NCBI GenBank assembly: GCA_017446095.1
Contig: JAFSRN010000008.1
Span: 124,001 to 188,000, forward strand
DNA: 64,000 nt
Source: Eubacterium sp.
Lineage (GTDB): Bacteria > Bacillota > Clostridia > Oscillospirales > Acutalibacteraceae
Direction of reading: 5' to 3'
Position 1 is the stretch's first letter. Every line of letters starts with the position of its first letter. The position numbers and the translations under genes are program-made. Of the stretch, positions 1 through 64,000 are shown one piece after another. The notes below the pieces were generated by a model. That model was not told where the DNA came from. It saw only the letters and a list, made by a program, of their open reading frames with translations, and searched no databases.

Positions 1-1087
1 CAAGGTAGACGCGATTATTGACGGCGGCGACTGCGCGGTGGGCGTTGAGTCAACGGTTATCACGCTTGCTACGGACACACCCACAATCCTGCGCCCCGGC
101 GCGATTACCAAAGAGATGATTGAAAGCGTTATAGGCAAGGTGGAAATTGCCTCCGCCGTGCTTGGCGAACTTGGCGAAAACGAAACCGCCGCTTCGCCCG
201 GAATGAAGTACAAGCACTACGCCCCGAAGGCGGAAATTGTGATTGTTGACGCGGACAAAACGGCGTACGAAAACTTTGTTAACACGCGCGAAAATGCGTT
301 TGCGCTCTGCTTTGACGACGATAATGTCACCATACCGCACATAACCTACGGCAGCGAAAGTGACGACAGCGAACAGGCGCGCGAGCTGTTTGACGCGCTG
401 CGCAAGCTTGACGAAATCGGTGCACGGCGAGTTTATGCCAGAATGCCGCACAAGGACGGCGTGGCTATGGCAGTCTATAACAGACTTATCCGCGCGGCGG
501 CGTTTCGCGTAATTGACCTGAAAAAGCCGTTCACCATCGGGCTTACGGGCGCAACAGGCGCAGGCAAGGGCTACGTTTGCGAACAGCTGAAAGCCAGGGG
601 CTTTAACATAATTGATACAGACAAAATCGCGCGCGAAGTTGTGCAAAAGGGTTCGCCTCTTCTTACAGAACTTGCCGCAACCTTTGGAGGCGACATAATA
701 AAAAACGGCGAGCTTGACCGTGCGCTGCTTGCAGAGCGCGCCTTTGCAGACAAGTCGCAGACCGCAAAGTTAAACGCAATTATGCACCCTGCCATTATCA
801 AGCGGTGCATCGAACTTGCAGACGGTCTTACGGTGCTTGACGCGCCGCAACTGTTTGAAGCTAACGCCCAGGATAAGTGCTACAAAATTGTTGCCGTTAC
901 CGCACCGAAAGAGTTGCGCATTAAGCGCATTACTGCACGCGACGGCATAACTGCAGAGCAGGCAAAACAGCGCGTTGCCGTTCAGTTTGACGACGAATAC
1001 TACAAAGCGCACAGCGACTTTGTAATCGTAAACGACGGCGGCGATATAACAGGACAAATCAATAACATTTTGGATACAATATTATAA
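1..1087 (+). CDS. Sua5/TsaC C-terminal part fused to dephospho-CoA kinase (5' partial)
   Basis: The frame is open from the window edge (bases 2-4 onward), so the N-terminus is missing. The visible part starts in the end of a YrdC-type threonylcarbamoyl-AMP synthase: DGGDCAVGVESTV matches the family GxxSTV motif. A SUA5 domain with the linker MKYKHYAPKAEI follows. From about base 530 there is a complete CoaE domain of about 185 residues with P-loop GATGAGKG and the IIDTDKIAREV segment; it would phosphorylate dephospho-CoA in the last step of CoA synthesis. No stop or start signal separates the two, so one polypeptide would carry tRNA t6A and CoA synthesis activities. Ends 13 bp before the aminopeptidase, probably co-transcribed. 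The family assignment of both parts is firm; that both are active is inferred. Confidence 0.85.
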   Translation, partial: KVDAIIDGGDCAVGVESTVITLATDTPTILRPGAITKEMIESVIGKVEIASAVLGELGENETAASPGMKYKHYAPKAEIVIVDADKTAYENFVNTRENAFALCFDDDNVTIPHITYGSESDDSEQARELFDALRKLDEIGARRVYARMPHKDGVAMAVYNRLIRAAAFRVIDLKKPFTIGLTGATGAGKGYVCEQLKARGFNIIDTDKIAREVVQKGSPLLTELAATFGGDIIKNGELDRALLAERAFADKSQTAKLNAIMHPAIIKRCIELADGLTVLDAPQLFEANAQDKCYKIVAVTAPKELRIKRITARDGITAEQAKQRVAVQFDDEYYKAHSDFVIVNDGGDITGQINNILDTIL

Positions 1088-1100
1088 CGGGGGTATAATT

Positions 1101-2501
1101 ATGAGCGAAAAAACAAAGCAACTCAAAGATATGCTGTTTAACAAAAAGGAAAACGCAATCGACTTTATGTCCACAGATGAACTTGCCGTTTGCGACGAAT
1201 TTTGCGAGGGCTACAAGGAATTCCTTTTTGAATGCAAAACCGAGCGCGAAGTTGCCGCGTGGGTTGAGAACATTGCCGTTAACAACGGTTTTGTTAAGTT
1301 TGACGAATTCGGCGAGCCGCTTGCCGCAGGCGACAAGGTTTACTACGCAAACAGAGGCAAGGCGATTATCCTTTGCGTTAAAGGCAAAAGAAGCATTAAA
1401 GACGGCGTTCGCATTTCCGCAGCGCACATCGACTCGCCGCGCATCGACCTCAAGCAATGCCCGATTTATGAGCAGGACGGCTTGGGACTGTTTAAAACAC
1501 ACTACTACGGCGGCATTAAAAAGTACCAGTGGACGGCTATTCCGCTGTCGCTGCACGGCAGAATCTGCAAAAACGACGGTACCTTTGTTGACGTAAAAAT
1601 CGGCGAAACGGCAGACGAGCCGAAGTTCTGCATTACCGATATTCTGCCGCACCTCGGCAAAGAGCAGATGCAGCGCAAAACCAACGAAATCGTGCAGGGC
1701 GAAGAGCTTAACGTAGTTATCGGCTCGCGCCCGTTCAAGGACGACGATGAAAGCGAGCGCATCAAACTCAACCTGCTTTCACTCCTCTACGAAAAATACG
1801 GCATTGTTGAGCGCGACTTCCTGTCCGCCGAGCTTGAGCTTGTGCCTGCGTTCACGGTTGATGATATCGGCTTTGACCGCTCGCTCATCGGCGGCTACGG
1901 CCACGACGACAGGGTTTGCGCATACCCCGCGCTGCAGGCGATTCTTGATATTGACGAAGCGCCCGAATACACCGCAATCACCGTGCTGACAGACAAGGAA
2001 GAGGTCGGCTCGGACGGTAACACGGGACTCAACTCATCGTACCTGCGCTACTTTATTGACGACCTTGCAAGGCTTGAGGGCTTTGAGGGCAGAGATGTGC
2101 TGCGCAACTCGAAGTGCCTGTCCGCAGACGTTAATGCCGCGTACGACCCGACCTGGGCTTCGCCTTTTGAAAAGAACAACGCAAGCTTTGTTAACAACGG
2201 CGTTTGCGTAACGAAGTTTACAGGCGCATACGGCAAGAGCGGCACGTCCGACGCGTCCGCGGAATTTGTCAGCTGGGTTAAGACTCTGCTTGAGGAAAAC
2301 GATGTTCTGTGGCAGAGCGGCGAGCTCGGCAAGGTTGACGCAGGCGGCGGCGGAACCGTTGCTATGTACGTTGCAAATATGGATGTTGACACCATCGACG
2401 TCGGCGTGCCGGTACTCTCAATGCACGCACCGTACGAAATAGTGGCAAAAACCGACGTGTACTATGCGTACAAGGCATTCTTCACCTTTTTCACTAAATA
2501 G
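1101..2501 (+). CDS. M18 family zinc aminopeptidase
   Basis: A 466-residue protein of the usual M18 (aspartyl aminopeptidase/aminopeptidase I) length. Metal-binding signatures are present: AAHIDSPRID with His109/Asp111, the DKEEVGSDG stretch with the catalytic Glu pair, the GYGHDDRVCAY segment and the C-terminal LSMHAPYE His ligand. It should remove N-terminal residues from peptides in the cytosol and form a large oligomer, as known for the family. GGGGG lies 8-9 bases before the ATG. The gene directly follows the Sua5-CoaE fusion, so one operon is likely. The exact substrate preference cannot be read from sequence. Confidence 0.9.
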   Translation: MSEKTKQLKDMLFNKKENAIDFMSTDELAVCDEFCEGYKEFLFECKTEREVAAWVENIAVNNGFVKFDEFGEPLAAGDKVYYANRGKAIILCVKGKRSIKDGVRISAAHIDSPRIDLKQCPIYEQDGLGLFKTHYYGGIKKYQWTAIPLSLHGRICKNDGTFVDVKIGETADEPKFCITDILPHLGKEQMQRKTNEIVQGEELNVVIGSRPFKDDDESERIKLNLLSLLYEKYGIVERDFLSAELELVPAFTVDDIGFDRSLIGGYGHDDRVCAYPALQAILDIDEAPEYTAITVLTDKEEVGSDGNTGLNSSYLRYFIDDLARLEGFEGRDVLRNSKCLSADVNAAYDPTWASPFEKNNASFVNNGVCVTKFTGAYGKSGTSDASAEFVSWVKTLLEENDVLWQSGELGKVDAGGGGTVAMYVANMDVDTIDVGVPVLSMHAPYEIVAKTDVYYAYKAFFTFFTK

Positions 2502-2508
2502 CATAAAT

Positions 2509-2538
2509 GTAGGGGCGGGATTCCTATCCCGCCCTTTT
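2509..2538 (+). terminator. GTAGGG-type hairpin acting as terminator of the aminopeptidase gene
   Basis: GTAGGGGCGGGATT continues into the complementary ATCCCGCCC and then TTTT. The hairpin sits 8 bp after the stop codon and belongs to the dispersed GTAGGG repeat family described elsewhere in this window, which here seems to have been recruited as a terminator. Confidence 0.6.
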
Positions 2539-2550
2539 GTCGTTATATGA

Positions 2551-3258
2551 TTATTTGCAGAAATAGTGGTTGCCGATAATCTTGATTACCGGTCTTGAGC
2601 GCATCCACGCGTTGCTGGTTTTCGCCGGGTTGTAGTAGTAAATCGCGCCGCCTGTCGGGTCCCAGCCGTTGATTGCGTCCTGCGCCGCGCGCTTTGCGGA
2701 TTCCGCAACAGGCTGATACCAGTTTGAATCGTACACGCAGGAAAATGCGCCGTTCTGGTACACCACGCCGCTGATTGAATCTGGGAACGACGGGTGCGCA
2801 ACACGGTTGAGAACTACCGCGCCTACCGCAACCTGCCCCTCGTAACTCTCGCCGCGCGCCTCGGCAGAGATAACCTTTGCAAGCAGGTTAACCTCTTCCG
2901 CCGTGTACTTTCCGCTGCCCGACGATCCCGACGATGAGCCGCCCAAACCAAGGTACAGCAAGGTCTGCGGTCCTGCAATACCGTCAACCGTTATTCCGCA
3001 GTTGCGCTGAAATGCGGTTACGGCGTTTTTGGTCTGCGTGCCGTAAATGCCGTCCACCGAACCGTTGTAGTAGCCAAGGCTTTTAAGCTTGGTCTGAATG
3101 TTCTTAACCTCTGTGCCCGTCGAGCCGTAGCGCGACAGCGCGAAGGTGCTTTTTTCGGCAAACACCGCCTCACTTACGGCAAACGACGCGCCCACAGCGG
3201 CAACCGCAAGCAGCAGCGCCGCGGCGATGCACATAATTCTTCTGCTTATTCTCGTCAT
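2551..3258 (-). CDS. sleB: Spore cortex-lytic enzyme, SleB-like
   Basis: The start is placed at the Met before TRISRRIM, which has GGGGG 7 bases upstream; the longer open frame has no such signal. The protein is 235 residues: a signal/anchor segment at about 5-28, a peptidoglycan-binding domain (LSRYGSTGTEVKNIQTKL to about residue 95), a short Ser/Gly linker, then a cell-wall hydrolase_2 domain with SAEARGESYEGQVAVGAVV, whose Glu is the catalytic residue of this family. SleB enzymes cleave muramic-delta-lactam cortex peptidoglycan during germination. The start overlaps the stop of the upstream small membrane-protein gene by ATGA, indicating translational coupling. YpeB, the usual partner, is not next to it. 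Confidence 0.85.
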   Translation of the reverse strand: MTRISRRIMCIAAALLLAVAAVGASFAVSEAVFAEKSTFALSRYGSTGTEVKNIQTKLKSLGYYNGSVDGIYGTQTKNAVTAFQRNCGITVDGIAGPQTLLYLGLGGSSSGSSGSGKYTAEEVNLLAKVISAEARGESYEGQVAVGAVVLNRVAHPSFPDSISGVVYQNGAFSCVYDSNWYQPVAESAKRAAQDAINGWDPTGGAIYYYNPAKTSNAWMRSRPVIKIIGNHYFCK

Positions 3259-3539
3259 TTTGCCACCCCCTGAATTACCGAGGACAGCACAATCGACAGC
3301 ACCGTGCCTGCGCCGACGCCGCAAACGACGTACATAATGCTGAAAAACAAGTCCTTTTTTGATCGTTTGCTTTTTGGCGGCTTTTTGATTTGTCCGGCGA
3401 TATTCTGCGCCTCGCCGTGCAGTTTTTCCTCGCTTAAATTCGAGCCGTCCGCGCTGACAAAAAACAGAATTTTGTCAAAATACGGCGACTCGGGATTGGT
3501 CACCTCAAGAATCTGCCTGTTGATACCTTTAATCATCAT
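3255..3539 (-). CDS. Small single-pass membrane protein coupled to sleB
   Basis: A 94-residue protein; the start at the first of two Met codons has AAAGGA 6 bases upstream. The N-terminal two thirds are soluble (MIKGINRQILEVTNPESPYF, then a Lys-rich KKPPKSKRSKKD stretch) and the C-terminus is one hydrophobic helix of about 25 residues. I do not recognise a named family. The 4-bp ATGA overlap with sleB argues for stoichiometric co-expression, possibly in the forespore, and for a role in placing or restraining SleB. That role is inferred from position only. Confidence 0.65.
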   Translation of the reverse strand: MMIKGINRQILEVTNPESPYFDKILFFVSADGSNLSEEKLHGEAQNIAGQIKKPPKSKRSKKDLFFSIMYVVCGVGAGTVLSIVLSSVIQGVAK

Positions 3540-3650
3540 TTTCAGTCCTTTCAAATTATACATATAGTGTTTGCCAAGCGGCAAAATTTATGCAAAAATC
3601 TGCCTGTCGATTTTTGTGAAAAATGAGAATAAATTTTTGCTTGACAAGTG

Positions 3651-3823
3651 TTTTTAACAACCGTTTGTAATAAAACCTCCGCTGTCAACATTGTTGAAAA
3701 CTCGGTGCAAAATGTTGAAAACATAGCCCAAAAAGGCTATAATTGCGCCTTTTTCGGGTGTTCAAAACCGTATTGTTCACATTTTACGCATAGTTTTGAA
3801 CATTTTACACATAGTTTTGAACA
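3651..3823. other. Cluster of DnaA-box-like 9-mers outside the dnaA locus
   Basis: The 391-bp gap 3540-3930 between the sleB pair and ogg holds six matches to TTTTNAACA, the 9-mer repeated in the dnaA-dnaN gap. Forward: 3651-3659 TTTTTAACA, 3794-3802 and 3815-3823 TTTTGAACA. Reverse: 3692-3700 and 3713-3721 TGTTGAAAA, 3759-3767 TGTTCAAAA. Another TTTTACACA lies at 3803-3811. A T-rich stretch follows to 3870. It could titrate DnaA, form part of a bipartite origin, or be chance in AT-rich DNA; the density makes chance less likely. Confidence 0.5.
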
Positions 3824-3887
3824 TTACAGAATTTTAATTATTTTTTGTACAATTTGCCATTTTTCACTTTCCCTCTTGACAAAAAAA

Positions 3888-3896
3888 TGATATAAT
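3888..3896 (+). promoter_or_regulatory. Extended -10 promoter element for ogg
   Basis: TGATATAAT is an extended -10 element located 35 bp before the ogg start codon. No good -35 lies 17 bp upstream; the nearby TTGACA at 3876 is only 9 bp away and cannot pair with it. Confidence 0.5.
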
Positions 3897-3930
3897 CTAA
3901 ATATTACAAATAGTGATAAGGGGAAAAATA

Positions 3931-4752
3931 ATGACGCAAAAAACGGTTGGCAACGACCTTGTTGTGAGCGGTGTGGAATGCCTTGACCTCGACCTTACTC
4001 TTGACTGCGGTCAGGCGTTTCGCTGGGTTAAGCAGGACGACGGCTCGTACAGCGGCGTGGCAGGCGGCTACTTCCTGAACATAAGCAAAAACGACCGCGG
4101 CGATTTGATTTTTAAAAACACAACCAAGGACAGTTTTGACAGCTTTTTCAAAAATTATTTTGATTTGGACAAGGATTATAAAAAAATCTGCGACACGCTT
4201 AAGGAAGATGACCTTCTGCGTGCGACGATTGACGAATACTACGGCATACGCATACTGAATCAGGAGCCGTGGGAAGCGCTTTGCTCGTTTGTAATCAGCC
4301 AGCAAAACAACATCAAGCGCATCAAGCTGATTATCACGCGGCTTTGCAACGCATACGGCGATGAGGTTGCCGACGGCTGGTACACATTCCCGTCGGCAGA
4401 GCGACTGGCAGAACTGACAGAGGACGACTTTACGGCGCTCGGGCTCGGCTACCGCGCAAAGTATGTGGAAAAACTTGCAAAGGACGTGGCGTCGGGCGAG
4501 GTTGATTTGCAAAAAATAAAAAACCTCACGCTTGATGAGGCAAGAAAAGAGCTTTTGAAAATTTATGGCGTGGGCATAAAGGTGGCAAACTGCGCGCTGC
4601 TGTTCGGTTTTCAGTTTTACAGCGCGTTCCCCGTTGACGTGTGGATGAAGCGCGTGATGGAATACTACCCCGACGGCTTGCCCGAATGCTTTAACGGCAT
4701 TGAGGGCATAGCACAGCAGTACTTATTCCACTGGGCAAGAAACAACCTGTGA
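3931..4752 (+). CDS. ogg: 8-oxoguanine DNA glycosylase/AP lyase (OGG1 type)
   Basis: The start at MTQKTV is chosen because AAGGGGA lies 6-12 bases upstream. The 273-residue protein has the OGG N-terminal domain (DCGQAFRW) followed by an HhH-GPD fold. The hairpin IYGVGIKVANC carries the catalytic Lys (about residue 217) and PVDVWMKRV the catalytic Asp (about 236). The enzyme would remove 8-oxoG opposite C and cut the abasic site. OGG1-type enzymes are known in clostridia, where they stand in for MutM. The gene is single, with its own promoter and a strong terminator overlapping its stop codon. Confidence 0.9.
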   Translation: MTQKTVGNDLVVSGVECLDLDLTLDCGQAFRWVKQDDGSYSGVAGGYFLNISKNDRGDLIFKNTTKDSFDSFFKNYFDLDKDYKKICDTLKEDDLLRATIDEYYGIRILNQEPWEALCSFVISQQNNIKRIKLIITRLCNAYGDEVADGWYTFPSAERLAELTEDDFTALGLGYRAKYVEKLAKDVASGEVDLQKIKNLTLDEARKELLKIYGVGIKVANCALLFGFQFYSAFPVDVWMKRVMEYYPDGLPECFNGIEGIAQQYLFHWARNNL

Positions 4753-4777
4753 GCAAAATGCTCACAGGTTGTTTTTA
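4741..4777 (+). terminator. Rho-independent terminator of ogg
   Basis: AACAACCTGTGAGC (4741-4754), loop AAAAT, perfect complement GCTCACAGGTTGTT (4760-4773), then T residues. The stem includes the last codons and the stop of ogg. A GTAGGG-family remnant (4778-4800) follows. Confidence 0.9.
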
Positions 4778-4803
4778 TAGGGGCGATTTGTGAATCGCCC
4801 GCC

Positions 4804-5526
4804 TTATTCAAGATTGTTTGTCAGCAGCATTATCGCCGTGAGTGCGGCTACGGGTGCGGTCTGCGTGCGCAGGATACGCTTGCCGAGCGTTGCTGTTACC
4901 GCACCGTTTTGTTGCAGTAATTCAACCTCGTCCGGGTCGAAGCCGCCCTCGGGTCCTATGTAGACCGACACGCTTTTTATGTCGCTGTCAATCAGCGTTT
5001 TCAGCGGCTCGCCGCCGCCCTCGTAAAACAGAATTTTAAGGTCGCTGCCGTCATCTGCAACCGCTTGCTTAAGCGTAATCTGCGGCGAAATTTCGGGTAT
5101 AATTCCGCGTCCGCTTTGCTGTGCGGCTTCAAGCGCTATTTTTGAGTAGCGCTCATTTTTGCGCTTTGCGCCCTTTTCGTCAGGGCGGCTGACGCAGCGT
5201 TTTGTGAGCGTGGGCACAATTCTGCACACGCCGAGCTCGGTACATTTCTGGATAATATCTTCCATCTTGCTGCCCTTCGGCACGCCCTGGTAGATTGTCA
5301 CCTTGCAGGTCGGCTCGCTGTCGCTTGCCTGCTTATAGCACACCGTGAGCGACACCGTGTCCTTTGTAACCGCGTCAATCAGGCAACCGTAGTCGCTGCC
5401 GCTGCCGTCGGTCACCGTGAGCATATCGCCTGCCTTCATACGCAGGGATTTTGCAATGTGCCGTGCCTGTTCGCCGTCGAGTATAAAGTTTTTATCGGGT
5501 GTAAAATCAATAAATAATTTTTTCAT
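4804..5526 (-). CDS. rsmE: 16S rRNA (uracil1498-N3)-methyltransferase
   Basis: A 240-residue SPOUT methyltransferase of normal RsmE length. The N-terminal PUA-like part (GEQARHIAKSLRMKAGD) binds RNA. The knotted C-terminal domain shows YIGPEGGFDPDEV and LGKRILRTQTAPVAAL, the SAM-binding signatures of the family. It methylates U1498 in the decoding centre of 16S rRNA. It is the last gene of the arsR operon, starting 2 bp after the stop of the P1B-like gene, so it is probably read from the metal-responsive promoter unless an internal promoter exists. Confidence 0.95.
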   Translation of the reverse strand: MKKLFIDFTPDKNFILDGEQARHIAKSLRMKAGDMLTVTDGSGSDYGCLIDAVTKDTVSLTVCYKQASDSEPTCKVTIYQGVPKGSKMEDIIQKCTELGVCRIVPTLTKRCVSRPDEKGAKRKNERYSKIALEAAQQSGRGIIPEISPQITLKQAVADDGSDLKILFYEGGGEPLKTLIDSDIKSVSVYIGPEGGFDPDEVELLQQNGAVTATLGKRILRTQTAPVAALTAIMLLTNNLE

Positions 5527-5528
5527 AA

Positions 5529-6521
5529 TTAATCTATTTTAAGTGCTCTTAATGAGTTGAGTATCGCAAGTACCGAGATGCCGACATCCGAAAATGCGGC
5601 AAACCACATCGGCACTTCTTTTTTGAGGAAAACCGCAAGCAGCAGCACAATCGCCTTTACCGACAGCGCCACAATTATGTTGAGGTGCGAAATATCAAAC
5701 GCTTTTTTTGCCGCCCTGCGCGCAAAACGGAACTGGTCGCGCTTATCCTCGCCGGTCATAATAATTCCCTCTGTGCTGCGTGTTTTGTGCAGGTTTTCAA
5801 GCGCGCTTGAGTGGTAAATGTAAATGCCCTTTTTAGTGCAGGCGTCAATCGCGCAGGAAAATGAAAGCGGCACGGAAATCACAATCGCGCACGGGCAGGC
5901 GATAACAAGAACCTCAAGTCCGCGGTAAAACCATTCGCGCAGCGAGCCGCCGAAAACAGGCGGAACAATCATAACTATCAGCGCAATTGCGGATATAACG
6001 GGCGTGTAGATTTTTGCAAATTTTGCAATAAACGTTTCGCTTTCCGTTGCCTCGTGGATATGCGAGCCGTGTTCCTCGGCTTCGATTTTGCGGATTTGCT
6101 TTTTGCTTTTTGACAGCGCCGCGCCGTGGATATATTCGCCAATCGCGTAAAGCAGCATAACCGAGCAGCCCTCGTCAAACTCTTTGAGCGCAAACGCGCC
6201 GAGCGAGGCGATGCTAATCATTAGGCACTCGTTAAAAATGTTGCGCGCAAGCACATCCTCAACCGCGCGTTTAACAATATCAAACCCAACCGCGAGGTAC
6301 GACACGCAGAAGCACAGCATATGCAGCGCGTCAGGCGCAGAGGTGAACTTGTCCAGCACAAAGCCGATAACAAAGAACACCGCGGAAATTATGATTTTTC
6401 TGAGTTCGTCTTTTTTTATCTCATCAAAATTTTCGTGATTGTGCGAGTGGTCGTGCGTGTGCTCGTGATGATGCTCGTGCTCGTGGCTGTGAGCACTCTT
6501 TAAAACTTCTTCGTCAGGCAT
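5529..6521 (-). CDS. P1B-type heavy-metal ATPase-like membrane protein lacking actuator, P and N domains
   Basis: The start is the ATG 8 bases after GAGGAG; a GTG three codons earlier overlaps the Shine-Dalgarno. The 330-residue protein opens with a His-rich tail (11 His between residues 11 and 29). The transmembrane helices of a ZntA/CadA-type pump follow, including the metal-site motif ACPCAIVISVP (C199-P-C201) and the final SDVGISVLAILNSLRAL helix. Two segments found in all working pumps are absent. The actuator domain is missing between KKQIRKIEAEE and ATESETFIAKFAKIYTP. The whole DKTGT-containing P/N region is missing between SSALENLHKT and EGIIMTGED. Both deletions are in frame at clean boundaries. 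It cannot hydrolyse ATP. Coupling to an ArsR sensor suggests a passive metal pathway, a metal-binding accessory, or decay. Confidence 0.75.
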   Translation of the reverse strand: MPDEEVLKSAHSHEHEHHHEHTHDHSHNHENFDEIKKDELRKIIISAVFFVIGFVLDKFTSAPDALHMLCFCVSYLAVGFDIVKRAVEDVLARNIFNECLMISIASLGAFALKEFDEGCSVMLLYAIGEYIHGAALSKSKKQIRKIEAEEHGSHIHEATESETFIAKFAKIYTPVISAIALIVMIVPPVFGGSLREWFYRGLEVLVIACPCAIVISVPLSFSCAIDACTKKGIYIYHSSALENLHKTRSTEGIIMTGEDKRDQFRFARRAAKKAFDISHLNIIVALSVKAIVLLLAVFLKKEVPMWFAAFSDVGISVLAILNSLRALKID

Positions 6522-6526
6522 ATGTA

Positions 6527-6808
6527 TCACTCCTCTATGTGCTCAATCGCCATATTTATAATCGTTTCAACATGGTCGTCGGCAAGCGAATAAATCATCT
6601 TTTTACCGTCGCGGCGGCATTTTACAAGGTGATTTTGCTTGAGCGCGCGCAGCTGATGCGACACCGCGGTCTGCGTTGCGCCGATTTTTTCAACAATCTG
6701 TGTTACGTTGAGTTCGCTTTCAAATAGAGAGAGCAGAATTTTAATTCTCGTCGGGTCGGAAAACATCTTAAACAGTTCCGCCATATCATAGATTTCTTCT
6801 TCTACCAT
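6527..6808 (-). CDS. ArsR/SmtB-family metal-responsive repressor (zinc-type alpha5 site)
   Basis: A 93-residue winged-helix protein; the start at MVEEEIYD has GAGGTG just upstream. The DNA-reading helix is TQTAVSHQLRALKQNHLV. The C-terminal helix DDHVETIINMAIEHIEE has Asp, His two residues later, a second His 11 residues on, and Glu three further. This spacing is the alpha5 Zn/Co site of CzrA and SmtB, with Glu in the last ligand position. No Cys-based alpha3 site is present. It should leave its operator when zinc binds, inducing its own operon with the P1B-like protein. Its stop lies 5 bp before the ATG of that gene. Confidence 0.9.
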   Translation of the reverse strand: MVEEEIYDMAELFKMFSDPTRIKILLSLFESELNVTQIVEKIGATQTAVSHQLRALKQNHLVKCRRDGKKMIYSLADDHVETIINMAIEHIEE

Positions 6809-6840
6809 AACGCACCTCATATGTAAATTCTGTTCATATG

Positions 6841-6896
6841 ATTCATATGAGTCATATGAATGGTGATATTATATATCCGAACAGCAAAAAAGTCAA
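6841..6896 (-). promoter_or_regulatory. Promoter and ArsR-type operator of the metal operon
   Basis: On the minus strand: -35 TTGACT (6896-6891), 17-bp spacer, -10 TATAAT (6873-6868). The predicted start point (about 6861) lies in a perfect 21-bp palindrome, 6841-6861: ATTCATATGA, one base, TCATATGAAT. A further half site TTCATATGA overlaps it at 6833-6841. This resembles known CzrA/ZiaR-type operators, and repression by steric block is expected. Confidence 0.8.
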
Positions 6897-6913
6897 TACT
6901 TTTTTGCTGTTCA

Positions 6914-6953
6914 GTTTGCAGTTAGCAGCCCGAAAACTGTATACTGCTAACTA
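6914..6953. repeat. Heptamer-type repeat as a small inverted pair
   Basis: TTTGCAGTTAGCAG is followed 15 bp later by the complementary CTGCTAACT. The same GTTAGCA heptamer recurs near 9467, 16680, 47937 and on both sides of the four-helix gene at 50.5 kb. Confidence 0.55.
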
Positions 6954-7423
6954 AAAACGTCTACCCTTCCTGATTCGCTGATTACTATCAGTGCCACCTG
7001 CGCTATATCATAACCGCGGCGCTGCAGGAATTCCGCAAGCTTCTGCTCTGTAAAGCCGAGCGACGCAAGGCGCGAATAATCGAGTCTGCCGTTTTGGTAA
7101 ACCACATACGTCATCCCCTCGCGCACCGGCGCAAAGTTAAAGTCCTTGGGCTCAAGCCTGCGCTTGGTCGCCGCGGGCAGCACGCTGATACTGCCGTCGC
7201 TTTCAAGCACCGCGGTGTCGATATCGCCGATGTTAAAATATCCCTTTTTCCTCGCCGCCGCCATAATATCGTCGGCGGTCACTCTGCACTTTTTCATATT
7301 CGAGTGCGAAAATCTGCCCTCGCGCATTAGGATTTGCGGCTTGCGCCTGTGCAAAAGAGCGCAAATCACTACTATTTGTAAAACTATCAGCGTGAGTAAT
7401 AACGCATTGTATAATATATCCAT
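6947..7423 (-). CDS. DUF421 (YetF/YcaP-like) membrane-associated protein
   Basis: The start is set at MDILYNALL (weak GGTG upstream), giving 158 residues. One transmembrane helix (LLLTLIVLQIVVICALL) is followed by a DUF421-type cytosolic domain with the signatures REGRFSHSNMKKCRVTADDI and LPAATKRRLEP. Members of this family are sporulation- or stress-associated membrane proteins of uncertain role; typical members have three helices, so this is a short form. Divergent from the CDF-like gene. Confidence 0.75.
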   Translation of the reverse strand: MDILYNALLLTLIVLQIVVICALLHRRKPQILMREGRFSHSNMKKCRVTADDIMAAARKKGYFNIGDIDTAVLESDGSISVLPAATKRRLEPKDFNFAPVREGMTYVVYQNGRLDYSRLASLGFTEQKLAEFLQRRGYDIAQVALIVISESGRVDVFS

Positions 7424-7467
7424 TTTATCACCGCTTTTATTATGTGCCGCCAACGGCAAAATATGAA

Positions 7468-7496
7468 TTGCAAAATCGTATATATAATGATATAAT
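7468..7496 (+). promoter_or_regulatory. Promoter of the CDF-like gene
   Basis: TTGCAA (7468-7473), 17-bp spacer, TATAAT (7491-7496) with an upstream TG (extended -10). It drives the CDF-like gene and probably the phosphoesterase downstream. Confidence 0.65.
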
Positions 7497-7523
7497 ATAT
7501 TTAATATTATAGAGGGGCTGGCG

Positions 7524-8126
7524 ATGAAAAAGTATTACTACACCGCAGGCATTACGGGGCTGGCAGTAAATTTTTTGCTGTTTGCAGTTAAACTTTATAT
7601 CGGCAACGCTTCGCTTTCGCTTACTATTTACTGCGATGCGATTAACAATCTGGGCGACACTTTTTCGTGCGCAGTTGCGATGCTCGGATTTGTGCTTGCC
7701 GTAAAGCTCGGCGACAAACGCTCACTCCGGGCGCAGAGCCTTGCCGCGTTTGTGATAAGCCTGATTATTGCGCTAACCGGTCTGTTTTTTGTTTACAGAG
7801 GGCTGGACAGACTGATGTACCCCGTTGCCGTTTCGTACACATACAAGTACGTTGCCGTTATCACGGGCACGATATTTGTAAAGTTAATACTCGGCGCGGT
7901 ATTTGTAAAACTAAACAAAAAAGCGCCCTCGCCGATTATCAGGGCGCTTGCGCTTGACAGCTTCCTCGACTGCTTTATTACGCTGTTCACGCTGATGAGC
8001 ACCGTGCTGATTGCAAAGATTAACTTTGCGTTTGACGCATATTTTGCATTTTTGTGCGGCACGGCAATCACGGTGGAAGCGGTGCGCTGTATAATTAAAG
8101 AGGCACGATTTTTAATTAACGAATAA
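7524..8126 (+). CDS. Cation diffusion facilitator-like membrane protein without cytosolic domain
   Basis: A 200-residue protein with five to six hydrophobic helices. The metal-site helices of the CDF family are visible: TM2 CDAINNLGDTF, where the usual His of HxxxD is replaced by Asn, and TM5 ALDSFLDCF with DxxxD. The approximately 80-residue C-terminal dimerisation domain of CDF proteins is absent. It may move a divalent cation against protons, but the Asn change leaves metal choice open. The RBS GAGGGG lies 10 bases upstream. The next gene starts 10 bp after its stop. Confidence 0.8.
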   Translation: MKKYYYTAGITGLAVNFLLFAVKLYIGNASLSLTIYCDAINNLGDTFSCAVAMLGFVLAVKLGDKRSLRAQSLAAFVISLIIALTGLFFVYRGLDRLMYPVAVSYTYKYVAVITGTIFVKLILGAVFVKLNKKAPSPIIRALALDSFLDCFITLFTLMSTVLIAKINFAFDAYFAFLCGTAITVEAVRCIIKEARFLINE

Positions 8127-8136
8127 GGGGAATCGT

Positions 8137-9444
8137 ATGGCTACTAAAGAAAAGACAAAGAAAGAGAAAAAAGAAAAAATAAAAAAGACCCCCAAGCAAA
8201 AACGCAGGGTTGCGCTTAAGGTATTTTTAAGCATTATTCTGATTATTGCGCTGCTTGCAGGCATACTTGCCGTGCTTAACCTTGTGGGCGTTAAGTCAAA
8301 CGCCGCGTTTGTGCGCGATAATATTGAGGCGGTTAAGTACGAAAAGCAGCTTAATCCCGAAAAGGACGACAAGGGCAGATACACCTTTGTTACCGACGAG
8401 GACTTTAAGGTGCTGCAGATTACGGACGTACATATCGGCGGCGGCGTGATGTCCTCTGCTAAAGACAGCGAGGCGCTTAACGCGGTTGCGGCAATGGTAA
8501 CTGCGGAAAAGCCCGACCTTGTGGTTGTTACGGGCGACGTTGCGTACCCCGTGCCGTATCAGGCAGGCACGTTTAATAACAAAGAGAGCGCAAAGCTTTT
8601 TGCCGACCTTATGGAAAAGCTTGGCGTTTACTGGTGCCTTGCATTCGGCAACCACGACACAGAGCTGTATTCCTACTACAACCGCGAGCAGATTTGCGCG
8701 ATGTACGAGAGCAGGGACTATCCGCACTGCCTTATGCAAGCCGGCGACAAGGACGTTGACGGCTACGGCAACTATGTTGTCAACATAAAGAACAGCGAGG
8801 GTAAAATCACGCAGAGCCTGTTTGTTTTTGACTCGCACTCATACGTTGACGGCGACTACTTCGGCATCCAGTGGAAGTACGACTGCGTGCACAAAAATCA
8901 GGTTGACTGGTACAAAAAGACGGTTAAAGAGCTTACCGACGAAAACGGCGGCGAGCAGCCGAAATCGCTTGCATTCTTCCACATTCCGCCGCAGGAAATG
9001 CGCGACGCGTACAAGGAATACAAGGACGCCGGCAACAAGGACACAGAAAACGTTAAGTATAAATACGGCAAGATTGCCGAGGGCGGCGAGATTATCTGCT
9101 GCAGCAATTACAACTACAAAATCTTTGACGCGTTCAGAACACACGGCACGCAGGGCGTGTTCTTCGGCCACGACCACCTGAACAATATGTCGCTCAACTA
9201 CAAGGGCGTTCAGCTGACATACGGCTATTCTATCGACTACCTTGCGTACGCCGGCATCAACAAGTACGGTCTGCAGCGCGGCTGCACTCCGATTACAATC
9301 AAGCCGGACGGCACGTTTGAACACACGCAGGAAAACTACTATCAGTCTAAGTACACACCCGTTAAAGACAAAGAGCCTGTTGACCTTGAGCATGAAATGG
9401 CTGACGAAACAGGCGGAGTTGACAATCCGTTTGCCGAAGAATAA
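8137..9444 (+). CDS. Membrane-anchored calcineurin-like metallophosphoesterase
   Basis: A 435-residue protein. The N-terminus is a very Lys-rich cytosolic tail, then a transmembrane anchor at about 29-50. The catalytic domain is outside the membrane and has all metallophosphatase blocks in order: LQITDVHIG, VVTGDVAY, AFGNHDTE, FFHIPPQE and FFGHDHLNN. It resembles the ICC/Dcr2 group of phosphohydrolases. The substrate is unknown. The 10-bp gap from the CDF-like gene points to co-transcription, and the enzyme itself needs divalent metals, which may explain the pairing. Confidence 0.88.
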   Translation: MATKEKTKKEKKEKIKKTPKQKRRVALKVFLSIILIIALLAGILAVLNLVGVKSNAAFVRDNIEAVKYEKQLNPEKDDKGRYTFVTDEDFKVLQITDVHIGGGVMSSAKDSEALNAVAAMVTAEKPDLVVVTGDVAYPVPYQAGTFNNKESAKLFADLMEKLGVYWCLAFGNHDTELYSYYNREQICAMYESRDYPHCLMQAGDKDVDGYGNYVVNIKNSEGKITQSLFVFDSHSYVDGDYFGIQWKYDCVHKNQVDWYKKTVKELTDENGGEQPKSLAFFHIPPQEMRDAYKEYKDAGNKDTENVKYKYGKIAEGGEIICCSNYNYKIFDAFRTHGTQGVFFGHDHLNNMSLNYKGVQLTYGYSIDYLAYAGINKYGLQRGCTPITIKPDGTFEHTQENYYQSKYTPVKDKEPVDLEHEMADETGGVDNPFAEE

Positions 9445-9509
9445 ATGCCGTAGGCGTTTGTTCTTCAGTTAGCAGTTGTTGGTTACTCACTGCGTTTGGA
9501 TAATAAGAC

Positions 9510-9578
9510 GGAACGATGTAGTCATCGTTCCCTACGATGGTACTAAATTTGTAGGGAGTGCTGACCACAGCACTCCGC
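9510..9578. repeat. Pair of GTAGGG-family hairpins, divergent orientation
   Basis: Left unit 9510-9535: GGAACGATGTAG, then TCATCGTTCCCTAC. Right unit 9551-9578: GTAGGGAGTGCTGACC, then ACAGCACTCCGC. Both fold into hairpins with unrelated arm sequences but the same GTAGGG end. Confidence 0.8.
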
Positions 9579-9610
9579 AATAAAATGAGTGTGAGCGAAG
9601 CTCACCCAAT

Positions 9611-9640
9611 CTGAAAACCGAAAACCGAAAACTGAAAACT
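9611..9640. repeat. Heptamer tandem repeat (CYGAAAA word)
   Basis: Four units with period exactly 7: CTGAAAA, CCGAAAA, CCGAAAA, CTGAAAA. It lies just before the bidirectional terminator. Confidence 0.75.
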
Positions 9641-9642
9641 AT

Positions 9643-9672
9643 AAAAGCGACCTATGGCCATAGGTCGCTTTT
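9643..9672. terminator. Bidirectional terminator between the phosphoesterase and fibronectin-III genes
   Basis: A perfect 15-bp palindrome: AAAAGCGACCTATGG (9643-9657) and its complement (9658-9672), with A-run and T-run ends serving both strands. It contains the stop codon of the minus-strand gene. Confidence 0.9.
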
Positions 9673-10800
9673 GTCATCCGTATACTTTTCAATTTTCGTA
9701 ATCGCGCCTTTAAACAGCTCGATATTATTGTAGTTGCCGCGCGTGCGGATAACCTTCGGAATCTTCGACTTTTCGCAGTAGAACTCAAGCACGTCCTTCG
9801 CCCTTGCATACTGGTTGGTCGAATTGGTGTGTTTGTTCGCCTTCTGGTCGCAGAGTACTACGTCAATCTGCACGCCGGTGTCAAACGTAATGCGGTACTT
9901 CTGACCGATGTTTGAGCCGTAGAACGAGCCCATTGCCACGCAGTAGCAGCCGTCCACCATGCGTACGCCGGTTTCGTCGTCCGTGTAGCACTTTTTGGAG
10001 TTAAGCATCTTGTACTGCGGCGTGCTCTTTGCGGTTACCGCCGTGTAGTAGGCAAAGGTTTTAACCTCGCCGCTGACGTCTGGCAGTTCCATTTCCTCAA
10101 GCGTAGTGGTATGCTCGACGTTTGAAAATCCGCTGTAGCAGGTCTTTTTCTTGCCGACTATACCGCGGTGCTCTACAGCGGCTTTAGCCTTGTAGTAGTA
10201 GGTCTTGGCGCCGTCCACCGTTTCGTCAATATAAAACTTTTTTCTGTAATCAACAGCGGCAATTTTTTCGTACTTCTCGCCCTTTTCCTTGCGGTAAATC
10301 TCTACCTTCGAGCCCTTTTGCGCGTCAAAAAGCTGAAGCTTAACTGCGTCGCTGTCCGTTTTTGTAATTTTGATACGCGGATCGTACATTCCCGTTGTGA
10401 AATCCTTGAAGCCGAGCAGCTCGCCCGTGGTGGAATTTATAAATCCGTATTCATATGTAGTGCTTGGAAGAAGATTTGTAAACTTGTGCGAAGTTTCGGT
10501 AGTTGTGAAATACGGTTCCCACTGCTGTTTGATTACGTTAAAACGGCATATTGTGTAACCGAAAATAATCTGGTCGCTACTCCAGGTAAGAGTTGCGCTT
10601 GTGGCGTCAATCTCTTTAACCGTAATCCTGAACGTACCTTCGTCCACCGGGTCTTCCTCTTTACCCATAGAAGTAAGCATATCAAAATTCGTCTGCACCT
10701 CGCTCGGCGTATGCGCAAGGCTGTTGATTGTGTCCTGCTTAAGCACATCCTCCGCCGCAAAAGCGGTGACGCTGCAGGGAACACAAAGCAGTACGCACAT
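9652..10800 (-). CDS. Secreted protein with fibronectin type III domains
   Basis: A 382-residue product from the first ATG, with a hydrophobic start ending in SVTAFAAED (signal peptidase-like site). FnIII-like modules are at about 55-140 (ITVKEIDATSATLTWSSDQ) and 145-235 (YYYKAKAAVEHRG). The remaining 150 residues match no family I know. The reading frame continues upstream of the ATG and adds the classical basic n-region TIKKFSIRLVTAI behind an ATA codon (10842-10840), which lies 4-5 bases after AAGGGA. Real translation may therefore begin there on a rare start codon. Function unknown; probably cell-surface or extracellular. Confidence 0.7.
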   Translation of the reverse strand: MCVLLCVPCSVTAFAAEDVLKQDTINSLAHTPSEVQTNFDMLTSMGKEEDPVDEGTFRITVKEIDATSATLTWSSDQIIFGYTICRFNVIKQQWEPYFTTTETSHKFTNLLPSTTYEYGFINSTTGELLGFKDFTTGMYDPRIKITKTDSDAVKLQLFDAQKGSKVEIYRKEKGEKYEKIAAVDYRKKFYIDETVDGAKTYYYKAKAAVEHRGIVGKKKTCYSGFSNVEHTTTLEEMELPDVSGEVKTFAYYTAVTAKSTPQYKMLNSKKCYTDDETGVRMVDGCYCVAMGSFYGSNIGQKYRITFDTGVQIDVVLCDQKANKHTNSTNQYARAKDVLEFYCEKSKIPKVIRTRGNYNNIELFKGAITKIEKYTDDKSDLWP

Positions 10801-10985
10801 TATCGCCGTAACAAGCCTTATACTAAACTTTTTGATAGTTATACGTCCCTTCGTTGTAACTGTTTTGTAATCAGTTGTTTTATAGCATATTTTTTGCGCT
10901 TTGTCAAATTTTTGCCGAGTTTATAAACAGTTGCGCCGCATTTGTCTATTATATATAATTAATACAGTATAATTTGCCGCGCCAC

Positions 10986-11013
10986 TTGACAAAAGCGAAA
11001 GTTGTCATATAAT
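10986..11013 (+). promoter_or_regulatory. Promoter of the FMN riboswitch/ribU unit
   Basis: TTGACA (10986-10991), 16-bp spacer, TATAAT (11008-11013). The start point is near 11020, just before the aptamer. Confidence 0.85.
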
Positions 11014-11027
11014 AGTATTGCAAATAT

Positions 11028-11150
11028 TTCGGGGCGGGGTGTGATTCCCCACCGGCAGTAAAGTCTGCGACTTCCGCACTGCGGAACTGATACGGTGAAA
11101 TTCCGTAACCGACGGTAATTGCTTTTGCATAAGTCCGGATGAGAGAAATA
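11028..11150 (+). promoter_or_regulatory. FMN riboswitch (RFN element)
   Basis: The conserved RFN blocks are all present in order: TTCGGGGCGGGGTG, CCCCACCGGCAGTAAAGTCT, GGTGAAATTCCGTAACCGAC, and AGTCCGGATGAGAGAA. The closing stem pairs the first and last blocks. Flavin mononucleotide binding should favour the terminator that follows and turn off ribU. Confidence 0.95.
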
Positions 11151-11171
11151 ATATTGTGCCTATGCAATATC

Positions 11172-11203
11172 GCCCCCGAATTGTCGGGGGCTTCTCTTTT
11201 TCT
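11172..11203 (+). terminator. Riboswitch-controlled terminator
   Basis: GCCCCCGA (11172-11179), loop ATTG, TCGGGGGC (11184-11191), then a T-rich tract. It lies between the aptamer and ribU and is the expression platform. Confidence 0.88.
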
Positions 11204-11234
11204 AATTTTTGATATTTGCAGAAAGAGGAAATTT

Positions 11235-11849
11235 ATGAGTAACACAGAAAAAAAGACTAAAAAATTCAACACGCGCCTTATAGCTGGCTGCGGTATGCTG
11301 TCGGCAATCGCATTTGTGCTGCAGCTGCTGGAGTTCCCCCTGCCTATGCTGATACCCGATTTTATCAAATTCGACTTTTCGGATTTGCCGGAGCTTATCG
11401 GTGCGTTTGCCTACGGACCGGTCGCAGGCATAGTGATAGCGATTGTAAAAAATCTGCTGCACGCACTGATTGCAACACACTCGTTTGGAGTCGGCGAGCT
11501 GTGCAACTGCATACTCGGCGCGGCGTTTGCAGGCGTTGCGGGGCTTGTTTACAAAAAGAAAAAGACTAAAAAGCGTGCGGCGCTCGGCGGCGTGCTTGGC
11601 GCAGCTTCAATGGCGGTAATCAGTTTTCCGTTCAACCTTTTTGTGGTTTATCCTTTTTACTACAACTTTATGCCAAAGGACGTAATCATCAAGGCGTACC
11701 ACACAATACTTCCGTTTGTTAACAGCATAGAGGTATCACTGCTCGTGTTCAACGTTCCGTTCACTCTTGTTAAGGGGCTAATCTGCGTTGGTATTACAAT
11801 GCTTATCTACCAGCCGCTGCGCCCAATATTAAAAGGAAAAACAGAATAA
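11235..11849 (+). CDS. ribU: Riboflavin ECF transporter substrate-binding component RibU
   Basis: The start is MSNTEKKTKK, with AGAGGA upstream. The 204-residue protein has about six membrane helices. The segment EFPLPMLIPDFIKFDFSDLP is the family flavin-site signature, followed by GPVAGIVIAIVKNLLH, a conserved ECF S-component region. It captures riboflavin and works with a shared EcfA-EcfA'-EcfT module that is not in this window. FMN riboswitch control fits the role. Confidence 0.95.
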   Translation: MSNTEKKTKKFNTRLIAGCGMLSAIAFVLQLLEFPLPMLIPDFIKFDFSDLPELIGAFAYGPVAGIVIAIVKNLLHALIATHSFGVGELCNCILGAAFAGVAGLVYKKKKTKKRAALGGVLGAASMAVISFPFNLFVVYPFYYNFMPKDVIIKAYHTILPFVNSIEVSLLVFNVPFTLVKGLICVGITMLIYQPLRPILKGKTE

Positions 11850-11867
11850 TCCATTTAACTTTTATTT

Positions 11868-11910
11868 AACCTTCCTGTTTATCATTGGGGTAAACAGGGA
11901 GGTTTTATTA
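11868..11910 (+). promoter_or_regulatory. Hairpin overlapping the ribosome-binding site of the HlyD-like gene
   Basis: AACCTTCCTGTTTA (11868-11881), a 9-base loop, and TAAACAGGGAGGTT (11891-11904) form a 14-bp stem with one G-U pair. The 3' arm contains the GGGAGG Shine-Dalgarno of the next gene (ATG 11910) and is followed by TTTTATT. It may end the ribU transcript, hide the RBS, or both. Confidence 0.65.
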
Positions 11911-13844
11911 TGAAAAGAATTAAGGCAATGTCAAAAAAGAAAAAGATAATAACCACCGTTATTTCCTTGGCGCTGGTTTTGGTAATCGCCGCTACGGCGA
12001 TACTTTTGCACGGCGGCAAAAGCAGCAAACAGTCGTACTCTTTTATCCGCACAACAACGCTGCAAAAGGGTACGCTTGAGGACAGCATTAGCGCAACTGG
12101 TACGGTTTCAAGCGCAAAGACGTCAAAGGTTACAACCGAACTGACTTACACCGTAAAGTCAATCAGCGTTTCCGTCGGCGACAAGGTGCGCAAGGGCGCA
12201 ACACTGATTACGCTTGACACCGACGAGCTTGAAAAGCAGATTGAAAAAGAGGAAAGCAATCTTGCAAAGCAGCTTTCTTCCGCGCAGACGCAGTACAACA
12301 GCGCGCTCAAATCCTACAACACGGCAAAGAGCAAGCTTTCGTCAAACGCGACAGAGCTTAAAAGCGCAAAGTCCGATTACAACTCTGCTAAAACACCGTA
12401 TAACAACGCGGTTGCAAGCCTCAAATCATACCAGTCGGCATACGACAGCGCGCTTACCGCATACAACAACGCAGGCGCAAAGTACAACACGGCGCTTGCA
12501 GCATACAACAAAGCAGTTACAAACTACAAGAGCGGCAAGATTTCCGCGGCTAAACTGCAAAAGTCGGCAAAGGCGTATATGACTGCGGTGCAGAATTACC
12601 TTGGCGGCTGCGCTGTGGGCACGGTTGATATTTCCGACAGCAGCTCATCATCAGGCGTAAGCACTTCTTCCTCTTCCACTGCAAACGCGGCAGGCGGACA
12701 AAACAACAGCGCAAATTCCATGAGCGCAGGCACGCAGACAACGTCATCATCAAGCGTTAAGGTTTCCAAAACTGCGACCGACATCTGCAAAGAGGTCGTT
12801 TCAAAAGTATACACGCTCACAGGCAAAACCCTTTCCGTTCCGAGCGGCACAAATACGCTGAGCAAACTTGCGGCAAAGGCTCAGGCGCTTCGCAACACAA
12901 AGGCGGCTTGCAACTACGATTCCCTTCAAAGCGCGTACGAAACCGCAAAGTCCGCGTACGAACAGGCACAGACTACCTATGAACAGTACGAAAACGAACT
13001 CTCACAGGCGGAAACCCAACTTTCGCAGGCAAAAACAGAACTTGAAAACGCGTCTACAAGCGACAACCTTGACGAGCTCAAATCGCAGCGCGATGAGTGC
13101 CAACTCAAGGCTGAACAGGACGGCACGGTTACCGCAATCAGCGCAACTGTGGGCTCTGCCTGCAATATGGAAGCAGCGGCTACAATACAGGATTTAGACT
13201 CTCTGCAGGTTGACATCACAATCAAAGAGGCGGACATCAATAACGCAAAAATCGGTCAGGCTTGCCACATCACGGACGACGCTTCAAGCGAAACGCTTGA
13301 CGGCAAGCTCACCCAGATTGACCCTACAAGTAACGAGGGCTCTTTCGGCGCAACCGTTACGATTACAAGCGAATCAACCGACATCCACGTTGGTATGAAC
13401 GCGTCTGTTGACATCATTGTTTCGTCAAGCGAGGACGTTTACCAGGTGCCGATTGACGCAGTCGGCGACGACAACGGCACAAGCTTTGTTTACCGCAAGA
13501 TTTCGGGCGAAGGCACCGATATGGAATTTGAAAAAATCAACGTTACCACAGGCGAATCCAACGATTACTATATCGAAATTTCGTCAGATGAGCTTGCCGA
13601 GGGAGATGTTGTACGCTCTAACGCAGACCTCAGCGAAGGTGTGGAAACCGTAAGCTCAGGCTCTTCCGATTCGTCCAATTCGGGCGGACTTCTTGCAGGT
13701 CTGTTCGGTGGCGGCGGTGGCAATATGCCGCAGGGCGGCGGTTCACCTCCGGATATGGGCGGCAGCTCAAACTCCGGCTCATCCTCAGGCGGCGATATGC
13801 CGTCACCCCCTTCAGGCGGAATGGGCGGTGGTAATAATGGCTAA
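11910..13844 (+). CDS. HlyD/MacA-type adaptor subunit of an ABC export system
   Basis: A 644-residue protein: N-terminal membrane anchor (about 14-36), split biotinyl-lipoyl/beta-barrel segments (VTTELTYTVKSISVSVGDKV and KAEQDGTVTAISATVGS), and a long helical hairpin rich in YNSA/YNTA repeats between about 110 and 400, interrupted by a Ser-rich insert near 250. A beta-barrel then ends in a Gly/Ser/Pro/Met-rich tail of about 60 residues. The stop overlaps the start of the ATPase gene by 8 bp. In a Gram-positive cell it would bridge membrane and wall. The cargo is unknown; such MacAB-like systems export peptides or drugs. Confidence 0.88.
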   Translation: MKRIKAMSKKKKIITTVISLALVLVIAATAILLHGGKSSKQSYSFIRTTTLQKGTLEDSISATGTVSSAKTSKVTTELTYTVKSISVSVGDKVRKGATLITLDTDELEKQIEKEESNLAKQLSSAQTQYNSALKSYNTAKSKLSSNATELKSAKSDYNSAKTPYNNAVASLKSYQSAYDSALTAYNNAGAKYNTALAAYNKAVTNYKSGKISAAKLQKSAKAYMTAVQNYLGGCAVGTVDISDSSSSSGVSTSSSSTANAAGGQNNSANSMSAGTQTTSSSSVKVSKTATDICKEVVSKVYTLTGKTLSVPSGTNTLSKLAAKAQALRNTKAACNYDSLQSAYETAKSAYEQAQTTYEQYENELSQAETQLSQAKTELENASTSDNLDELKSQRDECQLKAEQDGTVTAISATVGSACNMEAAATIQDLDSLQVDITIKEADINNAKIGQACHITDDASSETLDGKLTQIDPTSNEGSFGATVTITSESTDIHVGMNASVDIIVSSSEDVYQVPIDAVGDDNGTSFVYRKISGEGTDMEFEKINVTTGESNDYYIEISSDELAEGDVVRSNADLSEGVETVSSGSSDSSNSGGLLAGLFGGGGGNMPQGGGSPPDMGGSSNSGSSSGGDMPSPPSGGMGGGNNG

Positions 13845-14544
13845 CGCTATCATTCAGATGCAGGGCATCCGCAAAAGCTTTTTTATCGGTAAGCCCAACG
13901 AACTTGAGGTGCTTCACGGCATAGACCTCACTGTTAACGAAGGCGAATTCCTGGCGATTGTCGGCGAATCCGGCAGCGGCAAAAGTACGCTAATGAACAT
14001 CATCGGCGCGCTTGACAAATGCACAGAAGGCTCTTACTCGCTTGACGGCACGGACATCAATTCCGCAGGCGACAAGGAACTTTCCGCAATCAGGAACCGC
14101 CAGGTCGGCTTTGTTTTCCAGACCTTTAACCTTATCGGCAGGCAAAACGCGCTTAAAAACGTTGAACTGCCAATGCTCTACTGCGGCATTTCAAAAAGGG
14201 AGCGCACAGCGCGCGCAAAGGAGCTGCTTGCTGCGGTCGGTATGACCGAGCGCATGAAGCACCGCCCCAACGAGCTTTCGGGCGGTCAGAAGCAGCGTGT
14301 TGCAATCGCACGCGCAATGGCAAATAACCCGTCGATTATCCTTGCCGACGAGCCCACGGGCGCGCTTGACAGCAAGACTTCGGAAATAGTTATGGACATC
14401 TTCAAGCGCCTTAACACCGAAATGGGCAAAACCATTGTCCTTATCACCCACAACAACGAGCTTGCCGAACAGTGCGACAGGATTTTAACCCTGCGCGACG
14501 GTCAGTTTACTGATGAAAGGAGTGGTAAGTATGGCGTTATTTGA
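13837..14544 (+). CDS. ABC transporter ATPase, MacB/LolD type
   Basis: The start at [10 protein letters not shown] is chosen because it is the first Met of the domain, although it lies inside the end of the adaptor gene. The 235-residue ATPase shows Walker [10 protein letters not shown], the Q-loop [10 protein letters not shown], signature [14 protein letters not shown], Walker [13 protein letters not shown] and the H-loop LITHN. It powers the permease encoded next, with a 14-bp overlap. The start GGTGG context is modest, but the overlap fits coupled translation. Confidence 0.93.
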
Positions 14545-15823
14545 AAACATTTTACTCGCTCTTGAGTCGCTGAAAATGAACCGCCTGCGCTCGATTTTAA
14601 CAATGCTCGGCATTATCATCGGCATAGGCTCGGTTATCGCAATCAGCACAGTCGGCTCATCGCTCACGGGTTATGTAAGCGACAGTATGACTGCGCTCGG
14701 CGCGTCGTCAATCAGCGTTTCGCTCACACAGAAGAGCAGCGATGACGACAGCGACACAACTACTTCAAGCAACAAAAAAGATTTCAGAATAAAGATGTTC
14801 GCGTCAGAAACACCCGACACATCGGACTTAATCACCGACCAGATGATTGAGGAATACATGGCGGCGTTCCCCGACGACGTTAAGTATGTGGAAAAAACCT
14901 GCTCTGCAGGCACGGCGACCTACGGCAGCGACGAAACAAGCGTTACCGTTACGGGCGTTGAGGGCGATTATCTGAAAGCCGAGGACATCAACCTGCTTTA
15001 CGGCAGATTTATTAAGGACAGCGACGGCGAGCGTATGCTTGCAGTTGTTGCCGACACGTTTGCGGAAAACACGCTTTCGCTCACGGCAAAGGACGCAGTA
15101 GGCGAATCCTTTACAGTCACAATCGACAATGCGCCGCAGAAGTTTTACATCGCAGGCGTGTATGAGTTTGAGAGCGAAACCGCTTCGTCCGACGAGGATT
15201 CCACCACGGACGAAACAACGGAAATGTACATTCCCATTTCCGCCGCACGTCACATCACAGGCTCAAGCGAAGGGTACCAGTCAATCAGCGTAAAAACAAG
15301 CGTTGACACCGACACCCTGACCTTCCTTGATACAACCAATTCCTTCTTTTCAGCTTATTATGCAAACAACGACACGTGGGATGTCGAAACCACTTCGCTT
15401 GAGTCTGTTATTTCCACTCTTACGGAAATGATAACCACAATAAGCTACGCAATCGCGGCAATCGCGGCAATCAGCCTGCTTGTAGGCGGTATAGGCGTTA
15501 TGAACATAATGCTTGTATCCATCAGCGAACGCACAAAGGAAATCGGTACACGCAAAGCGCTCGGCGCAACAAACGGCTCAATCCGTATGCAGTTTGTTAC
15601 TGAGGCAATGGTGATTTGCCTTGTAGGCGGAATCATCGGTATTTCGCTTGGTATGGCGCTCGGCGCGGGACTCAGCAAAATGCTTGGCTACACCGCGACA
15701 CCGAATATAACATCGATTATTACGGCAGTCGTCTTCTCGCTGCTTATCGGCTTGATTTTCGGCTACGCGCCGGCAAACAAGGCAGCGAAACTAAACCCAA
15801 TCGACGCATTGCGCTACGAATAA
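14531..15823 (+). CDS. ABC transporter permease, MacB/FtsX family
   Basis: The start [10 protein letters not shown] has AAAGGAGTGG upstream. The 430-residue protein has a first helix ([17 protein letters not shown]), a large extracellular MacB-type domain rich in Ser, Asp and Thr (about 40-300), and three C-terminal helices with [18 protein letters not shown], the FtsX signature loop that contacts the ATPase. It is the last gene of the three-gene exporter operon and is followed by a terminator. Confidence 0.93.
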
Positions 15824-15847
15824 AAAAAGCCCCGCTGGGCTTTTTTA
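15822..15847 (+). terminator. Terminator of the exporter operon
   Basis: AAAAAAAGCCC, loop CGCT, GGGCTTTTTT, starting in the stop codon of the permease gene. Confidence 0.88.
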
Positions 15848-15907
15848 GTGGACAGTGGTCAGTGGATAGTGAATAGTGCTGATACGGATTGGGAAATCCG
15901 CCCCTAC
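15847..15907. repeat. Heptamer repeat (AGTGGNC word) plus GTAGGG-family hairpin
   Basis: 15847-15880 has five period-7 units: AGTGGAC, AGTGGTC, AGTGGAT, AGTGAAT, AGTGCTG. 15885-15907 is a reverse-oriented hairpin unit, CGGATTGGGAAATCCG then CCCCTAC. Confidence 0.7.
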
Positions 15908-15918
15908 AAACTAATCAA

Positions 15919-15947
15919 TTGACACAAAACAATATTTCTGATATAAT
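15919..15947 (+). promoter_or_regulatory. Strong promoter of the 5S-like leader and NUDIX gene
   Basis: TTGACA (15919-15924), 17-bp spacer, TATAAT (15942-15947) with TG one base upstream. This near-consensus promoter is among the best in the window. Confidence 0.85.
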
Positions 15948-15953
15948 GTAACT

Positions 15954-16057
15954 GTCAGGTACACCTGTTCCCATTCCGAACACAGCGTAAAGGCTTGATA
16001 AATAATTATAAAAGATGCTGTTACATCGACCTGTCACTATGTGGCAGGTCTTTTTTT
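15954..16057 (+). ncRNA. Structured leader RNA with 5S-rRNA-like core and terminator
   Basis: About 8 nt after the predicted start point, ACACCTGTTCCCATTCCGAA and CACAG (15961-15985) reproduce the loop-B/helix-III/loop-C part of bacterial 5S rRNA. Related sequence fades within the next 15 nt. The 5S outer helix and the loop-E/helix-IV part are absent. A terminator GACCTGTCAC-TAT-GTGGCAGGTC plus T7 (16028-16057) follows. The NUDIX RBS begins directly after the T-run. It may be a short stable RNA, an attenuator, or an rRNA remnant. Confidence 0.55.
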
Positions 16058-16066
16058 GGAGGGAGT

Positions 16067-16549
16067 ATGGACTTAACGTTTAAAACCGGGCACGGTATTT
16101 TTAATTACAGAGTTTGCGCCGTTATTATGCACAACAACAAGCTGCTTGCTATGAAAAACAATAATACGCCTTATTATTTTCTTCCGGGCGGCAGAGTCGC
16201 TTTGCACGAAACAACTGACAACGCCTTGCATCGCGAGCTTAAAGAAGAACTTGGAATTGAGGCAAAAATAGTAAGACCGCTGTGGTTTGCCCAGACATTT
16301 TTTGTTGAAGACCAAAGCAAAGAAAAATTTCACGAAATCTGTTTGTATTATTTAGTTGACGTTTCCGACACGCCGCTTGTAAAACAGGTTCAAATTGTTG
16401 GTCTTGAAACGCGGAATAACGAAATTTTTGAATGGCTTGATGTTGATACTCTTAACAGGCAATATTTGTATCCGCTGTTTATAAAAGAAAAAATAAACGA
16501 TTTGCCAGGCAAATTTGAAATGCTGACTGAATACGAATACCCTGTTTAA
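16067..16549 (+). CDS. NUDIX hydrolase
   Basis: The start MDLTFKTGHG has GGAGGGAG two bases upstream of the ATG. The 160-residue protein has a complete Nudix box, GGRVALHETTDNALHRELKE then ELGI, fitting Gx5Ex7REUxEExGU. It should hydrolyse a nucleoside diphosphate linked to another moiety; the substrate cannot be told. The gene stands alone behind the leader with the 5S-like sequence, so its expression may depend on read-through of the 16028-16057 terminator. Confidence 0.88.
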   Translation: MDLTFKTGHGIFNYRVCAVIMHNNKLLAMKNNNTPYYFLPGGRVALHETTDNALHRELKEELGIEAKIVRPLWFAQTFFVEDQSKEKFHEICLYYLVDVSDTPLVKQVQIVGLETRNNEIFEWLDVDTLNRQYLYPLFIKEKINDLPGKFEMLTEYEYPV

Positions 16550-16553
16550 TTAT

Positions 16554-16644
16554 GTAGGGGCGATTCACGAATCGCCCGCGGAGTGCTGTGGTCAGCACTC
16601 CCTACAAAAGAATAACCGTAGGGGTCGGCGTCCCCGACGACCCG
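16554..16644. repeat. Composite GTAGGG element and one further unit
   Basis: 16554-16605 has two hairpins (GATTCACGAATC and GAGTGCTGTGGTCAGCACTC) bounded by GTAGGG on the left and CCCTAC on the right, like a miniature inverted-repeat element. 16618-16644 is another unit, GTAGGGGTCGGCG then TCCCCGACGACCC. GTTAGCA-type heptamer traces lie at 16670-16700. Confidence 0.8.
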
Positions 16645-16709
16645 TTAATTGTCCGAGCACCGCGAGTAACCTAAAACTGCTAACGGCTAACTGAATTAAC
16701 TATTTACTT

Positions 16710-16738
16710 TTGACTGACAATGTAGTATAATGTATAAG
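16710..16738 (+). promoter_or_regulatory. Promoter of fba
   Basis: TTGACT (16710-16715), 17-bp spacer, TATAAG (16733-16738). A TATAAT at 16726 is too close to this -35. Confidence 0.55.
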
Positions 16739-16766
16739 ATAAATAATTATTAGGAGGGTATTAATT

Positions 16767-17708
16767 ATGCCACTTGTAACCACAACCGAAATGTTTAAAA
16801 AGGCGTACGAAGGCGGCTACGCTATCGGTGCTTTTAACGTAAACAATATGGAGATTGTGCAGGGTATCACAAGAGCTGCTAAAAAGCTTGAGGCACCTGT
16901 TATTCTGCAGTGCTCATCGGGCGCAAGGAAGTATGCAAGCCACGATTACCTTGTTGCAATGGTAAAGGCTGCTGCTGAGGAAACAGGACTTCCGATTGCA
17001 CTTCACCTTGACCACGGTCCGGATTTTGAAACCTGCAAAAGCTGCATTGACGGCGGTTTCACATCAGTAATGATTGACGGCTCCTCACTTCCTTATGAGG
17101 AAAATGTTAAGCTCACAAAGCAGGTAGTTGAGTACGCTCACGCACACGGCGTTGTTGTTGAGGGCGAGCTCGGCACGCTTGCAGGCGTTGAGGACGACGT
17201 TGTTGTTGAGGCTGGTAACGAATCATACACAAGACCTGAAGAAGTTTACGACTTTGCAACACGCACCGGCGTTGATTCGCTTGCTATCGCAATCGGCACA
17301 AGCCACGGCGCATACAAGTTTAAGCCGGGTCAGAAGCCGCAGCTTCGCTTTGACATCCTTGAAGAGGTTGAAAAGCAGCTTCCCGAATTCCCGATTGTAC
17401 TTCACGGCGCAAGCTCTGTAAATCAGGATCACATCAAGATGATTAACGAGTTCGGCGGCTCAATGCCTGACGCTATCGGCATCCCCGAGGATATGCTGCG
17501 CAAGGCTGCATCAATGGCTGTGTGCAAGGTTAACGTTGACTCGGATATCCGTATTGCAATGACTGCAGCGCTCAGAAAGCACTTTGCAGAGAACCCGACT
17601 CACTTCGACCCGCGCCAGTATCTCACCCCGGCAAGAGATCTCATCGAAGAGGTTGTTGCCCACAAGATTGACGTAGTATTCGGCGCATCAGGCCACGCAT
17701 TTGATTAA
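16767..17708 (+). CDS. fba: Class II fructose-bisphosphate aldolase
   Basis: A 313-residue enzyme of normal class II length. The zinc-binding and catalytic blocks are HLDHGPDFE (Asp and His), GELGTLAGVEDD, GTSHGAYKFK and LHGASSV. It cleaves fructose 1,6-bisphosphate in glycolysis and runs in reverse in gluconeogenesis. AGGAGGG lies 9 bases before the ATG. It is a single gene with its own promoter and common codons, as expected for an abundant enzyme. Confidence 0.96.
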   Translation: MPLVTTTEMFKKAYEGGYAIGAFNVNNMEIVQGITRAAKKLEAPVILQCSSGARKYASHDYLVAMVKAAAEETGLPIALHLDHGPDFETCKSCIDGGFTSVMIDGSSLPYEENVKLTKQVVEYAHAHGVVVEGELGTLAGVEDDVVVEAGNESYTRPEEVYDFATRTGVDSLAIAIGTSHGAYKFKPGQKPQLRFDILEEVEKQLPEFPIVLHGASSVNQDHIKMINEFGGSMPDAIGIPEDMLRKAASMAVCKVNVDSDIRIAMTAALRKHFAENPTHFDPRQYLTPARDLIEEVVAHKIDVVFGASGHAFD

Positions 17709-17717
17709 TAACCAAAA

Positions 17718-17826
17718 AGGCTCCCCTGTGTAAGGGGAGCTGTCGCATTTATGCGACTGAGGGGTTGTTACAATCCCTCAGTCTTGCCTTCGGCAATCCG
17801 CCTCCCTTTACACAAGGGAGGCTTTG
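17718..17826. repeat. CTCCC(N)GTGTAAGGG(G)AG-type repeat element
   Basis: About 109 bp. Left end CTCCCCTGTGTAAGGGGAG, then a stem pair GTCGCATTTATGCGAC, then CTGAGGGGTTGTTACAATCC with complement CCTCAG, then TTGCCTTCGGCAA, and a right end CTCCCTTTACACAAGGGAG. The ends are mutually inverted. Related fragments are at 18104-18153 and 45455-45503. Confidence 0.75.
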
Positions 17827-17828
17827 TT

Positions 17829-18011
17829 TTACATAAACGACGCTACCGCATCAATCACGTTTGTGATTTTGTTTGCGGTTTTTTTGATTGTGTGCTTTGT
17901 TGATGAAGCGGCGTTCATCTTATTGCTGCTCGCCATCATCGTAATAGCAGAGCACACCGCAAGCGTTGCGCCGATACCCTTCATAATATTTTTTGTTGTA
18001 TTAATTTTCAT
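17829..18011 (-). CDS. Small hydrophobic-helix protein
   Basis: A 60-residue protein starting MKINTTKNIMKGIG, with GGAGGAAT about 8 bases upstream, a strong sign of translation. One hydrophobic segment (GIGATLAVCSAITMMA) is followed by a basic Lys/Ser-rich helix ending in NKITNVIDAVASFM. I do not recognise a named family; size and layout resemble small YtxH-like membrane proteins. It sits between two repeat elements, its stop codon 2 bp from one of them. Confidence 0.6.
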   Translation of the reverse strand: MKINTTKNIMKGIGATLAVCSAITMMASSNKMNAASSTKHTIKKTANKITNVIDAVASFM

Positions 18012-18103
18012 AAAAAATTCCTCCAAAACAAATTATCGCCCTTCGGCAATAATATTATTTGTTTTAAGAGGAATAATAAAAATGTGAAATTTTGAAAATG
18101 TTT

Positions 18104-18153
18104 ACCCCTCATCAGTCACCTGCGGTGACAGCTTCCCCCCAAGGGGAAGCCTG
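18104..18153. repeat. Partial copy of the CTCCC-type element
   Basis: CCCCTCATCAGTCACC, TGCGGTGACAG and CTTCCCCCCAAGGGGAAGCC. This is a shorter relative of 17718-17826 on the other side of the small gene. Confidence 0.6.
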
Positions 18154-18163
18154 ATAGGTAAAT

Positions 18164-18634
18164 TTATAATTCTTTGATTGCCTGCCCTTTGATTCCGAGC
18201 AGGTGGTGGCTGAATTTTATGCCGTATGCCGTGCCGTCGGGGAATAGCTCGAGCAGCGGAATCATAACAAACCTGCGCTCTGTGTAGCGCGGATGCGGAA
18301 CGGTAAGATTTGCCGTTTCGATTTTTTCATTTTCCGCAAGAATAAGGTCAAGGTCGATGACGCGCGGACCGTTTTTGATTTCGCGCACCCTGCCGAAGCC
18401 TGCCTCAATGCCAAGGCAAACGCCAAGGATTTCATTTGGCTCAAGCTCGCTTTCAATCTCAATGCAGGCGTTGTAAAAATCCTGCTGGTCAGCGTAGCCT
18501 ACAGGCTCGGTTTCGTAGTTTGCAGACCTGCGAAGCACCTTTGTTTTAGGCACAAGGTCAAACGCGCTTACCGCGTCGTCGATATTCTGTTTTCTGTCAC
18601 CGATATTGGTGCCTATGCCGATAATGTATTTCAT
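18164..18634 (-). CDS. folK: 6-hydroxymethyl-7,8-dihydropterin pyrophosphokinase
   Basis: The start MKYIIGIGTNIGDR gives 156 residues, normal for FolK. Conserved features are GTNIGDR, YETEPVGYADQQDFYNAC, and GPRVIDLDLIL with the Mg/ATP-binding Asp pair, then VPHPRYTERRFVMIPL. It transfers pyrophosphate from ATP to the pterin. It is the last gene of the folate operon; no clear Shine-Dalgarno is seen, which suits coupling to folB 20 bp upstream. Confidence 0.95.
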   Translation of the reverse strand: MKYIIGIGTNIGDRKQNIDDAVSAFDLVPKTKVLRRSANYETEPVGYADQQDFYNACIEIESELEPNEILGVCLGIEAGFGRVREIKNGPRVIDLDLILAENEKIETANLTVPHPRYTERRFVMIPLLELFPDGTAYGIKFSHHLLGIKGQAIKEL

Positions 18635-18653
18635 AACAACTCTGCTAACTATA

Positions 18654-19016
18654 TCAATTTCGACTTCTCGAAATAGATACTGCCATGTACTCAAAATCTG
18701 CTTTTACGGGTGCTTCGGGCTTTTTGACTGTAACATCAACGCGTGTAACGGGCTCAAACGCGTCTAAAACGGCGTCTGCCACGATTTGAGCGGCTTTTTC
18801 GATTAAGTCATAACTCGTCTGCGTAAACGCCCTGTTAACCGTTTTTACCACCTTTGCGTAGGAAACCGTGTCGTCCAGATTATCGCTGTGGCAGGCTTTT
18901 GTGATGTTGACATAGTAGTCGATATCAATAAAAAAGTTCTGCCCGTTTTCCTTCTCCTCCGGATTCACGCCGTGATACGCAAAAAGCTTTAAGTTTTTTA
19001 TTGTGATTTTGTCCAT
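18654..19016 (-). CDS. folB: Dihydroneopterin aldolase
   Basis: 120 residues, with the family motifs LFAYHGVNPEEKENGQ (substrate Glu), the DTVSYAKVV block and LIEKAAQIVADAVL, then VTVKKPEAPV with the catalytic Lys. It converts dihydroneopterin to the hydroxymethyl pterin used by FolK. Its start overlaps the end of folP by 19 bp. Confidence 0.95.
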   Translation of the reverse strand: MDKITIKNLKLFAYHGVNPEEKENGQNFFIDIDYYVNITKACHSDNLDDTVSYAKVVKTVNRAFTQTSYDLIEKAAQIVADAVLDAFEPVTRVDVTVKKPEAPVKADFEYMAVSISRSRN

Positions 19017-19795
19017 TTTTTGAGTTCCTTTGCCGTCAAAATGCCCTTAATTTCATTTTTAACATCGTGTATGCGGATTATATCCGCGCCGCCGAGGATT
19101 GCCGCTGTGTCGGCTGCAATGTTGCCGTAAATGCGCTCTGTGGGGTTTTGCGTTTGCGACGCCGCACCGATAACGCGCTTGCGGCTTGTACCGAGCAGCA
19201 GCGGATAATCGGGCAGTTTGTACGCGCTGACGTTTGCGATAAGCTCAAGATTTTGCTCATACGTTTTGCCGAAACCGATGCCCATATCAAGGCAAATCTG
19301 CGCCTTGTTTATGCCGAAATCCGCGCAGCGCTGCACCATATCCTCAAAAAACGCCTTAACTTCGCTCTCCGAGCCGTCGCCGTTGTGCATAATCACCCAG
19401 CCTGCGCCGCTGTTTTTGACAATTTGTGCCATATCGGTGTTGAAAACGCCGCTGACGTCGTTGATAATATCCGCCCCGTTTTCTACAGCCCACTGTGCAA
19501 CCGCAGGAAAATAAGTGTCAACGGATATAGGCTTGTCCGTTTTTTTGCGCAGCACGGGCAGAACACCGCTTAAACGGCTGATTTCTTCCTCCGGCGGAAT
19601 TTCCGTATAACCCGGACGTGTAGACTGTGCGCCGAGGTCGATAATATCCGCGCCGTCGCTGATAAGCTCAAGCGCATATTCAACCGCTTTTTCGCCGTCA
19701 AAATGCGCGCCGCCGTCCGAAAACGAATCCGGCGTAACATTCACAATGCCCATAATTATCGGGCGGTTATTTATAATCGTGTTAAAGTTAAACAT
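18998..19795 (-). CDS. folP: Dihydropteroate synthase
   Basis: A 265-residue TIM barrel. Signatures: IMGIVNVTPDSFSDGG, DIIDLGAQSTRPG, the DISGV-like NDVSGV, and LLLGTSRKR, which binds the pterin pyrophosphate; RIHDV is near the end. It joins pABA to the pterin and is the sulfonamide target. It lies between folE (20 bp upstream) and folB. Confidence 0.96.
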   Translation of the reverse strand: MFNFNTIINNRPIIMGIVNVTPDSFSDGGAHFDGEKAVEYALELISDGADIIDLGAQSTRPGYTEIPPEEEISRLSGVLPVLRKKTDKPISVDTYFPAVAQWAVENGADIINDVSGVFNTDMAQIVKNSGAGWVIMHNGDGSESEVKAFFEDMVQRCADFGINKAQICLDMGIGFGKTYEQNLELIANVSAYKLPDYPLLLGTSRKRVIGAASQTQNPTERIYGNIAADTAAILGGADIIRIHDVKNEIKGILTAKELKKWTKSQ

Positions 19796-19815
19796 ATAAA
19801 ATAATTATGAATTTA

Positions 19816-20385
19816 TCATTTAGTTAATAACGACAATACTTCTGCTCTTGAGCGCGGGTCGGTGCGCATAATTCCGCGAAGGGCGGAAGTCTGCGTTTTT
19901 GCACCGAAAGCACGCGCGCCGCGGATTGACATGCACATATGCTCTGCCTCAATAATTACCGCAACGCCCTGCGGCGACAGATTTTCGTTAAGAAAGTCGG
20001 CAATATCGTGTGTTAAGCGTTCCTGCACCTGCGGTTTTTTTGCAAAATTTTCCACAATTCGCGCAAGCTTTGACAATCCGATAATCTTATTATCGCTTGG
20101 TATGTAGGCAATATGCGCTGTGCCGACAAACGGCAGAAGATGGTGTTCGCACATAGATGAAAAAGGAATATCACGCACGATAACCATTTCGTCATTCGAC
20201 TTTTCGTCGAACATTTTGAGGTGGCGTTTAGGGTCCTCATCAAGACCGCAAAACATTTCCTCATACATATTTGCAACGCGCTGCGGCGTTTCCACAAGCC
20301 CTGCTCTGTCAGGGTCTTCGCCCACTGCGATAAGTATATCGCGCACCGCGTTTTTGATAATTTCTTTATTTTCCGGTGTTATCAT
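19816..20385 (-). CDS. folE: GTP cyclohydrolase I
   Basis: A 189-residue enzyme with the zinc ligands in [10 protein letters not shown] and the third ligand in [26 protein letters not shown] is also typical. It opens GTP to dihydroneopterin triphosphate, the first step of folate synthesis. It is the first folate gene of the operon and starts 9 bp after the stop of the upstream LCP-like gene, so the two may share a transcript. Confidence 0.96.
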
Positions 20386-20394
20386 AATTTCTCC

Positions 20395-21312
20395 TTAACT
20401 GAAATATCCCTTGATGTTCTTAATTGAATCCTGCGTGAGTTCATTTTTTTCGTAGTTGACTTCCGCACTGTAAACGGTGATATCATTGCTCATTTTACAA
20501 AATACCATAAGCGCGTCCTTACCGTTTTCAAAATTACGCACGGTTATATTGGTTGATGAGGATTTAATAAGAAGCCTGAACAGCGAATCGCTGTCCTCAT
20601 AGTTATCCTCATTAAAAAGGCTTGTGTATGCGCGCATAAGCACTTCATTTTGCAGGGAATAATTTTTTTCCTTTTCGCTGTAATAGCGCAGCAGGTTGGA
20701 AAAGTTTTTTGCGTCCAGCGTTTCGTCCCCTTCTTTAACATGGATTGTGTACTTATCGTCGCTGTCGCCGCCGCTGAACTTAACCTCTTTGTAAATCGGG
20801 CAGATAAACGTGCCGAGCTTGTCGCAGAAATTTACAAAATTTGAATTTTTAAACGCAACGTAATAGTCAATCTGTATGCCAAGATATTCGGTGATTTTAG
20901 TCTGCAGGGACGCACCGCCGCCGGCTGCGTAGATATCAATCATTTTTTCGCCGTTAATCAGCGTTTTTGGCGACAGGGCACAGAATTTGTACGCTTTGCC
21001 GCTTTTGTCAGCCTGCAGAAGATAAATATAGTGAATTGATTTTTCAAAATCGTCGGTTTCAAAAATCAGATAATTTGTTTTACCCTCAATCTCGGGCAGT
21101 ACTTCTTCCGTTACACTTTCCTGCGTTACGGTAACCTCGCCATTGCCGAAAAAGTCTGCTGCAGACGAATAGTTGCGCGACAGCAGCACAAGGAATACAG
21201 CCGTAAAAATAACGGTAAAAACAAGGATTATATGCAGTATCCGAGCTTCCTTACTGCTTTTATAATCGGATTTAGGAATATAAAAATCGCCCCTGTTTTT
21301 AAAAATTTTCAT
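20395..21312 (-). CDS. Degenerate LytR-CpsA-Psr (LCP)-like membrane protein
   Basis: 305 residues: a cytosolic tail (1-25), a transmembrane helix (about 27-46), and an extracellular domain. The order of the latter matches LCP proteins: an ALSPKTLI strand in the place of the catalytic SIPRDT, ITEYLGIQIDYYVAFK, and LDAKNFSNLLRYYSEKE. The Arg/Asp residues that bind the lipid pyrophosphate appear to be missing (PKT instead of PRDT), so transferase activity is doubtful. It runs divergently from dnaA and in front of the folate operon. The assignment rests on local motifs only. Confidence 0.6.
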   Translation of the reverse strand: MKIFKNRGDFYIPKSDYKSSKEARILHIILVFTVIFTAVFLVLLSRNYSSAADFFGNGEVTVTQESVTEEVLPEIEGKTNYLIFETDDFEKSIHYIYLLQADKSGKAYKFCALSPKTLINGEKMIDIYAAGGGASLQTKITEYLGIQIDYYVAFKNSNFVNFCDKLGTFICPIYKEVKFSGGDSDDKYTIHVKEGDETLDAKNFSNLLRYYSEKEKNYSLQNEVLMRAYTSLFNEDNYEDSDSLFRLLIKSSSTNITVRNFENGKDALMVFCKMSNDITVYSAEVNYEKNELTQDSIKNIKGYFS

Positions 21313-21451
21313 ATATTAACCCCATAAAATTAATGATACTTTATTATATAATACTGCACAAAAAAATTCAATCATAATTATAAATTATGTTTTTTTGCTG
21401 TATGTGCTAAAATATTAATGTTTTTAATTATTAAAATATTTTAAATATATA

Positions 21452-21512
21452 TTGACTAAATTAATTAATTTTATTATAATAAATAATGCTATTTTATAAT
21501 TAGTTTTGAACA
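21452..21512 (+). promoter_or_regulatory. dnaA promoter with a DnaA-box-like site in the leader
   Basis: TTGACT (21452-21457), 17 bp, TATAAT (21475-21480). TTTTGAACA at 21504-21512 lies about 18 bp after the expected start point and 25 bp before the ATG, placed for autorepression. The surrounding 21313-21536 is very AT-rich with no gene. Confidence 0.7.
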
Positions 21513-21536
21513 TTACATATATTGAAAGGTTGAAAA

Positions 21537-22874
21537 ATGGAGAACATACAGGATTTAACAAAAAACGTACTGATGTACTGTAAAGAGAGGACAACCGATA
21601 CAGCGTACAAGCTTTGGCTTGAGCCGATACAGATTTCCGAGTTTAAGGACAATACGGCGAGCATCTTCTTTTCAAACGAATTTAAAAAGAATACAGTTGT
21701 TTCGCAGTATAATGATCTTATTACGGAAGCGCTTGAAGCTGTGTGCGGTTTCCCGGTAGAGCCTTACTACTATTCCCCGCAGTCGCTTATGGATGAGGAT
21801 TCAAAGCAGCAGATATCTTTAATTGATTTTAAAAACGATATTTTTACTTTTGACAATTTCATCGTAGGCAACTCAAACAAATTTGCATACACCGCAGCAA
21901 AGGCAATCGCTGCCGACCCGGGCGGACAGATTAATAAGAAAAACAGCATTTCAAACTACAATCCGCTGTTTATTTACGGTAATTCAGGTCTGGGCAAAAC
22001 GCATCTGCTAAATGCTATCAGCAACCAGATTCGCCTTGATTACCCTGATATGAAGGTTGTTTACATCAAGAGCGAGGATTTTCTTAACGAATTTATGGCG
22101 GTTCTTACAAATAAGAACACCGAGGAATTTCGTAATAAATATAGAAATGTAGACGTTCTTCTTGTGGATGATATTCAATATATCGCAGGTAAGGAAGCTA
22201 CAGAGTGGGAATTTTTTCACACCTTTAACGCTCTTGTTGACAACGGCAAGCAGGTAGTTCTCACTTCAGACAGACCGCCGAAGGATATTCAGTCGATTAT
22301 CGACAGACTGCGCAACAGGTTTGAAAGCGGACTTATTGTTGATATTCAGATTCCCGAATATGAAACACGCTGTGCAATAATCAAGCGCAAAGCGCAGCTG
22401 CTTAATTTTGAAATACCTGAAAATGTAATCAATTATATTGCAGAGCGCATCAAATCTAACATCCGTCAGCTTGAGGGTATTACCAAAAAGCTGCACGCAA
22501 TGTGTACATACGGCGAGGAAACACCTACTATTGCACTTGCACAGGCTGCAATTAAGGACGTGCTTAACGACGTGCAGCCCGTGCCGATTACAATCAACCG
22601 TATTGTTGATGAAGTTAGCCGCACAACAGGCATTTCCGTTGAGGATATTTACAGCAAAAAGCATACCGCAGAGGTTTCCGACGCGAGGAAGATGTGCTTT
22701 TACATCGTGCGCGAGGTTACAAATATCAGTTATGATGATATCGGCAAGGAGTTTAACCGTAATCACTCAACCGTTATGTATAATGTTAATAAGCTTGGCG
22801 AAACCTTAAAGCAGAATTCAGCGCTTAATTCGCAGGTGCTTGATATAATTAATAACATCAAGGATAACCAATAA
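21537..22874 (+). CDS. dnaA: Chromosomal replication initiator DnaA
   Basis: A 445-residue protein with all four domains: N-terminal interaction domain (1-80), short linker, AAA+ ATPase with Walker A GNSGLGKTHL (about 148-157) and Walker B VLLVDDIQYI, and the C-terminal DNA-binding domain with EFNRNHSTVMYNVNKL. It binds the 9-mers in the following gap and opens oriC. GAAAGG lies upstream of the ATG. Base composition is more AT-rich than in the flanking operons. Confidence 0.98.
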   Translation: MENIQDLTKNVLMYCKERTTDTAYKLWLEPIQISEFKDNTASIFFSNEFKKNTVVSQYNDLITEALEAVCGFPVEPYYYSPQSLMDEDSKQQISLIDFKNDIFTFDNFIVGNSNKFAYTAAKAIAADPGGQINKKNSISNYNPLFIYGNSGLGKTHLLNAISNQIRLDYPDMKVVYIKSEDFLNEFMAVLTNKNTEEFRNKYRNVDVLLVDDIQYIAGKEATEWEFFHTFNALVDNGKQVVLTSDRPPKDIQSIIDRLRNRFESGLIVDIQIPEYETRCAIIKRKAQLLNFEIPENVINYIAERIKSNIRQLEGITKKLHAMCTYGEETPTIALAQAAIKDVLNDVQPVPITINRIVDEVSRTTGISVEDIYSKKHTAEVSDARKMCFYIVREVTNISYDDIGKEFNRNHSTVMYNVNKLGETLKQNSALNSQVLDIINNIKDNQ

Positions 22875-22875
22875 A

Positions 22876-23031
22876 TTTTCAACAAAATTTTAGTTTTCAA
22901 CATTCAGATTTTAAACATGCTATGTTCAAAAAATAAATTTTCAACATTATCAACATTTTTTTAACATAAAATTTTTCCTGATTGTTGACAGAAATTTACA
23001 GGTATATCAACGTTTTTAAGAGTTTTAAACA
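22876..23031. other. oriC: Origin of replication (oriC), DnaA-box cluster
   Basis: The dnaA-dnaN gap (22875-23139) has eight 9-mers close to the DnaA box. TTTTCAACA at 22876, 22894 and 22938; TTATCAACA at 22947 (one change from TTATCCACA); TTTTAAACA at 22909 and 23023; TTTTTAACA at 22958; and TGTTCAAAA (reverse) at 22923. T-rich stretches that could unwind lie between them. Location next to dnaA supports the call. Confidence 0.8.
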
Positions 23032-23139
23032 TTTTGCACCGACTATACTAATACAAATACAAGTAGATATTATTGATGAAAAAGCAAAAACTGCGTTTTT
23101 GAAAAATACTGCAGCTTTTGCGGGAAAGGAATTGTTCAG

Positions 23140-24252
23140 ATGAAATTTTTATGCAATACAAAGGAACTTTCTGTAGCGTGCAACAACGTTATGCGCGCAG
23201 TAAGCACAAAAGATACAATACCCACAATCGGCGGTATTCTTATTGAATGTGATTCAAACAAGCTCAGCCTGGTTGGCTATGACTTTGAGTTTGGTATTAA
23301 TACTATTATAGATGTTGAAATGGAAGAAGCCGGCAGCATTGTTATCAACGCAAAGGTATTGTGCGATATTATCAACAAGCTCGCTGACGAAAATGTTACT
23401 ATTGAAACTAACGGAACCTCCGTATCTATCATCAGCGGCGCGGCTCACTATAATATCACAGGTATTGACGCAAACGATTATCCAGAGCTTCCGGGCGTTA
23501 ATAACGGCACGTCAATCACATTTGACCAGGGAATTATTTATTCAATGGTCAGCCAGACTATTTTTGCCGTTGCAGACAGTGAAAGCGGCAAGCCTGTTTA
23601 CACAGGTATTAAGTTTGATATTAAAAACGACGAGTTTACTATGATCGGCGTTGATGGATTCAGACTTGCTATCCGTAAAGAAAAAATTAATTATGCAAGC
23701 GACGAGCTTGAATTTATTGTTCCTAAAAAAACAATCAGGGAACTTATCAAGCTGTTTGACGGTAAAGAGGAAAATAAGCTTAACATCAACGTCGGCAAAC
23801 GCCATATAATTTTCGAAATCGGTAATTATTCAATTATCAGCAGACTGCTTGAGGGCGACTTTATTGATTATAAAACCGTTATCCAGAACGCAATCAACAC
23901 AACGGTTCTTATTAATACAAAGGACGCAATCAGCTGCATCCAGCGCACGCTGCCTGTAATTGAAAATAATCAGAAAAACCCGATAAGATGTCTGTTTGAT
24001 AACGATGAAATGCGAGTTTCAACAGTTTCAAGCCTCGGCAGATTTGTTGACTATACTCACGCAAACACATCGGGCGAGAGAGTTGAAATTGGCTTTAATT
24101 CAAAGTTTATGCTCGACGCACTCAACGCTTCAGACACGGACGAGGTTAAGATTGAGATTTCCGGTCCTGTTTCACCTGTTAAGATTATGCCGATGACGGG
24201 CGACAGCTTTTTATTCCTTGTATTACCGATGAGGCTGCGGAATGAAAATTAA
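23140..24252 (+). CDS. dnaN: DNA polymerase III beta subunit (sliding clamp)
   Basis: 370 residues, normal for DnaN, with three clamp domains. Typical features are the N-terminal MKFLCNTKELSVACNNVMRA, the repeated hydrophobic/acidic pattern, VGVDGFRLA-like MIGVDGFRLAIRK, and the C-terminal PVKIMPMTGDSFLFLVLPMR. It rings DNA and tethers polymerases. AAAGGA is upstream. Its last 11 bases overlap yaaA. Confidence 0.97.
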   Translation: MKFLCNTKELSVACNNVMRAVSTKDTIPTIGGILIECDSNKLSLVGYDFEFGINTIIDVEMEEAGSIVINAKVLCDIINKLADENVTIETNGTSVSIISGAAHYNITGIDANDYPELPGVNNGTSITFDQGIIYSMVSQTIFAVADSESGKPVYTGIKFDIKNDEFTMIGVDGFRLAIRKEKINYASDELEFIVPKKTIRELIKLFDGKEENKLNINVGKRHIIFEIGNYSIISRLLEGDFIDYKTVIQNAINTTVLINTKDAISCIQRTLPVIENNQKNPIRCLFDNDEMRVSTVSSLGRFVDYTHANTSGERVEIGFNSKFMLDALNASDTDEVKIEISGPVSPVKIMPMTGDSFLFLVLPMRLRNEN

Positions 24253-24493
24253 TGTTAAAGTAAAAGAACATAATAAAGAAACGGTTTACATAAGTACTGA
24301 TTTTATTCAGTTGCAGTCGTTTTTAAAATTTAAAGGAATCAGCGAAACGGGCGGTCAGGCAAAGGAATTTATACAGGACGGTATCATCCGTGTAAACGGC
24401 GAAGTGTGCACCGCAAGGGGTAAAAAACTCCGCAATGGCGACGTTGTGAGCGCGTTTGGTACTGATTACATTATAGTAAATGAAAATAAATAG
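24242..24493 (+). CDS. yaaA: S4-domain RNA-binding protein YaaA (RlbA)
   Basis: 83 residues with a single S4 domain: TDFIQLQSFLKFKGISETGG, FIQDGIIRVNGEV and TARGKKLRNGDVV. The position between dnaN and recF is conserved across Firmicutes. It probably binds rRNA during ribosome assembly. It overlaps dnaN by 11 bp and recF by 14 bp, so all three are coupled. Confidence 0.93.
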   Translation: MKINVKVKEHNKETVYISTDFIQLQSFLKFKGISETGGQAKEFIQDGIIRVNGEVCTARGKKLRNGDVVSAFGTDYIIVNENK

Positions 24494-25568
24494 TATAAAA
24501 ATAACCGATTTTCGTAATATTGAAAACCTGAGTTGCGAGTTTGACGATGTGAACATCATCTGGGGTGAAAATGCGCAGGGCAAAACGAATCTGATTGAAG
24601 CAATCTATCTGTTTACCGGCGCAAAAAGCTTCAGAGGTGCAAGGGACAAAGAGCTTGTTAAATTCGGCAGCGAGTTTGCCAGACTGCAGACGGAATTTGA
24701 AGCAGGCGGCAGGCAGCAGAATGCGGAAATCAGAATAAAAGGCAAGCGCGAAGCGTCGCTTAACGGTATAAAAAAGAAGAGCGTTGCCGCGCTTGGCGAT
24801 GAAATAAAGGCGGTTATATTTTCCCCCGTTCATCTGAGTATGATTAAGGACGGGCCGCTTGAAAGGCGCAGGTTTATTGACGGCGCATTGTGCCAACTTA
24901 AAAGCGGATACAAAAATCTGCTTAAGGAATATAACCGTGCGCTTGTTCAGCGCAATAATCTGCTGCGTGATCTGATTAAAAATCCCGAAATGGAGTCGCT
25001 GCTTTATATTTGGAACACAAACCTTGCGCATATTGGTGCAAAAATTGTGTACCAGCGGTTCAGGTACATTGAGGCTATAATGCCGTTTGTTAAGGAAATT
25101 TACAGCGGTATAAGCAGCGGCACGGAAGAGATTGATATTAAGTATATCGGCGCGGTGGACAGCATTTGTGAAGTTGCTGAAATTGAAAAAAATATTATGC
25201 AGCAGCTTGACGAAAATAAAGTTCAGGATCTGCAAAACAAAACAACGTCAGTCGGCGCGCACCGTGATGATATTGATATACTGATTAACGGCAAATCAGC
25301 GCGTAAGTTCGGCTCGCAGGGGCAGCAGCGCAGCTCTGTTTTAGCGCTAAAGCTTGCGGAAGCGGCTCTGCTTGAACAGATGACGGGCGAAAAACCGATT
25401 GCCCTGCTTGACGATGTTATGAGCGAGCTTGACGAAAAGCGGCAGGATTATATACTCAACCGCATAAAAGGTCTGCAGGTGTTTGTAACCTGCTGCGACA
25501 AGGAACAAATCTTGCGGCTCAAGGACGGAAAAACAATACACATTGAAAATGGAAAATTGAGAATGTAG
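24480..25568 (+). CDS. recF: DNA replication/repair protein RecF
   Basis: A 362-residue SMC-like ATPase: Walker A WGENAQGKTNLIEAI, signature FGSQGQQRSSVLALKLAEA, and Walker B IALLDDVMSELDEKR. It loads RecA at gaps with RecO and RecR. It starts within yaaA. The last codons run into a heptamer repeat (GGAAAATTGAGAATG), so the C-terminal HIENGKLRM may have been altered by the repeat. Confidence 0.96.
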   Translation: MKINSIKITDFRNIENLSCEFDDVNIIWGENAQGKTNLIEAIYLFTGAKSFRGARDKELVKFGSEFARLQTEFEAGGRQQNAEIRIKGKREASLNGIKKKSVAALGDEIKAVIFSPVHLSMIKDGPLERRRFIDGALCQLKSGYKNLLKEYNRALVQRNNLLRDLIKNPEMESLLYIWNTNLAHIGAKIVYQRFRYIEAIMPFVKEIYSGISSGTEEIDIKYIGAVDSICEVAEIEKNIMQQLDENKVQDLQNKTTSVGAHRDDIDILINGKSARKFGSQGQQRSSVLALKLAEAALLEQMTGEKPIALLDDVMSELDEKRQDYILNRIKGLQVFVTCCDKEQILRLKDGKTIHIENGKLRM

Positions 25569-25664
25569 AATGGAGAATTAAAGGTGCTGCGCACAGCTAT
25601 TTATAATAGGTGAGGACGAAGTCCTTCTAAAATTCTCAACTCTCAATTCTCAACTCTCAATTAT
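25554..25664. repeat. Heptamer repeat pair (AATTGAG / CTCAATT) around a 50-bp insert
   Basis: The left arm at 25554-25588 holds AATTGAGAATGTAGAATGG and GAGAATT. The right arm at 25631-25664 has clear period-7 units: AACTCTC, AATTCTC, AACTCTC, AATT. The arms are roughly inverted. The right arm ends two bases before the remB start. Confidence 0.7.
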
Positions 25665-25665
25665 T

Positions 25666-25899
25666 ATGTATTTACATCTTGGTGAGGACACGGTTATCAC
25701 CGACAGCGGCGTTATCGGTATATTCGATATGGATACCTCCACCGTTAACAAAGCGACGCGCGATTACCTGTCAAAAGCAGAAAAGGATAAAAAAGTTATT
25801 TATGTTAATTACGACTTACCTAAAAGCTTTGTTGTAACAGACGACGCTGTGTACGTAAGTCCGGTTAATACAAGTACGTTGTATAAAAGAAGTAAATAA
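25666..25899 (+). CDS. remB: RemB/YaaB-like extracellular matrix regulator (DUF370)
   Basis: 77 residues. MYLHLGEDTVITDSGVIGIF and the DMDTST block are typical of RemB/YaaB, which sits between recF and gyrB in Bacillus as here. In B. subtilis RemA and RemB help activate matrix genes. No Shine-Dalgarno is visible: the 35 bases before the ATG are heptamer repeat, which seems to have replaced the native upstream sequence. Confidence 0.9.
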   Translation: MYLHLGEDTVITDSGVIGIFDMDTSTVNKATRDYLSKAEKDKKVIYVNYDLPKSFVVTDDAVYVSPVNTSTLYKRSK

Positions 25900-25904
25900 A
25901 TTTG

Positions 25905-28105
<2,201 letters not shown>

Positions 28106-28125
28106 AAGGAAAGGAGTGCTAAATT

Positions 28126-30669
28126 ATGAATGAAGAGATTCGTTACGATAACCAAAAAATCGTAGATGTAGAAATCAGTACAGAAATTCGTAAGGCGTTC
28201 CTTGACTACTCAATGAGCGTTATCGTTTCGCGTGCGCTTCCCGATGTGCGCGACGGACTCAAGCCCGTACACAGACGTATACTTTACGCAATGTACAAAA
28301 ACAGCCTTTACCCCACCAGCCCGTACAGAAAGTGCGCTACCACAGTCGGTGACGTGCTCGGTCACTACCACCCGCACGGCGACGCTTCCGTTTACGACGC
28401 TATGGTAAGGCTTGCGCAGACATTCTCAATGCGCCACATTCTTGTTGACGGTCACGGTAACTTCGGTTCCATCGACGGCGACCCGCCGGCTGCTTACCGT
28501 TATACAGAGAGCCGCCTGAGCAAAACTGCTCTTAAGATGCTTGACGATATAAAGAAAGAAACCGTTGACTGGGCGCCGAACTTTGACGATACGGAAAACG
28601 AACCCACCGTTTTGCCGGCGCGTTTCCCGAACCTGCTTGTTAACGGTTCTTCGGGTATTGCAGTAGGTATGGCAACCAACATTCCGCCGCACAATATGCG
28701 CGAGGTTGTTGAGGGTATGTGCTGCCTTATTGATAATCCCGAGGCGGAGCTTGAGGATCTGATGCAGTACATCAAGGGTCCCGACTTCCCGACTGCAGGC
28801 ATTATTATGGGCGCAAAGGGTATACGCGAGGCGTATGCTACAGGCCGCGGCAAAATCTATGTTCGTGCGCGCGCCGAGATTGTTGAAGCAAAGGGCGACC
28901 GCTTTAAAATCGTTGTTTCGGAAATTCCGTACGGCGTAAACAAGGCAAGGCTCATCACCAGAATTGCCGATCTTGTTAAGGAAAAGCGCCTTGAAGGCGT
29001 TGCTGACGTTCAGGACTATTCCGACCGCCGCGGTATGCATATTGAGGTTACCGTTAAGCGCGACGCAAACGCGCAGGTAGTGCTCAACAACCTGTACAAG
29101 CTTACCGATATGCAAGTTACCTTCGGCGCAATTCTGCTTGCGCTTGACGACGGCGTGCCGAAGGTTATGAACCTTAAGCAGATTCTTGAAAAGTACATAG
29201 CCTTCCAGAAGGATATAATTAAAAGAAGAACCGAGTTTGACCTCAAAAAGGCGCAGGAACGCGCTCATATTCTTGAAGGTCTTGCAAAGGCAATCGACAT
29301 TGTTGACGACGTTATCGCAACAATCCGTGCCTGCAAGGGCGGACAGGCAGAGGCTAAACAGGCTATTATGGACAAGTTCGGCTTTGACGACCCGCAGGCA
29401 AGCGCAATCGTTGCTTACCGCCTCGGTCAGTTAGCAGGACTTGAGATTGAAAAGATACTCAACGAACTCGATGATTTACACGCGCGCATTAAGGATTACC
29501 TTGATATCCTCGCTCACGAGGCGCGTATTGCGGAAATTATCAAGGAAGAATCACGCGAGATTGCGGAAAAATACGGCGACGAGCGCCGCACAGAGATTTC
29601 CGCATTCACTGGCGATGTTGACGACGAGGACTTAATCCCCGTTGAGGACTGCATCCTTACGCTCACCGAGCGCGGATATATGAAGCGCCAGACGGTTGAT
29701 ACCTACCGCGCGCAGAACCGCGGCGGCAAGGGCATTATGGGTATGTCGCGCCGTGAAGAGGACTATGCAAAAACAATGTTCACCTGCTCTACGCACGACT
29801 TTGTGCTGATTTTCACCAACAAGGGCAAGGTGTTCAAGATGAAGGGCTACCAGATTCCCGAGGCGTCGCGCACCAGCAAGGGCATGAACGTTGTAAACCT
29901 GCTGCCGCTTGAGCAGGAGGAAACCGTGTCCGCCATGGTTAAGATTCCCAAGGAAGAGGACAGAGCGTACCTTTGCATGGTTACGCGCAACGGCATAATC
30001 AAGCGCACCGCGATTAACCAGTACGACCATATCCGCAAGACGGGTATTATCGCAATCAATCTTGACGAGGGCGACGAGCTCTGCTGGGTTGACGTTACCG
30101 ACGGCGAGCGCCAGCTCATCGTTGCAACGCACGACGGTATGGCTATCTGCTTTAACGAAAGCGACGCGCGTCTTATCGGCAGAACTGCCCGCGGCGTAAA
30201 GGCAATTCAGCTCAAAGAGGGCGACTACGTTGTTGGCTTTGCTGTGTCCGTTGAGGGCAAGCAGCTGCTTACCGTAAGCGAAACCGGCTACGGCAGAAAG
30301 AGCGATTTTTCTGACTACCGCGTTCAGTCAAGAGCAGGTAAAGGACTGATTAACTACCGCACCTCACAGTTTGGCAAGGTTGCCATGATTGCGCCTGTTG
30401 ACGACGAAAACGACGTTATTATGATTACGACCGACGGTATTGTTATCCGCACGCACGCAGACCAGATTTCCGAAGTTAAGCGCCCCGGCAAGGGTGTTAA
30501 GGTTATGCGCGTGAACGACAATGAACGCCTTGCAACCCTTTCTATTGTGGACAGATATGAGGAAGAGGAATATGACGAAGTTGACGGCGAAGCTGTTGCA
30601 GAAAACGCTTCAGAAACCGCCGAATCCCCTGCCGAACCTGCCGCAGCAGAGGAAGCATCCGAGCTGTAA
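28126..30669 (+). CDS. gyrA: DNA gyrase subunit A
   Basis: 847 residues. The breakage-reunion domain has the catalytic Tyr126 in [11 protein letters not shown], and the C-terminal half has six beta-pinwheel blades ending in an acidic/Ala-rich tail. In the quinolone pocket the sequence is [10 protein letters not shown]: Ala87 is at the place of E. coli Ser83 and Asp91 at the place of Asp87. AAGGAGTG precedes the start. Cotranscribed with gyrB. Confidence 0.98.
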
Positions 30670-30768
30670 TATTTACAATTTATTCACCGCATATTAAAAC
30701 GCGTTCAAAGAAATACGGTTATAAATATACCGAGATTGCATATGAGAATGTGAAAGAGGAGAATCATA

Positions 30769-32397
30769 TTGGGCAAGGATTACGATATTGATAACATTCT
30801 CTCTGAATTAAAGCAACACAGAGATGATGAAGATAACCTTCCGCCGCCGCAACCGCCTATAAGCGCGGCGAAGCCTGATGCTGAACCCGAAGCAGAGGAA
30901 AAAGTTAATAAAGAAGTTCAGGAAGAAGCAGAGGAAGTTATCAGCGAGCCTGAAGAACAGCAGCCCGAGGAAGAGGAACTCCAGCCTGACGACGATTTGC
31001 CTGAGCCTGTCCGCAACGAAAGGCAGCAGGAGGTTGCGTCCATAAACATTATGGATATTTCCGAAGATGAGGGCAACGTTACGCTTGAAGCGGACGACCC
31101 GATTGAGGAAGAGGAAGAAGAGGAACCGTACATCCCCGGCACCAAAGGCAGCAAGGCGCGCAAAATTGCGATTGCCGTGCTTTCCATACTGCTGGCGCTG
31201 ATTATCGCAGCAGGTCTGTCAATGTACCTGTTTGCAAACAATATGCTCAACAACCTCATTGACAACAACCTCAACCCCGTTGCCACTACGGAAAACCCGT
31301 GGACGGGCATGGATAAGCTGATTGAGAATTTTGACCCGATTAACGAAAAAGAGGCTACCGAGCTTGCTTCCCTGCAGGATATGATAAGAGAGTGGTACTA
31401 CAACGGCGCGCCGTGCAGTTCCACCCACGTGCTCAACGTGCTGTTTATCGGCGAGGATACGCGCGGCAAGAATATCCTTGAAGAGGGTACGAGAGCCGAC
31501 TCCGCGATTATCGTTAGCGTTAATATCGACACAAAGCAGATTACGCTGACTTCCGTTTTACGCGACGCATGGTCGTACTATGAAACGGAAAAAGGCAATG
31601 CCGAAACGGGACAGTTCAACAAAATCAACGCGGCTATGTCGACAGGCGACATAAACTCTTACATCAATTGCCTGCAGAGCCTGTACAAAATTGATATTGA
31701 CAACTACGTTATTGTTAACTTTGACTCGTTTGAGGGCATTGTTAACGAGCTTGGCGGCGTGGAAATTGAGCTGACTTCAGCAGAGATTGACGAGATTAAC
31801 AACAACCCCAAGCGCTACGGCAACGTTACGATTAAAAAGACGTTTGACGGCGACAAGGGCAAGATTAAGTTAAACGGCAAGCAGGCGCTTGCGTACTGCA
31901 GAATCCGTAAGCTCGACTCGGACAACAAGCGTGCCGACAGGCAGAAAACCTGCCTTATTGAGATTTTTAATCAGACAAAGGACACGTCCAAAATCAAGCT
32001 TCTTAAAATCGTAAACAAGCTGATTCCGTATGTGCAGACGAGCTTCGGCAAGAGCGATATAGTTAAAATTGCAAAGTATGCGCTTACGCAGGGCTGGCTG
32101 AATTTTGACGTTTATATGCAGAACCTGCCGGAAAACAACCTAAAGGGCGGCATCTACTACGATCAGTGGATATGGCGACCGGACTACCCGGCGGACGCAT
32201 ATATGCTGCAGTCGATTATCTACGGCAAGTCGAATATCACGCTGGCGCACGTTCGCCCGAACACGGCAATCTGCCCTGATTCAGGCTTCTACAGCGAAGG
32301 GTACATTGCAATGTACACGGTTATTTACAACGACAGCTACGGCGAAGTTACCGATATTCAGACAACGGAAAAGAAAGAAGAAGAAACCTCGGAATGA
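30769..32397 (+). CDS. LytR-CpsA-Psr (LCP) family cell-wall ligase
   Basis: Begins with TTG (MGKDYDIDN), with AGAGGAG 7 bases upstream and no better ATG. Of 542 residues, the first 120 are a very acidic cytosolic tail (runs of Glu), then a transmembrane helix (about 128-150), then an LCP domain: LFIGEDTRGKN, RADSAIIVSVN, TLTSVLRDAW with the catalytic Arg/Asp, INAAMSTGD, YVIVNFDSFEGIV, and GKQALAYCRIRKL. LCP enzymes attach teichoic acids or polysaccharides to peptidoglycan. Its last codons and stop are duplicated 300 bp downstream by an insertion. Confidence 0.9.
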   Translation: MGKDYDIDNILSELKQHRDDEDNLPPPQPPISAAKPDAEPEAEEKVNKEVQEEAEEVISEPEEQQPEEEELQPDDDLPEPVRNERQQEVASINIMDISEDEGNVTLEADDPIEEEEEEEPYIPGTKGSKARKIAIAVLSILLALIIAAGLSMYLFANNMLNNLIDNNLNPVATTENPWTGMDKLIENFDPINEKEATELASLQDMIREWYYNGAPCSSTHVLNVLFIGEDTRGKNILEEGTRADSAIIVSVNIDTKQITLTSVLRDAWSYYETEKGNAETGQFNKINAAMSTGDINSYINCLQSLYKIDIDNYVIVNFDSFEGIVNELGGVEIELTSAEIDEINNNPKRYGNVTIKKTFDGDKGKIKLNGKQALAYCRIRKLDSDNKRADRQKTCLIEIFNQTKDTSKIKLLKIVNKLIPYVQTSFGKSDIVKIAKYALTQGWLNFDVYMQNLPENNLKGGIYYDQWIWRPDYPADAYMLQSIIYGKSNITLAHVRPNTAICPDSGFYSEGYIAMYTVIYNDSYGEVTDIQTTEKKEEETSE

Positions 32398-32708
32398 GGT
32401 TTCTTTGAGGCTGTCGAAAAAGTGCATAACCACGCCGAAGTTCTATAAGCGAAGAATTGTAGGGAACGATGACCACATCGTTCCGCGTGCGAAGCACCCG
32501 ATAAATAAAATCTATGAAAACCCGCAGAAACATTGAGTTCCTGCGGGTTTTCGCGTTTCCCGTTTTTTGCTCACAAGCGGTACCGTCGTACAGCAAAGTT
32601 CGCAAGAAAACGGGATTCTGCATCTTTTTCGTTCATCCTCACAGCGTGTCGAATTTGTTTCTTGGGTTTTTCGACACGCTGGAAGAAACCTCGGAATGAG
32701 GTTTCTTT
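32380..32708. mobile_element. MITE-like insertion flanked by a 27-bp direct repeat
   Basis: A 27-bp sequence starting GAAGAAACCTCGGAATGAGG occurs at 32380-32406 and 32682-32708. It is the end of the LCP gene plus its terminator hairpin (AAACCTC-GGAAT-GAGGTTT). Between the copies lie 275 bp with inverted ends, CTGTCGAAAAA on the left and TTTTTCGACACGC on the right. Inside are a GTAGGG hairpin (32459-32487) and a terminator-like hairpin (AAAACCCGCAG ... CTGCGGGTTTT, 32518-32552). No transposase is present. Confidence 0.6.
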
Positions 32709-32710
32709 TT

Positions 32711-32790
32711 TAGTGTTCAGTGTTCAGTATTCAGTATTCAGTTTTCAGTTTTCGGTTTTCGGTAGGGGCGGATTTCCCAATCCGCCCGCG
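32711..32790. repeat. Heptamer repeat (NTTCAGT) joined to a GTAGGG hairpin
   Basis: Seven units with period 7: GTTCAGT, GTTCAGT, ATTCAGT, ATTCAGT, TTTCAGT, TTTCGGT, TTTCGGT. They run directly into GTAGGGGCGGATTTCCC and AATCCGCCCGCG (32762-32790). Confidence 0.8.
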
Positions 32791-32829
32791 TGGGCACAGG
32801 AAACGCCCCCTATAACTGCAAACAAAAAA

Positions 32830-33013
32830 GGACGGAATTGCCCACCTGTACTAAAGGAGAACAAGGTTTAAATCGCCCGCTTTCGCCCACCTTGGCGATT
32901 AAAAATCGCCCGAATACGCGACCTTGGTTATTTATTTTAACGATGTTATTGTGCAAAAGAATAAGAACTGAGACTTATTATCCTTTAGCACAGGTGGGCT
33001 TACGATTCCGTCC
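32830..33013. repeat. Large inverted repeat between the LCP and phosphatase genes
   Basis: Left arm 32830-32858 GGACGGAATTGCCCACCTGT (then ACTAAAGGA); right arm 32981-33013 is its complement with a 4-base bulge. The right arm covers the last four codons and stop of the minus-strand phosphatase gene. The 120 bp between carry no gene, only GATTTAAATCGCC-like short repeats. Confidence 0.6.
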
Positions 33014-33638
33014 TGATTTCTTCAAGCGACTGCGGCGCTGTATCTATCACTTCCATTTTCTGCCCGCGCATCCAAAGCGACGGCGTTATGCGGCACCTAA
33101 AGCCGTAGCCTGCGTCCATCTGCCAGTGCGCCATTGGCGCTTCGGGGATGCCGAAGCTTGCAAGAATCGTCATCAGCACGCCTGCGTGCGCAACGATTGC
33201 AATGTTCTGATTTCCCGTTTTAATGCAGCCGTCAATCACCTTTTCAAACGCGGTGCACACGCGGTGCACAAACTCGGCGTTGCTCTCGCCGTGAGGCGGA
33301 CGCGCCGTTATGTCGCCGCGCAGCCACTGCTTAAAATCGGCGTTGTCTTTTAAGTCCTCGGCGGTCAGCCCCTCGAACTCGCCGAAATTGTATTCTATAA
33401 ACGAATCTATTACAATTTTGTTATTTTTGGGGAACATAATTTCCGCGCTCTGAACGGCACGTTTAAGAGGTGAAACAAACACCGCGTCAACCTCGGGATA
33501 ATGGTGCTTTGCCTTGATGTTTTTAAGGTCCGATATACTATCTGTTGTTAGGGGCAGGTCTGCATGCCCAATATACTGTGCGTTGATATTTCCCTTTGTT
33601 GTTCCGTGGCGGAATAAATACAGAGTGTATGATTTCAT
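33000..33638 (-). CDS. Histidine phosphatase family protein
   Basis: 212 residues with the phosphohistidine motif LFRHGTTKGN at the N-terminus, VFVSPLKRAVQSAEIM, the Glu-containing YNFGEFEGL, and the second His in VAHAGVLMTILAS. The family includes phosphoglycerate mutases and alpha-ribazole phosphatase; the substrate here cannot be decided. The C-terminus overlaps an inverted repeat, so the last residues may not be native. Divergent from the XRE regulator. Confidence 0.88.
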   Translation of the reverse strand: MKSYTLYLFRHGTTKGNINAQYIGHADLPLTTDSISDLKNIKAKHHYPEVDAVFVSPLKRAVQSAEIMFPKNNKIVIDSFIEYNFGEFEGLTAEDLKDNADFKQWLRGDITARPPHGESNAEFVHRVCTAFEKVIDGCIKTGNQNIAIVAHAGVLMTILASFGIPEAPMAHWQMDAGYGFRCRITPSLWMRGQKMEVIDTAPQSLEEIRTES

Positions 33639-33708
33639 CTTAAACTACCCCCGAAAACCTGCGCTATCAGCGCATTTATTACAAAAAATTACAAAAGCCG
33701 TTTGATTA

Positions 33709-33737
33709 TTTACAATGTGTATAATTGGTTATATAAT
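33709..33737 (+). promoter_or_regulatory. Promoter of the XRE regulator gene
   Basis: TTTACA (33709-33714), 17 bp, TATAAT (33732-33737). A short inverted repeat TGCGCT-ATC-AGCGCA (33659-33673) lies upstream between the divergent genes and is a possible operator. Confidence 0.65.
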
Positions 33738-33787
33738 GGTAAAGCAATACAAATAGTATAAAAATTCAGATATAGAGATGTTAAATA

Positions 33788-34399
33788 ATGGCTAAAGAAA
33801 AGTTATCCAAGTTTTCCGAAGTGCTGTCTCAGCTGCGCAAAGAAAGAGGTATAAGTCAAAAAAAAGCAGCGACTGATTTGGGAATTTCACAGGCACTTCT
33901 TTCACATTACGAAAAAGGAATAAGAGAGTGCGGACTTGATTTTGTTATCAAGTGCAGCGAGTACTACAACGTTACCACAGATTACCTGCTCGGCGTGAGC
34001 GATAACAGGAACGGTGTAAGCGCAGATTATTTTGACAGTGAGGTGGAAAATGAATCCCTCGCTGTTTTAATGCAAGCCACAAAGCAGCTGTTTGATATGG
34101 CTGTTGCGGTGTCGTCCGGCTCAAACGCAAGGCGTTTTGTTTACGACTACTATATGCTTGCGCTGTACCGCGGCGCGCTTACGCTTGCAAAGGCTGGCGC
34201 AATTCCGAAGGAGCTTTTCAGGATTGACTACACAGTGGCGCGTGAGCTTGCGGCAGCGGCAATCGCGGTTGAGGACGCAAAGTTCGCCCTGATTGAGGAC
34301 AGGTCGCGCACAGGTAAAGACGACACTGACTACTCGGCAATCACAAGCCTTGTTGAGCAGGCGGAGGGCTTTATCCTCGATAACTATATTATGGAATAA
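33788..34399 (+). CDS. XRE-family helix-turn-helix regulator
   Basis: 203 residues. The N-terminal HTH_3 domain is clear: SQLRKERGISQKKAATDLGI, SQALLSHYEKG. NVTTDYLLGVSDNRNG marks its end at about residue 77. The rest is an Ala-rich all-helical domain with no family I recognise, possibly for dimerisation or ligand sensing. The gene is alone with its own promoter and terminator; the target genes are unknown. Confidence 0.88.
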   Translation: MAKEKLSKFSEVLSQLRKERGISQKKAATDLGISQALLSHYEKGIRECGLDFVIKCSEYYNVTTDYLLGVSDNRNGVSADYFDSEVENESLAVLMQATKQLFDMAVAVSSGSNARRFVYDYYMLALYRGALTLAKAGAIPKELFRIDYTVARELAAAAIAVEDAKFALIEDRSRTGKDDTDYSAITSLVEQAEGFILDNYIME

Positions 34400-34406
34400 A
34401 ACACAG

Positions 34407-34431
34407 GCAGTCGCAATGCGGCTGCTTTTTT
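34407..34431 (+). terminator. Terminator of the XRE regulator gene
   Basis: GCAGTCGC, loop AAT, GCGGCTGC, then six T. Confidence 0.85.
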
Positions 34432-34432
34432 A

Positions 34433-34553
34433 ATTGAGAATTGAGAGTTGAGAATTTAGAATTTTTGGAGGGCTTTGCCCTCGCCCATTTTACTTGTTTG
34501 AGCGAAGCGAGTGACCTTAATTCTCCATTCTCCATTCTCAATTATCCATTCTT
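34433..34553. repeat. Heptamer arms (AATTGAG / TTCTCCA) around a 55-bp insert
   Basis: Left arm: AATTGAG, AATTGAG, AGTTGAG, AATTTAG, AATT. Right arm: TTCTCCA, TTCTCCA, TTCTCAA, TTATCCA, TTC. The arms are inverted relative to each other. The insert has small hairpins (GGAGGGCTTTGCCCTC). The right arm reaches into the last codons of mtnN. Confidence 0.75.
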
Positions 34554-35227
34554 TTAAGCGCTTCTAATATAATATTGCTCGAAATTTCGGCTGCGATGTG
34601 CTTGAAAGTCGGATAGTCAATCTGCACCGACTCGTCGCCGCCGTCGCTGATAGAGCGCAGCACGGCAAACGGCACCTTGTTTACATAGCAGACCTGGCCG
34701 ATTGCACCGCCTTCCATTTCACCGCAGATAGCGCCGAAGTCGGCAGCGATTTCGTCCTTGAGCTTTTGCGACGCAATAAACGTGTCGCCGCTTGCAACGC
34801 AGCCGCTATGCACATTTTTGCAGCAGGCGAGCGCCGCATTTTTAAGCACGTCGGTCATTGATTTATCCGTCGGGATTTTAACAACGTCGTCAAAAATCAT
34901 ACCCTTGATTCCGTCGACTGCCGAGGTGTCAAAATCATACTGGCAGACCTCGGTCGCAACAACGACGTCCTTGATAACAACGCTTTTTTCAAGCGAGCAG
35001 GCAATGCCGATGTTGATAATCCTGTCCGGCGAAAAGCGGTCAATCATCATCTGTGTGCAGAGCGCCGCATTAACCTTGCCCGGCGAGCACTGCGCAGCGC
35101 AGACACCCACGCCGTCGATTTTGCCGCTCACAAATTCTATACCGGCAATATCAGTAACGGTTTTTGATTCTAGTTTACTTTTAACAGCGGATATTTCCAC
35201 ATCCATCGCGCCGACGATACCTAACAT
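34538..35227 (-). CDS. mtnN: 5'-methylthioadenosine/S-adenosylhomocysteine nucleosidase
   Basis: 229 residues with the MTAN signature: GIVGAMDVEI (acid Glu), NIGIACSLE, GDTFIAS, GEMEGGAIGQVCY, and LRSISDGGD with the catalytic Asp. It splits adenine from MTA and SAH, recycling by-products of SAM and feeding AI-2 precursors. It stands alone. The C-terminal LKRMDN is encoded within a heptamer repeat arm. Confidence 0.95.
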   Translation of the reverse strand: MLGIVGAMDVEISAVKSKLESKTVTDIAGIEFVSGKIDGVGVCAAQCSPGKVNAALCTQMMIDRFSPDRIINIGIACSLEKSVVIKDVVVATEVCQYDFDTSAVDGIKGMIFDDVVKIPTDKSMTDVLKNAALACCKNVHSGCVASGDTFIASQKLKDEIAADFGAICGEMEGGAIGQVCYVNKVPFAVLRSISDGGDESVQIDYPTFKHIAAEISSNIILEALKRMDN

Positions 35228-35338
35228 TGTTTCTCCTTATAATTTATCATTAACCAATCACAAATTGTAGTCCGCAAAGGCAGCCTACCCAACATATAGA
35301 GTATTATAATATATAAATAAAATAAATACAAGTTTTTG

Positions 35339-35367
35339 TTGACAAACTTTATTATTTTTAATATAAT
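35339..35367 (+). promoter_or_regulatory. Promoter of the rpmH-rnpA operon
   Basis: TTGACA (35339-35344), 17 bp, TATAAT (35362-35367). The start point is near 35374, giving a leader of about 133 nt that includes a heptamer repeat. Confidence 0.85.
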
Positions 35368-35396
35368 ATCAACGCTATAAGTATGTCTTTAGCAAA

Positions 35397-35430
35397 AAAT
35401 TCCGAATTCCGATTTCCGAATTCCGAATTA
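35397..35430. repeat. Heptamer repeat (TTCCGAA) inside the rpmH leader
   Basis: Four units of period 7: TTCCGAA, TTCCGAT, TTCCGAA, TTCCGAA, then TT. It is transcribed with the ribosomal protein operon. Confidence 0.8.
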
Positions 35431-35506
35431 GTAAACGCCTATGCTATACCGCATAGAGAATATATAGATTAAGACCAGTTTAATCTTGAGATAAGGAGTG
35501 AAAAAG

Positions 35507-35641
35507 ATGAAAAGAACCTTCCAGCCAAAGAAGAGACACGCAAAGAAGGAGCACGGCTTCAGAAAAAGAATGTCAACAAGAAACGGAAGAAAGGTACTTG
35601 CTCGCCGCAGAGCTAAGGGCAGAAAAAAGCTTTCTTACTAA
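35507..35641 (+). CDS. rpmH: 50S ribosomal protein L34
   Basis: A 44-residue protein starting [18 protein letters not shown] and ending [10 protein letters not shown], the normal L34 size and pattern. AAGGAGTG lies upstream. L34 is a basic peptide of the large subunit. It starts the conserved rpmH-rnpA-yidD-yidC-jag-mnmE-mnmG-rsmG-noc-parA-parB block. Confidence 0.98.
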
Positions 35642-35673
35642 TTGACTGACAATCAAAAAACGGGGGCGGATTT

Positions 35674-36012
35674 GTGAAAAGTCAAACCCTAAAGGAAAAC
35701 AAGGATTTCCGCAGGCTGTATTACAGGGGCAAAAGTGTTGCCTCGCCCTGCCTTGTGACCTACGCTATGAGGTCGCGCGGCGGCGTACGTTACGGCATAA
35801 CCACGTCCAAAAAGATAGGAAATGCAGTGCAGCGCAACCGCTCGCGCCGCGTTATCAGAGCCGCACTGTCTGAACTTGAAGGGCAAATCGGCGGCAGCTG
35901 GGACATTGTTTTTGTTGCACGCAGCAAAACGGGTTATGTTAAAATGCAGCGGGTGCAAAAGGAAATGGAAGAACATTTTAAAAAACTGGGTGTTATCGAT
36001 GAAAACGGTTAA
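35674..36012 (+). CDS. rnpA: Ribonuclease P protein component
   Basis: 112 residues starting at GTG after GGGGGCGG. Family motifs: [15 protein letters not shown], and [19 protein letters not shown], the RNR basic patch that grips P RNA. It assists tRNA 5' processing. The last 14 bp overlap yidD. Confidence 0.95.
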
Positions 36013-36247
36013 AGAACTGCTTAAAAAAGCGGTGGTGTTTATGATAAGAACCTACCAGCTTACTCTGTCGCCGCGATTTTCGCACGGCGCTTGCAGATAC
36101 ACGCCCACTTGTTCGCAGTATGCGCTTGAAGCGGTGGAAATCCACGGCGTTTTTAAAGGAACGCTGCTGGCGATACTTCGCATTATGAGGTGCAATCCGT
36201 TATTTAAGGGCGGTTACGACCCTGTTCCCCCAAAAAAAGAAAAGTAA
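35999..36247 (+). CDS. yidD: Membrane protein insertion efficiency factor YidD
   Basis: 82 residues with the characteristic [20 protein letters not shown] (then SQYALEA) and [14 protein letters not shown]. An N-terminal amphipathic helix holds it to the membrane near YidC. The ATG lies inside rnpA, so translation is coupled. Confidence 0.95.
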
Positions 36248-36263
36248 TTGAGGAAAAAGTAAA

Positions 36264-37304
36264 GTGTATTTTGATTTTATTACGATGGCCACGCAGTCTG
36301 CTGCCAACGGCGGAATCTTCGGCAAATTGTTCTGGCCGCTTTACTGGTTTTTCGGCAAGTGTATGGAGGGATTGCTGTACATTTTTGACAACAAGTACTT
36401 CCTTGCGCTGATAGTATTTACTGTATTAACAAGACTCGTGCTGTTTCCGTTTAACCTCAAGCAGCAGAAAACGATGGCAAAGACCAATCGTATCCAGCCG
36501 AAAATTCAGAAAATTCAAAAAAAGTACAACGTAAATGCAATCACAGATACCAAGCAGCGCCAGAAAGCCAACCAGGCTATGCAGGAGGAAATGCAGGCGC
36601 TCTACGCACGCGAAGGTCACAACCCGATGAACATGGGCTGCGGTCCGATGGCGTTCCAGATGGTATTTCTGATGGGTATTATCGGAATTATCTACTACCC
36701 TGTTGAGTACATCCTCAACATCAAAATTTCCGATTATCAGGACGCAGTTGCAAAGATTATCAACTTTAAAGCAACGGGAACTAACAGATACCTGCAGCTT
36801 GACCTTATCCGTAACATTGCGGATTACAAAGCAGATTTGCTTGCAAACAGCGCAAAGGTCGGCAACATTTTTACAGAGCAGTCTATCGCTAAGATTGAGG
36901 CGTTTAAGGACGGGCTCAACATCTTCGGCATTGATATGAGCCAGGTTCCCACATGGAAGGGCATAATTGTAATTATCCCTATTCTGTGTCTTGTAACATC
37001 AATCGCGTCAACTATCGTTTCCACTTTGATTCAGAAGAAGAACAACCCCGCCGCTTCGCAGCAGCAGTCGCAGATGATGCTGATGATGCTGATGATGCCG
37101 CTGTTTTCGTTCTACATTTCGTTTAAACTTCCTGCAGCAGTAGGTTTTTACTGGGTAATTTCCAACCTTGTAGCAGTAGTACAGCAGCTTGTAATGGCAA
37201 AGTTCTTCCCGCCAAAGCGCAACATCGCGCACGAAATGGTTGAAAACACGATTGAAAGAAGAGCACGCGAACAGAGCATAAAGAAAATGAAAAATGGTGA
37301 GTAA
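36264..37304 (+). CDS. yidC: Membrane protein insertase YidC/Oxa1/SpoIIIJ family
   Basis: 346 residues beginning at GTG, 10 bases after GAGG. Hydrophobic helices lie at about 15-60, 120-140 and 235-310, with the Lys-rich cytosolic loop KQQKTMAKTNRIQPKIQKIQ typical of the insertase. No lipobox Cys is evident near the start, unlike many Gram-positive YidC proteins. It integrates proteins into the membrane with or without SecYEG. Confidence 0.95.
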   Translation: MYFDFITMATQSAANGGIFGKLFWPLYWFFGKCMEGLLYIFDNKYFLALIVFTVLTRLVLFPFNLKQQKTMAKTNRIQPKIQKIQKKYNVNAITDTKQRQKANQAMQEEMQALYAREGHNPMNMGCGPMAFQMVFLMGIIGIIYYPVEYILNIKISDYQDAVAKIINFKATGTNRYLQLDLIRNIADYKADLLANSAKVGNIFTEQSIAKIEAFKDGLNIFGIDMSQVPTWKGIIVIIPILCLVTSIASTIVSTLIQKKNNPAASQQQSQMMLMMLMMPLFSFYISFKLPAAVGFYWVISNLVAVVQQLVMAKFFPPKRNIAHEMVENTIERRAREQSIKKMKNGE

Positions 37305-37334
37305 CGGCTAATCGCCGCGAAAAACGGAGGATTT

Positions 37335-38324
37335 ATGATAAAGGAATTTATCGCTACCGGCAAAACGCTTGAGGATGCAATCGCAAACGCAAAAGCCGGT
37401 CTGAATGCTCCTGAGAAGTTTGAACTCGACGTTCATATCGAAGTGCTTGAGCAGCCGCGCAAAAAGATTTTAGGTCTTTTCGGCGGCGCGGAAGCAAAGG
37501 TTAAAGCCGTATATGACGACGGAGTTAAAGAAAAAAAGGCTTCAAAGAAGCAGAATAAAAAGAACAAGAACGCAGGCAAACCGGCTGACAAAAAGGCAGA
37601 GCCTAAAAAGAAGGCGCAGCAGCAGCCGAAAAAAGCAGAGCCGCAGAAAAAGGCAGCGCAAAAGCCTGCAGCACAACCTAAAAAGGAAGACGCACCCAAA
37701 AAGGAGAAGGATTATCCCGCAAGCGTTGACCTTGAATACGCAAAGAGCTACCTTGAAGCAATCATCAAGGGGCTTAACGTTGAAGATGCTAAAATCGGCG
37801 CCACCTATGAGGAAGGCGTAATCAATATCGAACTTGACTGCGAGGATTACGGTATCATTATCGGCAGAAGAGGCGAAACGCTTGATTCTATCCAGTACCT
37901 TCTCTCCCTCGCAATGAAAAAGAATTCGGGCTGCTATGTCAGAGTTTCCATCAACGTGGGCAACTACCGCGAAAAGAGGAACGAAACATTAAGGCATCTT
38001 GCAAGCAAGAATTCGCAGTACGTGCTTCGCACCGGCAGAAGATACACCTTTGAGCCGATGAACCCGTACGAAAGAAGGGTTATCCACACCGCTGTTCAGG
38101 AAATTGAGGGCGTTGAGTCACGCTCAATCGGTTATAATCAGGACAGACGCGTTGTTATTGAACCCGAAGGCGGCGTTAAACCGCGCCAGAACCGCGGCGG
38201 CAGAGGCGGCAACAGAGGAGGCTCCTCGCAGAGAAGTGCGGCAGTCACAACGAAGCCCGCTGACTACACGCCGAAAAAGGATAGAGCAGATCTGCCAAAA
38301 TACGGCAAGATAGAAATCAATTAA
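37335..38324 (+). CDS. jag: Jag/KhpB RNA-binding protein
   Basis: 329 residues: Jag-N domain (MIKEFIATGKTLEDAI, QPRKKILGLFGG), a long Lys/Ala/Pro linker (about 65-130), a KH domain with the GIIIGRRGETLDSIQYLLS loop, an R3H domain (HLASKNSQYVLRTGRRYTFE), and an Arg/Gly-rich tail. With KhpA it binds RNA and affects cell elongation and division. It follows yidC as in most Firmicutes. Confidence 0.95.
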   Translation: MIKEFIATGKTLEDAIANAKAGLNAPEKFELDVHIEVLEQPRKKILGLFGGAEAKVKAVYDDGVKEKKASKKQNKKNKNAGKPADKKAEPKKKAQQQPKKAEPQKKAAQKPAAQPKKEDAPKKEKDYPASVDLEYAKSYLEAIIKGLNVEDAKIGATYEEGVINIELDCEDYGIIIGRRGETLDSIQYLLSLAMKKNSGCYVRVSINVGNYREKRNETLRHLASKNSQYVLRTGRRYTFEPMNPYERRVIHTAVQEIEGVESRSIGYNQDRRVVIEPEGGVKPRQNRGGRGGNRGGSSQRSAAVTTKPADYTPKKDRADLPKYGKIEIN

Positions 38325-38367
38325 TTCAACGCAGCTTGCCGTCAGGCAGGCTGTTGTTTGTATGTAA

Positions 38368-38400
38368 ACTAACCACTATCCACTAACCACTAATCACTTC
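38368..38400. repeat. Heptamer repeat (CCACTAA) before mnmE
   Basis: Units CCACTAT, CCACTAA, CCACTAA, TCACTTC with period 7, ending 4 bp before the mnmE start codon. Confidence 0.75.
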
Positions 38401-38404
38401 AATT

Positions 38405-39766
38405 ATGTCAACTATCGCAGCAATATCCACCGGCAACGCGCCCGGCGGAATCGGCGTTATCCGCATCAGCGGCGCCGACGCAATCAAAATTGCAAACAGC
38501 GTATTTGAGTGCAGGGATAATTCCACCCTGCTTGACCTTGAGGGCTACCGCGCCAAGTTCGGCAGCATAGTCATTGACGGGCAGAAGCAGGACGACGCCG
38601 TTGCGCTTGTTTTCCGCGCGCCTAAAAGCTATACGGGCGAGGATGTTGCAGAGCTTTCCGTCCACGGCGGTATGCTGTCGGTACAAAAAACGCTTGAAGC
38701 GGTGTTCAGAGCAGGCGCAGAGCCTGCAGCCGCCGGCGAATTCACAAAGCGCGCGTTCCTAAACGGCAAGATGGACTTAACGCAGGCGGAATCTGTTGCG
38801 GACATCATTTCCGCGCAGGGCGAAGAGGCGCTGAAAGCCTCTTTTTCCGCGCTGCACGGACGTATCAGCAAAAGCGTGAACGCCGTGCTTGAAAAGCTGC
38901 TTGACGCGTCGGCTACCATGGCGGCGTGGGTTGACTACCCCGATGAGGAAATCCCCGAAATGACGGATACCGTGCTTGGCGAAACGCTTGAATTCTGCGA
39001 AGCCGAGCTTGCAAATCTGCTTAAGAACTACGACAAAGGGCAGACCGTTAAAAACGGCGTGGACACTGTGATTGCAGGCAGACCGAACGTGGGCAAATCA
39101 AGCCTTATGAATATGCTGACCGGCACGGACAAGAGCATTGTTACGCACATTGAAGGCACAACGCGCGATATTGTGGAAGAGGATGTACGCCTCGGCAGCA
39201 TTGTGCTGCACCTCAAGGACACCGCAGGTCTGCGCGAATCGGGCGACCTTGTTGAGCATATCGGAATTGAAAAAGCATACAAGGCGCTTGACGATGCACG
39301 GCTTGTGCTTGCGGTTTTTGACAGCTCTGAGGGGCTGACCGATGAGGACAGAGAGCTTATAAAGCGTTGCAGCGGCAAGCTTTGCGTTGCGGTTATCAAC
39401 AAAACAGACCTTGAAAAAATGGCTGACACCGCGGAGATTGAAGGGGCGTTTGACCGCACGGTTTACATAAGCGCGAAGAACGACGAAGGGCTTGAAAAGC
39501 TTGAAGCGGCGGTAACCTCGCTGCTTGGCGTTGCCGATTTTGACAGCACTGCCCCCCTGCTTGCAAACGCTCGGCAGAAGCAGCATTGTGAAAATGCGCT
39601 GACTTCCGTAAGGGAGGCGCTTGACGGCGTTGCCCTTGGCATAACATTTGACGCGATTAACGTGATGATTGACGCGGCGGCGGACGAGCTGCTGTCGCTC
39701 ACAGGCAAAAAAGCAAACGCAGAGGTTGTCAATAACATTTTCAGCAAATTCTGTGTGGGTAAATAA
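38405..39766 (+). CDS. mnmE: tRNA modification GTPase MnmE
   Basis: 453 residues: folate-binding N-domain (STIAAISTGNAPGGIGVIRI), helical domain, and an inserted G domain with GRPNVGKSSLMNML, the DTAGLRES switch and NKTD, ending in the conserved FCVGK with the catalytic Cys. With MnmG it makes cmnm5 at U34. The ATG has no visible Shine-Dalgarno because the bases in front are a heptamer repeat. Confidence 0.97.
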   Translation: MSTIAAISTGNAPGGIGVIRISGADAIKIANSVFECRDNSTLLDLEGYRAKFGSIVIDGQKQDDAVALVFRAPKSYTGEDVAELSVHGGMLSVQKTLEAVFRAGAEPAAAGEFTKRAFLNGKMDLTQAESVADIISAQGEEALKASFSALHGRISKSVNAVLEKLLDASATMAAWVDYPDEEIPEMTDTVLGETLEFCEAELANLLKNYDKGQTVKNGVDTVIAGRPNVGKSSLMNMLTGTDKSIVTHIEGTTRDIVEEDVRLGSIVLHLKDTAGLRESGDLVEHIGIEKAYKALDDARLVLAVFDSSEGLTDEDRELIKRCSGKLCVAVINKTDLEKMADTAEIEGAFDRTVYISAKNDEGLEKLEAAVTSLLGVADFDSTAPLLANARQKQHCENALTSVREALDGVALGITFDAINVMIDAAADELLSLTGKKANAEVVNNIFSKFCVGK

Positions 39767-39767
39767 A

Positions 39768-39976
39768 TCAGCTTCAGGCTGCAGGCTGCAGGCTTCAGGT
39801 TACTCGCTCCGCTCGGACAATTTGTAGGGAGCGGCGAGATTCCCCTACTAGGGGAAATGTCTGCTTTGCAGACAAAAGGGTCTGGCGCCCGCTCCAAGGG
39901 CCCGACGCTCCGCAATAAAAATGCTGTGCGCAGCACCCAACCCCTTGAGTCTTGAGTCTATCACCTTGAGTCTGAT
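39768..39976. repeat. Two heptamer blocks with GTAGGG and TTCCCCT elements between mnmE and mnmG
   Basis: 39768-39800: CTTCAGG, CTGCAGG, CTGCAGG, CTTCAGG. 39945-39976: TCTTGAG, TCTTGAG and CCTTGAG. Between them are GTAGGGAGCGGCG and a 39838-39905 copy of the element at 25978-26053. There is no gene in 39767-40024. Confidence 0.7.
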
Positions 39977-40024
39977 TTGCGCAGCAAATAATTTTAATTC
40001 ATCACTCATCATTAAGGAAAAAAT

Positions 40025-41893
40025 ATGTATAACGCAGGACACTACGATGTAATAGTAATAGGCGCAGGGCACGCAGGTATTGAGGCTGCCCTTGCTTCGG
40101 CGCGCCTTGGCGTAAGCACCGCGGTGTTCACCATAAACCTTGACTGGGTTGGCAATATGCCCTGCAATCCGTCCATCGGCGGCACCTCAAAAGGTCACCT
40201 TGTGCGCGAGATTGACGCACTCGGCGGCGAAATGGGCAAGGCTGCGGACAAGTATTCCCTGCAGTCGCGTATGCTCAACCTCGGCAAAGGACCTGCCGTT
40301 CATTCCCTGCGTGCGCAGATTGACAGACGTGAGTATTCGGCAGGGATGAAGCACACCCTTGAACTGCAGGAAAATCTTGATATCCGCCAGGGCGAAATCT
40401 GTGATTTGTACAAAACGGACGACGGTCTGTGGCACGCGGTTACGCGCCTTGACGCGGAGTTCACCTGCAAGGCGGTTATTATCGCAACCGGCACCTTCCT
40501 CGGCGGCAGGGTTTACATCGGCGACGTGTCGTATGAGAGCGGACCCGACGGTATGTTCCCGTCAAACGCGCTTTCCGCGGCGCTCAAAAAGCTTGATATT
40601 CCGATTCGCCGCTTCAAGACAGGCACGCCGAGCCGCGTAAACAGACGGTTTGTGAACTTCGACGAGCTTGAGGTTCAGTACGGCGACGAGCACACCGTCC
40701 CCTTCTCTTTTGAAACCGAAACACCGCCCGAAAACAAGGTGGTTTGCCACATAACCTACACCAACGAAAAAACGAAGCAGATTATCCTCGATAACCTTCA
40801 CCGCTCACCGATGTACAGCGGCAAGATTGAGGGCAAAGGTCCGCGCTACTGCCCGAGCTTTGAGGATAAAATCGTCCGATTTTCTGACAAGGAACGCCAC
40901 CAGCTCTTTATTGAGCCGTGCGGCGAAAACACAGAGGAAATGTACCTGCAGGGGCTGTCCTCGTCATTACCCGAGGATGTGCAGCTTGCGTTTATACACA
41001 CAATAAAAGGGCTTGAAAACGCTGTTGTTATGCGCACCGCCTACGCGATTGAGTACGACTGCGTGGACCCGACTGCCCTTAAGGCAACCCTTGAGTTTAA
41101 CGACATCGGCGGACTCTACGGCGCAGGTCAGTTCAACGGGTCAAGCGGTTATGAGGAAGCGGCTGCGCAGGGACTTGTTGCAGGAATCAACGCTGCACGC
41201 AAAATCAAGGGCGAAAGCGAAGTTATCCTCGACCGCGGCGGCTCGTATATCGGCACGCTGATTGACGACCTTGTTACCAAGGGCTGCACCGACCCGTACA
41301 GAATGATGACTTCGCGCAGCGAATACAGGCTTGTGCTGCGTCAGGACAACGCCGACGCAAGGCTTACGCCGCTCGGCTACGAAATCGGGCTTATAAGCGA
41401 AGCGCGTTACCAAAAGTTCCTCAAAAAGCAGCAGCAGATTGAGGAAGAAATGCGCCGTGTAAGCGCGCTGTCAATTCCGCTTTCGGATGAACTGCAGCAG
41501 ATGCTTGTTTCACGCGGTACGGCGCCGCTAAAAACTGGTTGCAAGATGATTGAACTGCTTAAACGTCCGCAGATAACCTACGACGACCTTGCACCGTTTG
41601 ACAAAGAACGCCCCGACCTGCCGTACGAAGTGTTTGAGCAGGTGCAGATTTCCGTTAAATACGAGGGCTACATCAAAAAGCAGGAAGCGCAGATTAACGA
41701 AATGCGCCGCATTGAGTGCAAAACGATACCCGAAGGCATTGACTACAAGGCGCTTAAGGGGCTTCGTCTTGAAGCTGTGGAAAAGCTTGACAAAATCAGA
41801 CCGCAGAACCTCGGTCAGGCAAGCCGCATCAGCGGAGTAAACCCTGCCGACATCACTGCGCTTAACATTATACTTGAAACATATGATAAATAA
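40025..41893 (+). CDS. mnmG: tRNA uridine-5-carboxymethylaminomethyl modification enzyme MnmG
   Basis: 622 residues. FAD site VIVIGAGHAGIEAALASARL, MPCNPSIGGTSKGHLVREID, the conserved loop TGTFLGGRVYIG, PRYCPSFEDKIVRF, and the C-terminal helical domain that contacts MnmE (NLGQASRISGVNPADI). It forms the wobble-uridine modification complex with MnmE. The end overlaps rsmG by 11 bp. Confidence 0.98.
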   Translation: MYNAGHYDVIVIGAGHAGIEAALASARLGVSTAVFTINLDWVGNMPCNPSIGGTSKGHLVREIDALGGEMGKAADKYSLQSRMLNLGKGPAVHSLRAQIDRREYSAGMKHTLELQENLDIRQGEICDLYKTDDGLWHAVTRLDAEFTCKAVIIATGTFLGGRVYIGDVSYESGPDGMFPSNALSAALKKLDIPIRRFKTGTPSRVNRRFVNFDELEVQYGDEHTVPFSFETETPPENKVVCHITYTNEKTKQIILDNLHRSPMYSGKIEGKGPRYCPSFEDKIVRFSDKERHQLFIEPCGENTEEMYLQGLSSSLPEDVQLAFIHTIKGLENAVVMRTAYAIEYDCVDPTALKATLEFNDIGGLYGAGQFNGSSGYEEAAAQGLVAGINAARKIKGESEVILDRGGSYIGTLIDDLVTKGCTDPYRMMTSRSEYRLVLRQDNADARLTPLGYEIGLISEARYQKFLKKQQQIEEEMRRVSALSIPLSDELQQMLVSRGTAPLKTGCKMIELLKRPQITYDDLAPFDKERPDLPYEVFEQVQISVKYEGYIKKQEAQINEMRRIECKTIPEGIDYKALKGLRLEAVEKLDKIRPQNLGQASRISGVNPADITALNIILETYDK

Positions 41894-42587
41894 AGACTTA
41901 CTAAAAAGATACGCACAGGAAATAGGCGTTTCGCTTGACGCCACGGCGCTTGACAGGTTTGATGTTTACGCGAAACTGCTGGTTGAAACCAATAAGGTTA
42001 TGAACCTGACAGGCATCACAGAGCCTGACGAAATAGTGGTTAAGCACTTTATCGACAGCCTGGAACTGCTTAAGTATGCGGATATACCGCAAGGTGCAAG
42101 CATGATTGATGTGGGAACGGGCGCAGGATTCCCCGGTGTGCCGCTTCTTATAGCGCGCCCGGATATCAGGCTTACACTGCTTGACTCACTGCAAAAGCGC
42201 CTCAACTTCCTTGATAATGTGTTGAATGAATGCGGGCTTGAAGCAGAACTGCTTCATCTTCGCGCAGAGGGCGGCGGAAAAGACGCGCGTTTGCGTGAAA
42301 CATACGATATTGCCACCGCGCGCGCAGTCGCGCCAATGAATGTGCTTGCAGAATACCTGCTACCCTACGTCAAAGTCGGCGGCAGTATGTATGCGCTTAA
42401 AGGTACGGGCGAAAACATAGCCGATTCCGCACAGGCGGTAGAAGCGTTAGGCGGTGAAATTGCAGAGGAATACACCTTTGAACTGCCCAACGGTGACAGC
42501 AGGTCAATTGTTTATGTGAAAAAGATTTCGCAAACTCCGACACAATACCCCAGAAAAAGTAAGAAAATTACAGCAAAACCGCTATAG
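41883..42587 (+). CDS. rsmG: 16S rRNA (guanine527-N7)-methyltransferase
   Basis: The start ATG lies inside the end of mnmG; a TTG three codons earlier is less likely. The 234-residue protein shows NLTGITEPDEIVVKHFIDSL, the SAM motif MIDVGTGAGFPGVPLLI, LTLLDSLQKRLNFL and ATARAVAPMNVLAEY. It methylates G527 of 16S rRNA; its loss in other bacteria gives low streptomycin resistance. A terminator follows. Confidence 0.97.
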   Translation: MINKDLLKRYAQEIGVSLDATALDRFDVYAKLLVETNKVMNLTGITEPDEIVVKHFIDSLELLKYADIPQGASMIDVGTGAGFPGVPLLIARPDIRLTLLDSLQKRLNFLDNVLNECGLEAELLHLRAEGGGKDARLRETYDIATARAVAPMNVLAEYLLPYVKVGGSMYALKGTGENIADSAQAVEALGGEIAEEYTFELPNGDSRSIVYVKKISQTPTQYPRKSKKITAKPL

Positions 42588-42611
42588 CGATAGATGTTTC
42601 AGTCGAAAAAC

Positions 42612-42648
42612 AAGGATTTCTCACGATGAGAAATCCTTTATTTTTTTG
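42612..42648 (+). terminator. Terminator after rsmG
   Basis: AAGGATTTCTCA, loop CGA, TGAGAAATCCTT, then a T-rich run. Confidence 0.9.
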
Positions 42649-42689
42649 AATGTTTATGTTAATATGTATCTGTAAGGAGGTTGTCCCCT

Positions 42690-43511
42690 TTGAATGATAT
42701 ACATAATATAAAGACGGAAAAGCTGCTTCCCAACCCATACCAGCCGCGCCATAAGTTTGCAAGCGATGAAATGCTGTCGCTTGCCGATTCCATAAAAGAG
42801 AACGGCATATTACAACCTTTATTGATAAGACGCATCAACAACTCGGACTATTTTGAGATTGTGGCAGGCGAACGCAGACTTCGCGCGGCTATTCTGGCAG
42901 GGATACAGGAAGTACCCTGCATTGAAATAGACTGCGACTATGAGCAAAGCGCCGTGCTTTCCATACTTGAAAACGTACAGCGCAGCGATTTAAGCTTCTT
43001 TGAGGAAGCCGCAGCAATCGGTCAGCTTATAGAGCACTTCGGAATGACGCAGACAGATGTGGCAAAAAAACTCTCGAAAAGCCAGTCTGCACTCTCAAAT
43101 AAGGTACGACTGCTGAAATTGCCGGCAGATGTGCGCTATTTTATAGAAAAAGAAGGGCTGACGGAACGGCATGCGAGAGCACTCTTGCGCCTTGAGGACG
43201 AAAAAGACATATGGAAAGTCCTGAATACTGTGAAAGAAAAGGGACTAAATGTCGAAAAAACAGAGAAACTGATAGATTCCATGCTCGAATCAGCGCAAAA
43301 GAAACCCAAAAGGAACATAGTGCGCGCATTCAGGGACGTGCGGATATTTGTAAATACATTCAATAAGGCAATTGACACAATGAAGGCGTCCGGCATAGAA
43401 GCCGAATCAGAGCAGAACGAAACGGACGACTACATTGAGTTAAGGGTAAAAATACCCAAACGAAGCATCAATGAACCAACGTTAAAGGTGCTTAAAGCAA
43501 CATCGGCTTAA
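42690..43511 (+). CDS. noc: Nucleoid occlusion protein Noc (ParB family)
   Basis: The start is the second TTG (MNDIHNIKTEK), 9 bases after AAGGAGG; the first TTG touches the Shine-Dalgarno. The 273-residue protein has the ParB/Noc N-domain (LLPNPYQPRHKF, VAGERRLRAAILAG), the HTH block TQTDVAKKLSKSQSALSNKV, and a C-terminal dimer domain. As the first of two ParB paralogues, placed between rsmG and parA, it fits Noc, which blocks division over DNA. It could also be a second ParB. Confidence 0.88.
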   Translation: MNDIHNIKTEKLLPNPYQPRHKFASDEMLSLADSIKENGILQPLLIRRINNSDYFEIVAGERRLRAAILAGIQEVPCIEIDCDYEQSAVLSILENVQRSDLSFFEEAAAIGQLIEHFGMTQTDVAKKLSKSQSALSNKVRLLKLPADVRYFIEKEGLTERHARALLRLEDEKDIWKVLNTVKEKGLNVEKTEKLIDSMLESAQKKPKRNIVRAFRDVRIFVNTFNKAIDTMKASGIEAESEQNETDDYIELRVKIPKRSINEPTLKVLKATSA

Positions 43512-43588
43512 AACGGGCAACCGTTTTAAACATATTCTCCTCTTTTCATCACGTGGGGCAGGCGGACGAAAGTCCGCCTGTTCTGCTA

Positions 43589-43604
43589 TGTTTCACGTGA
43601 AACA
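43589..43604. promoter_or_regulatory. parS: parS centromere site
   Basis: TGTTTCACGTGAAACA is a perfect 16-bp palindrome and an exact match to the bacterial parS consensus. ParB should load here and spread. Confidence 0.95.
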
Positions 43605-43675
43605 CGTCCAAATATGCTGCGCGATTAAAACAAGTCGCAAGCGACTGTTAACAATCGCTTCGCACATTTCTCCTC

Positions 43676-43715
43676 TTCAAATCAAAATTTCGCATTCGCT
43701 GCTTTTTGATTTGAA
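43676..43715. repeat. 12-bp inverted repeat between the parS sites
   Basis: TTCAAATCAAAA (43676-43687) and TTTTGATTTGAA (43704-43715) can form a hairpin just before the second parS. Two shorter hairpins (AAAACGGGCAACCGTTTT at 43511, and GGCGGAC-GAAA-GTCCGCC near 43561) follow noc and may end its transcript. There is no gene in 43512-43800. Confidence 0.65.
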
Positions 43716-43717
43716 AA

Positions 43718-43733
43718 TGTTTCACATGAAACA
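43718..43733. promoter_or_regulatory. parS: Second, variant parS site
   Basis: TGTTTCACATGAAACA differs from the perfect site by one central base. It lies 114 bp from the first and 68 bp before parA, so ParB bound here could also repress parAB. Confidence 0.8.
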
Positions 43734-43800
43734 TAAATACTGCTTGAAATGTCTATTATAATATAGTATAATCATATTATCTTATTAATGAGGTGTTGAA

Positions 43801-44565
43801 ATGGGAAAAACTGTTGCAATTTTCAACCAAAAAGGCGGCGTGGGAAAAACAACCACCTGCGTAAACATGGCTGCTGCGCTTGGCGCAAAGGGCAAAAAAA
43901 CACTACTTGTAGATGTTGACCCCCAGGGAAACTCTACATCGGGTGTAGGAATAGACAAAAGTGACGTAGAATACTCGACCTATGATATCCTTATTAACAA
44001 CGTTTCTGCCAGAGCGATTATGGTGGAAACAGAGTTTAAGAACCTCTGGATTCTGCCATCAAATATGAATCTTGCAGGCGCAGAGCTTGAACTTGCAGAG
44101 CTTGACCACAGAAATAAGGCGCTCAAAAAGGCGCTTGCAACGCTGGTTATGGAGTTTGACTACATAATTATCGACTGTCCGCCGAGTTTAGGTCTGCTTT
44201 CTATCAACGCTCTCGTTGCCGCAGATACGCTGATTGTGCCGCTTCAATGCGAATATTACGCGCTGGAAGGCTTGTCACAGCTTGTAAGCACGGTCAGAAC
44301 CATTAAACAACACTATAACGAACACCTCGAGCTTGAAGGCGTGCTGTTCACTATGTATGACAGCCGCTTAAAACTCACACAGCAGGTAATTGACGAGGTC
44401 AACAAGTACTTCCCGAACAAGGCGTATAAGACAATGATACCGCGCTCGGTTAAAATTGCAGAGGCGCCGTCCTTCGGCGAGCCGGTAATCTACTACGAAA
44501 AGTACTCAAAACCCTCGTTTGCATACAAAAAATTCGTCGATGAATTCCTGAAAGCTAACAAATAG
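43801..44565 (+). CDS. parA: Chromosome partition ATPase ParA (Soj)
   Basis: 254 residues with the deviant Walker A FNQKGGVGKTTTCVNMA, DVDPQGNSTSG, and IIDCPPSLGLLSINAL. It forms the ATP-dependent gradient that moves ParB-parS complexes, and Soj also regulates DnaA in Bacillus. parB follows after 28 bp. Confidence 0.97.
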   Translation: MGKTVAIFNQKGGVGKTTTCVNMAAALGAKGKKTLLVDVDPQGNSTSGVGIDKSDVEYSTYDILINNVSARAIMVETEFKNLWILPSNMNLAGAELELAELDHRNKALKKALATLVMEFDYIIIDCPPSLGLLSINALVAADTLIVPLQCEYYALEGLSQLVSTVRTIKQHYNEHLELEGVLFTMYDSRLKLTQQVIDEVNKYFPNKAYKTMIPRSVKIAEAPSFGEPVIYYEKYSKPSFAYKKFVDEFLKANK

Positions 44566-44593
44566 TTTACCATAAACCTGACAGGAGGAGAAT

Positions 44594-45439
44594 ATGGCTA
44601 AAAAGAACGGTCTTGGCAAGGGTCTGGGCGCGCTGATGCTTGAAAACAGCGTTGACAGCACGCTTTCCACAAGCACCCTGCCGATTAACGACATCATCCC
44701 CAACAAGGACCAGCCGCGTAAAACGTTTGATGAGGCTGCGCTGGAGGAACTTGCGGAATCAATCCGTCTGCACGGCGTGCTGCAGCCGTTGCTTGTGCGT
44801 CCGCTCACCACAGGCGGCTATCAGCTTGTAGCAGGTGAGCGCCGCTGGCGTGCTTCGCGCATGGCGGAACTCAAGGAAGTGCCTGTAATCGTCAAAGAGC
44901 TTGACGATACGGAGGCAATGCAGATTGCCATAATTGAGAACTTACAACGTGAGGATTTAAACCCCATAGAAGAAGCGGAAGGTCTGCAGGCGCTTATTGA
45001 TAAATGCGGATTTACGCAGGAGGAAGCGGCGGCTTCGGTTGGCAAGTCGCGCCCTGCTATTACAAACTCTCTGCGCTTGCTGCGCCTGCCCGAAAACGTG
45101 CGCGAAATGACGAAGGACGGCGTAATCAGCGCAGGTCACGCGCGCGCACTGCTTGCGTTTGACAGCGAAGCGCTTATGCAGGAGGTTGCAGACCAGATAG
45201 TTTCAAAGAAACTTACGGTGCGCGACGTTGAAAGAATGGCAAAACGCCCTGTTTCCAAGGGTTCGCAGCGAAGCGCAAAAAGGCGCGACAGCTTCTATGA
45301 TGAGGTTGAACTCGCACTTTCCGAAGCGCTTGGCACAAAAGTCCGCGTAAACAACGGCAGGAACAAGGGCACGCTTGAAATTGAGTTTTACACGCTTGAT
45401 GATTTGAAAAATATTGCAAACGCAATTTATAAAGACTAA
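44594..45439 (+). CDS. parB: Chromosome partition protein ParB (Spo0J)
   Basis: 281 residues. The N-terminus KKNGLGKGLGALM is the ParA-activating peptide. Then come DIIPNKDQPRKTF, the CTPase motif VAGERRWRASRMA, ENLQREDLNPIEEAEG, HTH residues (TQEEAAASVGKSRPAITNSL), and a C-terminal dimer domain. AGGAGG precedes the ATG. It works with the adjacent parS sites. Confidence 0.97.
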   Translation: MAKKNGLGKGLGALMLENSVDSTLSTSTLPINDIIPNKDQPRKTFDEAALEELAESIRLHGVLQPLLVRPLTTGGYQLVAGERRWRASRMAELKEVPVIVKELDDTEAMQIAIIENLQREDLNPIEEAEGLQALIDKCGFTQEEAAASVGKSRPAITNSLRLLRLPENVREMTKDGVISAGHARALLAFDSEALMQEVADQIVSKKLTVRDVERMAKRPVSKGSQRSAKRRDSFYDEVELALSEALGTKVRVNNGRNKGTLEIEFYTLDDLKNIANAIYKD

Positions 45440-45454
45440 ACAGGTTACAAACCC

Positions 45455-45503
45455 TCCGTCTGCCTAACGGCAGCCACCTCCCTTTACACAAGGGTGGGGC
45501 AGG
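45455..45503. repeat. Fragment of the CTCCC-type repeat between parB and serS
   Basis: CCGTCTGCCTAACGGC and CTCCCTTTACACAAGGGTGG resemble the right end of the element at 17718-17826. Confidence 0.6.
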
Positions 45504-45519
45504 GTGAAAGGAGTTATAT

Positions 45520-46806
45520 ATGCTTGATATTAAATTTGTTAGGGAAAACCCCGAACTTGTAAAAGAGAACATTAAAAAGAAATTCCAGGAACACAAACTC
45601 GCTTACGTTGATGAGGTTATCGCGCTTGACGAAGAGCGCAGAGCGACTATCGTAAGAGGCGACGAGCTTCGTGCAAACCGCAACAAGATTTCAAAGGAAA
45701 TCGGCGCGCTTATGTCGCAGGGCAAGCGCGAGGAGGGCATGGCGCTCAAAGAGCAGGTTACCGCACAGGCAAAAGAGCTTGAAGAACTTGGCAAAAAGGA
45801 AAATGAGCTTACCGAAAAAGTTACAAAGCTTATGATGTCAATCCCGAATATCATCGACGACAGCGTTCCGATTGGCAAGGACGACAGCGAAAATGTTGAG
45901 GTTAAACGTTACGGTGAGCCCGTTGTGCCGGACTACGATATCCCGTACCACACCGATATTATGGAAACCTTTGACGGCATCGATATGGATGCCGCAGGTC
46001 GCGTTGCAGGCAACGGCTTCTACTATCTTATGGGCGACATCGCGCGCCTGCACAGCGCAGTTATCAGCTACGCGCGCGACTTTATGATTGACCGCGGCTT
46101 TACCTACGTTGTGCCGCCGTTTATGATTCGCTCAAACGTTGTTACCGGCGTTATGAGTTTTGAGGAAATGGACGCGATGATGTACAAGATTGAGGGCGAG
46201 GATTTGTACCTTATCGGCACGTCCGAGCACTCGATGATCGGCAAGTTTATCGACACTATCACACCTGAAGAAAAGCTGCCGCTTACGCTGACTTCGTACA
46301 GCCCGTGCTTCCGCAAGGAGAAGGGCGCGCACGGTATTGAAGAGCGCGGCGTTTACCGCATCCACCAGTTTGAAAAGCAGGAAATGGTTGTTGTCTGCAA
46401 GCCTGAGGAATCCAGATACTGGTTTGACCAGCTGTGGCAGAACACGGTTGATTTGTTCAGAAGCCTTGACATCCCGGTAAGAACTCTCGAGTGCTGCTCG
46501 GGCGACCTTGCAGACCTTAAGGTTAAGAGCGTTGACGTTGAGGCGTGGTCGCCAAGACAGAAGAAGTACTTTGAAGTAGGCTCGTGCTCAAACCTCACCG
46601 ACGCACAGGCGCGCAGGCTGAAAATCAGAGTTAAGGGCGAAAACGGCAACTACCTTGCACACACGCTCAACAACACGGTTGTTGCGCCGCCGAGAATGCT
46701 CATCGCATTCCTCGAAAACAACCTCAACGCAGACGGCACGGTGTCAATCCCCGAAGCGCTGCGTATGTATATGGGCGACAAGGACAAAATTGTTCCCACA
46801 AAATAA
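45520..46806 (+). CDS. serS: Seryl-tRNA synthetase
   Basis: 428 residues: N-terminal coiled-coil arm (about 25-105, MLDIKFVRENPELVKENIKK onward) that reads the long variable arm of tRNA-Ser, then a class II core with motif 2 FRKEKGAHGIEERGVYRIHQ and a motif 3 region near PPRMLIAFLENNL. GAAAGGAG lies upstream. There is no T-box in the short gap, so amino-acid-responsive control is not seen. Confidence 0.97.
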   Translation: MLDIKFVRENPELVKENIKKKFQEHKLAYVDEVIALDEERRATIVRGDELRANRNKISKEIGALMSQGKREEGMALKEQVTAQAKELEELGKKENELTEKVTKLMMSIPNIIDDSVPIGKDDSENVEVKRYGEPVVPDYDIPYHTDIMETFDGIDMDAAGRVAGNGFYYLMGDIARLHSAVISYARDFMIDRGFTYVVPPFMIRSNVVTGVMSFEEMDAMMYKIEGEDLYLIGTSEHSMIGKFIDTITPEEKLPLTLTSYSPCFRKEKGAHGIEERGVYRIHQFEKQEMVVVCKPEESRYWFDQLWQNTVDLFRSLDIPVRTLECCSGDLADLKVKSVDVEAWSPRQKKYFEVGSCSNLTDAQARRLKIRVKGENGNYLAHTLNNTVVAPPRMLIAFLENNLNADGTVSIPEALRMYMGDKDKIVPTK

Positions 46807-46812
46807 TAAATA

Positions 46813-46842
46813 AAACGCTTCTGCGATTGCGGAAGCGTTTTT
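46813..46842 (+). terminator. Terminator of serS
   Basis: AAACGCTTCTGC, loop GATT, GCGGAAGCGTTT, then T. A GTAGGGAGCGGCG unit follows at 46843. Confidence 0.88.
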
Positions 46843-46891
46843 GCGTAGGGAGCGGCGACCCCGACGCTCAGCGGGCGGATACTTTCCGCCC

Positions 46892-47776
46892 TTATTTTAT
46901 ATCATCAATATAGTTTGCAAAGCGGCGCTCGGTGGTAAAGCCGCCGCCCGTGACCTCTTTGATTTTAGTAATTGTCACAAACGCGTCGGGGTCGACGTCG
47001 CGTATAATCTCGTTCGCGGCATACAGCTTGCGCGTGGGGATAACGCACATAACAGCCTTTTCCTGCTCGCCGAGGCAGCCCGTCTGGATGTAGCTCATAG
47101 TCACGCCGGCTTTGAGTTCTGTCAAAAAGCGGCGGCGGATTTCGCTGTACCTGGCGGACACAACGTACACCTGATTCTGCGATAAGCCGTAAACCATAGT
47201 TTTGTCGAGCATTATGCTTTCAAGCGCAAGCACCACAATGCCGAGCATTATCTGCTCGGGCGTGCTGACCGCCGCCTGCGCGCCGACAACCACGATGTCC
47301 GAAATATAAACAAACATCGCAACAGGGCGGTGAAACAGCTTGGCAAACACAAGGTTTGCAATGTCCATACCGCCCGTTGACGAGCCCACGCGCATTACCG
47401 TGCCGAGCGACACCCCCATAAGTACGCCTGCAAAAATCGCCGCAAGCAGCGTGTTGCGTGTGAAACTGCCGATGTTCGGGATTTTTTGCATCACCGCAAG
47501 CAGCGTGGGGTACAGCAGGGTGCTGGCAATGCTTGTGAAAAACAGCTTTTTGCCGATTACTGCAAGCCCGACAAACAGCAGAATTGTGTTCAGCACAAAC
47601 ACCACAAGCGCGGTGTTGACGGGGAAGAACTTGCCCAGCACTATTGCGATTCCCGTTGTGCCGCCCATAACAATGTTGTTTGGCAGAATGTACGCCGCCA
47701 CGACGAACGCAAGCAGAGCGTTGCCAAACAGAATCGCCGCCGCAGTTTTAAGAATTGTTGCTACGTCCTTTTTCAT
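46892..47776 (-). CDS. YitT family membrane protein (DUF161/DUF2179)
   Basis: The start is MKKDVATILK; the upstream open frame is Phe/Tyr/Cys-rich and unlikely to be coding. The 294-residue protein has five to six helices (GNALLAFVVAAYILPNNIV, GGTTGIAIVL, GSSTGGMDIANLV) and a cytosolic DUF2179 domain from about 215 (YIQTGCLGEQEKAVMCVIP). The transported substrate of YitT proteins is not known. No good Shine-Dalgarno is visible. Confidence 0.9.
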   Translation of the reverse strand: MKKDVATILKTAAAILFGNALLAFVVAAYILPNNIVMGGTTGIAIVLGKFFPVNTALVVFVLNTILLFVGLAVIGKKLFFTSIASTLLYPTLLAVMQKIPNIGSFTRNTLLAAIFAGVLMGVSLGTVMRVGSSTGGMDIANLVFAKLFHRPVAMFVYISDIVVVGAQAAVSTPEQIMLGIVVLALESIMLDKTMVYGLSQNQVYVVSARYSEIRRRFLTELKAGVTMSYIQTGCLGEQEKAVMCVIPTRKLYAANEIIRDVDPDAFVTITKIKEVTGGGFTTERRFANYIDDIK

Positions 47777-47950
47777 ATTAATAGTATGGTAATAAAATAT
47801 AATATAAACACAACAATTTTTAAAATGTAGCAGGTGTAGCAGGCAAAAATAGTAATTTCCTATATAAAAACAAAAAGTAAAAAAATACCATTTTAGTCCG
47901 CTACATCCGCTACATCGGGCTGCTAACGGCACGCGGCAAACTGCTAACTA

Positions 47951-47981
47951 AAAAAACTTCCGCCTTGGCGGAAGTTTTTTC
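47951..47981. terminator. Bidirectional terminator
   Basis: AAAAAACTTCCGCC, short loop, GGCGGAAGTTTTTT. It ends the minus-strand envelope-stress operon. The rest of 47777-47981 has no gene; it contains TGTAGCAGG / CCGCTACA short repeats and a GTTAGCA heptamer trace. Confidence 0.85.
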
Positions 47982-48485
47982 TTATGCCCACGGATTCTGC
48001 GATTGCGGCTGGCGGATATCTGCAAGAAACGTGTGTTCCCACAAAAACCACTGCCCCGTGCTCGGCTTAAGCCTGAGCGAAACAGGTCGCGGGTTATCTG
48101 CGCCCGAAGAATGCAGGTAAAGCGTTGCGTAATCCGGACTCGGGTATGAATACGGGTTGTCGCTCACCTCAATTGCAAACGGCGCAGGCGGAATTGTGTA
48201 GTCGTTCTGCACGCTTGTGCCCTTAAAATACGAGCGCACCACGTACATCTTGCCGCCGAGTCTGTCGCGCAGAAACTGAATGTCGTATGGCGACAGCGGT
48301 CGCGGACCGCGCAGGTAGTTAATCATCTCAACAGTTGCGTCCTTGTCAGCCTCGTAATTCATCATTACAGCAACGGCGAGCGCCGCCATTCTGAACGGGG
48401 ACGAAAAGCACTGCTGTGCAATCGGCTGCAGTTCCGCAACGTTACGCGGCAGGTAGTTAAAGGTAATAACTTCGCTTTTATTCAT
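47982..48485 (-). CDS. DUF6935-type hypothetical protein
   Basis: A 167-residue soluble protein without signal peptide. Distinctive segments: FNYLPRNVAELQPIA, YLRGPRPLSPYDIQFLRDRL, VSDNPYSYPSPDYATLYLHS, and RPVSLRLKPSTGQWFLWEH ending in NPWA. I associate this pattern with DUF6935 proteins of gut Firmicutes, but only from memory. No function is known. It shares 1 bp with the TPM gene (overlapping stop/start) and closes the operon. Confidence 0.65.
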   Translation of the reverse strand: MNKSEVITFNYLPRNVAELQPIAQQCFSSPFRMAALAVAVMMNYEADKDATVEMINYLRGPRPLSPYDIQFLRDRLGGKMYVVRSYFKGTSVQNDYTIPPAPFAIEVSDNPYSYPSPDYATLYLHSSGADNPRPVSLRLKPSTGQWFLWEHTFLADIRQPQSQNPWA

Positions 48486-49303
48486 CAGAACTTACCTCCG
48501 CCGCCGCCGTGCGATGAACCTGATGACGAGGAGTGAGTCGAACTTCCGCCGCCCGAGCTCGAGCTGTCGTTACGCGCTGTGCGTGAAACGTTTGAATACA
48601 GGAAGTGTTCGTAACCCTGCGTTACCACAAGGCTGCCGTCAACAAGGTAATTAGCGGCGCTTCTGTTAAACTTAACGGGCTTGTAGCTGCTCTTTACCGA
48701 CTTCATCACAATAAATGCAACAATGAGCGCAGCGATAAGCGAAATTGCAATGCCCTTGAAGGTTTTTTTGTAGCCGTCAACGCCGACAATGTTACCGTCC
48801 GCGTCCTTGTAAAGGTTGTTTGTGTCGTACGGCTTGTTTGCCTTTGCCTCGTTGTACATCTCTTTAACTATGTTACCGTACTTAACGCCGGCAAGATAGT
48901 AGTCGCCGTTTGAAAGACTGCCCACGCACTCCTCCTCAAACACCTTAACGCCGTAATCGGTGATGCAGGTGATAGCATAGCCCTTGGTGGAGATGTGCCA
49001 GTCGCGATCCTCCATGCTTACAAGGAACAGGCAGCCGTCGTCAGCGTAGCCGTTGTAGTCGTAGTAGTCGTCCGCATACGCCTCGGGCGTTTTGCCGTCA
49101 AGCGTGTCGGTCGTAACAAAAACAACGTCCATGCCGATTTCTTCGCTTATGCCTTTAAGCTGGTTTTCAAGCTCTTCTTCGTTAGCGTCAAAAATAAGGT
49201 CAGCGGTGTCAACCACATAATCTTTGCCTTCGGCATATGCGCAAAACGGCATAGCCATAATCAGAAGGACAACAAGTGAAAGTGATAATAATAATTTCTT
49301 CAT
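48485..49303 (-). CDS. TPM-domain membrane protein (YdjH-like)
   Basis: The start at MKKLLLSLS follows GGGGG by 8 bases. The 272-residue protein has a signal peptide (about 1-24), an extracellular TPM domain (VVDTADLIFDANEEELENQL, MDVVFVTTDTLDGKTPEAYA, DDYYDYNGYADDGCLFLVSM), a transmembrane helix at about 185-205, and a Ser/Gly/His-rich C-terminus ending GSSHGGGGGKF. Such tails are common in TPM proteins. It corresponds to YdjH of the B. subtilis ydjGHI cluster. Confidence 0.87.
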   Translation of the reverse strand: MKKLLLSLSLVVLLIMAMPFCAYAEGKDYVVDTADLIFDANEEELENQLKGISEEIGMDVVFVTTDTLDGKTPEAYADDYYDYNGYADDGCLFLVSMEDRDWHISTKGYAITCITDYGVKVFEEECVGSLSNGDYYLAGVKYGNIVKEMYNEAKANKPYDTNNLYKDADGNIVGVDGYKKTFKGIAISLIAALIVAFIVMKSVKSSYKPVKFNRSAANYLVDGSLVVTQGYEHFLYSNVSRTARNDSSSSGGGSSTHSSSSGSSHGGGGGKF

Positions 49304-49315
49304 AAGTTGCACCCC

Positions 49316-50401
49316 CTAAAAAATCTCAAACAGTCTGCCGACTAAAAAGATAAGCGGCGTAGCGACAGCGGTAATACCTGCAAAAAGCCCGGCAAGCTTT
49401 GCCTTACTTACAGGGATATCACCGACGATTTTACCTGACTGACCGTTCAGACCGAAGGTCAGCTTTTCGCCCTTGTAATCTGTGTTGAGTATCCAAACGG
49501 GATAAAGCGCGTACTTTGCAAGACCGTTCTGAGTCTGAACAAAGCTGTTCTTTGTGGTAACGGTTGCAAAGCCGTTAACCGTGTCGCGCAGCGTGTCCTC
49601 GCAGCTCGCCTTAATGCGCTCGTTTGCCCTGCCGATGCTCTGTTCCATAGTAACATCGTACTTGTCGGCAAGGTAGCCTGCAAGGTACGCGGTCTGGAAG
49701 TTGACCGCCTCGTTAAAGTTAAACGGCTCAATGCTCTCCATAAGCTCGTCGGGCATCTTGCTCGAGCCGTCAACAGGTATGTTCATAAAGCGCATATTGC
49801 CGGCTCTGAATACGTCAAAGTGGCTTGTTTCCGTGTAGTCGTACTTGGAATCACTCCAGGTGCGTACCCTTGTAGCGTCGTAGGAAACGCTTGCCTGCGC
49901 GTCGCTGTCAAACAGCCAGAACGGAACGTAAATGCCCTTGATTTCTTCAAGTCGGTTTTCGCTCTTAAACGTGTTGGGCGCAAATTTCTTTTTGCCAACG
50001 TACTGCTTAAGCGCGTTTTTCGCAGCGTTTTTGTCAAGCTTAAACGGAATAACAAAGTCGGGCTTGAGGTCGCCTGCAAGCCTGCCTGCCATAACAACGG
50101 GGTTGCCGCAGTACGGGCAGGAGGTAGCCGCCGTGTTTGCGTCGCCCACAATCTCGCCGCCGCAGGAATTGCAAACAAAAACGTTCATGCCTTCGCTTAC
50201 GTCCCACTGTGCCTCGCCGCTTGCGCTCGCCCACTTGAACTGGTCGGGCTGATTGTTGTAGTTAAGCTGTGCGTCCATATTCTGCAGCGTCTGAACATCA
50301 AATTCGCTCTCGCAATACGGACATTTCATCTTTTGCGAACCTGTGTCAAAATTCAACGCCCCGCCGCAGTTGGGACATTTATATTCTAATAAATCAGACA
50401 T
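49316..50401 (-). CDS. Zinc-ribbon membrane protein (YdjG-like)
   Basis: 361 residues with two zinc ribbons: YKCPNCGGALNF with MKCPYCESEF, and VFVCNSCGGEIV with TSCPYCGNPVVM. A conserved beta-rich region follows (FVIPFKLDKNAAKNALKQYV, IKGIYVPFWLFD), and one or two C-terminal helices (LFAGITAVATPLIFLVG). It matches YdjG in layout, next to TPM and SPFH genes. In Bacillus this set works with PspA at stressed membranes. Confidence 0.85.
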   Translation of the reverse strand: MSDLLEYKCPNCGGALNFDTGSQKMKCPYCESEFDVQTLQNMDAQLNYNNQPDQFKWASASGEAQWDVSEGMNVFVCNSCGGEIVGDANTAATSCPYCGNPVVMAGRLAGDLKPDFVIPFKLDKNAAKNALKQYVGKKKFAPNTFKSENRLEEIKGIYVPFWLFDSDAQASVSYDATRVRTWSDSKYDYTETSHFDVFRAGNMRFMNIPVDGSSKMPDELMESIEPFNFNEAVNFQTAYLAGYLADKYDVTMEQSIGRANERIKASCEDTLRDTVNGFATVTTKNSFVQTQNGLAKYALYPVWILNTDYKGEKLTFGLNGQSGKIVGDIPVSKAKLAGLFAGITAVATPLIFLVGRLFEIF

Positions 50402-50428
50402 ATGGAATTTCTCCTTTCAGTCGAAATT

Positions 50429-50897
50429 AGTTAGCAGTTAGCGGTTTGCAGTTTGCAGTTGTCGGGCGGGAAACCCGCACCCGATTTATAATGATGCGGC
50501 AAGTTTGGTCAGCATTTTACGAACATCTTCGCATAAATTAAGTGCGGTACTTGCTTGTTCTTCTGTAAAAAAGCCTTGCCGGATACATATAATGGTTTGT
50601 GTTTCAAGCTCCGAAACAGAGCCGCGTGCTATTGACAAAAAGTGCTTAAACTCGTTTTTTGAAAATCTGCTTTGACCTTCAGCAATATTTGAAGGCACTG
50701 AAACTGCAGACCTTCTTAGTTGGTCGGACAAAGCAAATCTCTCGTTTTCCGGCAACAACAGCGTAAGCTTGTACGTTTCATCAACTAAATCCATTGCCTT
50801 TTGCCAAACCAATAAGTCTTTACAGCTTTTCCAACTCAAACTATCACACCTTCCGTTTTAAGTCTGCTAACGGCACACTGCTAACCGCAAACTGATA
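50429..50897. repeat. Inverted heptamer arms flanking the four-helix gene
   Basis: Left arm 50429-50460: AGTTAGC, AGTTAGC, GGTTTGC, AGTTTGC, AGTTG (period 7). Right arm 50868-50897 carries the complement: CTGCTAACGG, CACACTGCTAACCGC, AAACTG. The pair encloses exactly one gene (50486-50839) inside an operon. Confidence 0.75.
50486..50839 (-). CDS. Four-helix bundle protein (23S rRNA-intervening-sequence family)
   Basis: 117 residues, starting at TTG with AAGGTG six bases upstream. The pattern DLLVWQKAMDLVDETYKLT, then FALSDQLRRSAVSVPSNIAE with GQSR, and FLSIARGSVSELETQ is the hallmark of this family (TIGR02436-like), also related to the Avd protein of diversity-generating retroelements. No reverse transcriptase or variable repeat is nearby. 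It lies between the SPFH and zinc-ribbon genes, enclosed by inverted heptamer arms, and so may have moved in as a cassette. Confidence 0.88.
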   Translation of the reverse strand: MSWKSCKDLLVWQKAMDLVDETYKLTLLLPENERFALSDQLRRSAVSVPSNIAEGQSRFSKNEFKHFLSIARGSVSELETQTIICIRQGFFTEEQASTALNLCEDVRKMLTKLAASL

Positions 50898-50911
50898 ATC
50901 GTCTCCGCCGA

Positions 50912-52147
50912 TTATCTCGGTTTACCGCAGTTCGTGCAGAACTTGCCGTGGTTTTCGTTACCGCAGTTTGAGCAGAACCACTTGTCGCCGCCCTGTGGAG
51001 CAGGTGCCGGTGCAGGTGCGCCGCAGTTTGTGCAGAATTTGCCGCCGTTCTGTGCGCCGCACTTCGTGCAAGTCCAGCCGCCGCCCTGCTGTTGCTGCTG
51101 TGGCTGCTGCTGATACTGCTGCTGTTGCGGTTGCTGCTGTCCCATAGCAAACAGGTTTTGCGCCTGTCCCATTCCGCCGCCTGCGTTCATAGCCATACCC
51201 ATACCGATAAAGCCGTTCATCGCGCCGCCTTCGTTAGCAGCGGCAGCCTTCATAGCGTCTGCCTGTGCGCCTACAAGCGTAGCGCCTGCCATTGTCGGGT
51301 CGCGCATGATAGCAGTTCTCTGAGCCTGCTTGATGAGTTCCTGATCCTCTTCCGGAAGCGTAATCGGGTTGAGCGCGATTGATACTACAGAAAGTCCGCG
51401 GAGTCCCGACCACTTGTTTGTAAGCGCTTCGTTCATAGCGTTTTCAAGTTCCGTTGAGTGTGAAACTATCTGGTTCGGACGGAGTTCAAGCTCGCTGAGT
51501 TTACCGAATGCCGGCTGCAACGCGCTTACGAATTCTGTTTTGAGCTGATTGTCAATCTGCTCGCGGGTGTAAGCCTGCTCAACGTTACCGCATACATTTG
51601 TGTAGAAAAGAAGCGGGTCTGTGATTTTGTAGGAATAAACGCCGCTGCAGCGGATGGAAACGTCGATGTCAAGACCGATGTTCCTGTCAACAACTCTGAA
51701 CGGAATCGGGTTCATCGTTCCGAATTTGTTGTCAATAAGTTCCTTTGTGTTAAAGTAGTAAACACGCTGGTCCTTTGCCGTGTCGCCGCCAAAGGTAAAA
51801 CGCTTGCCGATTGTGGCAAATGTGCGCTTAATGCCTTCGCCAAGTCCGCCGTAAAAGATTGACGGCTCGGTTGACGTGTCGTATACGAACTCGCCGGGCT
51901 CTGCGCAAACCTCAACGATTTTGCCCTGCTCAACGATAATCATACACTGACCGTCTGCAACAGCAACGATAGAACCGTTGGAAATAATGTTGTCGTTGCC
52001 CTTGGTGTTTGAGGTACGCGAGGTAGTCCTCTTTTGTCCCTTTACAACAAGTACATCCTTTTCAAGCGAATCGCAGTAAAAGAATTCTCTCCACTGGTCC
52101 GCCGTTGCGCCGCCGAGTGCGCCGACGCCTGCTCTGATAAGTCCCAT
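50912..52147 (-). CDS. SPFH-domain protein with C-terminal zinc ribbons (YdjI-like)
   Basis: 411 residues. The SPFH core spans about 25-270 (FYCDSLEKDVLVVKGQKRTT, VYSYKITDPLLFYTNVCG, GLRGLSVVSIALNPITLPEE). A Gly/Met/Gln-rich linker (about 295-350) and two zinc ribbons follow (CTKCGAQNGGKFCTNCG, CSNCGNENHGKFCTNCG). B. subtilis YdjI has this SPFH core and binds PspA. It is the first gene of the minus-strand stress operon; no pspA is in the window. Confidence 0.88.
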   Translation of the reverse strand: MGLIRAGVGALGGATADQWREFFYCDSLEKDVLVVKGQKRTTSRTSNTKGNDNIISNGSIVAVADGQCMIIVEQGKIVEVCAEPGEFVYDTSTEPSIFYGGLGEGIKRTFATIGKRFTFGGDTAKDQRVYYFNTKELIDNKFGTMNPIPFRVVDRNIGLDIDVSIRCSGVYSYKITDPLLFYTNVCGNVEQAYTREQIDNQLKTEFVSALQPAFGKLSELELRPNQIVSHSTELENAMNEALTNKWSGLRGLSVVSIALNPITLPEEDQELIKQAQRTAIMRDPTMAGATLVGAQADAMKAAAANEGGAMNGFIGMGMAMNAGGGMGQAQNLFAMGQQQPQQQQYQQQPQQQQQGGGWTCTKCGAQNGGKFCTNCGAPAPAPAPQGGDKWFCSNCGNENHGKFCTNCGKPR

Positions 52148-52196
52148 AAATTTTACTCCTTTCCAATCTTAAAAAAATATAGGAAACCTCACTGTA

Positions 52197-52225
52197 ATTA
52201 TATATGATTTTAAATATTAATTCAA
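52197..52225 (-). promoter_or_regulatory. Promoter of the YdjI-like gene
   Basis: Minus strand: TTGAAT (52225-52220), 17 bp, TATAAT (52202-52197). It is of housekeeping type; no SigW-like sequence was seen. Confidence 0.65.
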
Positions 52226-52271
52226 TTCATTTTACAACAATAATAGTGTACAAATTAAAGCGCGCACTTTT

Positions 52272-52382
52272 GTGCAATTTGTCGAATAAAAAAGGTAGGG
52301 GCGATTCACGAATCGCCTGAGGTACTTTGCTATTTATGACGCCAAAATGTTGCACAAAAAACATTCACACTTTTTGTGCAAA
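52272..52382. repeat. GTAGGG hairpin and TTGCACAAAAA inverted repeat in the ydjI-LRR gap
   Basis: The 338-bp gap 52148-52485 holds GTAGGGGCGATTCACGAATC with GCC (52295-52317), a TTTTGTGCAATTTG copy near 52269, and a perfect 11-bp inverted repeat TTGCACAAAAA ... TTTTTGTGCAA at 52352-52382 (loop 9-10 nt) that reuses the same word. The latter could be an operator for the LRR gene. Confidence 0.6.
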
Positions 52383-52485
52383 ACATAGAATTCGTCCATA
52401 AATCAAACAAATTTCGCCAAAAGTGTGATTTAACACCCCCTAATTGTGACTATCAATTGGAAGCACTTATCAAGGAGGGATAAAA

Positions 52486-53955
52486 ATGAAACGAATTTGC
52501 TTCACATTTTTAGCGTTTGTTATGCTGCTTACAACACTTTCTGCAAGCATAACGGCACAGGCGGCAGATATTTCGCCGCCCACGTTTTCAACCGACAGCG
52601 GAGTTTATACAGACAGTAATACAATTGTGCTTCGCTCGGGCTCACTGCTCAACACCGTGTATTATAAGGTATATGAATACGGTTTAAGCAATTTTAAAGG
52701 CGCGCTAAAGCAGGATACAACAAAGTACAGCTTGCCCTTTAAGATCACCGAGTCCTGCTACATAGAGGCGTGGTCAGAGCGCGGCGACGAAACGAGCGAA
52801 GTTGTCACTAACCGCTACTATATTCAGTATTCAAGCGACGAGGGCAGATTTACTGTTGACGAAAACGGTGTGCTCACCGCCTACACGGGCAACACGCCAA
52901 ACCTTGTTATACCTGACGAGGTGGACGGCGTACCCATAACCGAAATCGGTGAGTACTGCTTTGCACAATACGACAACGACCACCGAGGGATAACGTGGTA
53001 TAACTTGGATGATTATTCAAATTATCTTAAGACAGTAACCCTTCCCGACACTGTTACAAAAATCAACAGAGATGCGTTTACCGCCTGCGTTAACCTGACA
53101 GACGTTTACGGAGGTAATATTCAGCGCGTCGAAACTAACGGATTTATCAAGTGTGAAAGGCTTAAAAATATTGATTTGTCGCATATAACAACGCTGGGTA
53201 AAAGTGCGTTTTCAGATACCGGGCTTGAGCAAATTGACAACGACAGCATTACAAATATAGACAATGGCGCTTTTTCAGGATTAGAGTGCGAAACTATATC
53301 ATTGCCTAATCTTACAAGTTGCGGAACAGGTGCGTTTTCGTATTGCGCTGACTTGAAATATATCAATTTGCCTAAACTAACGCAGTTTACAAGGCGCATG
53401 TTTATGTTCACATATCCTGTTATGATTAACGCGCCATCGCTCACAGAAGTGGACAAAAACGCTTTTTATCATAACGATTATGCGCCGACAGGTGATTATG
53501 CACCTATCGGCATACACGCGGCAAAACTTGCAGGGGCGCTCGGCGGCTCAATCAGGCTGTCGGACAGCGGACTGCGTTTCGGCTTTAACTGGGACAACAG
53601 CACCGATTTGGAATCATTTTTCGGCGAAAATATCGAATACGGTTTTATTTACGCATATGAGGAAACAGACGATTTGATGTTTAACCAGATGAAACAGGTT
53701 GAAAACGGCTACAGCAAAGTTGCAACAAAGCATACCGACAAAGACGGCAAAACCTCGTTTAACCTTGTGTTCACTGATATACCCAAAGTAAACTACGACA
53801 CAAAAATTTCCGCAAGGGCATATATCAGGATATATAACTGGTACTTTTATTCCGATATTCTCACGCGTTCCTTTAACGACGTGGCACAGGCGGTGCTTAA
53901 CGACCCGACAGTTGACGACGGCATCAAAGCGCAGCTGCAACAACTACTCGAATAA
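52486..53955 (+). CDS. Secreted BspA-like leucine-rich-repeat protein
   Basis: 489 residues with a signal peptide (MKRICFTFLAFVMLL to AQA, about 27). A beta-rich module follows (about 30-115), then FTVDENGVLTAYTGNTPNLV and IPDEVDGVPITEIGEYCFA, the usual entry to BspA/TpLRR repeats. Degenerate LRR_5 units run to about 330, and an unassigned C-terminal domain runs from 345 (GGSIRLSDSGLRFGFNW). Such proteins adhere to host or microbial surfaces. AAGGAGG lies upstream. The small-peptide genes follow within 55 bp of its stop. Confidence 0.87.
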   Translation: MKRICFTFLAFVMLLTTLSASITAQAADISPPTFSTDSGVYTDSNTIVLRSGSLLNTVYYKVYEYGLSNFKGALKQDTTKYSLPFKITESCYIEAWSERGDETSEVVTNRYYIQYSSDEGRFTVDENGVLTAYTGNTPNLVIPDEVDGVPITEIGEYCFAQYDNDHRGITWYNLDDYSNYLKTVTLPDTVTKINRDAFTACVNLTDVYGGNIQRVETNGFIKCERLKNIDLSHITTLGKSAFSDTGLEQIDNDSITNIDNGAFSGLECETISLPNLTSCGTGAFSYCADLKYINLPKLTQFTRRMFMFTYPVMINAPSLTEVDKNAFYHNDYAPTGDYAPIGIHAAKLAGALGGSIRLSDSGLRFGFNWDNSTDLESFFGENIEYGFIYAYEETDDLMFNQMKQVENGYSKVATKHTDKDGKTSFNLVFTDIPKVNYDTKISARAYIRIYNWYFYSDILTRSFNDVAQAVLNDPTVDDGIKAQLQQLLE

Positions 53956-53965
53956 CCGTACAACC

Positions 53966-53991
53966 GTAGGGGCGATTCACGAATCGCCCGC
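53966..53991. repeat. GTAGGG-family hairpin
   Basis: GTAGGGGCGATTCACGAATC then GCCCGC, located between the LRR gene and the first small-peptide gene. Confidence 0.8.
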
Positions 53992-54009
53992 AAAAAAGGA
54001 ATTTACATT

Positions 54010-54126
54010 ATGAAAGAAAACTACGAAAAACCCGATACACAAATTGAGGAATATCAAACAGCAGACATAATCACCACCAGCACCGTCGGTCTTGACGATG
54101 AAGGCTGGATTAACAAGTGGTATTAA
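54010..54126 (+). CDS. Small peptide 1 with NKWY C-terminus
   Basis: 38 residues, MKENYEKPDTQIEEYQTADI at the start and LDDEGWINKWY at the end. AAAGGA is 10 bases before the ATG. The acidic N-terminal half shares a pattern with the peptide encoded 56 bp downstream (MKExYxxPxTxxEEYxxxDI, then TxS and DD). The last residues D-x-E-G-W-I-N-K-W-Y are nearly repeated at the end of the third gene (DGDGFVNKWY). No Cys, no membrane helix. I know no family for it. It looks like a leader-plus-core precursor or a secreted signal, but no processing enzyme is adjacent. Confidence 0.6.
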   Translation: MKENYEKPDTQIEEYQTADIITTSTVGLDDEGWINKWY

Positions 54127-54131
54127 AAATT

Positions 54132-54159
54132 GCAGGGAGCGATGACCACATCGCTCCGC
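54132..54159. repeat. GCAGGG variant of the hairpin family
   Basis: GCAGGGAGCGATGACCACAT then CGCTCCGC, between the first two small-peptide genes. Confidence 0.75.
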
Positions 54160-54181
54160 TAAATAAAAAAGGAGAAAAGCT

Positions 54182-54298
54182 ATGAAAGAAAAATATTTTA
54201 CGCCCCTAACCGAGCTTGAAGAATACGAGCCCGTTGACATTCTCACCGCAAGCGGCGACGTACAGGACGACGACAATGACGTACCGTTCGGCAGTTAA
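54182..54298 (+). CDS. Small peptide 2, same leader pattern
   Basis: 38 residues, the same length as peptide 1: MKEKYFTPLTELEEYEPVDI, then LTASGDVQDD and DNDVPFGS. AAAGGAG lies 6 bases upstream. The leader matches peptide 1 at 11-12 of the first 20 positions, while the C-terminal end differs completely and lacks NKWY. Its last 23 bases overlap the start of the third gene, indicating coupling. Confidence 0.6.
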   Translation: MKEKYFTPLTELEEYEPVDILTASGDVQDDDNDVPFGS

Positions 54299-54728
54299 TA
54301 TAAAGGTTGCCGTTATTCTGGCACTTGCACTCTCCCTGCTTGCAGGTGTTTTTATCGCCTGCAGGTCAGGGGAAACCCAACGGGCAAAAGGTTCTGCGCA
54401 AAGTACAACAAAAGCCGCCACAGGCACTACTGCGCCGCAAACTGCAAAGCGTTTTGACACCACACGCGAAAGTGAAATTATCGTCACTTTTGATGACACA
54501 ACAGCGCAACGCAAAAAGGCGGATAATGATGTAAAATTCCGCACTGCAAAAAGCACAGCCGCGCAAAAAACATCCGCCAAACGCCGCAGCAGTGTTGCCG
54601 CCGTAAAAAGCAACGAGCCTGCATCTGTCACAGAGCGCGAGCAATCTACCGCAGCCGAAACAGAGCAGAGCGAAACGCAAACCCGCGTCGTCACAGACGG
54701 CGACGGATTTGTTAACAAATGGTATTAA
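54276..54728 (+). CDS. Membrane-anchored low-complexity protein ending in NKWY
   Basis: 150 residues from MTYRSAVNIK. One hydrophobic segment (VAVILALALSLLAGVFIAC) is followed by a Cys that could be lipidated, although the lipobox (FIAC) is imperfect. A Thr/Ala/Lys/Glu-rich, probably unfolded stretch follows, and the end is TDGDGFVNKWY, close to the end of peptide 1. It would display that C-terminal motif on the cell surface. I recognise no family. The start choice is uncertain; a longer frame begins at 54216 inside peptide 2. Confidence 0.55.
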   Translation: MTYRSAVNIKVAVILALALSLLAGVFIACRSGETQRAKGSAQSTTKAATGTTAPQTAKRFDTTRESEIIVTFDDTTAQRKKADNDVKFRTAKSTAAQKTSAKRRSSVAAVKSNEPASVTEREQSTAAETEQSETQTRVVTDGDGFVNKWY

Positions 54729-54752
54729 TCCCATTTTATTTCTAATAATTAT

Positions 54753-54781
54753 TTGACTTGCCGCCGTGCAACCAGTATAAT
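54753..54781 (+). promoter_or_regulatory. Promoter of the AI-2E-type transporter gene
   Basis: TTGACT (54753-54758), 17 bp, TATAAT (54776-54781). The -10 is 20 bp before the ATG, so the leader is very short. Confidence 0.75.
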
Positions 54782-54800
54782 GGGCGTGGAGGGAAGTGTT

Positions 54801-55946
54801 ATGAGAAATATTAACCGAAAAAAGGCGGCGGAATACATTGTCGCGCTGCTGGTTATCGGCGCGGTACTGTTTGTTTCCATAAACACGGCGGAAGCAAAAA
54901 AGCTGTTCAACTACGGCATCACAATTTTAACACCGTTTATCTACGGCTTTTGCATTGCGTACGTGCTTAACCTGCTTGTTAAGCAGTTTGACGGTATGTT
55001 CAACAAGCACGCGATTAAAAAGGGCAAGCCCGTAAAGGCAACACGCAACAGGGTTTTTGCCATAATTATTGCAATACTTATTTTTGTGGCGTTCGTTGCG
55101 CTTACCGTGGGTATGATTATACCTAACCTTAAGGACACGATTGTAAGCTTCTACAAGCGTGCGCCCGAGCTGTGGCAGAGCCTTATGGATTACCTCGACG
55201 GCATCAAGGTCAAGCAGCCGAAGCTGGAGGGCGTTATCACTAAACTTGAAACGGAGATTGACACCTACGTTTCCAAAATCACAAAGTGGCTCACGGGCAA
55301 CTGGTCAAACATCCTGTCGTCGGCATTATCGGGAATCAAGAGCGCGTCAAACGTTGCGTTTAACTTTGCAATCGGCGCTGTTATCGCATTCGGTATGCTG
55401 CTTTACAAGGAAAAGCTTGTTAAAGAAGTGTATATGATTATGCACAAAATCCTGCCCGAAAAGGAATACGGCTACTTCTGCTACGTGCAGGAACTCGCAA
55501 ACAAAAAGTTTCAGATTTTCCTTAAGTACAACGTTGTGCAGGCGGTGATTACAGGCGCAGGAACCTTCCTGTTTATGCTTGTAACGGGTATTCCGTACAA
55601 AATTTCGATTACTCTGCTTGTAACCGTAACGCAGCTTGTTCCGATTATCGGTGCCATCGTCGGCACGGCGGTCAGCGCGCTGCTCGTTGCTGCGGAAAGT
55701 CCGATAAAAGCAATAATCTTTGTTGTGCTGAGCATCCTCGTTCAGCAGCTTGTTGAAAAACTGATTAATCCGCACCTTATGGGCAAGGAACTCGATATGC
55801 CGGGACTTCTGACGTTTATTGTAATCTGCCTCGGCGGCAAGCAGTTCGGTCTTGTAGGTCTTATCTGCGCAGTGCCCGTTGTGTCTGTGCTGTACGATAT
55901 CTACACCCAGAAGCTGCGACCAAAGTTAAAACAGCAAAAAGAGTAA
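54801..55946 (+). CDS. AI-2E family (UPF0118) membrane transporter
   Basis: The start MRNINRKKAAEY has GGAGGGAAG upstream. The 381-residue protein has about eight helices in the family order: two at the N-terminus, a long soluble loop (about 90-180), and the C-terminal set with FLKYNVVQAVITGAG, VTQLVPIIGAIVGTA and LINPHLMGKELDMPGLLTF, which is characteristic. Members export AI-2 or exchange ions; which applies here is unknown. Confidence 0.9.
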   Translation: MRNINRKKAAEYIVALLVIGAVLFVSINTAEAKKLFNYGITILTPFIYGFCIAYVLNLLVKQFDGMFNKHAIKKGKPVKATRNRVFAIIIAILIFVAFVALTVGMIIPNLKDTIVSFYKRAPELWQSLMDYLDGIKVKQPKLEGVITKLETEIDTYVSKITKWLTGNWSNILSSALSGIKSASNVAFNFAIGAVIAFGMLLYKEKLVKEVYMIMHKILPEKEYGYFCYVQELANKKFQIFLKYNVVQAVITGAGTFLFMLVTGIPYKISITLLVTVTQLVPIIGAIVGTAVSALLVAAESPIKAIIFVVLSILVQQLVEKLINPHLMGKELDMPGLLTFIVICLGGKQFGLVGLICAVPVVSVLYDIYTQKLRPKLKQQKE

Positions 55947-55969
55947 GGCTTGCGCCTTACTCTTTTTTT
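55941..55969 (+). terminator. Terminator of the AI-2E-type gene
   Basis: GAGTAAGGC, loop TTGC, GCCTTACTC, then seven T. The stem begins at the stop codon. Confidence 0.92.
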
Positions 55970-55992
55970 ACGAACCGTGCATAAATAAATAT

Positions 55993-56020
55993 TTGCTATT
56001 TGCTGCAAACGTGATATAAT
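55993..56020 (+). promoter_or_regulatory. Promoter of the beta-helix/FnIII secreted protein gene
   Basis: TTGCTA (55993-55998), 16 bp, TATAAT (56015-56020) preceded by TGA. Confidence 0.6.
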
Positions 56021-56039
56021 TGATAGTAGAGGTGATACT

Positions 56040-57215
56040 ATGGCAAAAACTAAAACTAATTACATCAAACTGCTGCTTGCGCTTGCAATCAGCGTGCTTG
56101 CAATGTTCGTTGTCTGCTCGTTTGCAAACGTTGAGGCGCAGGCAAAAACAATCGTTATCAAGGACCCCGATGATTTAAGGGAGATTAACTGGAAGAACAA
56201 GGGCTTCGGTCCCGGCAACACCTACGTTATCGGCGGCGATATGACTCTCGGCGACGGCGATTACGCCACCTGCAGGCTGACGAAGGGCAACTTTGTTATT
56301 GACTTCAACGGCCACACGGTGCAAAACTCAAACAACGCGCTGACTGTGTTCACGGTTTCGGGCGCAAACGTTACGTTTAAGGATTCCAAGGCGACCAAAT
56401 CCAAGCTCAGCGTAAGGTCTTACGGCGCAGGTTGTATTGACGTTACCGCAGGTAAGGCGGTTATCCAGAACGGTAACTACTACGGGCTCAGCGACGGCAC
56501 AAACAACCCCGGCAGCGTCGGCGTTGGCGGCGGCACCTGCGTTATCAACGGCGGCAGGTTTTACGGCGAGGTTATCGGCATTAACTGCGCGCAGGGCGCA
56601 ACGCTTTATATCAACGGCGGCGAGTTCCAGGGCGATTTCCTGTTCGCGCTTTGCGATATGGGCGGCGGCAAAATCAAAATTTCCAAGGGTACTTTTTACG
56701 CGCCCAATGCAAGCAACAGACCTTTCGCGCTCGGCGCTTACAGGTCGGATATGAACAGCTACTACAACTTTAACACCTGGCTTGCAGGCGGCTCATCGTT
56801 CAGCCCCGCGTTTGATACGGTTTACTGGAACGGTCAGTCAACCGCGGACTACTACCCGAGCGTTATGCTTCCGTACGCGGCGGCTTACGCGCAGACAGTC
56901 AAGGTAACAAGCACGGTCAAAGCACCGAAGGGAACAACGATTTCTTCGCTCACCGCAGGCAAAAAAGCGCTTAAGGTTAAGTGGAAAAAGCAGGCAAAGG
57001 GAACAAGCGGCTACCAGATTCAGTTTGCCACTAACGCAAAGTTTACCAAGGGCAAAAAGACCGTTAAGGTAAAGGGCGGCAAGAATACGGTTAAAACCGT
57101 TAAGTCGCTCAAGGCGCACAAAAAGTACTATGTGCGCATACGTACTTACAGGAATTTCAACGGCAAGGTGCTGTATTCAAAATGGTCAAAAGCAAAGGCA
57201 AAATCCACAAAATAA
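56040..57215 (+). CDS. Secreted protein with beta-helix-like repeats and C-terminal FnIII domain
   Basis: 391 residues. Signal peptide to about 34 (LLLALAISVLAMFVVCSF ... AQA). The central part has short Gly-rich beta turns (GNFVIDFNGHTVQNSN, KAVIQNGNYYGLSDG, CVINGGRFYGEVIG, LYINGGEFQGDFL), typical of a right-handed parallel beta-helix. The end is a Lys-rich FnIII-like domain (SLTAGKKALKVKWKKQAKGT, SGYQIQFATNAKF, YYVRIRTYRNFNGK). It may bind or cut polysaccharide; no catalytic site was recognised. It is a single gene flanked by terminators. Confidence 0.75.
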   Translation: MAKTKTNYIKLLLALAISVLAMFVVCSFANVEAQAKTIVIKDPDDLREINWKNKGFGPGNTYVIGGDMTLGDGDYATCRLTKGNFVIDFNGHTVQNSNNALTVFTVSGANVTFKDSKATKSKLSVRSYGAGCIDVTAGKAVIQNGNYYGLSDGTNNPGSVGVGGGTCVINGGRFYGEVIGINCAQGATLYINGGEFQGDFLFALCDMGGGKIKISKGTFYAPNASNRPFALGAYRSDMNSYYNFNTWLAGGSSFSPAFDTVYWNGQSTADYYPSVMLPYAAAYAQTVKVTSTVKAPKGTTISSLTAGKKALKVKWKKQAKGTSGYQIQFATNAKFTKGKKTVKVKGGKNTVKTVKSLKAHKKYYVRIRTYRNFNGKVLYSKWSKAKAKSTK

Positions 57216-57218
57216 ATT

Positions 57219-57243
57219 AACGGCACCGTTGGGTGCCGTTTTT
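57219..57243. terminator. Convergent terminator
   Basis: AACGGCACC, loop GTTG, GGTGCCGTT, T-run. It serves the secreted protein gene and lies at the 3' end of azlD. Confidence 0.88.
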
Positions 57244-57562
57244 ACTTTATCATCTGCATAATCATTTCCGCTATAAAGACTGCAAGCGACGCGCCGAGCG
57301 CCACCGTTAGCAGTCCTTTTTTAAAATATGCCAGCACAAGCGCAACCGCCACGCCCGCCACGGCTGTAACTATGCTGCCTGTTGCAAAAAACACCGCCGG
57401 CACCGTCATTACCGCCAGCACCGCGTACGGCATATAGTACAAAAATGATAGTATAAATCTGTTTTCAATTTTCTTTTTTATCAGCACAAGCGGCACGGCG
57501 CGCACAAGGTAGGTAACAATCGCCGTTGTTGCAAGGTAGGGCAAAAATGCGTTAAAGTTCAT
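57242..57562 (-). CDS. azlD: AzlD branched-chain amino acid exporter subunit
   Basis: The start MNFNAFLPYL has AAGGAGGG upstream. The 106-residue, four-helix membrane protein shows TYLVRAVPLVLIKKKIENRF and FLYYMPYAVLAVMTVPAVFF, typical of AzlD. It pairs with AzlC to export branched-chain amino acids or analogues. It overlaps azlC by 11 bp. Confidence 0.93.
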   Translation of the reverse strand: MNFNAFLPYLATTAIVTYLVRAVPLVLIKKKIENRFILSFLYYMPYAVLAVMTVPAVFFATGSIVTAVAGVAVALVLAYFKKGLLTVALGASLAVFIAEMIMQMIK

Positions 57563-58283
57563 CGGCTTCGCCCTCCTTGTTATCAGTATCAACAGGGAAC
57601 AGCAGCGCCGCGATTGCAGCGGCGGCAACCGCGCAGATTATGATTACAAAGCCGCTGTGCACATTTGAAAGCAGCGGTACAAATCTGAACGCGCAGCTCA
57701 GCGCCACCGCGATTATAACGCAGATTAAAACGTGCCTGTTCTCTTTTGCCACGGGCACTACGATTGCTATAAACATTCCGTAAATCGCAATGCCGAGTGC
57801 GGAAATCACAACAGCCGGAAGTATGCTGCCCGCCACCGCGCCGATTACCGTGCCGGCGCTCCAGCCGAGGTACGGCGTGAGTATCAGCCCGAACATATAC
57901 GCCCTGCCGACCTCTTTTTTTGACGACGCAACGGCAAAAACCTCGTCCGTGTTGATAAACGCAATCAGGAATCTGTCGCGCAGTCTGACCGTGCCGTCGA
58001 ATTTTTGCGACAGCGACACGCTCATCAGCGAATACCGCATATTGATAACGAATTGCGACAGTGCAAGTTCAAGCAGCGTGCCGCCTGATACCATAATCGG
58101 CACCGCCGCAAGCTGCCCTGCGGACGTTACGTTTGTCATGGAAATCAGCAGCGCTTCCGCCGCGGTCAGCCCGTTGGACACAGAAAAAATACCAAATGCA
58201 AAGGCTACCGAAAGATAGCCGAGGCAAATTGGTATTCCGTCAATAATTCCTTTTAAAAACGTGTTTTCCTGCGCCTGTTTCAT
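57552..58283 (-). CDS. azlC: AzlC branched-chain amino acid exporter subunit
   Basis: The start is set at MKQAQENTFLKGIIDGIPIC. The 243-residue protein has seven to eight helices with LGYLSVAFAFGIFSVSNGLT, MTNVTSAGQLAAVPIM and INMRYSLMSVSLSQ, all family signatures. A good promoter ends 6 bases before this ATG and no Shine-Dalgarno is present, so the mRNA is predicted to be leaderless. Confidence 0.93.
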   Translation of the reverse strand: MKQAQENTFLKGIIDGIPICLGYLSVAFAFGIFSVSNGLTAAEALLISMTNVTSAGQLAAVPIMVSGGTLLELALSQFVINMRYSLMSVSLSQKFDGTVRLRDRFLIAFINTDEVFAVASSKKEVGRAYMFGLILTPYLGWSAGTVIGAVAGSILPAVVISALGIAIYGMFIAIVVPVAKENRHVLICVIIAVALSCAFRFVPLLSNVHSGFVIIICAVAAAAIAALLFPVDTDNKEGEADEL

Positions 58284-58289
58284 ACAAGC

Positions 58290-58318
58290 ATAATAGCACA
58301 ATTTGTGTTGTTCGTCAA
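58290..58318 (-). promoter_or_regulatory. Promoter of azlCD giving a leaderless transcript
   Basis: Minus strand: TTGACG (58318-58313), 17 bp, TATTAT (58295-58290). The start point falls on or next to the azlC ATG at 58283. The spacer contains the palindrome CACAAATTGTG. Confidence 0.65.
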
Positions 58319-58322
58319 CATT

Positions 58323-58473
58323 GTAGGGAGCGATGACCACATCGCTCCGTTTATCATTCACGCGGGCGATTCACTAATCGCCCCTACAGTTGTGTTGGTA
58401 TATTCATTGTAGGGAGCGATGACCACATCGCTCCGTTTAACATTCGCACGGACGATTCGTGAATCGCCCCTAC
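58323..58473. repeat. Two tandem 65-bp composite GTAGGG elements
   Basis: Copies at 58323-58387 and 58409-58473. Each starts GTAGGGAGCGATGACCACAT with its closing CGCTCC, then a short spacer, then a second hairpin (GCGATTCACTAATCGC or GACGATTCGTGAATCG), and ends CCCCTAC, the complement of the start. The second copy supplies the stop codon of the GH43 gene. Confidence 0.85.
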
Positions 58474-61400
58474 TTATTCGCTTCCTCTTTAAGTGCTGCC
58501 AAATCGCGTCCGTTGATAATTCCGTCGCCGTTGAGGTCGATATCCGCGTCGTAGTTGTTATCGCCTGGTTCTGCGTTAACGTAGTCAGCAAACGCAAACG
58601 ATTTGTCCAGGTCGCCGCGGCTGCAGGTCATCCTGAAATGCGAGGACGCGTTAGTTGCCGTAATATCGAGGTCGTGCCCCAACTTCTGCGTGAAATTATC
58701 GGTGTACGTTTCGCCGCAGGCGGTGCAGGTGTAAGCGTCGTAGCCGTTGTCGGTGCAGGTCGGCGCGGCGGTGGTTTTAAAGAACTGATGCCCCGGAGCC
58801 TTGACCTCGGGAGCCTCGTCAGCCGTCAGCGTGAAGCCGTCCGCAACGATGCTGCCGTCGTGCGTGCAGGTTGGTTCAACCACCGTTTCCGTAATATTAT
58901 TTCCGCTTGTGTCAATCGGACCCACGCCTGCCATAGTCGGCGTGCAGCTCAGCAGGTAAATACTGCTGAACAAGCCCGTGCTCTTTTTATAAAACGTTAC
59001 CTCATCAATACACGTTTCGCGCCTGTGGCCAACGTTGCCGCCTACGGAAAGCGGCGTGTAAAATCTGTGGTATGCGATAAAGCACCTGTCGCTTTCCGGC
59101 AGGTAGATTATCGACTGGTGACCTGTGGCAAGAATGCCGCTGTCGCTATCCTTCTGCACAAGCGTGCCCTGGTATGTAATCATGCCGGTGAGCGAGCTTG
59201 CCGTGCCGTAGTTGATGTGGTAGTTTTCGCTGCCTGTGTCGTCGCACGACCAATGGAAGTAGTATGTGCTGTTGCGCTTGAACACGGCAATACTTTCGCG
59301 GAAGTCGGTAAGCCCCGTAAGCAGCCGCAGCGACGATGTGTCAACACTCACCATATCGCTGCCGAGTGTGGCAATAGCCGCAGAGCCGTTGCCGAACAGG
59401 ATGTAAGACGTGCCGTTTTCCGTGTAAATCGCAGGGTCAATAACCTGACCTGCAAAGCCGAAGTTCGCGTCACTCATCATTTTCGGATACAGCAGCGGCG
59501 TATCGCTTGCGGTGTACGGACCTGCAGGGGAATCTGCCCACGCAACGCCGATTGCCATGCCGTCGCCGTAAGTCGACGTGAGGTTATCAAGAATTCTGCC
59601 GCAGAAGTAGAAGTAGTACTTGCCGTCCTTTTCCTCAATAGACGGCGCCCACGCGTTGCCGTCCGACCATGCGCAGGATGCAATCTGTATGCACTTGGCA
59701 TTTTCGCCCGGCGATTTGTCCTTGTTGTCAAGAATAACGCCCTCGTCAATCCAATGCACCATATCTTTTGAAGAAAATGCATGGAACTGCGTGCCGCCCC
59801 AACCCGGCGTGCCGTCAGTTGTCGGGAAAATCCAGAACTTGCCGTCAAGCACGTCAATGTCGGGGTCTGCGTACATACCCGGCAGCACCGGATTTCTTGC
59901 GGTTGTAACCGCCTTGAGCGTATACTGTTCCGTTTTGTCGCCGCACACGATTTTAACCGTGCGGTCGTATGTCAGATCAAGCGTGCTTGCAGCGCCGACT
60001 TCCATATCGTCAACAAAAAAGCGGCATTCGTCATTAAGCGAATTAAACAGCACCGGCACAGCCTTTGTGTTCTGCCTGCGCTGCACCATAGCGCTTACCG
60101 TGTTCGTGCTGCGGTCAATGGTCGTCTGCAGCGCCGTGTGGCTGTCCGTGCCGGAAATACCGTCAAGATTATTCACAAGATTGCCCACCGTGGCGCTTAT
60201 AAGCAGCGGCAGGTGTGCGGTAGCGCGTTCCTTAATCACAGTATCATCAACCACCTTGTCGTAAACTTCAAAATTATCAAAACAGCCCTTAAAGTAGCCG
60301 TCGCCGTCATAAAACGACTTGCCGAGATACGCAAGCAAATCACTGCCGAGGTCGCTCACGCGTATGCCGGTGTTGTTGTTTGTAGCGGCAAGCTCGCCGT
60401 TTGCGTACAGCTTCATAGTCGTGCCGTCAAACACAATTGCAACGCTTATCCACGCGTCGCTGTAATCAAGCGCGGTTTTAACCTCGTGTTCATTATAGTA
60501 AGAGCTAACGGTAATCGCATTGCGCACCTCCGTACCGCGCACGCGGAAAAAGTCGTATCTGGTGGTGTCCTGACCGAAAGCAAAGGTAAAATAGTTGCCG
60601 CTGTTCATCTGCGGTTTAACGTCAAACATAACGGTCATAGTGTTCCTGCCGTCAAAAAATCCCTGCGGCAGCGCGGCGTAGGTGTCAGTAGTGCCGTCAA
60701 GCGAAAGCACCTTGCTCGCCCTGTCGCTGTCGTAAGCCGTTGCGGCGTTGCCGAACATATCGGGCAGCACCGTGCTGTCCTCAAACGTGTAGCGCAAAAT
60801 CGGCACGGCGGCAAGGTTTGCGCCTGCGATTTCGGCAATATCGCTTGCACCGAGCGCTGTGTTGTACACCTCAAAGTTATCAAAGCAGCCGCAAAAATAG
60901 CCGTCGCCGTCATACAGCGATTTGCCGAGGTACGACAGCAGATTGCTGCCCATATCGCTGACATTAATTTCCGTGTTGCTGTTTTCGTCCGCAAGCGTGC
61001 CGTTTACGTACAGCTTCATATTTGTGCCGCTGAAAACAAGTGCAATATTGTTCCAGATGTTGCTGTTGTAAAGGGTGGTTTTTACCTCGTGCTCGTTCTG
61101 CCACGACCAGCGTGTGATAGCGTTTCGCAGCTCGCTGTCGCGCATACGGAAAAAGCTGTAAACGTCGCTGTCCTGACCGAAGCAGAAGGTAAAATAGTTG
61201 CCGCCGTTGTTCTTTGCCAGCACGTCAAACGTGATAGTCATAGTGTTCCTGCCGTCAAAAAAGCCCTGCGGCAGCGCAGCGTAGGTGCCGTCCGTGCCGT
61301 CAAGCGACAGCACGTTGCCGCCCTTGTCCTCGTCATACACAAGCGCAGCGTTGCCGTAAAGCGAAGGCGCGCCCTGCGCATTTTCAAAATCGTAGCGCAG

Positions 61401-61499
61401 CACAGGCGTGCTGTCTGCAGCCATAAAAATGCCGCACGGCACAGCCGCCATAACGCACACAAGCACCAGGCAAAGCAGTTTGGTAAACATCTTTTTCAT
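58470..61499 (-). CDS. Secreted GH43-family glycosidase with two LamG domains and dockerin-like end
   Basis: The start MKKMFTKLLCLVLV follows GGGTGG. The 1009-residue protein has a signal peptide (1-28), two LamG/concanavalin-like modules of about 200 residues each (LRYDFENAQGAPSLYGNAA and LRYTFEDSTVLPDMFGNAA, so alike that the DNA is also repeated), and a beta-sandwich linker. The five-bladed GH43 domain spans about 540-860 (GMYADPDIDVLDGKFWIFPT, with catalytic Asp; QVIDPAIYTENG). A Cys-rich motif (PTCTDNGYDAYTCTACGETY) and one dockerin-type calcium loop (DADIDLNGDGIINGRDLAAL) follow. It likely trims arabino- or xylo-oligosaccharides. The dockerin is half-length. Confidence 0.87.
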   Translation of the reverse strand: MKKMFTKLLCLVLVCVMAAVPCGIFMAADSTPVLRYDFENAQGAPSLYGNAALVYDEDKGGNVLSLDGTDGTYAALPQGFFDGRNTMTITFDVLAKNNGGNYFTFCFGQDSDVYSFFRMRDSELRNAITRWSWQNEHEVKTTLYNSNIWNNIALVFSGTNMKLYVNGTLADENSNTEINVSDMGSNLLSYLGKSLYDGDGYFCGCFDNFEVYNTALGASDIAEIAGANLAAVPILRYTFEDSTVLPDMFGNAATAYDSDRASKVLSLDGTTDTYAALPQGFFDGRNTMTVMFDVKPQMNSGNYFTFAFGQDTTRYDFFRVRGTEVRNAITVSSYYNEHEVKTALDYSDAWISVAIVFDGTTMKLYANGELAATNNNTGIRVSDLGSDLLAYLGKSFYDGDGYFKGCFDNFEVYDKVVDDTVIKERATAHLPLLISATVGNLVNNLDGISGTDSHTALQTTIDRSTNTVSAMVQRRQNTKAVPVLFNSLNDECRFFVDDMEVGAASTLDLTYDRTVKIVCGDKTEQYTLKAVTTARNPVLPGMYADPDIDVLDGKFWIFPTTDGTPGWGGTQFHAFSSKDMVHWIDEGVILDNKDKSPGENAKCIQIASCAWSDGNAWAPSIEEKDGKYYFYFCGRILDNLTSTYGDGMAIGVAWADSPAGPYTASDTPLLYPKMMSDANFGFAGQVIDPAIYTENGTSYILFGNGSAAIATLGSDMVSVDTSSLRLLTGLTDFRESIAVFKRNSTYYFHWSCDDTGSENYHINYGTASSLTGMITYQGTLVQKDSDSGILATGHQSIIYLPESDRCFIAYHRFYTPLSVGGNVGHRRETCIDEVTFYKKSTGLFSSIYLLSCTPTMAGVGPIDTSGNNITETVVEPTCTHDGSIVADGFTLTADEAPEVKAPGHQFFKTTAAPTCTDNGYDAYTCTACGETYTDNFTQKLGHDLDITATNASSHFRMTCSRGDLDKSFAFADYVNAEPGDNNYDADIDLNGDGIINGRDLAALKEEANK

Positions 61500-61644
61500 A
61501 CAACCACCCGTTTCGTAGTTAAAAATTCGTCTATACAATAACATTATAATATATAAATCGTTATTTTTCAAACAGTTTTTGCCCGCCCTGCCGCCTAAAA
61601 ATTCCGCCGCCGCAAAATTTTTTTGACAAAAAGCAAAATTTTAC

Positions 61645-61673
61645 TTGATAATTATTATAATATGTGTTATATT
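61645..61673 (+). promoter_or_regulatory. Promoter of tRNA-Gln
   Basis: TTGATA (61645-61650), 17 bp, TATATT (61668-61673); the tRNA begins 18 bp further. The rest of 61500-61690 shows no gene. Confidence 0.6.
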
Positions 61674-61690
61674 ATCTCTTGCAAAAACAC

Positions 61691-61764
61691 AGAGGTATAG
61701 TGTAACGGTAACACTCCGGACTCTGACTCCGTCATTTAAGGTTCGAATCCTTATACCTCTGCCA
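61691..61764 (+). tRNA. tRNA-Gln (anticodon CTG)
   Basis: The cloverleaf is complete: acceptor AGAGGTA/TACCTCT, D-arm GTGT-AACGGTA-ACAC, anticodon arm with loop CTCTGAC (anticodon CTG), T-arm TAAGG-TTCGAAT-CCTTA, discriminator G and encoded CCA. One C-T mismatch sits at the top of the anticodon stem. The 3' end is duplicated at 61934, marking it as an integration target. Confidence 0.93.
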
Positions 61765-61800
61765 AAACAAAAAGCACCCAATAGGGTGCTTTTTGTTTTG
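61763..61800 (+). terminator. Terminator of tRNA-Gln
   Basis: CAAAACAAAAAGCACCC, loop AATA, and a perfect 17-bp complement ending in T-rich sequence. Confidence 0.93.
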
Positions 61801-61836
61801 GCTGTATTTATTCAGAAAGGATTCGAAGAATCCTTA

Positions 61837-61929
61837 TTACGGGTTTAAAATGGCTTTAAACCCGTAACAACGTTCTGTCAAGTCTTTAAGGTGGAGATTT
61901 GCGAAGCAAATACTACCGTGACTTGACAG
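61837..61929. other. Pair of strong inverted repeats between tRNA and att copy
   Basis: First: TTACGGGTTTAAA (61837-61849), loop ATGGC, perfect complement (61855-61867). Second: CTGTCAAGTC (61875-61884) pairs with GACTTGACAG (61920-61929). Inside it GGTGG/CTACC and ATTTGC-GAA-GCAAAT extend the helix. Either a structured RNA or sites for recombination proteins. Confidence 0.6.
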
Positions 61930-61933
61930 GTTG

Positions 61934-61945
61934 TTATACCTCTGC
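61934..61945. repeat. Putative attachment-site copy (duplicate of tRNA 3' end)
   Basis: TTATACCTCTGC is identical to 61751-61762 in tRNA-Gln. A shorter shared word GAATCCTTAT occurs in the T-arm (61745) and at 61829, hinting at a second, older insertion remnant. Confidence 0.65.
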
Positions 61946-61956
61946 TCCCGCCATTT

Positions 61957-61984
61957 TGAGACTTTTGTGAGACCAGAGTGAGAC
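61957..61984. repeat. Three TGAGAC repeats at 11-bp spacing
   Basis: TGAGAC at 61957, 61968 and 61979, about one helical turn apart, with a related TTGAGAGAC near 62012. They resemble arm-type integrase or excisionase binding sites beside an att core. Confidence 0.5.
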
Positions 61985-62079
61985 ACAAACTCGCCAAACA
62001 TCGCCTGACCATTGAGAGACTTTACAGAGATTATCTACTTGTGAAAACACATTCTAATTTTCAAGCATTAAATTTTTTG

Positions 62080-62108
62080 TTGTATCTAAGGATATTTCAT
62101 ATTATAAT
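62080..62108 (+). promoter_or_regulatory. Promoter of the KAP NTPase gene
   Basis: TTGTAT (62080-62085), 17 bp, TATAAT (62103-62108). No other gene is seen in 61985-62174. Confidence 0.55.
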
Positions 62109-62174
62109 GGAATAAAACAATAGTAATATTAATTTGGGATTGAATTTTGTAGAGTTAAAAAAGAGGATATAAGA

Positions 62175-63590
62175 ATGAAATCAAATGAATTGTTGCCAAC
62201 AGCTGAAAACTTAATTAAGGCTTTTGACGGTGATTTAGTCGGCAGAAATAAGAGTCTTTATGATTTTGTGACCCTTCTTAATTCTATTGAATATGATTGT
62301 TCCATAGCGTTAGAAGGATATTGGGGTTCAGGAAAAACATTTTTTGTAAAACAAACACAAATGTTATTGAATGCTTTAAATCCGTTCACGGATTTAGAAG
62401 ACGATGAAAGAGAACGGTTTATAAATTATCCTCATGCAGTTCAAGATAGTTCGTGGGGATTTTGTTTTGATGGGTTACGCAATCAAGTTCCAATTTATTA
62501 CGATGCATGGATTAACGATAATGACAGCGACCCAGTATTATCTCTTGTTTTATCTATACTTTCAGAATTTGAAAGCGAATTTGATTTCAAAGATGTACAA
62601 TTTAATTCTGATGCTCCAAGACAGTTGTTAAATAGTCTAATCTCTATTGGAGGTTTAGGAAATATTAAACTACAAATACCGCAAATACTAAAAAGCGAAA
62701 ACTGGCTATCTGAAATAAGTCATAACAAAAATATACATAACGAAGTAAAAGCATTTTTAGATTCTTTGCTTGCAGAACGTGGGGATAGATTAGTTATATT
62801 TATAGATGAATTAGATAGGTGCAGCCCAACTTATGCTGTAAAACTTTTGGAAAGAATAAAGCATTATTTTGATAATGACAGAATTACCTTTGTTTTTTCA
62901 ATAAACACAGAACAGTTGCAGTACACAATAAAAAAGCATTACGGTGAAGGGTTTAATGCTTCCAGATATCTTGATCGGTTCTTTAATCTGCGGTTATCCT
63001 TGCCTCCAGTTAATATGAGTCGTTATTATAAAAGCATCAATTATTATGCTAGCAGTGATTGGAGTAGTTTAATTAACGAAGCGGTTATAAAAACATTTAG
63101 ATTTGAGTTACGGGAAATTGCGAGATACTTAAATACAGTCAAAATGGCAGCATCAAAATCAATTAACAAATTTAATAGAGGTGTAAGCCTTGATTCCGAT
63201 GGAGGAACAATCGCTACTGTTATTTTTATTCCAGTATTAGTAGCTCTAAGAATTTATGATGCAAAAACATATAGAGAGTTTATTAATGGTAATAACCCTC
63301 AACCATTATTAGATGTATTTAATAATTGTGCCGATGCACAAAGCATTTTAGAGTGGTTTTTAAAGAAAAATGAGAGTTTTGAACCTCTATCCATAAATGA
63401 TACGGAGTATAGTGAGGTGTCTGTTAATGAAGTATTAATGAGGTTATACAATTTGATAATAAAAGAAGAATATACTCCTCGATATTCCAGAGAATTAATT
63501 GGAAGAGTTGTTATATATAGGAACACTAAAGAATACTTGCTTAAACAAATAAGCCTTATATCAAACTTGATAGAATTAGAAGTTGATTAA
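62175..63590 (+). CDS. KAP family P-loop NTPase
   Basis: 471 residues. Walker A EGYWGSGKTFFVKQ (Gly48-Thr55) and Walker B RLVIFIDELDRCSPTYAVKL (from about 205), with the conserved DRCSP of KAP NTPases; SINTEQLQYTIKKHYGEGF follows. No clear transmembrane helices are inserted in the NTPase domain, unlike many KAP proteins, so it is probably soluble. The C-terminal 170 residues are helical and unassigned. Known KAP proteins include PifA (phage exclusion) and QatA (anti-phage). It is the only cargo seen in this element, so defence is a reasonable guess, not shown. AGAGGA is upstream; codons are AT-rich. Confidence 0.85.
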   Translation: MKSNELLPTAENLIKAFDGDLVGRNKSLYDFVTLLNSIEYDCSIALEGYWGSGKTFFVKQTQMLLNALNPFTDLEDDERERFINYPHAVQDSSWGFCFDGLRNQVPIYYDAWINDNDSDPVLSLVLSILSEFESEFDFKDVQFNSDAPRQLLNSLISIGGLGNIKLQIPQILKSENWLSEISHNKNIHNEVKAFLDSLLAERGDRLVIFIDELDRCSPTYAVKLLERIKHYFDNDRITFVFSINTEQLQYTIKKHYGEGFNASRYLDRFFNLRLSLPPVNMSRYYKSINYYASSDWSSLINEAVIKTFRFELREIARYLNTVKMAASKSINKFNRGVSLDSDGGTIATVIFIPVLVALRIYDAKTYREFINGNNPQPLLDVFNNCADAQSILEWFLKKNESFEPLSINDTEYSEVSVNEVLMRLYNLIIKEEYTPRYSRELIGRVVIYRNTKEYLLKQISLISNLIELEVD

Positions 63591-63618
63591 AAACAGCCCT
63601 AAATATAGGGCTGTTTTT
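63589..63618. terminator. Bidirectional terminator between KAP and integrase genes
   Basis: AAAAACAGCCCTA, loop AATA, TAGGGCTGTTTTT. It contains the stop of the KAP gene and touches that of the integrase. Confidence 0.92.
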
Positions 63619-64000
63619 AATCTGTATGGTTATCTTTTTCTTTGGCATATTCAGCAAGACGTTTTCTGTTTTGCTCGAAGACCTCGTCAACCATATGCGT
63701 GTAGATTTTTGAGGTAACGGATATATCGCTATGTCCCATTAACTCTTTTGCCACATTCAGCGGCACACCTGCCGCCTGACAATCTGTGCAGAAGGTGTGG
63801 CGGAGGAGGTACGGCTCAAGGTCTGGCGCAAGTGTGCTTTTGGTTATTTGATTTCTGTATACTGTTGCACCGTTGGCAATATCCATTTGGTGATAGAAAC
63901 TGTGCCATGCGTGGTAGAAGGCATTGGTGTCCATTGGTAGTTCGTAGTTTTTGTATCTTACGAATACCCATTCGTTGTTTTGTCCTTTCAGCTTGTGTTC
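63617..64000 (-). CDS. Tyrosine recombinase/integrase (partial, N-terminus beyond window)
   Basis: The frame is open to the window edge (LKGQNNEWVFVRYKNYELP lies before the first Met at 63934). The visible 127 residues are the catalytic end of a phage-type integrase: LLRHTFCTDCQAAGVPLNVA with Arg/His of the HxxR-like box, ELMGHSDISVTSKIYTH with the second His and the nucleophilic Tyr. It would recombine the attachment site in tRNA-Gln. Position, orientation and AT-rich neighbours fit an integrative element. Confidence 0.9.
   Translation of the reverse strand, partial: EHKLKGQNNEWVFVRYKNYELPMDTNAFYHAWHSFYHQMDIANGATVYRNQITKSTLAPDLEPYLLRHTFCTDCQAAGVPLNVAKELMGHSDISVTSKIYTHMVDEVFEQNRKRLAEYAKEKDNHTD

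Follow-up and report, generated by a model that had tools for sequence, protein, structure and literature searches.

The best explanation of the two small genes P1 and P2 as a whole, which we consider probable, is that they encode precursors of RiPPs resembling the Linear Polyphosphorylated Peptides (LPPs; Popov et al., Nat Commun 2026, PMC13381572), serving the surface protein encoded next to them. What is new is the wiring, i.e. LPP-like precursors encoded downstream of secreted-protein genes whose products have a C-terminal beta-sandwich domain in common. Sequence comparison shows a peptide family with its leader, its gene linkages, its co-occurrence with modification enzymes and a pairing of tails in the cassette of the window, the window being the whole stretch of 64,000 nucleotides analysed here. 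It belongs to a 2.09-Mb draft genome of 22 contigs and 97% completeness (G000). The features of the cassette are:

52486..53955, forward strand: gene of a secreted LRR protein, 489 aa (Pfam LRR_5, 1.9e-24)
53482..53952, forward strand: C-terminal domain of the LRR protein, the hallmark of secreted proteins linked to the peptides; predicted to fold as a beta-sandwich with two helices at its C-terminus
53970..53989, no strand: copy of a dispersed palindromic repeat, within the 54-nt gap that separates the LRR gene from P1
54010..54126, forward strand: P1, precursor-like peptide, 38 aa, MKENYEKPDTQIEEYQTADIITTSTVGLDDEGWINKWY
54082..54123, forward strand: tail of P1, TVGLDDEGWINKWY, with the end DDEGWINKWY, of the same kind as the end of the anchored ORF3
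54182..54298, forward strand: P2, precursor-like peptide, 38 aa, MKEKYFTPLTELEEYEPVDILTASGDVQDDDNDVPFGS
54276..54728, forward strand: ORF3, likely lipoprotein, 150 aa, ATG start, overlapping P2 by 23 nt

The preliminary description had reported two 38-residue ORFs with ribosome-binding sites, and these are present, with GGAA and GGAG located 8 and 7 nt before the ATG of P1 and P2, respectively. The leader of P1 comprises approximately residues 1-24 and contains Y5, P8, D19 and S24; P2 has the same leader followed by the tail GDVQDDDNDVPFGS. Scans of both peptides against Pfam and NCBIfam gave no match. Compared codon by codon with the orthologues in genome G072, P1 has 21 identical codons, 12 synonymous and 5 non-synonymous changes among its 38 codons, and P2 has 21, 11 and 6, respectively. 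The gap between the LRR gene and P1 amounts to 54 nt in the window and to 1-2 nt in G072, G006 and G002. The palindrome GGGCGATTCACGAATCGCC located in this gap yields 8 matches at six places of the window (positions 4782, 16558, 52299, 53970, 58364 and 58451), the shuffle mean being 0.00. By eye, another, different palindrome is seen between P1 and P2.

P1 and P2 belong to a family of peptides of about 32-60 residues with a conserved leader and a variable, mostly acidic tail. In 40 peptides chosen by profile score and not by pattern, the leader Tyr, a Pro at Y+3 and an Asp at Y+14 are each present in 40/40, and a Ser is found at Y+19 in 39/40, the remaining peptide having its Ser one residue later; ten of the 40 carry an additional Ser in the tail. 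The tails vary by locus and include VPFGS, DGSDGW, DIPWGS, GDDDE, INKWY and others; the comparison of leaders and tails across the peptides bears out the earlier proposal that the two behave as separate modules. The leader motif is not absolute, as the peptide of G493 carries Leu in place of Pro, and more distant family members vary more. A search for homologues of the leader, set as a test in the preliminary description, returned peptide matches at E <= 0.01 in 63/80 genomes of the same genus (G000 counted) and in 8/68 genomes of the same family or order with a five-sequence profile; with a 42-sequence profile, 22/391 genomes of a draw from the class matched at E <= 1e-4 (G000 counted), with up to twelve copies per genome. 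G000 itself encodes five such peptides according to the first search and a weak sixth found with a richer profile (E 0.005), which sits 12 nt downstream of a 907-aa gene whose product looks secreted. By eye, we noticed a second peptide class behind large proteins of another type at eight loci (L042, L044, L045, L046, L059, L061, L062 and L070), where a dockerin-like protein precedes the large protein and, in 5/8 loci, an LCP-like gene comes next on the opposite strand.

The protein encoded upstream of P1 consists of a signal peptide (by eye), a chitobiase-C-like segment (judged from relatives), BspA-type LRRs and the C-terminal beta-sandwich domain, and corresponds to that part of its relatives which follows the subtilase (Peptidase_S8) domain. 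G072, G006 and G002 have the same arrangement, with P1, P2 and an ORF3 carrying the WY tail downstream of the orthologue of the LRR gene. We scanned nine upstream proteins: four combine subtilase and LRR domains (Peptidase_S8 and LRR_5), three of these four with CHB_HEX_C_1; one has LRRs with List/InlB-type repeats, one InlB-type repeats only, and three were unmatched. Of 41 loci (40 fetched ones plus the window), 34 have a gene, large or cut by the contig end, that encodes a secreted-looking protein and ends at most 250 nt upstream of the peptide; such a gene is missing directly upstream in the other 7, of which L076 lies at a contig edge. In a second set, 32/40 loci have a gene of at least 300 aa on the same strand at this upstream position; that of L263 looks like a histidine kinase, leaving 31/40 loci with and 9/40 without a secreted-protein gene. 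The spacing between peptide and secreted-protein gene is mostly 1-90 nt.

The linkage was also approached in reverse by searching named genomes with the C-terminal domain alone. This gave 37 loci in drafts titled Clostridia, Clostridiales, Eubacteriales, Oscillospiraceae, Ruminococcaceae, Eubacteriaceae or Eubacterium, besides two drafts titled Bacteroides sp.; several of these contigs are probably identical to contigs of the first set. A peptide follows the domain gene within 300 nt in 31/36 loci with enough sequence, while as a control an ORF fitting the loose peptide pattern was found for 7/226 other genes of these loci, and one fitting the strict pattern for 2/226. A WY-tail protein lies within 900 nt of the domain gene in 18/36. 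In other families, too, peptide-linked proteins have a domain that matches the window-type one (E 2e-11), and two other types of upstream protein match it weakly in profile comparison, with 49% and 1% probability. The predicted fold is no more than a common FnIII/Ig/CBM-like sandwich. Synteny in G072, G006 and G002 together with the domain linkage makes the LRR protein a likely partner of the cassette peptides, in agreement with one of the two candidates named in the preliminary description.

ORF3, the third gene described earlier as overlapping P2 and ending in DGDGFVNKWY, is present; its start is most likely the ATG at 54276, whereas the ORF list gives the TTG at 54216. By eye, its N-terminus is hydrophobic with a lipobox-like ...VFIAC at its end, and its middle is a low-complexity stretch rich in Ser, Thr and Lys; an internal ADNDVKF precedes the C-terminal end. 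The same layout is seen in its orthologues and relatives. The ends of P1 and ORF3 represent one motif, their alignment score being reached by 0/100 shuffles; as had been proposed, this tail occurs both free and anchored to the membrane in the window cassette and in its orthologues. P2 had been described as keeping the leader but not NKWY. It does have a partial counterpart in ORF3, since DDNDVPF of P2 resembles the internal ADNDVKF, with a score reached by 1/100 shuffles. With lipoproteins from other loci, the P2 tail scores equally well in 11/20 cases, and a locus-specific pairing of P2-like tails with the internal motif of the lipoproteins was accordingly rejected.

The suggested search for the WY end gave, with the DNA pattern G[WF][IV]x[KR]WY-stop, 37 matches in 27/80 genomes of the same genus against a single match in the remaining 68 genomes; the control with the pattern reversed gave 0 and 4 matches, respectively. 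With the pattern used, an internal motif such as ADNDVxF, resembling the P2 tail, occurs in 20/21 WY-tail proteins near a peptide, and 10/25 non-duplicate WY-tail protein loci have no adjacent peptide. A second tail pair of unrelated sequence (TP[YF]IP) occurs in two genomes, the peptide ending NSTPYIPIP being accompanied by a lipoprotein-like protein with HDTPYIPIP in G029 or HDTPFIPVD in G037, with the two genes on opposite strands; G001 contains a weak third pair. Exact tail sharing between peptide and neighbour across the family (7/147 entries) does not rise above the control (139/4180) and was rejected as a general rule of the family, and we therefore regard tail sharing as a feature of some cassettes. 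WY tails were also seen in other arrangements. In L079 (G058, 1501-3024) an LRR protein, its C-terminal domain cut short, is fused in frame to a WY-tail protein, which may be real or an assembly effect, and in L081 (G063, 1381-1524) a 47-aa ORF is hardly more than a signal sequence and the tail ATDSDGFINKWY. In G105, a genome of another family, a secreted protein (L148, 10106-11215), SLH-like by eye and ending in EDKDGDGWIDGWY (final residues DGDGWIDGWY), adjoins a kinase-RRE-SpI-ABC cluster.

The YxxP leader suggests the involvement of an RRE. A standalone RRE was found in 37/37 peptide-positive and 4/12 peptide-negative genomes among the first 49 of the genus, two peptide-negative genomes with only weak RRE matches inside long frames being counted as lacking it. 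Compared with solved RRE-leader complexes, the RRE profile matches TbiB1 (6e-11) and TfuB1 (9e-8) as well as LppB (1e-6), i.e. the RREs match TbiB1 better than LppB. In G000, RRE genes lie on contigs C3, C6 and C7 and kinase genes on C1 and C6; genes for NTP_transf_5 (PF14907) lie in RRE neighbourhoods on C6 and C7, so that C6 carries all three together, and on C13 the archaeal-type signal peptidase gene (SpI) is next to that of an MsbA-like ABC exporter. None of these machinery genes is near P1 and P2 on contig C2, the set being spread over five other contigs. The SpI of G000 matches the archaeal type TIGR02228 (7e-8), its exporter neighbour MsbA_rel (3.5e-64) and the kinase ScmC (1.3e-4) and HprK_rel_A (0.06), and the kinase of G193 matches HprK_rel_A (1.5e-4), all of these matches staying below the curated cut-offs. 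Family matches of the kinase are weak and a Pfam scan of it gave no match; GTGKxTH is invariant in eight kinase sequences; likewise, Ser, His and Asp are invariant in five sequences of SpI, whose match is below the curated cut-off. Profiles of kinase and SpI revealed no clear relative in the PDB, the best sensible hit of the kinase being PEP carboxykinase (E 0.31). At four loci (L168, L175, L177 and L180), the kinase gene stands alone, and the gene after it is lipoprotein-like and has an SGWxYxVN motif. On C7 of G000, genes for a FAD-dependent oxidoreductase, an RRE and NTP_transf_5 stand in a row (L134, 7788-10601), possibly another RiPP pathway.

Kinase and SpI co-occur with the peptide. Within the genus the kinase is present in 57/63 peptide-positive vs 6/17 negative genomes and SpI in 59/63 vs 6/17; outside the genus the figures are 8/8 vs 9/60 for the kinase and 7/8 vs 10/60 for SpI. 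Four of the six kinase-less peptide-positive genomes of the genus are less than 80% complete. Because genomes of one genus are related and not independent, we ran the kinase test again on the draw from the class, where the kinase is present in 21/21 peptide-positive vs 9/44 negative genomes (p 2e-10), the 44 of 369 negatives tested being the listed ones of the same family plus the earliest entries of the draw. Linkage of the peptide to the enzymes, together with an NTP transferase or an ABC exporter, is seen in other genera and families. G360 has secreted protein, peptide, kinase, RRE, SpI and NTP_transf_5 (PF14907, 2.7e-34) in this order; the order is secreted protein, peptide, one further gene, kinase, RRE, SpI, ABC in G193, and secreted protein, peptide, kinase, RRE, SpI in G493, and in G097 and G107 the peptide is near kinase-RRE-SpI. 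The conserved leader and the linkage to and co-occurrence with RiPP enzymes thus bring substance to the earlier suggestion of a precursor-peptide system.

The same data allow us to weigh other readings of the peptides. They could be unmodified companions, e.g. escorts binding the C-terminal domain before export, with the leader as a binding surface and the RiPP genes present by coincidence; the close linkage to the domain-bearing gene (31/36) and the window cassette having no machinery nearby would fit, but the co-occurrence with kinase, RRE and SpI, repeated for the kinase in the second genome set, the existence of peptide-kinase-RRE-SpI clusters and the role of YxxP as the RRE-binding motif in complexes discussed in PMC13381572 render this unlikely. 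We consider it quite improbable that the tails act as secreted signals sensed by AgrC-like GHKL kinases with the lipoprotein as decoy or receptor: by eye, GHKL-type kinase genes lie ahead of the secreted-protein gene at three loci (L039, L047, L063) and ahead of the peptide at L263, yet no such kinase is located upstream of the LRR gene of the window and none was noticed at most listed loci. Lasso peptide precursors, suggested by the YxxP leader, the lasso-type RRE and several tails starting with TSG and having an Asp a few residues later, are very improbable and were set aside here, as the B2 leader peptidase (PF13471) has no match in G000 and some tails are very short, e.g. LDQLGDDED; PF13471 was found in 2/49 genomes of the genus, where the frames measure 403 and 437 aa and one match exceeds the cut-off. 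The AI-2E-type membrane protein, the other partner named in the preliminary description, is a scarcely credible exporter of the peptides and was rejected on synteny: its gene comes after the cassette only in the window and G072 and is absent at the cassette in G006 and G002, which makes it a mere neighbour. That the ORFs are untranslated, with their small size as sole support, is practically negligible in view of mostly synonymous changes, conserved gene order and profile matches in many genera.

For P1 and P2 as LPP-like precursors we propose a model in which a separate RRE protein would bind the YxKP leader, the HprK-like kinase would add one or more phosphates to Ser24, the archaeal-type signal peptidase would cut the leader off near Ser24, the MsbA-like ABC exporter would release the acidic tail and the NTP transferase may make further additions; we infer all these chemical steps as well as translational coupling, export and a binding role of the tail. 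The position of the precursors directly behind genes for secreted surface proteins suggests that each protein is probably co-produced with its own peptide. As ORF3 carries a tail of the same kind on the membrane, the lipoprotein and the free peptide probably share one binding partner, in the simplest case the LRR protein, and the peptide would set whether this protein stays at the cell or is released. Close linkage and, in some cassettes, an anchored tail copy make the neighbouring secreted protein the first candidate partner. We tentatively extend this to a surface-protein maturation system in many Clostridia, a possibility rather than an expectation, in which an LPP-like peptide would be co-made with each domain-bearing secreted protein, dock on it outside the cell and in some cassettes compete with a lipoprotein of the same tail, the phosphorylated RiPP deciding whether a protease or LRR adhesin is held or released.

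The biological roles of LPPs are stated as unknown in PMC13381572. With LPP-like precursors tied gene by gene to subtilases and LRR proteins, the question of role becomes testable: does a modified peptide act on its neighbour protein? The data also suggest that, in gut and rumen bacteria, such RiPPs can be encoded by numerous dispersed precursor genes whose enzymes are located elsewhere in the genome, an arrangement that gene-cluster mining would overlook.

In our literature searches we found no description of the cassette, with PMC13381572 being directly relevant; the earlier statement that there is no named family stands for the cassette, and the precursors resemble the LPPs of that paper. 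There, a kinase puts several phosphates on one core Ser and the leader, of the consensus YxxPxVLxHQxIxFETxxS, is removed by a peptidase together with the RRE. The likeness comprises short precursors with YxxP in a conserved N-terminal leader and a variable C-terminus, found in P1 and P2, as well as a discrete RRE, an HprK-like kinase, an archaeal-type SpI, an MsbA-like exporter and an NTP transferase. Of the full LPP consensus only the Tyr, the Pro and the Ser are common, the Ser being placed 19 residues after the leader Tyr here and 18 in LPPs, and the middle VLxHQxIxFET is absent from our peptides. We do not file the peptides as LPPs because the consensus is shared in part, the RRE is not closest to LppB and P1/P2 are unclustered.

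Paeninodin-like phosphorylated lasso peptides, compared via PMC13381572, likewise have an RRE, an HprK-like kinase and an NTP transferase; they differ by a WxxP leader in place of YxxP, a B2 peptidase and a macrolactam synthase. By NCBIfam name, the HPr-rel-A and SynChlorMet (Scm) cassettes compare through weak matches of the kinase (TIGR04352, TIGR04249) and the RRE (TIGR04353, TIGR04248), all below curated cut-offs. In published LPP systems, precursor and enzymes form one cluster, whereas P1 and P2 lie apart from the enzymes of G000 and the precursors in the genus of the window are many, scattered and unlinked to enzymes. The main text of PMC13381572 contains none of the words Clostridia, lipoprotein, subtilase, leucine-rich and secreted protein; unlike LPPs, the precursors described here come, by record titles, from gut and rumen Clostridia and are linked to secreted LRR or subtilase proteins and to WY-tailed lipoproteins.
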